Position numbers and translations under genes: made by a program. From the NCBI GenBank assembly GCA_030836805.1, contig JAUPLS010000054.1, forward strand, positions 1 through 32,537: a stretch of DNA of 32,537 bases, read 5' to 3'. This document shows, piece by piece, positions 1 to 32,537 of this stretch. The notes beneath the pieces were generated by a model that was not told where the DNA came from, did no database searches, and was given only the letters and a program-made list of their open reading frames with translations. Within the stretch, counting starts at the first letter, position 1. Each line of letters begins with the position of its first letter. The DNA is from Campylobacterota bacterium (lineage in GTDB: Bacteria > Campylobacterota > Campylobacteria > Campylobacterales > Sulfurovaceae).

Positions 1-591
1 TTTTTGTCCTATGCCTTTGACGCCGGGTACATTATCGGACGAATCCCCCAGAAGTGCTTGAAAATCAACAAAATCGCGAGGGCTAACCCCAAATTTTTCG
101 ATACATCCCGCCTCATCGATCTCTTTTTTTTTCACCGAGTCAACCATAACAACGCGGCCATCATCAATCAACTGATACAAATCTTTATCGTGCGAAACAA
201 TACGGACTTTCAAGCCTTTTTCTTTAGCAAATTTTGTCACAGTAGCAATCACATCATCTGCCTCAAAACCATCCCGCGTAAGATTTGCAAAACCCATTTG
301 CTCTATCCACTCGATGGCAACAGGGAGCTGCTTGAGAAGATCTTCCGGAGGAGGTTCACGGTGTGCTTTATACTCCCCGTAGAGATCACTTCTGAATGTT
401 TTTGTTTTGCTGTCCAGCGCAAAAACTAGATATTCCGTACTATGCTCACGATGCAATGAATCAATCAAATTGATAAATCCGGTCAAAAGGCCCGTGGGAA
501 ACCCCTCGGTATTACGCAAAGGAGGCAGTGCAAAATAAGAACGAAAGAAGAAGCCGAAAGTGTCAATCACCGTAATTGTTTTCAATAGCAT
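1..591 (-). CDS. polA: DNA polymerase I, N-terminal 5'-3' exonuclease part (runs off window edge)
   Basis: Minus-strand reading from ATG at 591: MLLKTITVIDTFGFFFRSYFALPPLRNTEGFPTGLLTGF...LVFALDSKTKTFRSDLYGEYKAHREPPPEDLLKQLP...DGFEADDVIATV...SHDKDLYQL...GDSSDNVPGVKGIGQK; open to window start. Typical PolA FEN domain. Confidence 0.93.
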   Translation of the reverse strand, partial: MLLKTITVIDTFGFFFRSYFALPPLRNTEGFPTGLLTGFINLIDSLHREHSTEYLVFALDSKTKTFRSDLYGEYKAHREPPPEDLLKQLPVAIEWIEQMGFANLTRDGFEADDVIATVTKFAKEKGLKVRIVSHDKDLYQLIDDGRVVMVDSVKKKEIDEAGCIEKFGVSPRDFVDFQALLGDSSDNVPGVKGIGQK

Positions 592-717
592 ACCTGTTAT
601 TTTTTTTTATTTTAACCTATTCTTTGTTAGAGGCGGGCTTTTTTGTTTCTTAAGATATTTTTAAGTCATGTATTAGTAATATTTAATTGAATGTATTTAA
701 AATTTGAGGGGGATAAA

Positions 718-1077
718 ATGTCAAATACTCACATTGTAGATCAGGATATTGTTCAGCACGAAAAAGAAACGCTTAAAAAACACAAAAAAACACAAATTTT
801 TTTACAGCAGGAGGTGAATCTCTCCAATACTCCGCTTTTTCTGCCTGAAGGATTGGAGCTGCCTTTTTTGGGAATTTATATTATTTTTTTACCCTATATC
901 GCAGGCGTTCTTTTCGTTTTTTTCTCTGTAGCAAATATGGATTATAAAACTTTTTTATCACTGAATGATAATTTGTTTTTTATCATGAACTGGATGGTCG
1001 GCTACGAGATCATCGCAGCATCCATCCTTCTTATCATTGCTAAAAGTGCTGTTTTATTTCATCTCAAAAATAGTTAA
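718..1077 (+). CDS. small hypothetical membrane protein, about two TM segments
   Basis: ORF 691..1077; the start at 718 (MSNTHIVDQD) is preceded by GAGGGGG. Hydrophobic stretches LPFLGIYIIFLPYIAGVLFVFFSV and FFIMNWMVGYEIIAASILLIIA. Confidence 0.6.
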   Translation: MSNTHIVDQDIVQHEKETLKKHKKTQIFLQQEVNLSNTPLFLPEGLELPFLGIYIIFLPYIAGVLFVFFSVANMDYKTFLSLNDNLFFIMNWMVGYEIIAASILLIIAKSAVLFHLKNS

Positions 1078-1105
1078 AAAAAGACGAAACACTTCGTTTC
1101 TTAAC
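1074..1105. terminator. candidate bidirectional terminator between convergent genes
   Basis: AAAAAAAGACGAAacacTTCGTTTCTTAACTTTTT: imperfect hairpin with A-rich and T-rich flanks between convergent stop codons. Confidence 0.4.
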
Positions 1106-3950
1106 TTTTTGAAGTCTTAGAAGCGGTGCGTTTTTGCATCTCTTCAAACTCCTTGGCGAGGTATTCACCCGTATAGCTTCCTGTTTTTTTATACTCTTTT
1201 GCCAGTTCTTCAGGCGATCCGGTAGCGATAACAAGCCCCCCTTTGTTTCCCCCCTCAGGCCCCATATCGATAACATAATCTGCATTTTTGATCATATCCA
1301 GATTGTGCTCTATCACAACAATTGAATTACCCAGATCGACCAGATGGTGAAGCACCCCCGTCAATCTGTCCACGTCCGCAAAATGTAATCCCGTTGTGGG
1401 CTCATCTAAAATATAAAGTGTTTGACCCGTATCTTTGCGGCTAAGTTCTTTGCTGAGTTTAATACGCTGGGCTTCACCGCCTGAAAGTGTCGTTGCATTT
1501 TGCCCTAAAGCGATATAGTCAAGCCCCACGTCGGCCAAAGTCTTCAGCTTGCTTGCAATGGCAGGAATGGCTTTAAAAAATTCTAAAGCCTCCCCCACGC
1601 TCATAGAGAGTACATCGGCGATGGATTTGCCCTTATAGTGCACCTCTAATGTTTGGGTATTATAGCGTGTACCCTTACAGGCATCGCAACGCACAAGAAC
1701 GTCAGGCAAAAAATGCATCTCGATCTTGATCTGCCCATCACCCTGACACTTCTCACAGCGTCCCCCTTTTACATTAAAAGAGAAACGTCCTATTTTATAT
1801 CCACGAAGTTCTGCTTCTTTGGTCTGAGAAAAAAGCTTTCTTATCTCATCCATAATCCCTGTATATGTGGCAGGATTACTTCGAGGCGTACGCCCTATGG
1901 GGCTTTGATCAAGATAGATCACCTTATCAAGTTTTTCAAGCCCGTTGATCTCTACCCCATCAATTTTATTGATTTTTCTGGCACGATTGAGCAGCTCCCT
2001 GGCAACAGGCAAAAGTGTTTGCAAGATAAGTGAACTCTTACCGCTTCCACTGACGCCGGTCACACATACGAAATTTTGTAACGGTATTCTTACATCGAGA
2101 TCTTTGATATTGTTCAGCGTCACGTTTTTGATCTCTATCCACTCATTTTGCGGCTTGTTGTGAGGGTAACTGATCTCTTTTTTTCCAAACATATAATCTG
2201 CTGTAAGCGTCTTTGCTTTGACTAGCTTGGCAGCGTCCCCTGCAAAAACAATATTTCCGCCGAATTTACCTGCTCCGGGTCCAATATCAACGATATAATC
2301 AGCTGCCAGTATCGTTTCTTTATCGTGTTCTACAACGATGACGGAATTTCCTTTGTCGCGAAGAGAGTTGAGTGTGCGGATAAGCTTCATCGTATCACGT
2401 TCATGCAATCCGATGCTAGGCTCATCAAGCACATACATGACGCCGGTCAGACCGGAACCTATCTGTGAAGCGATACGAATACGTTGCGCTTCTCCTCCGG
2501 ATATGGTTCGCGCATCACGGCTAAGTGAGAGATATCCCAGCCCTACATCATATAAAAAAAAGAGCCTTTCTTGTATCTCTTTAAGAATCGACTGCGCTAT
2601 CATGCTTTGCTGTTCATTCAAGTGCGAAAAACTTTTTTTATCTGCAAAATATGCATAGCTTTTTTCAATCGGCATATCAACCATATCTGCAATATTTTTA
2701 TCCGCAATCCTCACCGCCAAAGTACTGGGGCTCAACCGATGCCCTTGACACTGATCACATACCTTTTCAGTCATATATTCGGATAGGTCTTTTTCTTCTT
2801 TGAACATATCGTGCGCAAATCTGATAACGCCGGGCCATTCACGACTGAGCTTATGTTTCTTCCATATAAAATCAACCGTACCCCCTATGCCATACAGTAT
2901 TGCTTTTTGCTGATACTCAGGAAGTTCTCCGTAAGGAATGCGGATATTGATCCCATTTTGTTCACAAAAAGCTGTTAGGAATTTGGTGTAATAGCTTTTA
3001 TTGAATCCGTACATGATCTTCACTGCGCCCTTGTCTATACTCAGATCGGAATCTATGATTTTTTTAAGATCTATAGCGTATCTGATTCCCAATCCATCAC
3101 AGGCAGGACACGCTCCTTTGGGGGAATTGAAAGAGAAGCTTACAGGCTCCAAGGGCTCGAAGCTGATCTTGCAGTCAAAGCAAGCCAGATGTTCAGAGTA
3201 GTGAAAATGTTCCCTCTCAAGTCCCAACTCTTCAAAATTAAGTACCTCAATTTCCATCTCGCCATAGCTTTCCTTCAGTGCTTTTTCAACATCCTGGCCT
3301 ATGCGGTCGCGGCTTTCCTCCTTCACTGCCACTCTGTCTATAATTACTTTGATTGTATGTTTTTTAGTCTTGGAAAGCTCTATCTCTTCATCCAAACGCA
3401 CCATCACTCCATCCACCATCGCACGCACATACCCTTTGTGGCGTAAAGACTCAAACATATCGGCAAATGCGCCTTTTTTTTCTTTTACCAAGGGTGCCAT
3501 GATAACCAGTTTGGCTCCCTCCGGAAGCTTGAGCACCTCTTCAATGATATCGCTTGCGGACATTGAAGAGATAGGCTTGCCGCATTCATGACAATACTGT
3601 TTTCCTATGCGGGCAAAGAGCAGCCTGAGATAATCGTAGATCTCGGTGATCGTGCCTACCGTTGATCGAGGATTTTTGGAAGTTGTTTTTTGATCTATGG
3701 CGATAGCAGGAATTAACCCCTCTATCTTATCCACATTGGGTTTGCCGGCTTGTCCCAAAAATTGTCTGGCATAGGAAGAGAGTGATTCGATATAGCGACG
3801 CTGTCCTTCTGCATAGAGGGTAGAAAAGGCGAGGGTTGACTTGCCGCTTCCGCTGATTCCGGTAAATACCACCAGTTTATTTTTAGGAATCTGAAGATCT
3901 ATATTTTTTAAGTTGTTCTCTTTTGCCCCAAAAATTTTAATCATATTCAT
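1101..3950 (-). CDS. uvrA: excinuclease ABC subunit UvrA
   Basis: 949 aa; two ABC ATPase modules (GISGSGKSTLAF, GVSGSGKSSL), SGGEAQRI twice, zinc-finger motifs CHECGKPIS, CDQCQG and CEKCQGDG, LDEPSIGLH and LDEPTTGLH. Confidence 0.98.
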   Translation of the reverse strand: MNMIKIFGAKENNLKNIDLQIPKNKLVVFTGISGSGKSTLAFSTLYAEGQRRYIESLSSYARQFLGQAGKPNVDKIEGLIPAIAIDQKTTSKNPRSTVGTITEIYDYLRLLFARIGKQYCHECGKPISSMSASDIIEEVLKLPEGAKLVIMAPLVKEKKGAFADMFESLRHKGYVRAMVDGVMVRLDEEIELSKTKKHTIKVIIDRVAVKEESRDRIGQDVEKALKESYGEMEIEVLNFEELGLEREHFHYSEHLACFDCKISFEPLEPVSFSFNSPKGACPACDGLGIRYAIDLKKIIDSDLSIDKGAVKIMYGFNKSYYTKFLTAFCEQNGINIRIPYGELPEYQQKAILYGIGGTVDFIWKKHKLSREWPGVIRFAHDMFKEEKDLSEYMTEKVCDQCQGHRLSPSTLAVRIADKNIADMVDMPIEKSYAYFADKKSFSHLNEQQSMIAQSILKEIQERLFFLYDVGLGYLSLSRDARTISGGEAQRIRIASQIGSGLTGVMYVLDEPSIGLHERDTMKLIRTLNSLRDKGNSVIVVEHDKETILAADYIVDIGPGAGKFGGNIVFAGDAAKLVKAKTLTADYMFGKKEISYPHNKPQNEWIEIKNVTLNNIKDLDVRIPLQNFVCVTGVSGSGKSSLILQTLLPVARELLNRARKINKIDGVEINGLEKLDKVIYLDQSPIGRTPRSNPATYTGIMDEIRKLFSQTKEAELRGYKIGRFSFNVKGGRCEKCQGDGQIKIEMHFLPDVLVRCDACKGTRYNTQTLEVHYKGKSIADVLSMSVGEALEFFKAIPAIASKLKTLADVGLDYIALGQNATTLSGGEAQRIKLSKELSRKDTGQTLYILDEPTTGLHFADVDRLTGVLHHLVDLGNSIVVIEHNLDMIKNADYVIDMGPEGGNKGGLVIATGSPEELAKEYKKTGSYTGEYLAKEFEEMQKRTASKTSKS

Positions 3951-3954
3951 AGTT

Positions 3955-4692
3955 TTAACCTAAAAGTAATTTATTTGCCGTAATAATCAATATAACAACA
4001 TAAAAAGCGACCAAAGTCTGTTTATAGTGGGTGATTTTAATCTTTTGTAATAACCAAATACCTGCCCAAATCCCAATCAAAGAACCTAAAGCCATTAAAG
4101 CGCCTGCCTGAAAGTTGATCATTCCAAACCAAGAAAGGGTTATAAATGACGAAAGAGAAGTAAACATCACATAAAAAAGGCCGACAGCCGAAGCCTTTTT
4201 AAGGGGAAACCCTAGAAAACTTACCAAAATAGGCGTCATAAGGATCGATCCTCCGACACCCAGCATTCCTGAAAAAACACCGATACCTGCTCCTATCATC
4301 ACATATAAAGGACGGTTCGCAATCTCTGCGTGTATGGGTATCGGATTGGACAGAAAAAGCCGCACTAAAGTAAAAATTACCAAAGAAAGAAAAAACCAGC
4401 CCAAAAGCGATGCATCGAGTATCTTCACCAGATATCCGCCCACTACGGCACCCACGATACCCCCATACCCAAAGTATTGCATTTGGGATGGATTATATGT
4501 CTGTTTTTTGCGGTGAATGAGAGCTCCGGCAAATGAACTTACCGTCATCTGCATCACCGAAATACCGATAGCCTCTTTGATATCAAATCCCAGATAAAGC
4601 AGTATGGGCACACTGACGGTTCCTCCGCCTATACCGAAAAAACCGGACATTACGCCTACAATAATACCGACTGCACCCAACTCGATCAACAT
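3955..4692 (-). CDS. TSUP family (TauE/SafE-like) membrane permease
   Basis: 245 aa polytopic; GVMSGFFGIGGGTVSVPILL and the repeated GVFSGMLGVGGSILMTPILV motifs typical of TauE/SafE. Confidence 0.9.
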   Translation of the reverse strand: MLIELGAVGIIVGVMSGFFGIGGGTVSVPILLYLGFDIKEAIGISVMQMTVSSFAGALIHRKKQTYNPSQMQYFGYGGIVGAVVGGYLVKILDASLLGWFFLSLVIFTLVRLFLSNPIPIHAEIANRPLYVMIGAGIGVFSGMLGVGGSILMTPILVSFLGFPLKKASAVGLFYVMFTSLSSFITLSWFGMINFQAGALMALGSLIGIWAGIWLLQKIKITHYKQTLVAFYVVILIITANKLLLG

Positions 4693-4908
4693 CCTATTTG
4701 TCCCTTATCTCTTAAAGGGGAGATTATAGCATTTTTATTTTTGAATTGATAGGCGCCCGGCATTTTTGCCGATAACTGATCCTTGCTGACATTATCATCT
4801 TTGCCTAAGACCAACAGCCCCTTGCACAGAAAAGATTCTGTTGCCAACCTATCACTTAAAACAAAAAATAAAGCAACCAAAAATAGAATTTTTACCTACC
4901 GGTTTCTT

Positions 4909-5856
4909 TTAGCGAAAATGCGGCTGTGCAAAAAAATCAACCGCCGCCTCTCTCATTTGAAGAGGATTTTCTATCCGGTTAACAAGATCGCGGAAAGCTG
5001 AGGCGCCCTGATAGCCCGCTTTGGAATAAGTGTGCAGATGCTTGCGGAAAAGAATTGCGCCATAATCACCATAGTGTGCCAGCATCTGGTCAAAATGCTC
5101 CAGCACTACTTCTTTGATAAGTTCCGAGGAGACTTTGTCTATGCCCTCTTTCATCTGGTGAAAGATCCAAGGATTTCCTACGGCTGCACGGCCCACCATG
5201 ATCCCATCTGCACCTGTATACTCAAGTACCCATTTTGCTTTATGGGGACTGTCTATATCTCCATTGGCAATAACAGGTATAGATATCGCTTCTTTGATTT
5301 CACGTATCGCATCATAGTCTACAGCTGCTTTAAATTTACCCTGTCTTGTCCGGCCATGCACTGCAATGAAATCTGCTCCGCTGGCTTCACAAATTTTTGC
5401 GATCTCTATGTGGTTTTTACCCTCAAAACCTAGACGAATTTTGACAGACGTATACTCTTTGTTGGAATATTTTTTGATAGTCTCAATGGTTTGTGCCATC
5501 TTTGGAAGATCTGTAAGCAGTGAACTTCCTGCAAGGTTATTCACCACCTTTGGGACAGGACAGCCGCAATTGAGATCAATGACATCTATCCCGTCTTGTT
5601 CGTTGATTATCTCTACGGCTTGTCGTATCACCTTCCGGTCTGATCCGGCTATCTGTACCGAATACGGATTTTCAAGGGGGCTTTTTTCAAGCATTTTGAA
5701 TGTTTTTTGGCTTTTAAATGCAAGCGCATTGGAACTGATCATTTCGCTTACGGTCAGATCTACGCCGAATTTTTTGACAACAGAACGAAAAGGAAGGTCA
5801 GTGTAGCCGGCAAGAGGGGCCAGCACATAGAGAGGTTGTGAAAAATCAAGCTTCAT
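4909..5856 (-). CDS. tRNA-dihydrouridine synthase
   Basis: LAPLAGYTDLPFRSVVKKFG, IDLNCGCPVPKV, IAVHGRTRQGK, IPVIANGDI, GADGIMVGRAAVGNPWIF: Dus family signature. Confidence 0.95.
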   Translation of the reverse strand: MKLDFSQPLYVLAPLAGYTDLPFRSVVKKFGVDLTVSEMISSNALAFKSQKTFKMLEKSPLENPYSVQIAGSDRKVIRQAVEIINEQDGIDVIDLNCGCPVPKVVNNLAGSSLLTDLPKMAQTIETIKKYSNKEYTSVKIRLGFEGKNHIEIAKICEASGADFIAVHGRTRQGKFKAAVDYDAIREIKEAISIPVIANGDIDSPHKAKWVLEYTGADGIMVGRAAVGNPWIFHQMKEGIDKVSSELIKEVVLEHFDQMLAHYGDYGAILFRKHLHTYSKAGYQGASAFRDLVNRIENPLQMREAAVDFFAQPHFR

Positions 5857-6883
5857 TACAAACAGTATCTACCTCTATAAGATCTTCGAGTTTATATTTT
5901 TTATATTCCTGCTTAAGCTCATACAGTGCTCTAAATTTGATAAACTCATTTTCATTCTGCTCATCAAGATATTTTCCAACTTCTTCCAATAGTTCGTATT
6001 CAAAAAGAAGATAAAGATAGGCATTTTGAGCATTAGGATTGTTTTGTTGATACTTTTTAAAAAGTGCCAAATTCTGATCAGGCGTAAATTGCTTCTTAGT
6101 GATGCTGGCAACATAAACAAAATCACTGCATTCAAGTTTTAATCCATCGATAAATTCGTTAAGAATTTCGATATTTAAACCCATATCTTCTGTGCCCCCG
6201 ACCCTCTCAAGCATTACTTTGAAGTTTTTTACGTCAAAGGCTTTTGCATATTTACGTGCTTTATAAAAGGTCTCATTGGCTGCAAAAATCTCTAATGCTT
6301 TATTTTGTACAGCCTTGGAAAATATGGAGGGAGACTTCATCACCTCCTCCACAAACTCTTTATCTGACTCCAAACGATTGAGCCTATTTTGTATCAAGAG
6401 GGGATTGTTCTCGCTAAACAATTTTGTCATTTTGTGTTCTTTAAGATCGACATACTCACCGCTTTTTATCTTTTGAATAAGATTTACAATTTTTGTCAGT
6501 CTTGGATTTAGCCCTTCAACAGTCTCTTTCATATCAATAGAAGCTTTAGCCAAAAGCATGGCCGAATTTTTTATCTCATCCAGCGCATACTTTTGATCTT
6601 TAGGCTCATTCACCAAAGACCAATAAAAGGCATCGTCCAAGGTTGCCGCATCTCTTTGCCATTTTTTTAATTTTAAATAGTTTTTAAATCCATAAAAAAG
6701 CATATGTATGATCGTAAACACCAACAACAAAAGCATAGGCAGGACAACCCAAACAGCCACAGGAAGATTAAAGTGGATCCCCGTAACCTCAAGAAGATAA
6801 TTGTTTGGGTTTACCGTATATACGAACGCCCCCACAATCGCTGCAAAAGTAATTGCAGCAAAAATATATAAACCTATTCTCAT
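5846..6883 (-). CDS. hypothetical membrane-anchored protein
   Basis: 345 aa; two N-terminal TM segments then a charged helical region; overlaps the dus start, suggesting translational coupling. Family not recognised. Confidence 0.7.
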   Translation of the reverse strand: MRIGLYIFAAITFAAIVGAFVYTVNPNNYLLEVTGIHFNLPVAVWVVLPMLLLLVFTIIHMLFYGFKNYLKLKKWQRDAATLDDAFYWSLVNEPKDQKYALDEIKNSAMLLAKASIDMKETVEGLNPRLTKIVNLIQKIKSGEYVDLKEHKMTKLFSENNPLLIQNRLNRLESDKEFVEEVMKSPSIFSKAVQNKALEIFAANETFYKARKYAKAFDVKNFKVMLERVGGTEDMGLNIEILNEFIDGLKLECSDFVYVASITKKQFTPDQNLALFKKYQQNNPNAQNAYLYLLFEYELLEEVGKYLDEQNENEFIKFRALYELKQEYKKYKLEDLIEVDTVCNEA

Positions 6884-6893
6884 GTTTTATCCT

Positions 6894-7250
6894 TTACTTC
6901 TGTTCTTTTTCGTTGATCTCCCGACATGTGATACAAAAACGTGCAAAATTTTTCACCTCTAGACGTTTGCGGCCTATAGGTTCTTCACACATTTCACAAA
7001 TTCCGTAAGTTCCTTTTTTTATTTTATCCAAAGCAAGTTCAATTTCGTTTAATTCTTTACGCTGTTGTATCAAAATTGCACTATCAACTGCACTTTCTGC
7101 AGATGCCGCTGCATAATCTCCCTCATCATTTAAATCAAGATTCCTCATTTCGTCTAACTCAAGTGTCGTTCCGGCAAGATTTTTCTCGATCTGTACCTTT
7201 CTTGCAGTCAATTTTGTTCTAAACTCTTCTATCTGAGATTTGCTAAGCAT
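6894..7250 (-). CDS. DksA/TraR family zinc-finger protein
   Basis: GICEMCEEPIGRKRLEVKNFARFCITCREINE four-Cys C-terminal finger; start set at MLSKSQIEEF (7250) inside ORF 6894..7295. Confidence 0.9.
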   Translation of the reverse strand: MLSKSQIEEFRTKLTARKVQIEKNLAGTTLELDEMRNLDLNDEGDYAAASAESAVDSAILIQQRKELNEIELALDKIKKGTYGICEMCEEPIGRKRLEVKNFARFCITCREINEKEQK

Positions 7251-7260
7251 ATTCGTTTTC

Positions 7261-7722
7261 CTATTTATGATATGGGTGATTGTTATTGATGGCAAGCCCT
7301 CTGAATATCTGCTCCAACAATACCATTTTCACCAGCTTATGTGAAAGCGTTATTTTACCAAATGATATAGCATTATTACATTTAATCAAAAAATCCCTTT
7401 CAAACCCGTAAGCACCGCCGATAAAGAAGTTTATCTCCGTTCTATCCTTAAGCAATTTTGCAAAATCAAAACTATCAACCTCTCTTGAAGAGGGATCCAG
7501 GGCGATACTAACACCCCCGCTTAAATATTTCTGTAGCGCATTCGTATACGATCGCTGTGCTGCCAGTGCGGAAATGTCTTGCGCTTTGGCGATCTCTTTG
7601 TCAAAAATCTCTATCACTTCAACCTTGGCAAAGGGTTTGGCAATCTTTTTGTAATGCTCGATAAGAGGAGTATAAAGCGATTCTTTGCTTTTTCTGTCTA
7701 TAACAATTACATTTATTTTCAT
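7261..7722 (-). CDS. rlmH: 23S rRNA (pseudouridine1915-N3)-methyltransferase RlmH
   Basis: 153 aa; FFIGGAYGFERDF, ISFGKITLSHKLVKMVLLEQIFRGLAINNNHPYHK: C-terminal RlmH signature. Confidence 0.95.
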   Translation of the reverse strand: MKINVIVIDRKSKESLYTPLIEHYKKIAKPFAKVEVIEIFDKEIAKAQDISALAAQRSYTNALQKYLSGGVSIALDPSSREVDSFDFAKLLKDRTEINFFIGGAYGFERDFLIKCNNAISFGKITLSHKLVKMVLLEQIFRGLAINNNHPYHK

Positions 7723-7859
7723 ATCACACCTTTTTTATATATGAAATTGTACTATATAATAAAAAATAATCATATGTAAAAATACTGTTGGCTTTTTTGA
7801 GGCTTATATTTGAGTCATTTTGCATTTTTTGCTATGATTTGACAATGAAAGGAGTGGCA

Positions 7860-8633
7860 ATGAAAAAAATATTTTGGTTGATTTTGCTTGGAGGTTCGAT
7901 GTTGTTCGGAATGGAAGGCAAAGAGATATTTGATGTTAAATGTGCTTCATGCCACAGCTATTATATCCCTCTGAGCGAACTCAAAAAGAACGCCCAGAGC
8001 AACAACACCCTTCTTAAGCTAAAGGCACCCACTCTTAACCAGCTCTCTTTTGGTGTACGCCTAAATATCGGGGACATAAAAGCCGACGAAGAATCACAGC
8101 GCCTGGAAGCGGAAGAGTTTATCGAAAAATATATTGCTGCTCCTGACAGAAAGAAAAATGTCGTACCGCCTGAAATGACAAAATTCTTCACCACTATGCC
8201 AGACATAAAAGAGCCGCTGGATGAAGATGAGATTGAAGCATTAAGCAACTTTATTTTTGACTATGGCGAAGCGATGATGATTGAGCACAGCGCCCCTTTT
8301 GTCAGCTTTGAAAAAGCCAAAGAGTTAGCCAAACAAGAAGATAAAATCATTATGATACGGGGTATTTTGCCTTATTGCAAATGGTGTATCAAGATGGATA
8401 GGGAAGTCATGGTCGAAAAAGAGGTGGTCGAGGCACTGCTGAAAGACTTTGTCGTCGTCAAAACCGATGTAGCACTTGAGAAACTTCCTTTAGGGATGAA
8501 ATCATTGGGAACACCCTCTTTTTACTTTATCGACAAGGACGGCACAACCGTTATTGCCCAAATACAAGGCTACAGGGACAAACAAGAGTTTTTAGAACTG
8601 TTAAGTACCATTCGACAAAAAGTCAAACAATAA
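7860..8633 (+). CDS. periplasmic cytochrome c / thioredoxin-like fusion protein
   Basis: Signal peptide MKKIFWLILLGGSMLFGME after AAAGGAGTGGCA; haem motif CASCH near the N-terminus; C-terminal thioredoxin-like ILPYCKWCIKMD...LGTPSFYFIDKDG. Confidence 0.8.
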   Translation: MKKIFWLILLGGSMLFGMEGKEIFDVKCASCHSYYIPLSELKKNAQSNNTLLKLKAPTLNQLSFGVRLNIGDIKADEESQRLEAEEFIEKYIAAPDRKKNVVPPEMTKFFTTMPDIKEPLDEDEIEALSNFIFDYGEAMMIEHSAPFVSFEKAKELAKQEDKIIMIRGILPYCKWCIKMDREVMVEKEVVEALLKDFVVVKTDVALEKLPLGMKSLGTPSFYFIDKDGTTVIAQIQGYRDKQEFLELLSTIRQKVKQ

Positions 8634-8644
8634 CTGTATTTTTC

Positions 8645-8683
8645 AAACCTTTTTTCATCACCTCCAAGAGGAGAGAAAGGTTT
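8645..8683. terminator. bidirectional terminator hairpin between convergent genes
   Basis: AAACCTTT...CTCCaagaGGAG...AAAGGTTT: 8-bp outer perfect stem and an inner CTCC/GGAG stem between convergent CDS ends. Confidence 0.6.
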
Positions 8684-9923
8684 ATTCGGCCGGCAAAGTA
8701 ATAATAAATTGATTTTCATTGTTTTCATAAGTGTAAATCAACTTCAATTTTAAGACTTCCATAATCGTATAGACAATATACAGCCCCAATCCCAATCCGT
8801 GTCTTTTCTCATGAAAAGGCTGCTGGTAGGCTTGAATATTATGTGTAAATCGTGCTCCTTTATTGGCAAAGACAATGCTTTTTTCTTTGATTGCAATAGA
8901 AACCCGGTGATCGGGGGAATATTTGATGGCATTATCCATGAGATTTTTGAATGCCAAAGAGAGAAGTTCAAAATCGCTCAAAAGTATCAACGGCTTTTCT
9001 TCTGTAATATGCACTTGTTTTTGCACCTCTTCTTCATCAATAAACATCAACTCTACCGCCTGTTCTATGATATCTCTCGCATTATATCTAGACACTTTAA
9101 GCACATATTTTGCTGAGAGCATCTGTTCAACTTTTGAAAATTCTTCTATGAGCAGTTCCAATCGTTCAAATACGGCTTCATAGCTCTCTTTTTGTGAAAC
9201 ATCCTCTAAAAATGCATTGAGCAGCTTTCCTTTGCCGATAGGTGTTTTAAGCTCATGCATGATCATACGCAAAAAAAGTTGTCTAGACTGGATAAGGGAT
9301 TCGAGCTTTTTAAGTGCATTATCAAAAGCATTGGAAACCTCTGCTATCTCATCTTTGGCATCACTTTTAAAGGAAATTTTTAAATCTCCTTGGGCAACCC
9401 TATGGATACGCTCCTGTAAAATTTTCAACGGTTCAAGACTTCGCGTCAGCCACAGATAAAGACCTGACAAAAAGGCCAAACTGATCAAATACCAAAAAAA
9501 TATCTGCCACGGAAACGAATTTTCTTGCTGATCTTCCAAGAGCAGCTCAAAGTGTGGATGTTTTAGCCAAAGATACATTCTTTGTTTGATTTCCAATATC
9601 TCAAATCTACTGTGCAACACCCTTCTTTTTCGCACTGAGTGTGCATGATTGCGAATAGTTTTTATGGTTTGAGCATCGTCTATAAGCTTAAAACTACTCT
9701 CTTTCAGATAAAGGTTAAGACTTGGATCATCAAAATCAAGCCGATCGCCGTTTCGTGCACTTTGCCTAAAATACTTATGAAGAAAAAGCGAAGTTTGTAT
9801 GTAGCGTTTTTCTATTTTTTGAAAATGCTGTGCTTTTTGTATATAAAAATAAGAGGCAAAAAATGCGCTGACAAAAATCAAAGAAACCAAAAAAATAATA
9901 CGTATTTTACTATAAAGAGTCAT
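8682..9923 (-). CDS. sensor histidine kinase (ArsS-like family)
   Basis: Two TM segments, HAMP-like region, FLRMIMHELKTPIGKGKLL H-box, NLMDNAIKYSP N-box, GLGLGLYIV G-box. Confidence 0.88.
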   Translation of the reverse strand: MTLYSKIRIIFLVSLIFVSAFFASYFYIQKAQHFQKIEKRYIQTSLFLHKYFRQSARNGDRLDFDDPSLNLYLKESSFKLIDDAQTIKTIRNHAHSVRKRRVLHSRFEILEIKQRMYLWLKHPHFELLLEDQQENSFPWQIFFWYLISLAFLSGLYLWLTRSLEPLKILQERIHRVAQGDLKISFKSDAKDEIAEVSNAFDNALKKLESLIQSRQLFLRMIMHELKTPIGKGKLLNAFLEDVSQKESYEAVFERLELLIEEFSKVEQMLSAKYVLKVSRYNARDIIEQAVELMFIDEEEVQKQVHITEEKPLILLSDFELLSLAFKNLMDNAIKYSPDHRVSIAIKEKSIVFANKGARFTHNIQAYQQPFHEKRHGLGLGLYIVYTIMEVLKLKLIYTYENNENQFIITLPAE

Positions 9924-10570
9924 GATAACAATTTGTACCCCACGCCACGTACGGTTTTAATATTTATCTCTGTTGAGAGCTTGTTGCGGAGACGATTGAT
10001 AATCACCGCCAAAGAGCCGTCACTTCCAAACTGAAATACATCAGAATCATAAAGTATCTGCTCTTTGGACACAGTATTGCCGCGATGCTGTATAAGCAGC
10101 TTGAGCACCACATACTCCGCAGGCGTAAGATCAAGTTCTTCGCGGTTGAATAATATCTGCTCTTTTGCTTCATCCAATGTCAAACTGTAACGGGACTCTT
10201 CTTCATGAATTTTTTTGTAGCGCCTTAAAAGCGAAACGATACGGGCATACATCTCTTGCGGATCGTAAGGTTTGGGCAGATAGTCGTCTGCACCCAATTG
10301 CAGCCCTGTCACTTTGTCGCTCAAATCAGACCTGGCTGAAGAGATAATAATAGGAATATCATACTTCTTCACCACCTCTTTGCACACCTCAAGGCCATCC
10401 ATCCCCGGCAGCGTCAAGTCAAGAATAAGCAAATCATACTTTTGCACACCGGCACTCAAGCCAAGATAGGGGTCTTCATAGTTGGTGACTTTTATATTAT
10501 ATCGTTGCAAAAAATCGCTTAGAAGCGACGCATATTGTGCGTCATCTTCTATCATCAAAATATTTATCAT
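9920..10570 (-). CDS. OmpR/PhoB-type response regulator
   Basis: MIEDDAQYASLL, LILDLTLPGMDGLEV, GADDYLPKPYDPQEM receiver; winged-helix C-term VRGVGYKL. 4-nt overlap with the kinase. Confidence 0.95.
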   Translation of the reverse strand: MINILMIEDDAQYASLLSDFLQRYNIKVTNYEDPYLGLSAGVQKYDLLILDLTLPGMDGLEVCKEVVKKYDIPIIISSARSDLSDKVTGLQLGADDYLPKPYDPQEMYARIVSLLRRYKKIHEEESRYSLTLDEAKEQILFNREELDLTPAEYVVLKLLIQHRGNTVSKEQILYDSDVFQFGSDGSLAVIINRLRNKLSTEINIKTVRGVGYKLLS

Positions 10571-10583
10571 AAAGTATTATAAC

Positions 10584-11009
10584 TTATTTCTTTTGTTCTT
10601 TTAAAAGTGCCACAAACTTCACTCTCTGTTGGGGGGTTAGGATTTGCATTGTTTTTTCAAATCTTTGGGCATGCATATCTGCTCTCATCTGCACTCTGTG
10701 CATCTGTGCATCAATAAACCCCTGTTTGTCAAATCCGTCCGCACTCACTAATTGTCCTTGGGTGCGTTTGCCTTTCATTTGCGCCCGCATCGCCTGTCTG
10801 CTTTGTCTCATTTCCTGACGATTTGCCTGCAAGGCCATTTTTTGCTCATTACTCAAATTTAATTGTTCAAATATGTTTTGCATATTTGCTCTTTTTTGCT
10901 GCATCTGTTTGCATTGCTTTTGCTTATTTGCATAAGGGCCCGCATATACAGCGGTTATACCCATTGCTCCCAACATAGTGGCTATTGCTACAATTTTTAA
11001 CTTTTTCAT
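10584..11009 (-). CDS. Spy/CpxP-like periplasmic LTXXQ-motif protein
   Basis: Signal peptide MKKLKIVAIATMLGAMGITAVYA; LSNEQ and LTPQQ motifs; Q/M/R-rich helical body. First gene of the two-component operon. Confidence 0.75.
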   Translation of the reverse strand: MKKLKIVAIATMLGAMGITAVYAGPYANKQKQCKQMQQKRANMQNIFEQLNLSNEQKMALQANRQEMRQSRQAMRAQMKGKRTQGQLVSADGFDKQGFIDAQMHRVQMRADMHAQRFEKTMQILTPQQRVKFVALLKEQKK

Positions 11010-11124
11010 TTTATTTCCTTTGTAATAATGTGTCTCTTTCGACACAGCAAGTATGGAATATGAAGTTAAACAGAGCTTTACAAAATTCTTAATGAAGTTT
11101 AATGCAAATTTTTGGCTTTTGCCA

Positions 11125-11973
11125 TTATTTTCTGTACCTGCTCATAAAAGGCTCGCACTCCCTAAAAACAACCAGATGGTGCTTTTTGATATCAGATATA
11201 CTCATTACCGGACCGTCAACGCACAACCTGATATCTCCCATATAGCAGTGTCCGCACTTGCCAATTCCGCATCTCATATTTCTCTCAAGTGTAAAAAATA
11301 TATTTTTTTCGTCAACCGGAAACTGTTTCAGCTTTTCAATAATATGGGGAAACATGGGTGGCGGGCCGCATACAAAAAAAGAAGAGCTGCCATCTATATT
11401 TTTTAGTTTTTCTATCATGTCGGTTGACCTTCCAATATAGCCGTTCCACTCTGCGTCAACCTCTACGGCAGCGAGGTATAGGTCTATTTCTTTTTCATTT
11501 TGCCAGCTCCTGAGATCCTCCAAAAAGAGAAACTTGGAAGCCTTGTTTGCACTATAGATGATATTGATATGAGGTCTGTCATGATATTTCAATAATTCCT
11601 GTATCAAAAACCGCAAAGGTGCTATCCCGATGCCGCCTGCGATGATGGTAATATTTGATGAATTTACAGCTTTTTTTATAGAAAAACCTTTGCCGTAACC
11701 ACCTCTTATGCCAATGATATCGCCCACCTTCATCGAGTGAAGCTTTGAAGTAAGTCTGCCTACCAGATTTATGGCGATCTCAAAAGTGCCGTCTTCCTTA
11801 ATACATGAACAGGGAGTAAAGGCCGCTTCACCCTCAGGAAACACGGATACCATCAAAAATTGTCCCGGTGTAAAAGATAGAGGCTCTTTTGGAAAAAGCG
11901 TAAATATTTTCACATATTTACTAGGATGTTCTATATTTTTTATCACCGCAGGTATCGGTCTTTGTGTATTCAT
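11125..11973 (-). CDS. FAD/NAD(P)-binding oxidoreductase, sulfhydrogenase gamma-subunit-like
   Basis: FTPGQFLMVSVF, GRLTSKLHSMKVGD, IIAGGIGIAPLRFLI, FFVCGPPPMF, 2Fe-2S Cys cluster MRCGIGKCGHCYMGDIRLCVDGPV. ATG at 11973 overlaps the upstream stop. Confidence 0.88.
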   Translation of the reverse strand: MNTQRPIPAVIKNIEHPSKYVKIFTLFPKEPLSFTPGQFLMVSVFPEGEAAFTPCSCIKEDGTFEIAINLVGRLTSKLHSMKVGDIIGIRGGYGKGFSIKKAVNSSNITIIAGGIGIAPLRFLIQELLKYHDRPHINIIYSANKASKFLFLEDLRSWQNEKEIDLYLAAVEVDAEWNGYIGRSTDMIEKLKNIDGSSSFFVCGPPPMFPHIIEKLKQFPVDEKNIFFTLERNMRCGIGKCGHCYMGDIRLCVDGPVMSISDIKKHHLVVFRECEPFMSRYRK

Positions 11974-12938
11974 ATGCGATCCTTGTATTGTGCCAGCATT
12001 AAAATACTTTTCATCCCTATATTGCTGGGACAGGCCATGTCGCATCTTCCGCATCCTATACAGCTTCGATCATTCATGACAAGCTTGCAAGAGAGCCTTC
12101 TGCTCCAGGAGTGGGCAAATGTGGGTTCAGGGTCATACCCTTTTGCCATCTTTGTAAAACTTGAAAAGAGGCATGAGTCCCAAAGCCTAAGCCTCTCTCC
12201 TTTTATTTCATCGCCATGATCGACTATATCATAGCAGGTGCAGGTGGGACACAAAAATGTGCATCCGTCGCACAGCTGGCAGCGTTTGGTTATCTCGCTG
12301 TACATCTGTGCATTTTGTTCAAAATCGGCGATATTGCTGCTGCAGCCAAGGTCCAAAACAACGGTTTGTAACTCTTTTGGCTGGTAGGATACCTCTTCAA
12401 GATGTTGCGGCAGTTCAAGGGTTGGATTTTTTGCCTGAAGGATATACCCTGCTTCTTCTTTGATGATCTGAAGTGTATAGTTTTCTTTTTCTATGGGATC
12501 AACTCCGAAAGTCGAGCAAAAGCAGAAAGGGCCGATTGTATGGCATCCTATCGTAACCAATATAAGATTTTCTCTAAACTTTTTATAGTCTTCATCGGCG
12601 ATATCCTTTTCAAACCAGCCATCAAGCAGCCTGATCGCTTTGATATCACAGTTTCTTAAAAAGATAATTCTTTTCTTGGGTTCTTCTTTGAAAGTTTCTA
12701 TGATAGCCTCATCTTTGGCCAAATCCCACCTAAGAAGCGTTTTATAATTTTCATAGATAAAATCTTTGGGCGTATTGATAGGAGTACCTATAAAATCCAA
12801 ACAAACCTCATCCGAATGGTCTATCACGGAGTAGAATATATCGCCGTTTGATTCTTTTTTGGGCGCAATGACTTCATACGATTTGCAAAGCGACCCTATC
12901 CATCTCACAATGGAGTCAAAATCGGTTTTGTAATTCAC
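11970..12938 (-). CDS. 4Fe-4S protein, sulfhydrogenase beta-subunit-like
   Basis: RCQLCDGCTFLCPTCTCYDIVD and DRSCIGCGRCDMACPSNIGMK Fe-S motifs; GTG start overlaps the stop of the alpha subunit. Confidence 0.85.
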   Translation of the reverse strand: MNYKTDFDSIVRWIGSLCKSYEVIAPKKESNGDIFYSVIDHSDEVCLDFIGTPINTPKDFIYENYKTLLRWDLAKDEAIIETFKEEPKKRIIFLRNCDIKAIRLLDGWFEKDIADEDYKKFRENLILVTIGCHTIGPFCFCSTFGVDPIEKENYTLQIIKEEAGYILQAKNPTLELPQHLEEVSYQPKELQTVVLDLGCSSNIADFEQNAQMYSEITKRCQLCDGCTFLCPTCTCYDIVDHGDEIKGERLRLWDSCLFSSFTKMAKGYDPEPTFAHSWSRRLSCKLVMNDRSCIGCGRCDMACPSNIGMKSILMLAQYKDRI

Positions 12939-15001
12939 TTTTTACTCCTTTTTATGGCTGCTGCACAAACCTTTACTTCACTCACCCCGCTCTTTTCATC
13001 CATGGCGTCATTGGTTAGAAGATTGGTACGGCTTTTGTAGAAATTGATAGGCATCCAAAGAAGGCCGGGAGCGGTTTCGTCGGTTATTTTTGCCCTTACA
13101 GTGATCTCCCCTCTTCTTGTCGAGACAACGACCTCATCATGCTCCTCTATACCAAGCCGTCTCGCATCCGCAGGATGGATCATGACAAAATTTTCAGAAA
13201 ACTCCCTTGCAAGCCTTGTCGTCCTGCCGCTCATAGAGCCGCAATTGTAATGAAAAAGTATCCTTCCCGTTGAAAGATAAAACGGGAACTGCTCATCAGG
13301 AGTTTCTTTCGGCTCTATATATTCAGAAAAACAAAACTCTCCCTTCCCTCTTGCGATACCTTTACTGTGCAAGATGGGGGTACCTTTGGATCCTTCTTGC
13401 AAGCAGGGCCATTGTATCCCTCTTTGCGATTCAAGTTCGTTGTAGGTGATGCCTGCATATTGAGGCGTAAGGCTTTTCATCTCTTCAAACACTTCCTCGC
13501 AATTATTATATTTCATAATATAATTCATCTTCAAAGAGAGCAGCGTGATAATCTCAAGATCGCTTTTTGATTCCCCTAAAGGTTCTATGGCTTTGTTTAT
13601 CCGCTGCACCCTTCGTTCGGTATTGGTAAAAGTACCCTCCTTTTCTGCAAACGAGCAGGCAGGGAAAACCACATCCGCCATCTGCGCTGTGGGGGTTAAA
13701 AACAGATCGCTCACCGCCAAAAAATCCAAACTTTCAAATGCTTTTTGTGTTTTGTTTGCATTGGCTTCGGTTGTAAGAAGATCTTCTCCCATGACCCACA
13801 TCGCTTTGATGTCACCGTTTAGTGCACTTTCGATCATTTGCGGCGTCATCAGGCCCTCTTGAAGCGAAAAGGGCACACGACATACAGCTTCATGTTTTTT
13901 TATCGCCTCCATATCGCTTTTGTTTTCGCACAGCGAGGCTATCGGAGCATATCCGGGAAGTATAAACGGGGCTACACCCATATCGCAGCCGCCCTGGACA
14001 TTGTTTTGGCCGCGCAAGGGGTTGATGCCGGTTCCGGGTTTTCCTATGTTGCCTGTGAGAAGCGTAAGGTTTGCCAACGCTCTGACGTTTGCCGTTCCCG
14101 TATAATGTTCGGTAATACCAAGGGTATAGATGATGGAAGAAGGCTTGCAGGTTGCATATTTCCTTGCTGCTGCAATAATCTCTTCTTTGGCGATGCCGGT
14201 TATAGATTGCGCTTCCTCCAAGGAGAAGTTTTTAAGAGACTCTTTAAACTCCTCGTATTTTTCGGTGTGGTTTTTTATAAATGCTTTGTCAACCAAGTCT
14301 TCATCTACAATGACTTTTGCCATCGCATTGATGAGCGCTAGATCCGACCCGGGCCTTAGCGGCAGATGCATCTGAGCAAAATCGCACAGCCTTGTACGTC
14401 TGGGATCGGCTACGATCAGCTCTGTTTTGTTGTCCACAGCATCAATCATATGCCCGGCTATGATTGGGTGCGCTTCGAAAGGGTTGCCGCCTATAAGCAA
14501 TATCGTTTTTGCGTTTTTAATATCTTCTATCGGATTGGTCATACCGCCGCTTCCAAGGGAAGCTATCAGGCCCGTCACGGTCGGAGCATGGCAAATGCGT
14601 GCGCAATGATCAACATTGTTCGTTCCGATTACGGCACGCGCAAACTTTTGTGTAAGATAGAGCTCTTCATTGGTACATCGTGCAGAGCCTATGATTGCGA
14701 TCGTATCGGGAGAATATTTTGTTTTGATGTTTAGCAATCTTTGGGCAGTAAAATCCAATGCTTCTTCCCATTCGCACTCCGCAAGCTTGCCGTTTTTTCG
14801 GATCAGGGGTTTTTTAAGCCGATCCGCATGGGCAATAAACTCGGGGATATTCCATCCTTTGACACACAGTTTTGCACTATTGATATCATTGTGCTGCGAA
14901 GGATAGACTCCGGTTACTCTGCCGTTTTTGGAAGTCAGATAGATGTTGCATCCGGTACCGCAGTAGGGACATATCGTAGAAGCTCTTTTCATTTTTGTCA
15001 C
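12935..15001 (-). CDS. formate dehydrogenase alpha subunit / molybdopterin oxidoreductase, Cys form
   Basis: 688 aa; CPYCGTGCNIYL N-terminal 4Fe-4S motif; NNVDHCARICHAPTV active-site region with Cys (TGC codon at 14591-14593); FPACSFAEKEGTFTNTERRVQRI; MoCo-binding C-term. Confidence 0.9.
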   Translation of the reverse strand: MTKMKRASTICPYCGTGCNIYLTSKNGRVTGVYPSQHNDINSAKLCVKGWNIPEFIAHADRLKKPLIRKNGKLAECEWEEALDFTAQRLLNIKTKYSPDTIAIIGSARCTNEELYLTQKFARAVIGTNNVDHCARICHAPTVTGLIASLGSGGMTNPIEDIKNAKTILLIGGNPFEAHPIIAGHMIDAVDNKTELIVADPRRTRLCDFAQMHLPLRPGSDLALINAMAKVIVDEDLVDKAFIKNHTEKYEEFKESLKNFSLEEAQSITGIAKEEIIAAARKYATCKPSSIIYTLGITEHYTGTANVRALANLTLLTGNIGKPGTGINPLRGQNNVQGGCDMGVAPFILPGYAPIASLCENKSDMEAIKKHEAVCRVPFSLQEGLMTPQMIESALNGDIKAMWVMGEDLLTTEANANKTQKAFESLDFLAVSDLFLTPTAQMADVVFPACSFAEKEGTFTNTERRVQRINKAIEPLGESKSDLEIITLLSLKMNYIMKYNNCEEVFEEMKSLTPQYAGITYNELESQRGIQWPCLQEGSKGTPILHSKGIARGKGEFCFSEYIEPKETPDEQFPFYLSTGRILFHYNCGSMSGRTTRLAREFSENFVMIHPADARRLGIEEHDEVVVSTRRGEITVRAKITDETAPGLLWMPINFYKSRTNLLTNDAMDEKSGVSEVKVCAAAIKRSKK

Positions 15002-15121
15002 TGCTTTTTGGGTTTTCTTTATGATACCAAAAAATATTCATTTTTAAAGCGGTTTTGTTTTTTTTGCGCAAAAAAATACTAAAACAGTTTTTTATTGATC
15101 AGATACCTTTTGCCGACCCCT

Positions 15122-15724
15122 TCACACAAGAGGAATAGACCATTTCCTGTAATAAGCAACCAGCCTAAGTGTTACCCCCACGATAAATACAACAGCGATT
15201 GAATAGGCCCGCACGAGGTCATAGCGATCCAGCATATAAAGGCAAAGTCCTATCAAAAGCGCAATAGTTCCATAAAATCCTGTTTTAAAGACAAAGGGGA
15301 TTTCATTGATGATGATATCCCTCATGATTCCTCCCCCCACTGCGGTCACAAAAGCCAATGCCAGTACACCCGTAAGGTTAAATCCATATTCTAGCGCTAT
15401 CATTGAACCGGTAATACTAAAAGAGATCAGCCCTATAGAATCGCTGACAATAAAAAAAGCTTTATTTTCAATGCTGTCTTTTTTGTGAAAACGAAACAAT
15501 ATAAGCACCGTCATCACCCCTACCGCCATAAGGGCGGGAGTATTTTGCGTGAAAGCATAAGGTATTCTGTCAACGGCGATATCCCGCATGATCCCTCCTC
15601 CAAGCGTTGTTAAAAAAACAGAGATAAGCACCCCCAAAAAGTCCAGCCTGTTTTGAACTCCGGCAAAAAACCCACTCGTAGCAAAAGCGACAATCCCTAT
15701 ATATTCGGCTATCTCAAACAACAT
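15122..15724 (-). CDS. TRIC/UPF0126 family membrane protein
   Basis: Two repeats: GVLISVFLTTLGGGIMRDIAVDRIPYAF and GVLALAFVTAVGGGIMRDIIINEIPFVF. Confidence 0.93.
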   Translation of the reverse strand: MLFEIAEYIGIVAFATSGFFAGVQNRLDFLGVLISVFLTTLGGGIMRDIAVDRIPYAFTQNTPALMAVGVMTVLILFRFHKKDSIENKAFFIVSDSIGLISFSITGSMIALEYGFNLTGVLALAFVTAVGGGIMRDIIINEIPFVFKTGFYGTIALLIGLCLYMLDRYDLVRAYSIAVVFIVGVTLRLVAYYRKWSIPLV

Positions 15725-16337
15725 CTTCTGTTTCTACTTTCCAACTTTTTTCCAAGATAAGCACGTTATGGCTGTAAATCTGCCCTACAAACTTATCGCC
15801 TGCGGCGTACGTTCCTACCCCTTTGGGTGTACCGCTCATGATTACATCGCCGTCTTCTAGGTGCATAAAGCTTTCTATTTCATCGATCATCGTTTGAGGC
15901 TTGTACATCATCAGCTCATAGGTTGCAAATTGAACCAAAACATTATTGACATACAATTTCATGCTCAAGGCGCTCAATTCCCCTTCAAACGGTACAAATT
16001 CACTCAATACCGCCGAACGATCAAACGCCTTGGCCCTCTCCCAAGGCAGGCCTTTGGATTTGAGATAATTTTGAAGTGTTGCTTTGGTCAGATCAAGCCC
16101 AAAACCAACACCCGCAATCTTCCCTTTTTGGATCAAAAAAGTGATCTCACCCTCAAAGCGTGTATCTTCGCTCACAAAATAGAGCCTGTCGCTTATGGCT
16201 GAGTTTGGTTTATTAAAAACCACCATGGCAGCGGGGATTTCATTGCCCAATTCTTCTATGTGCTCTACATAATTTCGTCCGATACAGACGACCTTGGAGG
16301 GAAAAAGTTCTTGATGATTATATCGTATGGATTTCAT
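15714..16337 (-). CDS. fumarylacetoacetate hydrolase family protein
   Basis: KVVCIGRNYVEHIEELGNEIP, FNKPNSAI, FEGEITFLI, DGDVIMSGTPKGVG. Confidence 0.92.
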   Translation of the reverse strand: MKSIRYNHQELFPSKVVCIGRNYVEHIEELGNEIPAAMVVFNKPNSAISDRLYFVSEDTRFEGEITFLIQKGKIAGVGFGLDLTKATLQNYLKSKGLPWERAKAFDRSAVLSEFVPFEGELSALSMKLYVNNVLVQFATYELMMYKPQTMIDEIESFMHLEDGDVIMSGTPKGVGTYAAGDKFVGQIYSHNVLILEKSWKVETEDVV

Positions 16338-16355
16338 GGTGAGGCCTTTGGTATA

Positions 16356-17198
16356 TTACTGCTTTCTTGCGCTGCGTTTGGCTTGATCGAGAAACTGCAA
16401 AAATGCTTCATGATTGTTGTAGCCCACAAATGTATTTTGAATTTTTTCTGTTATCGGATCAATGATATAAATGACCGGCGTTATGGCAATATCGTTAAAC
16501 TGCGAAGGAAAATTTTTTTCACTGAAGTTAAGCATCAAAGGAACAAATTGCGCTTTGATGTCTTTATCGATATCCTCCCTGGAAAGCACACGGCTCTCAA
16601 GCTTTCTGCACCACGGACAATAGTTTGTGCTCATGAAAACCATCAAAAGTTTATGCTCTTTTTTTGCTTTTTCCAAGGCTGCTTTGTAGCCCGTTTGGTA
16701 CTGCATCTGCACGGCAAAAGATGTATGCGCCGGAGCGGATTTTATATGGAGGATTTCACTGTTGTCTTCTTTATATTGCGAAGCAAATTTTATAAGCATC
16801 TCATCAACCGTGTCCATCAAATCTTCTTCCAAATCCTCAGGTACAAAGATATGCGTATCCATATAAGAAATAGCAAATAGCTGTTCCTTGCCCTCTGGAC
16901 GCTGTAGATTTTCACCCACCAAAAGATCAACCTTGAGCGCAATCATTTCGCCGACACCAATGCGCTTGATATCAAAGGCAAAAGCACGAGAAGTATCGCC
17001 TTTGGTATCGATACCAAGCTCTTTGCTCATCTCTTCCATCTCTTCTAGGATCATGGATTTAATCTTTTTATCCGCCTTCCCTGCCTCTATAGCAACCACA
17101 GGTGTGTAGCTTTTCAGGCCGGTCAAAATAAAAGGGCTTTGTGCCCATGCCAGGGAAGATGTCCAAAATAATAAAAATCTAAATACAAGCTGCTTCAT
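16356..17198 (-). CDS. exported thioredoxin-fold protein
   Basis: Signal peptide MKQLVFRFLLFWTSSLAWA; C-terminal LLMVFMSTNYCPWCRKLESRVLS...ITPVIYIIDP. Confidence 0.82.
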   Translation of the reverse strand: MKQLVFRFLLFWTSSLAWAQSPFILTGLKSYTPVVAIEAGKADKKIKSMILEEMEEMSKELGIDTKGDTSRAFAFDIKRIGVGEMIALKVDLLVGENLQRPEGKEQLFAISYMDTHIFVPEDLEEDLMDTVDEMLIKFASQYKEDNSEILHIKSAPAHTSFAVQMQYQTGYKAALEKAKKEHKLLMVFMSTNYCPWCRKLESRVLSREDIDKDIKAQFVPLMLNFSEKNFPSQFNDIAITPVIYIIDPITEKIQNTFVGYNNHEAFLQFLDQAKRSARKQ

Positions 17199-17323
17199 GG
17201 GTTCCTCTTGCCAAAAACGATCAAGTATATTTTGACCTTTCCACTTTTATTGGTACCACTCTATGTGCTAAGCCATGTTTTAAAGCATTTTTGGCGACTA
17301 AAATTTATTTGTATAATAGTAGC

Positions 17324-19405
17324 CTAATATTTAAAAATTATTCCCATACTGATCTGCCTGCCTGGAAAAGGAGCCGTCTCCTTTAAAAAAGAGAGGTGGT
17401 TCAGGGCTATAGAATCAGTGAGGTTCTCTCCTTTGAGCCACACCTCCCAGTCTCCATAACTTGTTTTTCTCTCCCACCTTACCCCTGCACTCAACCAATC
17501 ATACCCCTTGGTACCGGTTTCATTCGCAGCATCATTTCTACTCTTGTCTACCCACTTATAACCTATTGTATGCGTAAAGCTTCCTACTTTATCCTCTATT
17601 TCCAACGAGGCATTATAGGGAGACATACGCGGCAGATATCCACCCTCTGCGATCTTGCCTTGCAATGCATTAAGTTGTGCCGTAGTGGTAAGCTGATGGC
17701 CTTTTATCGTATATGAATATTGCTCTTGTACGCCCACCCCATAGATAGAGGCTTCTACCTCACACATTGTCCAAACAGAACTTCCGTGAAACGGATCCAG
17801 CAAAGGAGTACCGCTGCTGTCTACCATAGGAGATTGATAGATGTAATTATCAAAATGATAATAATAGGTATTGAATTTCGTACTCCATGGCGTACTCACA
17901 TAAAGCAGTTCGAAATCAAAATTGACTGAACGTTCGTTACTTAAATCTCTATTGCCCAGAATATAACTTTCTGTTGCATGGTGAAAACCATTCCAAAAAA
18001 GTTCTTGTGATGAAGGCAGTCTCTCAATATAGGCTAAAGAAGCTTGGGAAGAGAGATAATCATTCCATTCCCTAAACCATCCCGATGAGAAACTTAAGGC
18101 AAAATCATCTTGCGCATCATAATAGTTGCCATCAATACTCTTCGGCATAAGCCACTCCTCTTGGATATTATCAGGATTGGCACCAAGGTGTCTTGCGGTT
18201 ATATTGGCGCCAAAACTTATCTCGTCTTGCTCAAAAGGTTTTGAAAGACTCCATGCCGCACTACTTTTTGCCTCTTTCGTATCAGGCATAGGATGTCCAT
18301 GAGAGTAAGCAATTCCCGTATCATTGAAGTAGCCCGACACAGAACGGCCATCTTCTGCGTCCGTTCGAATGGGAATTTGAAACTCGCGACACTGTCCATG
18401 CTCATGACACACACGAAGGCCGGCGGCTAAAAAGTCAACCTTTGCCTCTCCTTGCCAATCAGATACATCAAATTCAAAACGGCTTGAAATACCGGTCTGC
18501 TCCTGAGCAAATCGTCCATCATATCGCCCACCTTCAGTCTCATAGTGATTGTAGTCACTGTATTGCACTTCAGTTTGAATATCATGAAGGGTATCAAAAA
18601 TATTTTTGGTGTGGACCACCATTCCATAACGCTTTTGCTCCATTTCAATGCGGGTTTCTTCTGATATGCCGTTAGGAATGCCATAAGATTTATCCATGAC
18701 ATCGCCATAGAGTTTGACAAGGTGATTCTCGTTGGCACGGTAACCCATAACTATGTGAGTCTGTTGCGTACTTGTATCTGAGGCATCAACTGTTTTGCCG
18801 CCTGATTTATAGTCATCACTTTGATGATCATAATGTGTGACATACGCAGAAAGATTATGTTCACTAAGGGTTGCCTTGAGCCCATTAGCAACTCCTGCGC
18901 TATTGCTTCCGCTGCTGCTTTGGAGTTCAACATGTTCTCCCTTGGGCAAAAGAGTTTTTTCGTGCTCTTCACCGATAGTGCGAATCACTCCGCCGCTATA
19001 GGCACCATATAGCAAAGAGGAAGGGCCCCTGATAAGCTCAAGGCGCTCTGTTGATTTGGGTGTCAGTCCGACAGCATGGTCTTGACTCATGGCAGAGAGG
19101 TCATTAAGCACCACATCACCCTGAATAATCCCCACGCGATATCCTTCCATGCCATGTACGACCGGCCTGCCGACTGCCGGGCCATAGCTAGCATTGTCCA
19201 CGCCCAGCTCATTTTCCAGATACTCGCCCAAAGTCTCTCCTTTGGCTTTTTTGGAGAGCTGATTGCTCTGCTGACTCTTCGTGTACCGAAGCACTTCTTC
19301 TTTGGAAGCAATATCCTCTTCGATAGTGATAGATTCTAACGTCGTTTCAGTATCAGCATACAAACAAACAGAAAACAAAAGTAGAAACCAGACAGATTTA
19401 TTCAT
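17324..19405 (-). CDS. TonB-dependent outer-membrane receptor, probable zinc receptor (ZnuD-like)
   Basis: Plug: RPVVHGMEGYRVGIIQGDVVLNDLSAMSQDHAVGLTPKSTERLELIRGPSSLLYG; His/Cys loop RVCHEHGQCREF...SHGHPMPDT; C-terminal beta-barrel GRQISMGIIFKY. Start placed at MNKSVWF (19405). Confidence 0.88.
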   Translation of the reverse strand: MNKSVWFLLLFSVCLYADTETTLESITIEEDIASKEEVLRYTKSQQSNQLSKKAKGETLGEYLENELGVDNASYGPAVGRPVVHGMEGYRVGIIQGDVVLNDLSAMSQDHAVGLTPKSTERLELIRGPSSLLYGAYSGGVIRTIGEEHEKTLLPKGEHVELQSSSGSNSAGVANGLKATLSEHNLSAYVTHYDHQSDDYKSGGKTVDASDTSTQQTHIVMGYRANENHLVKLYGDVMDKSYGIPNGISEETRIEMEQKRYGMVVHTKNIFDTLHDIQTEVQYSDYNHYETEGGRYDGRFAQEQTGISSRFEFDVSDWQGEAKVDFLAAGLRVCHEHGQCREFQIPIRTDAEDGRSVSGYFNDTGIAYSHGHPMPDTKEAKSSAAWSLSKPFEQDEISFGANITARHLGANPDNIQEEWLMPKSIDGNYYDAQDDFALSFSSGWFREWNDYLSSQASLAYIERLPSSQELFWNGFHHATESYILGNRDLSNERSVNFDFELLYVSTPWSTKFNTYYYHFDNYIYQSPMVDSSGTPLLDPFHGSSVWTMCEVEASIYGVGVQEQYSYTIKGHQLTTTAQLNALQGKIAEGGYLPRMSPYNASLEIEDKVGSFTHTIGYKWVDKSRNDAANETGTKGYDWLSAGVRWERKTSYGDWEVWLKGENLTDSIALNHLSFLKETAPFPGRQISMGIIFKY

Positions 19406-20297
19406 GGACGTGCTCATCTTCTCCTTCACCTATCCCTGCCATTTGTGTCGGCGCAAAGCCTTGAGGTAAAAATTTATCTACATTCCACGTGCTGTGTGCA
19501 TGAAAATCCATCCCATGATTATCAACCAAGTAGAGTTTTTGGCTTTGTGCTACAAATATTAACACTCCATGATCTCCATAAGGGATGATGCTGCTTTCAT
19601 CCTCTCTGCACTCTGTAACACCATCAAGTCCAAAAGGAGCTTGAACACTCTCCAGAACACCTTCATTTTCTTCAAAAACATATATCATCCCGCTCGTGCT
19701 TAGGGCAATATGCGCAGCAGCTTCTTCTGTGGCATTGCTCTCATGGGTATGCTCAGAAACAAAGAAATTACATAAACTTTCCCCCACCGGAAGCACTGCA
19801 CCAATCTCTGTTTTAATCGCTTCTTGTTCTGCCAAATGAGCGTTAAACCTCAAAAGGGTTGCTTTTTTTGCATTACTCGCTACACTAGGATCAAATTCGC
19901 TACTGCCATGGGCAGCAAACGTTTGGACATTATCTTCTGTATGAAAATGCCCAAGATAGTAAAAATCTTCAAAAGTAACATTGCCATCAATTGCAAAATC
20001 ATACTCAGCAGCAAGCATGATTATCTTTTCATCTCCTGCTGCGATATCGTTCCATGTAGTAAGATTGCCGTTTTTGCCTATCATATTGCAAGTAGCATTA
20101 TCCTCATTCATATCAACATAAGTTTCTGAAGTAGTATCATAACTGTATTGGCTTGAGCTTTGGGTATCATAAAAAACCAATGTTTTTTCATCAGGTAAAT
20201 CGATAGCAAGATCATCTGCCGAGCTGCTCGAACCTCCTCCGCATCCGTTTAAAACAAGCAGCGCTGCTGCAGAAAATGTAACAAGTGTTCTTTTCAT
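19398..20297 (-). CDS. His-rich secreted lipoprotein, candidate zinc-binding protein
   Basis: MKRTLVTFSAAALLVLNGCGGGSSSS lipobox; HFHTED, EHTHES, NHGMDFHAHS and C-terminal EDEHVHE. Overlaps the TonB receptor ORF (same operon). Confidence 0.75.
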   Translation of the reverse strand: MKRTLVTFSAAALLVLNGCGGGSSSSADDLAIDLPDEKTLVFYDTQSSSQYSYDTTSETYVDMNEDNATCNMIGKNGNLTTWNDIAAGDEKIIMLAAEYDFAIDGNVTFEDFYYLGHFHTEDNVQTFAAHGSSEFDPSVASNAKKATLLRFNAHLAEQEAIKTEIGAVLPVGESLCNFFVSEHTHESNATEEAAAHIALSTSGMIYVFEENEGVLESVQAPFGLDGVTECREDESSIIPYGDHGVLIFVAQSQKLYLVDNHGMDFHAHSTWNVDKFLPQGFAPTQMAGIGEGEDEHVHE

Positions 20298-20343
20298 TTA
20301 TGATTCTCCATTATTAATATTTATGAACGAAATAGTAGTTAAA

Positions 20344-20380
20344 AAAATATTAAATGCGACTGAGTTGCATTTAATATTTT
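20344..20380. promoter_or_regulatory. putative Zur-type operator (site 1), 37-bp near-perfect palindrome
   Basis: AAAATATTAAATGCGACT-G-AGTTGCATTTAATATTTT; one mismatched pair; 47-83 bp upstream of the lipoprotein start (20297, minus strand). Confidence 0.75.
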
Positions 20381-20503
20381 AGTATAAGGTTTCAAGAATC
20401 TAAAAAGAGAGATTTTTTTGGTTTAAGGGTGATTACCGCAAGGGGCCGGATGCATCAGAGTGGGCCAAAATATAAAGCAGGAAGAAATACTTCCCCCTAT
20501 AAA

Positions 20504-22645
20504 CTATTTGGCACCAAAAGGCACCGAGAGCCCAAAGCTGATATCTCTTCCCATTCCAAGCGCATATCCCTTATAGGTATCAAGATACCCGCGATAGGCT
20601 CTATCAAAAAGATTGGAAACTTTTACATTGACATCCACTTTGCTTTTGCCCATTTGAAGCCGTGTGTTGTATCCGACATCAAACAGAGCATACCCTGAAG
20701 TATCGGCGCTGCCAAACGGTGTATTGTTATATTGGGCAAACGGCTCAAATGCTCCTGCAACTTTTTGCTCTTCAAATACGCGCATATCAAGTGTAAGTTC
20801 ATTGTTGTTGCTTATGCCAAACGCACCAAGATTCTGAGTCACACCGAGTGAAGCATTGCTGGGCGGAATATAGGCCAAACGTGTATCATTTTTCGTATCC
20901 TCGCCTTGAATATATTCAGCAGTTGCCCGCAATGTTGTCATGGGACCGATAGGCATCTCAAATGACCACTCAATTCCTTGGATGATTGCATCGGTTTGCT
21001 CATGCTTCATCTCCGGAATGCCCGTTGGAGCTACTTCTCCCGTAACAGGATTGCGATACACGCCTGTATTGGCAAGATAGATATAATCATCAATGGTGTT
21101 GTGATAGAGTGTTAAACTGCTATAGGTCTCCTCTTCTTTGTATCTCAAAGAGAAATCAACTCCTAAAGTGCTTTCTTCTTTTAGGTAAGGATTGCCTATC
21201 TGAAACGCTTGCACGCCGCCATGGATGCCTCCGGCAAAAAGCTCAAAAATTCCCGGAGCTCGAAATCCTTTGCTAAGATTGGTTGCCAGCGCCCATGTCT
21301 CATCAATCTTATAAGTTGCCCCCAGCGAACCGCCCCATGAAGCAAACTCTTGGTTGTTTGTCGTATCATCGTAAATGCCATGATCCACAAAATAACTGCT
21401 GGTTCCCTCAAGCGCCGCTTTAACGCTTCTTGTATCGTAGCGCAGCCCTGTCTGGAGGATCCAGTCTTCAAGGTTTGCCTCCTCAAAAAGATAGACGGCC
21501 TTGCCCCATTCTTTTGCACTCGGAAGCAGTTTGCCCTCTTTGAGTTCTTGATCTTTGGTGTATCCTTCAAGCCCAACTTCTCCCACAAAAATCCCTACCA
21601 TGGGATGCGTGAGCGCGGCATGGAAATCTTTTCGATCGGTATCAATATCAAGATACAAAGGTGTACCCCTCACTGTCTGCATCTGCTGATAAGGCGTATT
21701 GGTTGCCGCTTCTCTTTGGTTACGGGTCATTGAAACTTTTGTCTCCACACTCCACTCCCCCAGATTCTTGGTTGCGCTCAGCTGCGTCTCATCATTGGTT
21801 AGTTTTTGTCCGGCGGAAGAGACGGCTTCAAATGCAGGTGCAGGGGTATGTCCAAGATAATTTTGCTTACTTTGCCAATAGGTGTGCTGCAGTGCGAATC
21901 TAAAATCATCATCCGTATATCCAGCCCCTACGCGCGCAGACTGATTCTTGAAGTCTGTGTAGGGCAACTCCCCGGCAAAAAGAGGCAAACTGCCTGCCGG
22001 ATCATCGCTTTCCCATGTTGCACTGTCCCCCGTATGATAATTGTCTGCCTCTCTTATGGAAGCGGCCACATTAACCCCCCATTTGCCTATCGCGCTCTGC
22101 GTTTTAAGTGCAGTTGCCTTCTCGTGATTATTGGTATGATATTCCCCCAAAAGCGTGCCCAGAAAAAGCGTTTCTCCTTCATCGGCAGCCAAATAAGCAG
22201 GGGTTATCACATTGACCACACCCCCTAGTGCATCCGATCCATAAAGCACCCCTTGGGCCCCACGAATCACCTCGATGCGCTCTGCCAAAAGCGGATCTAT
22301 GTTGTCAATATGTCTAATGCCGTAGGTTTGCGAATCGGTAGGACTGCCATTGGACAGCACCTTGATACGTTCGCCTGAAAATCCTCTGATTACCGGCTTG
22401 CCTGCTTGTGAGCCTGTCGAAAGATTGTTAACCCCTGCCATCTTTGACAGGATCTCGCCCATAGAAGCAGTCGAAGCCGATTCCATATCAGTGACGGCAT
22501 CGATTTGGCACGGCACGTCAAAAGCCTCATGCCCTAAAACAGGAGACGCCGAAACGGTTATAGCATCAAGATCAACACTCTTTTGTGCTCCATCTGCCGA
22601 CAAAAAAGAAAACCCCGCTATCACTATTCCTACTGTATATTTCAT
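20504..22645 (-). CDS. TonB-dependent outer-membrane receptor
   Basis: Signal peptide; plug GKPVIRGFSGERIKVLSNG...AERIEVIRGAQGVLYGSDALGGVVNVITP; C-terminal barrel MGRDISFGLSVPFGAK. Confidence 0.93.
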   Translation of the reverse strand: MKYTVGIVIAGFSFLSADGAQKSVDLDAITVSASPVLGHEAFDVPCQIDAVTDMESASTASMGEILSKMAGVNNLSTGSQAGKPVIRGFSGERIKVLSNGSPTDSQTYGIRHIDNIDPLLAERIEVIRGAQGVLYGSDALGGVVNVITPAYLAADEGETLFLGTLLGEYHTNNHEKATALKTQSAIGKWGVNVAASIREADNYHTGDSATWESDDPAGSLPLFAGELPYTDFKNQSARVGAGYTDDDFRFALQHTYWQSKQNYLGHTPAPAFEAVSSAGQKLTNDETQLSATKNLGEWSVETKVSMTRNQREAATNTPYQQMQTVRGTPLYLDIDTDRKDFHAALTHPMVGIFVGEVGLEGYTKDQELKEGKLLPSAKEWGKAVYLFEEANLEDWILQTGLRYDTRSVKAALEGTSSYFVDHGIYDDTTNNQEFASWGGSLGATYKIDETWALATNLSKGFRAPGIFELFAGGIHGGVQAFQIGNPYLKEESTLGVDFSLRYKEEETYSSLTLYHNTIDDYIYLANTGVYRNPVTGEVAPTGIPEMKHEQTDAIIQGIEWSFEMPIGPMTTLRATAEYIQGEDTKNDTRLAYIPPSNASLGVTQNLGAFGISNNNELTLDMRVFEEQKVAGAFEPFAQYNNTPFGSADTSGYALFDVGYNTRLQMGKSKVDVNVKVSNLFDRAYRGYLDTYKGYALGMGRDISFGLSVPFGAK

Positions 22646-22702
22646 CTTTATTCCCCTCTGTATGCTATCAATAGGTGGAATAGTAATGGAAAAGGTCTTA
22701 GG

Positions 22703-22717
22703 TGCAACTTAGTCGCA
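22703..22717. promoter_or_regulatory. putative Zur-type operator (site 2)
   Basis: TGCAACT-T-AGTCGCA 58-72 bp upstream of the TonB receptor start (22645, minus strand); same 7-1-7 pattern as sites 1 and 3. Confidence 0.7.
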
Positions 22718-22883
22718 TTTTATATTTTTTGCGAAGGGACAGAATGCTTCAAAGAAGAGATCTCTTCTCTTTTTTTAGGCTTCAGAATAATTTTTATTGA
22801 ATCAAATAATTAGAGGCCATCTTAATGCCATTAAACATATAAGTATTGAATACAGCATGAAAACAGTATGGGCATTAAAGCGG

Positions 22884-23267
22884 TCAAGAGGGTTTACTTT
22901 CTGTTTGGTTGCATTTTTTACATATTCCTTTTAAAATGACATCTTCTATCTTGTAGCCATCCACTTTTACATTTGTTACGGTTTTCATACACTCGATAGA
23001 ACTGCATATGTGGCAAATAAAGTGGGCATGCGCAGAGGCGTATATTCCATAATATCTTTTTTTATCATTGGATTCAAAACTATTGACGATAGACTCCTCT
23101 TCAAACCTTGAAACATTCCGATAAAATGTTGCTTTATCCATACTTATTTTATCTTTCACGTCTTCATAAGAAAGAGGCCGTTGGGCATTTAAAAATAATT
23201 CCAAAAGCTCTTTGCGGGCACTTGTCAATTTTAATTTTTTTTCTTCTATCAGTTTTTCTATTTGCAT
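22884..23267 (-). CDS. Fur family transcriptional regulator, probable Zur
   Basis: 127 aa; KLTSARKELLELFLNAQRPLSYEDV, DKATFYRNVSRFEEE, HAHFICHICSSIEC, CKKC. Divergent from znuA. Confidence 0.88.
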   Translation of the reverse strand: MQIEKLIEEKKLKLTSARKELLELFLNAQRPLSYEDVKDKISMDKATFYRNVSRFEEESIVNSFESNDKKRYYGIYASAHAHFICHICSSIECMKTVTNVKVDGYKIEDVILKGICKKCNQTESKPS

Positions 23268-23311
23268 AAAATAATCTTAGCACTTTAAATCTTTATGATG
23301 TCTGATACAAA

Positions 23312-23326
23312 TGCAACTAAGTTGCA
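23312..23326. promoter_or_regulatory. putative Zur-type operator (site 3), perfect 7-1-7 palindrome
   Basis: TGCAACT-A-AGTTGCA in the divergent intergenic region between the Fur-family gene and znuA. Confidence 0.75.
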
Positions 23327-23385
23327 ATTAAGTCGGCTGAAAGTACCATTCCTGAAATTATAACTGAAATTATAAAAGGATTGGG

Positions 23386-24246
23386 ATGAGAAAAATTATA
23401 TTTTTACTGGGTATTGTTCTGTATTCTCTTGCTTATGCAAAACCGAACATTATCGTGAGCATACCCCCGCAAAAAACATTTGTTCAGAAAATTGCAAAAG
23501 ATAAAGCAGAAGTTACAGTAATGGTAGAGCCCGGAAACTCTCCCCACTCGTATGAACCCAAACCTTCACAAATGGCCTCTGTTTCAAAAGCTGATCTTTA
23601 TTTTTCCATAGGTGTTGAGTTTGAGAATGTTTGGCTCGATAGATTTAAAGCGCAAAATCCGAAACTAAAATTTGTAGACATGGGCAACAAAGTGCCTAAA
23701 ATACAAATGGCAGAGCATCATCAACATGAGAGCAAACACCTCAATAAAGGACATCATCACGACGGAAGGGATCCTCACACCTGGGCTTCACCAAAAAATG
23801 TAGAGATAATGGCTAAAAATATCTATCAAGCCTTAGCACAAACCGATCCTGCAAATGAACCCTTTTACAAATCCAATCTGGATATTTTCATAAAAGAGAT
23901 TCAAGATACCGACGCACAGATTAAAAATGCGCTCAAAGAGGTAAAACCAAAAAGTAAATTTATGGTTTTTCATCCATCGTGGGGCTATTTTGCCCAGGAG
24001 TATAATCTGGTGCAAATAGCCGTTGAAGTAGAAGGCAAAAATCCAAAGCCAAAAGAAATGATCACGATTATCAATGAAGCCAAAGAGGAAAAGATCAAGG
24101 TGATCTTCGCGCAGCCTGAATTTTCAGATAAAAGTGCGCAAATCATTGCAAAAGAGGCCAATGTGGTTGTCAAAAAAATCTCCCCCCTTGATCCAAATTG
24201 GTCTGAAAATCTTATCAACATGGCACGTGAAATTGGGAGCAAATAA
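23386..24246 (+). CDS. znuA: zinc ABC transporter substrate-binding protein
   Basis: Signal peptide; VSIPPQKTFVQKIAKDKAEVTVMVEPGNSPHSYEPKPSQM; His loop EHHQHESKHLNKGHHHDGRDPHTWASP; ALKEVKPKSKFMVFHPSWGYFAQEY. Confidence 0.92.
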   Translation: MRKIIFLLGIVLYSLAYAKPNIIVSIPPQKTFVQKIAKDKAEVTVMVEPGNSPHSYEPKPSQMASVSKADLYFSIGVEFENVWLDRFKAQNPKLKFVDMGNKVPKIQMAEHHQHESKHLNKGHHHDGRDPHTWASPKNVEIMAKNIYQALAQTDPANEPFYKSNLDIFIKEIQDTDAQIKNALKEVKPKSKFMVFHPSWGYFAQEYNLVQIAVEVEGKNPKPKEMITIINEAKEEKIKVIFAQPEFSDKSAQIIAKEANVVVKKISPLDPNWSENLINMAREIGSK

Positions 24247-24418
24247 CGCATTTCAAACGATAAGTATCCAAGAGGCAAATTCAGCTGTTTCATAAAAAAA
24301 AAGGGGGGGGCTTGACCATCAAAATTCCCCTTCCCAAAACAAACAAAACATACCAAAAAAAATAAAAAAAATTACTTTGGATATTTTCTAGTCTTTTCCT
24401 GCTTCCTAATGGCCATTT

Positions 24419-24700
24419 CTATGATTTTTCGATCTTTCCTATCGCACAGGATACAAAACTTTTTGCTGTGGCGCCAATGCTTTGCAGCTTAGAAAGTTCA
24501 TCGGTAACAAGCGGATAGCCCAAACTTCTTAGTTTGAGTTTCAGTGCCTCAATCTTGTCATCGTCAATATCCAATGTAATCTCTCTTGGATCCGTCTCCA
24601 AATTGACTTCAATTTCGCCAAATTCTTTGAGCAACTCTTTTTTAAGTGTTCCTGCACACCCTCCGCATTTGACGTTCCTTACCTTAAAAGCCTGTTTCAT
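24419..24700 (-). CDS. heavy-metal-associated (HMA) domain protein
   Basis: 93 aa; KVRNVKCGGCAGTLKKELLKEFGEIEVNLETDPREITLDID with a CGGC metal site. Confidence 0.8.
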   Translation of the reverse strand: MKQAFKVRNVKCGGCAGTLKKELLKEFGEIEVNLETDPREITLDIDDDKIEALKLKLRSLGYPLVTDELSKLQSIGATAKSFVSCAIGKIEKS

Positions 24701-24730
24701 CCGGTACCTCCAGTACTCTATACAAATATC

Positions 24731-25360
24731 TCACGAGATAAACTCAACCACTTCCTCAAAGGGCAGCCTTAGCTGTTTGGACTGCTCTTGTATGCGATAT
24801 CCAAAAGCAGCCAATACGCTTACCTGCCATTTGTTTGTATCAAGGCAAAGTATTTCTTCCACCCTTTCTTTCTCAAACCCCTCCATAGGGCAGGAGTCTA
24901 TGCCCGCAAAGGCAGCAGCGGTCATCATGTTGGCCAAAGCGATGTAGCTTTGTCTGGCAGTCCAGGCAAAGGTTCTTTCATCCGAAGTAAATGTTTTTTT
25001 CAGATAATTCTCGTATCGTTTGAGATATGCATCGATCTGCTCTTGCGAAAACGGGCGTCTGGCAAATCGTTGAGAAGGTACGCCGCTTTGGGGCTTGACA
25101 TTTTCGATGGCTGCAAGGATTACTACCAGATGCGAACAGGAAGTGATCTGCACTTGATCCCAGCACTCCGGACGCAATTTTGCCCTGAGTGCCTCATTGG
25201 TGATGACTAAAAATTTCCATGGCTCCATCCCGAAAGAAGAAGGGGATTTTCTCCCCGCCTCCAAAATATAATGCATCTGATCTTGGGGTATCTTTTTATC
25301 CTCATCAAAGACCTTGCACGCATGCCTAAAATCCATGGCTTTGCTAAAATCGTTTTGCAT
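24731..25360 (-). CDS. nitroreductase family protein
   Basis: AMDFRHACKVFDEDKKIPQDQMHYILEAGRKSPSSFGMEPWKFLVITN...ALANMMTAAAFAGIDSCPMEGF. Confidence 0.92.
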   Translation of the reverse strand: MQNDFSKAMDFRHACKVFDEDKKIPQDQMHYILEAGRKSPSSFGMEPWKFLVITNEALRAKLRPECWDQVQITSCSHLVVILAAIENVKPQSGVPSQRFARRPFSQEQIDAYLKRYENYLKKTFTSDERTFAWTARQSYIALANMMTAAAFAGIDSCPMEGFEKERVEEILCLDTNKWQVSVLAAFGYRIQEQSKQLRLPFEEVVEFIS

Positions 25361-25422
25361 CTTTTATCCTTTTTGTTTCTATTTTGACAGCAGAAACAAT
25401 CCTTATAGCATTATGACACATT
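25307..25422 (+). repeat. direct repeat copy A (nitroreductase 5' end plus upstream)
   Basis: AAAGACCTTG...GCTAAAATCGTTTTGCATCTTTTATCCTTTTTGTTTCTATTTTGACAGCAGAAACAATCCTTATAGCATTATGACACATT; matches 29150-29264 in the same orientation. Confidence 0.9.
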
Positions 25423-25486
25423 GTAGTTTATTTTGTCCGGTCTTGACAAACAAAAACATTTTACAATATCTATCAAGTTAATGGTG

Positions 25487-28168
25487 TTAAAGCATTCCCT
25501 TTGCGACTCGTTTTCTCCACTTATAAAACTCATGGCCGGCAAAAAGTATAATTGGAAACGGCAACAATATCCAAAGGTCGCTTAGCGGTATATCGGCCGT
25601 ATGAAAAATTTTTTGAACAGGCTCATATCCAAGCAGCATCAAAATCCAAAAAAACTCTAATGCCGTTGCACCCAGAAGCAGTTTGTTGCTCTTCCATCCA
25701 ACACTCCAGGCTGAGAATTCCCAGCTACGCATAGTCCAAGCATTTACCATCTGACAGCTAACAGCACCCAAGAGCGTCATGGTCATAGCCTGAGAGTGTA
25801 AAATAGGGTCTTTAAGGTCAACCGTGCCGTATTCCCACCCATGAACCAATAAGAAACTTATAAAGGCTACCATCGCAGCTGTCGCTTCAATAAGGCCTAT
25901 AAAAAAGTAACCGCGCCTAAATACTTCCCTGTCCAATATCTTTTCATTTACTCCAACAGGAGGCCGCTTCATAATATTTTTTTCCGGTTTTTCACTTCCA
26001 AGTGCCAACCCCGGTAACATATCGGAACCCAAATCAATAGAAAGTATCTGAATAACTGAAAGAGGCAGTGGAATTTTAAAGAAAAACTGAAGTATATACG
26101 GTACTATCTCCGGTACATTTGAAGAAAGAATGTAGGTAACAAATTTTTTAATATTAAAATAGACCGCCCTGCCCTCTTCTACAGCAGAAACAATTGACTT
26201 AAAATTATCATCAAGTAAAATCATATCGGCAACTTCTTTTGCCACATCCGTGCCTGTTCCCATGGCAATTCCTATATCGGCACGCTTAAGGGCAGGAGCA
26301 TCATTCACGCCATCGCCGGTCATTGCTACAATTTCACCACACTTTTGAAGAGCGGTAGCTATTTTTAGTTTTTGGCTGCTTGCCATTCGGGCAAACAGTA
26401 TTGTCTCATCTTTAAGACGATTTTCCAACTCCTCATCGCTTAAAAGTTCAACTTCTTCTCCTGTTAAAACCCCATCATAATTTAGACCGATTTTTTTTGC
26501 TATTGCTTGTGCTGTTTTCTGATTATCCCCGGTAATCATCATAATACGAATACAGGCTGTTTTGCACTGTTCTATTGCTTCTTTAATCTCCCCTCTTGGT
26601 AAATCCATAATAGCTACAAGGCCTAAAAGCGTTAACCCATCTTCTTTGATATCTAAATTTTTTCCGATAGCCAAAACGCGATAAGCTTCATTTTCAAAAG
26701 CTTCGGCATAAGCCTGCATTCGTCTTTTAGCTTCTTCGTCAAAGGGTTGTATATTTCCCATGCTGTCTATGTAAGTAGAAGATTTATCAAATATTACTTC
26801 CGCTGCTCCTTTGGCATAAAGTATCTTTTCGCCGCTTTTTTCATAAATAGACGACATCATTTTTCTATCGCCGGTAAAAGGAATTTCATCTATTCTTATG
26901 TAAGGGGCGGTATTTATACGGCGTTTGCTTGATGCGCCGACAATAGCAAGTTCTGTCGAGTCTCCAAAAAGTTTTTTATCTTCAATGGTTGCGCGAGAAT
27001 TCAACACCCCGGCGAGCAAAAGCTCATCAAGACGACTGTCGGATGTATCGTTATTTTTATCAAAATAAAACTCCCCCTCGCTGCTATATCCTTCTCCGCT
27101 TATTATTATATTTTCACCGCCTGCTAATTTTATCTCTTTTAGTACCATCTCGTTACGCGTAAGAGTTCCTGTTTTATCCGTACATATAACGGTAACGCTT
27201 CCTAAAGTCTGTACGGAATTAAGATTTTTAATAAGCGCATTACGCTGTGCCATACGCTGACCGGCAAGAGATAAAGAGAGCGTGATAGTAGGCAAAAGCC
27301 CCTCGGGAACATTTGCTACAATTAACGACAGAGCAAAGATGGCAGTCACTAAAAGAGTCTGATCTGAAAATATGCCTAGTATAAAAAATATAACACCCAT
27401 TGCCAAAGCAATAACGGTGAAAATATGGACAATACGAATTACCTCTTTTTGCATCGGAGTAAGAGTTTTTTCTATATTTCTGGTTAAGGTTGCGATTTTT
27501 CCAAACTCTGTTGCATAAGCCGTGGCAATTACTATAGCTACTCCGCTTCCCGAAATAACAGAGGTCCCTGCGTAAACCATATTTCTGGCATCCAATGCCC
27601 TCGATACATTACTGTCGCACTCTAATTCACGTTTAGATGGCTTTGACTCTCCATTCAAAGTCGACATATCTATATAAAGAGTATTGTTTTGGATTAAAAC
27701 AGCATCAGCAGCAATCCTATCCCCCTCTTCCAGGATAATTATATCTCCGGGAACCAAATCTTTGGCATCAATTATTTCTACATTAGCGTTACGCATAGCT
27801 TTAACCATTATAGGCATTAATCTCAAAAGTGCTTCCATAGCTTTGTCAGCCTTATACTCCTGCCAAAAAGCAAAAGTAGCATTTATAAAAACGGCAGCAA
27901 AAATTGCATAAGCCAGGATATCATTGCCTGCATTTGGCATATACACGTTAGCTATAAAAGCCAGCATTGCTGCTACTTCAAGTAAAATTGCAAAAAAATG
28001 TATATACTGCTTTAAATATTCTTTTATATAGTTTTTCTTATTGGTATCTCGAATCTCATTTAAACCAAAATTCGCAAGACGATTATGAGATTCCTTGGTA
28101 CTTAATCCATCTTCGCTGGTACGAAATTTTTCGAAAAGTTGCGATTTATTTAGCTTGAATGTCTGCAT
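25487..28168 (-). CDS. P2-type cation-transporting P-type ATPase
   Basis: 893 aa; STLNGESKPSKR, IVANVPEGLLPTITLSLSL, CTDKTGTLTRNEM, MITGDNQKTAQAIA, MTGDGVNDAPALKRADIGIAMG. Confidence 0.95.
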   Translation of the reverse strand: MQTFKLNKSQLFEKFRTSEDGLSTKESHNRLANFGLNEIRDTNKKNYIKEYLKQYIHFFAILLEVAAMLAFIANVYMPNAGNDILAYAIFAAVFINATFAFWQEYKADKAMEALLRLMPIMVKAMRNANVEIIDAKDLVPGDIIILEEGDRIAADAVLIQNNTLYIDMSTLNGESKPSKRELECDSNVSRALDARNMVYAGTSVISGSGVAIVIATAYATEFGKIATLTRNIEKTLTPMQKEVIRIVHIFTVIALAMGVIFFILGIFSDQTLLVTAIFALSLIVANVPEGLLPTITLSLSLAGQRMAQRNALIKNLNSVQTLGSVTVICTDKTGTLTRNEMVLKEIKLAGGENIIISGEGYSSEGEFYFDKNNDTSDSRLDELLLAGVLNSRATIEDKKLFGDSTELAIVGASSKRRINTAPYIRIDEIPFTGDRKMMSSIYEKSGEKILYAKGAAEVIFDKSSTYIDSMGNIQPFDEEAKRRMQAYAEAFENEAYRVLAIGKNLDIKEDGLTLLGLVAIMDLPRGEIKEAIEQCKTACIRIMMITGDNQKTAQAIAKKIGLNYDGVLTGEEVELLSDEELENRLKDETILFARMASSQKLKIATALQKCGEIVAMTGDGVNDAPALKRADIGIAMGTGTDVAKEVADMILLDDNFKSIVSAVEEGRAVYFNIKKFVTYILSSNVPEIVPYILQFFFKIPLPLSVIQILSIDLGSDMLPGLALGSEKPEKNIMKRPPVGVNEKILDREVFRRGYFFIGLIEATAAMVAFISFLLVHGWEYGTVDLKDPILHSQAMTMTLLGAVSCQMVNAWTMRSWEFSAWSVGWKSNKLLLGATALEFFWILMLLGYEPVQKIFHTADIPLSDLWILLPFPIILFAGHEFYKWRKRVAKGML

Positions 28169-28170
28169 TA

Positions 28171-28995
28171 CTAATCTTCATTTGTATAAAAAGCGATAAT
28201 ATTTATAGATGCTTCACGCATTAATTTCTCTATGGGCATCTCTTTTTTGAAAAATAATGTTCCAGATAAGCGCTTTGCGCCGACTATAACTAGGTTAGTA
28301 TTTGATTTTACGATATGCATAAGAATGCTATTAGCTTCATTATAAGTAAAATCATGTTTAATATGAATATTAAATGACATAAGATTCGCTAATTTCATGA
28401 AGTGTTTAAGATTATAGTTTATAGTACTGAGTCGCTCTCTAGCCTCATGCATATCAACTATGGATAACTTTTGTCTTGATATACTGGATAACGAATAGAT
28501 TTCTCCGTCAGCCTTATAAGCAGATGCTAAAGTCGCAAAAAAAGTAAATTTTTTTACCGAAAGTTTGTCCTCTTTTATAGATAGTGTTATATTGCTTAAG
28601 TCCATTATATTATTTATATTTACGATATGCACAACTGCTATATCAACATTAAGATTTATTTTTATTAACAGCTCGCTAAATGAGTCTGTTGTAAATTTTT
28701 TATTTCTTCTTGTGCTGCAAAAAATAGTATCCACATGCACGCTTGAAAGAAATTTTTTAATTGCTTGTTTTGGTAAACCATGAAGAAATACACTTTCAAT
28801 TTTTATATCTTGAGAATATGCTAATGTTGTTATTCGTTTTATACTTGCTTCAACATCATCCAAATTATCTTTTTTATTTTCTATGTGCAATAAAACGAGA
28901 GTTAGATTTTGAACTTGTGCATACTTAAGAGCATAAAAGACCATGCTCTCTGCGGCGATCGAACCATTAATTGCAGCTATAACTTTCATAAGCAA
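28171..28995 (-). CDS. universal stress protein family, tandem-domain
   Basis: 274 aa; MKVIAAINGSIAAESMVFYALKYAQ start; C-terminal SNTNLVIVGAKRLSGTLFFKKEMPIEKLMREASINIIAFY. Two nt from the ATPase gene. Confidence 0.75.
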   Translation of the reverse strand: MLMKVIAAINGSIAAESMVFYALKYAQVQNLTLVLLHIENKKDNLDDVEASIKRITTLAYSQDIKIESVFLHGLPKQAIKKFLSSVHVDTIFCSTRRNKKFTTDSFSELLIKINLNVDIAVVHIVNINNIMDLSNITLSIKEDKLSVKKFTFFATLASAYKADGEIYSLSSISRQKLSIVDMHEARERLSTINYNLKHFMKLANLMSFNIHIKHDFTYNEANSILMHIVKSNTNLVIVGAKRLSGTLFFKKEMPIEKLMREASINIIAFYTNED

Positions 28996-29061
28996 CCCCC
29001 ACCTAATAGATTAATCAACGACTGGTATCCTATCGGAATTTATACTGACACGAATTTTTAA

Positions 29062-29146
29062 CTCGTTCCCAACGTCCTCGTTGGGAATGCATACAACAGC
29101 AACAAAAAGACGATTATGCGTTTCCAAGCTCTAGCTTGGGAACGAG
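29062..29146. repeat. REPIN-like inverted pair of REP palindromes
   Basis: CTCGTTCCCAACGtcctCGTTGGGAATGCAT...ATGCGTTTCCAAGCTctAGCTTGGGAACGAG: hairpins 29066-29087 and 29121-29142, with outer CTCGTTCCC/GGGAACGAG inverted. Confidence 0.75.
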
Positions 29147-29149
29147 GGA

Positions 29150-29264
29150 AAAGACCTTGTGCATATGCCTAAAACCATCACTCTGCTAAAATCGTTTTGC
29201 ATCTTTTATCCTTTTTGTTTCTATTTTGATAGCAGAAACAATCCTTACGACATTATGACACATT
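29150..29264 (-). pseudogene. truncated nitroreductase 5' remnant, direct repeat copy B
   Basis: Minus-strand reading MQNDFSRVMVLGICTRSFPSFPS* against MQNDFSKAMDFRHACKVFDED; the homology ends at the REPIN. Confidence 0.8.
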
Positions 29265-29553
29265 AACTTGTTAATTCGTTCTATATCCGGAGATATGAAA
29301 CGAGGGGAAATTCTTTGGAAAATTATATAGTTTTTACGAGCAAATAGCCATTGCATAAAATAGCGAAACAGGTTAATTCATATTGCATCATGATGATGTT
29401 GATATTGCAAAAGTATTTTCGCGGTGTTGAGATTTTTGTGGTATCATTTAAAGAGCTGAGTGTTTAGATACATTCGCAAAACTACCGACATCACGGTTGT
29501 TTTTACATTATGGGTTGGAGGAGTCCAAATGAACTGCCATAAGCGTAAAAAAG

Positions 29554-29562
29554 TTTTTTTTT
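29554..29562 (+). repeat. poly-T (9) tract in the MBL hydrolase leader
   Basis: AAAAAAGTTTTTTTTTGTTTTTGC; with 8 T, ATG 29529 would read in frame into the MBL gene. Confidence 0.8.
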
Positions 29563-29631
29563 GTTTTTGCATGGTTTTTTATAGCGTTTTTGTGCGAAGC
29601 AGAAGAACAACATACTGCAAAGGAGGAAAGC

Positions 29632-30357
29632 ATGAATCACCCGATCATCACCATCGTTTTTGACAACAATCCCTACAAAAAGGGCCTGCAAAGCGGATGG
29701 GGATTTTCATGCCTGATCGAGGGGATGGAAAAAACTATTTTATTTGATACAGGTGCAGATGGGGGTGTTCTGCTGGATAATATGCGAATACAGCAAATCA
29801 ACCCTGAAATCATAGAAACCTTGGTACTCTCGCATGCACACTCCGATCATATCGGCGGTGTGTATGATCTCTTGCAGAAAAACAATCAGTTGACCGTATA
29901 TATACCCGCATCATTTCCTGAAAGCTTCAAGGATAAGGTCAAACGCTATGGCGCCCCTGCCATTGAAGTAAAAAAGCCGATGGAAATTTTAAAGGGGGTT
30001 TACTCAACCGGCGAGATGGATGCCTTAATAAAAGAGCAATCATTGATCATCCAAACACCCAAAGGCATGGCCATCATCACAGGATGCGCCCATCCGGGCA
30101 TCGTCAACATCGTAAAAAGAGCCAAAGAGATATTTGATGATGAAGTGCTGCTTGTGATGGGAGGGTTCCATCTGAAAAACAAAAGCAGAGAAGAAATAAA
30201 AATGATTATCTTTGAGATGCAAAAACTGGGTGTACGCTATGTGGGCCCCTGCCACTGCAGCGGTGATCAGGCAAGGGATCTGTTCCAAGAAGCTTACCAG
30301 GAGCATTATATCCCTGTCGGGGTAGGAAGAAGAATTCACACGAATGAGTTGAAATGA
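29632..30357 (+). CDS. MBL-fold metallo-hydrolase
   Basis: ETLVLSHAHSDHIGGVYDLL, GMAIITGCAHPGIVNIV, MGGFHLKN, GPCHCSGD; start at ATG 29632 after AAAGGAGGAAAGC. Confidence 0.9.
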   Translation: MNHPIITIVFDNNPYKKGLQSGWGFSCLIEGMEKTILFDTGADGGVLLDNMRIQQINPEIIETLVLSHAHSDHIGGVYDLLQKNNQLTVYIPASFPESFKDKVKRYGAPAIEVKKPMEILKGVYSTGEMDALIKEQSLIIQTPKGMAIITGCAHPGIVNIVKRAKEIFDDEVLLVMGGFHLKNKSREEIKMIIFEMQKLGVRYVGPCHCSGDQARDLFQEAYQEHYIPVGVGRRIHTNELK

Positions 30358-30403
30358 AATATTGTTCTTCTTCCGTTACTGCAACAATACCCTGAAATAT
30401 ACA

Positions 30404-30424
30404 CTCCCACGCAGAACATGGGAG
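30404..30424 (+). repeat. REP-like palindrome, left of the DUF262 gene
   Basis: CTCCCAcgcagaacaTGGGAG followed by CGAGGG. Confidence 0.6.
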
Positions 30425-30502
30425 CGAGGGAGGGAGATTTATTTGGTATTCATAAAGTATATTTCTTATGATGAAGCTTAAAATGAGCAATCAGAAAATA
30501 CC

Positions 30503-32320
30503 TTACAATGAAAAATAATAGTCCTTAATTTTTAGAGCCATTAATTTTCTTCTTTCATTCAAAAAATCTTCATAATTTGAAGCATTATTAGAGAGAATCA
30601 TCTCAGGGATACAATGCATCTTAAGATTGTAGAGTAGTTGCTCATGATTATTAAGACCACTAAATTTTGCATCGTTATTTATACTGCCACCATTTGTCAA
30701 GACAAATTTTTGAATAAGAAGTGCAAAGTATTCTGACGGTGCTTTATTTCCTATTTTTATATTGATTTCTTGTTGCATATAAACATAATTTGCTATTTGA
30801 TTGTATTTATTTCTCTCATAACCATTTTTTTTCAAGTAATCTTTTGGAAAAAGATGATGGATATCTCCTCTTAAAGAAATTAAATCACTTACTAAAATAT
30901 CTTTTGATAAAAAGCCTTTATCATTTGTTTTTACTTGAGCTGCTAAATATATGTGAAAATACGGGCTACTTGCCACAGATGTATCTAAACTCCTTGGAAG
31001 TGAAGCACTCCAAAAAGCATCTGAAAGCTCAGCTTCTTCTTTTTCGTTTAAATATTCATTCATTTGTTTATGACTGATTTGCTTAATGTCATAATCAAAT
31101 GTACTTTCTGGAGAACCAGAGTATCTACCAGTTAAAATTGAATATACAAACCATCTTTTTACAAATTTTTCTATATCAACTGCATTTACTCCTATCTCTT
31201 TTAATTTAAGATAAAGAATATAAGCAAAATTAATGGCATTTTGAGATCTTATAAGCTTACTATCAATAAAACCTGCAGATTTTATTATCATCAAAAATCT
31301 TTTAAAATTTGTTTCATTCGTAAAATTTATAACACCGATTTTTAATTTTTCAAATGATTGCTCGGCAATATCCGTTTCAAAAGTTCTTGTTTCAAAATTT
31401 CTTCCAGATAGCAAACTTACCAAATCTGAAAGTTTACCTCTATTGAATTGTGATGTAAAAGCAACTCTAATCAAATCATTGTAATCTGGATCATATAGAT
31501 CTTCTTTTTCAGACTTTAGCCACTTGATTTTTTGATAGAGTTCTGTTTTTGCAAATTCTTTATCATTGTCTTCGATGTGCTTATAATACTCTGGTGCGAT
31601 TGCTAAATGACAAAAATAATCAATCATTTTTCGAAGTTCATTGCCGCCATATTCAGTATTAGATGAAATTTTACTCATAGCAAAATCTGCTTGACTAAGC
31701 ACTACACCTTTAGAATTAATTCTTATAAAGATTTCTGTCACAGTTTCTATGTCCAAATCAGGTGCAAGCTCAATAAGCCCTATTTGTTTTTTAGGGATAT
31801 TAATTAGATTTGAAAAAGCATTTCGGACAATTTTTTTATCTACATCTGGATTTAATTCAAAATAATTATCAGCAATTTCAAATAAATCTCCGTTGATAGC
31901 TTCTGAAATATCATGAAGCCAAGTTTTATCTTTTAAAATAGCAGGATTTTGAACTTCAAATTTTTCTGTTAGTGGATTAAATGAAATTTTTATTTTAATT
32001 CTTTTGTATGTCTTGTCAATAACATATTGTCCTAATATAGCTGCTGTTAAAGCTGTAATTCTTTGTTGTCCATCAATAAGAATTTTTTTTCCTTCGCTTG
32101 TGCTACCATCTTTTAATTTCACATTTGGATTCCGCCATGCAATCACATAACCAATTGGATAACCTTGATATAAACTATCCATCAAATCTCTAACCTTAGA
32201 AGCATCCCAAACAAAAGGTCTTTGAATCTCAGGAATTGCAATCTCACCAGAATTAACCCAAGCTAAAATTGTTTCTATTAAATGCTGATTTACTGAATAT
32301 TTTTGCAAAATTCTCTCCAC
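30503..32320 (-). CDS. DUF262 protein with C-terminal HNH-like (DUF1524-like) region, GmrSD-type
   Basis: N-term [34 protein letters not shown] and [14 protein letters not shown] (DGQQR); C-term [30 protein letters not shown] resembles the His-Asn nuclease motif. Confidence 0.88.
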
Positions 32321-32340
32321 TATCTACTAATTTTAACTTA

Positions 32341-32362
32341 TTCCCACACAAGAGCATGGGAG
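32341..32362 (+). repeat. REP-like palindrome, right of the DUF262 gene
   Basis: TTCCCAcacaagagcaTGGGAG followed by CGAACGA; same orientation as 30404-30424. Confidence 0.55.
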
Positions 32363-32392
32363 CGAACGAAAATACTTTTTCATGCTTCCTAT

Positions 32393-32537
32393 TCAAGAAG
32401 GCAATAAAGATTGAAATGTCTTTTTATAAATATTTAAAATTGTATCTAAAAGTGCTGCGATCACCGGGCCTATAAGGATACCTATCGGCCCGAAAGACGC
32501 GATTCCCCCAAAAATCGATATGAGGATAACAAGATCG
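32393..32537 (-). CDS. AI-2E family transporter, C-terminal end (runs off window edge)
   Basis: Minus-strand reading DLVILISIFGGIASFGPIGILIGPVIAALLDTILNIYKKTFQSLLPS*. Confidence 0.8.
   Translation of the reverse strand, partial: DLVILISIFGGIASFGPIGILIGPVIAALLDTILNIYKKTFQSLLPS

Follow-up and report, generated by a model that had tools for sequence, protein, structure and literature searches.

The window studied here, a stretch of 32,537 nucleotides of Campylobacterota DNA from a Sulfurovum-like bacterium, contains three copies of a 15-bp palindrome, TGCRACTwAGTYGCA, which we consider, with a probability of roughly 0.86, to be the operator (Zur box) of the 127-amino-acid Fur-family protein encoded locally, a Campylobacterota Zur. 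The argument runs from the sites, through their exclusivity, conservation and co-occurrence with Zur, to the register they keep with the promoters, and it is on sequence grounds that we infer that Zur binds the box, that it responds to zinc and that it represses.

A motif scan of the window identified TGCRACTNAGTYGCA as an exact 15-mer at positions 20355-20369, 22703-22717 and 23312-23326. A previous sequence-only reading had placed a shared 7-1-7 palindrome at these three positions, each upstream of a different unit, and both observations hold. Box 1 (minus strand, TGCAACTCAGTCGCA in the direction of the lipoprotein gene) is an exact match and lies 57 bp upstream of a lipoprotein/TonB-receptor gene pair on the minus strand. 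Box 2 (minus strand, TGCGACTAAGTTGCA in the direction of TonB receptor 2) is kept in relatives and lies 57 bp upstream of this second receptor. Box 3, to which no strand is assigned, sits in the 118-bp gap between the divergent genes for the Fur-family protein and ZnuA. The symmetry is complete only in box 3, with boxes 1 and 2 pairing at 6/7 positions. The same reading placed box 1 inside a 37-bp palindrome (20344-20380, no strand), which is real, with 11/11 flanking pairs and 6/7 core pairs, but its outer part is without conservation in relatives. Across 124 sites from relatives palindromy outside the 15-bp core was in no excess over expectation; the longer symmetry is thus peculiar to site 1, and we rejected the idea of an operator extended to 37 bp. 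A possible overlapping box at 23323-23337, 11 bp downstream of box 3 and with 3 mismatches, is conserved only in its TTAAG flank on the znuA side, so that a second dimer next to box 3 over this flank is possible but unproven.

The draft genome (1.73 Mb in 175 contigs, 94% complete) contains the exact 15-mer three times, always in the window and always upstream of metal-uptake genes. A first-order Markov model predicts 0.0005 chance matches per window and 0.025 per genome, against the three observed. When up to two mismatches are allowed the genome contains 8 sites for the motif vs 2 for the reversed pattern, and the five extra two-mismatch sites all fall within ORFs. The random genome-wide scatter that would have spoken against an operator is absent, both here and in relatives, where a gene start lies within ~92 bp at 120/123 unique sites. 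Some small negative box-to-gene distances among these stem from the choice of start codon.

The putative regulator (22884-23267, minus strand) was assigned by its FUR domain (PF01475, E 1.5e-12), invariant residues and fold. The structure model has a mean pLDDT of 85, and Foldseek matches it to PerR, Fur and Zur structures. Seven residues (H80, H82, C85, C88, C93, C116 and C119) are shared without exception by 14 Zur orthologues. The two CxxC pairs (C85, C88, C116 and C119) fit the residues of a structural Zn(Cys)4 site, and H80, H82 and C93 are, as we assume by Fur-family structures, the candidate sensor ligands. The Fur and PerR proteins of Campylobacter and Helicobacter (PDB 4ets, 6d57, 2xig, 6dk4) are among the nearest solved relatives of Zur by sequence and have the same fold and CxxC pairs, but the similarity is weak (E 1e-2 to 1e-6), and the segment between the CxxC pairs is shorter in Zur than in these proteins or in the Fur/PerR-like paralogues that coexist with it in the same genomes. 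Counting against the Zur reading, the PDB sequence matches of the regulator are PerR and Fur, and the E. coli-type Zur equivalog of NCBIfam (PRK11639) scores 21.4 bits vs a cut-off of 167. No curated Zur model reached its cut-off, and the best score of the NCBIfam Fur and PerR equivalogs was 32.8 bits vs a cut-off of 180. Phylogenetically each Zur group is monophyletic, and the root vs Fur/PerR did not resolve. Taken together, the regulator appears to have those genomic and structural features of a Zur that could be checked.

The genes behind the boxes point to zinc. The ZnuA-family substrate-binding protein (23386-24246, plus strand; PF01297, E 6.9e-70) carries a His-rich loop (HHQHESKHLNKGHHHDG), and its best NCBIfam model is the zinc protein AztC. 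TonB-dependent receptor 1 (17324-19429, minus strand), whose gene overlaps the end of the lipoprotein gene, has ZnuD (NF038289) as its best NCBIfam model (E 1.5e-49). ZnuD is a zinc-piracy TonB receptor, and the two have receptor type and probably zinc control in common, but receptor 1 scores far below the cut-off (169 vs 950 bits) and its gene is paired with that of a His-rich lipoprotein. Receptor 2 (20504-22645, minus strand), with a plug and a barrel, has hemin receptors as its nearest NCBIfam models and then ZnuD, all below curated cut-offs. The His-rich loop of ZnuA and the ZnuD-like receptor speak for zinc without amounting to proof. A strong match to ZnuB (ABC-3) was not found in the source assembly, which has only a weak one (E 2e-5), and this counts against our explanation. 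The absence may be an assembly gap in the draft; in the close relatives G034, G035 and G038 znuB lies far from znuA and has no exact box.

It is conceivable that the same Fur-family protein binds the box but senses manganese, nickel or cobalt, making this the regulon of that metal. Some ZnuA-family proteins bind manganese, and some NicO proteins transport nickel or cobalt; manganese substrate-binding protein models also score on ZnuA, NicO-DUF1007 proteins are targets in relatives, and the candidate sensor residues differ between clades. This reading is nonetheless unlikely given the His-rich loop, the best models of ZnuA and receptor 1 being zinc proteins, and the standing of ZnuA as the commonest partner of the box (57 target genes). 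The NicO-DUF1007 fusions, which adjoin znuA or lie directly under a box (L063:6130-7629, L068:4166-5599 and L154:2759-3982), are candidate zinc permeases.

The lipoprotein (19398-20297, minus strand, 299 amino acids) has its lipobox cysteine at position 19, conserved histidines at 117, 130, 261, 266 and 268, and no match in Pfam or NCBIfam. An alignment of its family (A2) displays the histidine pattern YLGHFH, AAH and DSHGxDFHxH and a His-rich C terminus. With its orthologues it would constitute an unannotated family, paired with a ZnuD-like receptor. The structural model is beta-rich and has weak beta-propeller matches, among them the periplasmic zinc chaperone AztD, which shares the context of zinc uptake. 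AztD is one of many such weak matches (E 7e-3, TM 0.22), and homology to the lipoprotein is not supported. In eight loci of relatives (L087, L090, L214-L216 and L218-L220) a small protein of ~117-145 amino acids is encoded just ahead of the lipoprotein gene, an arrangement that the window lacks, and several of these small proteins end in an APP-containing tail.

If the box is the operator of this Zur, the two should travel together, and they do. We scanned 119 genomes of relatives for the exact motif, with the reversed pattern as a control; the motif was present in 22/119 and the control in 0/119. A Fur-family orthologue (E < 1e-19) was likewise present in 22/119, of which 19 have the exact motif, while the motif occurs in 3/97 genomes without the orthologue and is absent in the other 94. 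The co-occurrence gives a Fisher p of 4e-16, which is optimistic because the genomes are related. Each of the three motif-bearing genomes below the orthologue threshold has a divergent zur-znuA pair with an adjoining box. Three orthologue-bearing genomes have no exact motif. In G079 the gap between zur and znuA holds two boxes with one mismatch each, in G026 a box with one mismatch precedes receptor 2, and in G112 the stretch examined contained no box.

Lipoprotein orthologues in genomes that lack Zur (G001, G005, G011, G037, G045 and G052) have no upstream box. In G005 and G011 a partial or shifted match had placed the 300 bp examined within the gene, so that for these two the evidence comes solely from scanning the entire 2.8-3.5-kb locus, which gave 3-4 mismatches at best. 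We also looked for an iron Fur box upstream of the lipoprotein orthologues and found none. Two Zur-bearing genomes, G031 and G039, carry the lipoprotein-receptor pair downstream of zur and of the zur box. The box could instead be the operator of Fur or PerR, other regulators encoded in the genome, with the neighbouring gene a mere passenger, as 7-1-7 palindromes are frequent among Fur-family operators and Fur/PerR-like paralogues exist in these genomes. We regard this as very improbable, since most of the 94 motif-free relatives without an orthologue have Fur/PerR-like paralogues, the three exceptional genomes have their own zur, and the box is missing at the lipoprotein orthologues of Zur-less genomes. 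The earlier assignment of the box to a local Zur-like regulator therefore fares well: the motif tracks the Fur-family orthologue, and where Zur is missing the lipoprotein gene has no box.

Named loci were also retrieved by protein and not by motif, one genome per species, which makes this test independent of how the motif was found. The 80 loci come from Sulfurovum, Sulfurimonas, Sulfuricurvum, Sulfurospirillum, Arcobacter, Aliarcobacter, Malaciobacter, Poseidonibacter and Halarcobacter. In 58/80 the best match in the 220 bp ahead of zur had 0 or 1 mismatch; the reversed and shuffled controls gave 0/80, always with at least 4 mismatches. The other 22 loci have best matches of 3-7 mismatches, none at 2, and count against our explanation. 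A logo built from 123 unique sites reads TGC(A/G)ACT(T/A)AGT(T/C)GCA with A/T-rich flanks. The first genes at sites of relatives are zur (73) and znuA (57), followed by TonB receptors, NicO-DUF1007 fusions, one member of the lipoprotein family and singletons. The expected conservation upstream of orthologues is thus seen at zur, at znuA (~53 loci) and at receptor 2, which has an upstream box in G034, G035, G038, G026, G055 and G065 and in each Zur-bearing relative examined that has this receptor.

Two boxes 35-53 bp apart were present in 33 loci, mostly in divergent zur-znuA gaps, as if there were one box per promoter, vs the single shared box in the gap of the window. Such pairs occur at several promoters in G097 (L061-L064) and other Arcobacter-type loci; G097 has seven exact boxes, at TonB-receptor and znuA promoters.

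The boxes of the window keep a fixed distance to the predicted promoters. A TAC(T/C)AT -10-like element lies exactly 32 bp from the box start in 3/3 structural-gene promoters: TACTAT at 20332-20337 (minus strand) for the lipoprotein-TonB receptor unit, TACTAT at 22680-22685 (minus strand) for TonB receptor 2, and TACCAT at 23344-23349 (plus strand) for znuA. With the -10 beginning at this distance the -35 is covered by the box; at znuA a predicted -35, TTGCAA (23322-23327, plus strand), comes from the right half of box 3 and is followed by a 16-bp spacer. Aligning the orthologous sites in the znuA direction revealed a conserved TANAAT at +32 and an AAG element at +18 to +20, whereas a generic sigma-70 scan had missed these -10 elements. 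TANNAT occurs at exactly +32 in 32/53 znuA sites, vs 0-4 sites at each other offset from +24 to +49. This fixed promoter register is new in this analysis. For the zur promoter the aligned orthologous sites gave no single fixed -10 register, which counts against our explanation. In L074, L089, L090 and L091 a -10-like element ends ~7 nt before the zur ATG, a spacing at which the zur mRNA of some Sulfurovum relatives may be leaderless.

We rejected the proposal that the palindromes act as RNA attenuator hairpins and not as protein operators, the least probable of the alternatives. In its favour, box 3 was flagged as terminator-like and a strong hairpin could form from the 37-bp palindrome. Against it, the predicted -10 elements come after the boxes, which would then not be transcribed from these promoters, the conservation is one of sequence and ends at 15 bp, and no Rfam match was found.

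In the operator model that we favour, a zinc-loaded Zur dimer would occupy the 7-1-7 palindrome of 15 bp. The right half of this palindrome would supply the -35 to the promoters of znuA, the TonB receptors and the lipoprotein. With the -35 in this half and the -10 at +32, Zur on the box would exclude RNA polymerase. Box 3 would serve both zur and znuA, and the autoregulation proposed in the sequence-only reading gains support from this box upstream of the regulator gene itself. When zinc runs short Zur would come off the DNA, allowing synthesis of ZnuA, the His-rich lipoprotein and the outer-membrane receptors.

Zur regulons are known from Proteobacteria, Actinobacteria, Gram-positives and Cyanobacteria (PMC6103462). 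Their palindromic boxes, 7-1-7 or 9-1-9, often lie over the -35, autoregulation is frequent, and znuA(BC) and TonB receptors are among the targets (PMC6103462). The words Campylobacter and epsilon are absent from that review. The system described here resembles these regulons in its Fur-family regulator, its palindromic box on the predicted -35, its putative znuA and TonB-receptor targets and its probable autoregulation, but the Campylobacterota regulator is short (114-127 amino acids). To our knowledge the box sequence also differs from known Zur boxes. The motif had not been recognised as a described Campylobacterota Zur box, and likewise we found no earlier description of a Campylobacterota Zur, its box or the 15-mer in the literature, subscription journals and RegPrecise being outside our scope; hits to 'Zur' in two Campylobacterota papers were German reference text and not the regulator. 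Within that scope the box looks new, if provisionally so.

The box extends beyond this lineage and is shared by more divergent regulators. In f10, the family of G099 and probably the Campylobacteraceae, the exact box was present in 47/120 genomes and the reversed control in 0, and most of the retrieved loci carry it in the space between znuA and zur. The PerR-like protein of G099 matches 6dk4, presumably a Campylobacter jejuni structure, at E 2e-61. In a further family, f15, the box is found upstream of zur-znuA operons. The f10 sites, whose sequences were read by eye, have a TATAAT-like -10 that begins ~20 bp after the box start, closer to the box than the +32 register by about one helical turn. 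Both arrangements would place a bound dimer on the polymerase site. In f10 Zur the first His of the HxH and the third Cys are mostly absent; the candidate sensors H80, H82 and C93 are mostly lost there. As the box is nevertheless common to these proteins, operator recognition would seem to be conserved where the residues are not, although such variation among proteins sharing the box counts against our explanation.

One f10 genome, G197, has 15 exact copies of the 15-mer, of which two lie in or flank its zur-znuA gap. The remaining copies examined belong mostly to one dispersed repeat (TGCAACTCAGTTGCAtttggtagttaattcccctcctgcgg) that holds the 15-mer with a central C, and the 15-mer can therefore also occur within a repeat; G197 had looked like a breach of the pattern, a reading that we dropped. 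This repeat (contigs C42, C49, C71, C110, C116 and others; L262-L271) has unrelated genes around it and contains TGCAACTCAGTTGCA or TGCAACTCAGTCGCA, then a conserved CCCCTCCTGCGGAGGGG stem.

We would tentatively extend our explanation, at somewhat less than even odds, to a single operator, TGCRACTwAGTYGCA, used phylum-wide with a rebuilt sensor site, together with a module of His-rich lipoprotein and TonB receptor for zinc acquisition. If true, DNA recognition has stayed fixed across the short Zur proteins of the Campylobacterota while the candidate sensing residues changed. The phylum takes in vent and sulfur-oxidising primary producers as well as Campylobacter, and a near-exact 15-bp code with a fixed register would make their zinc regulons readable by sequence alone. 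The code predicts outer-membrane zinc receptors and the unannotated lipoprotein family, and a single purified protein and a single DNA oligonucleotide would suffice to test zinc control in these bacteria.
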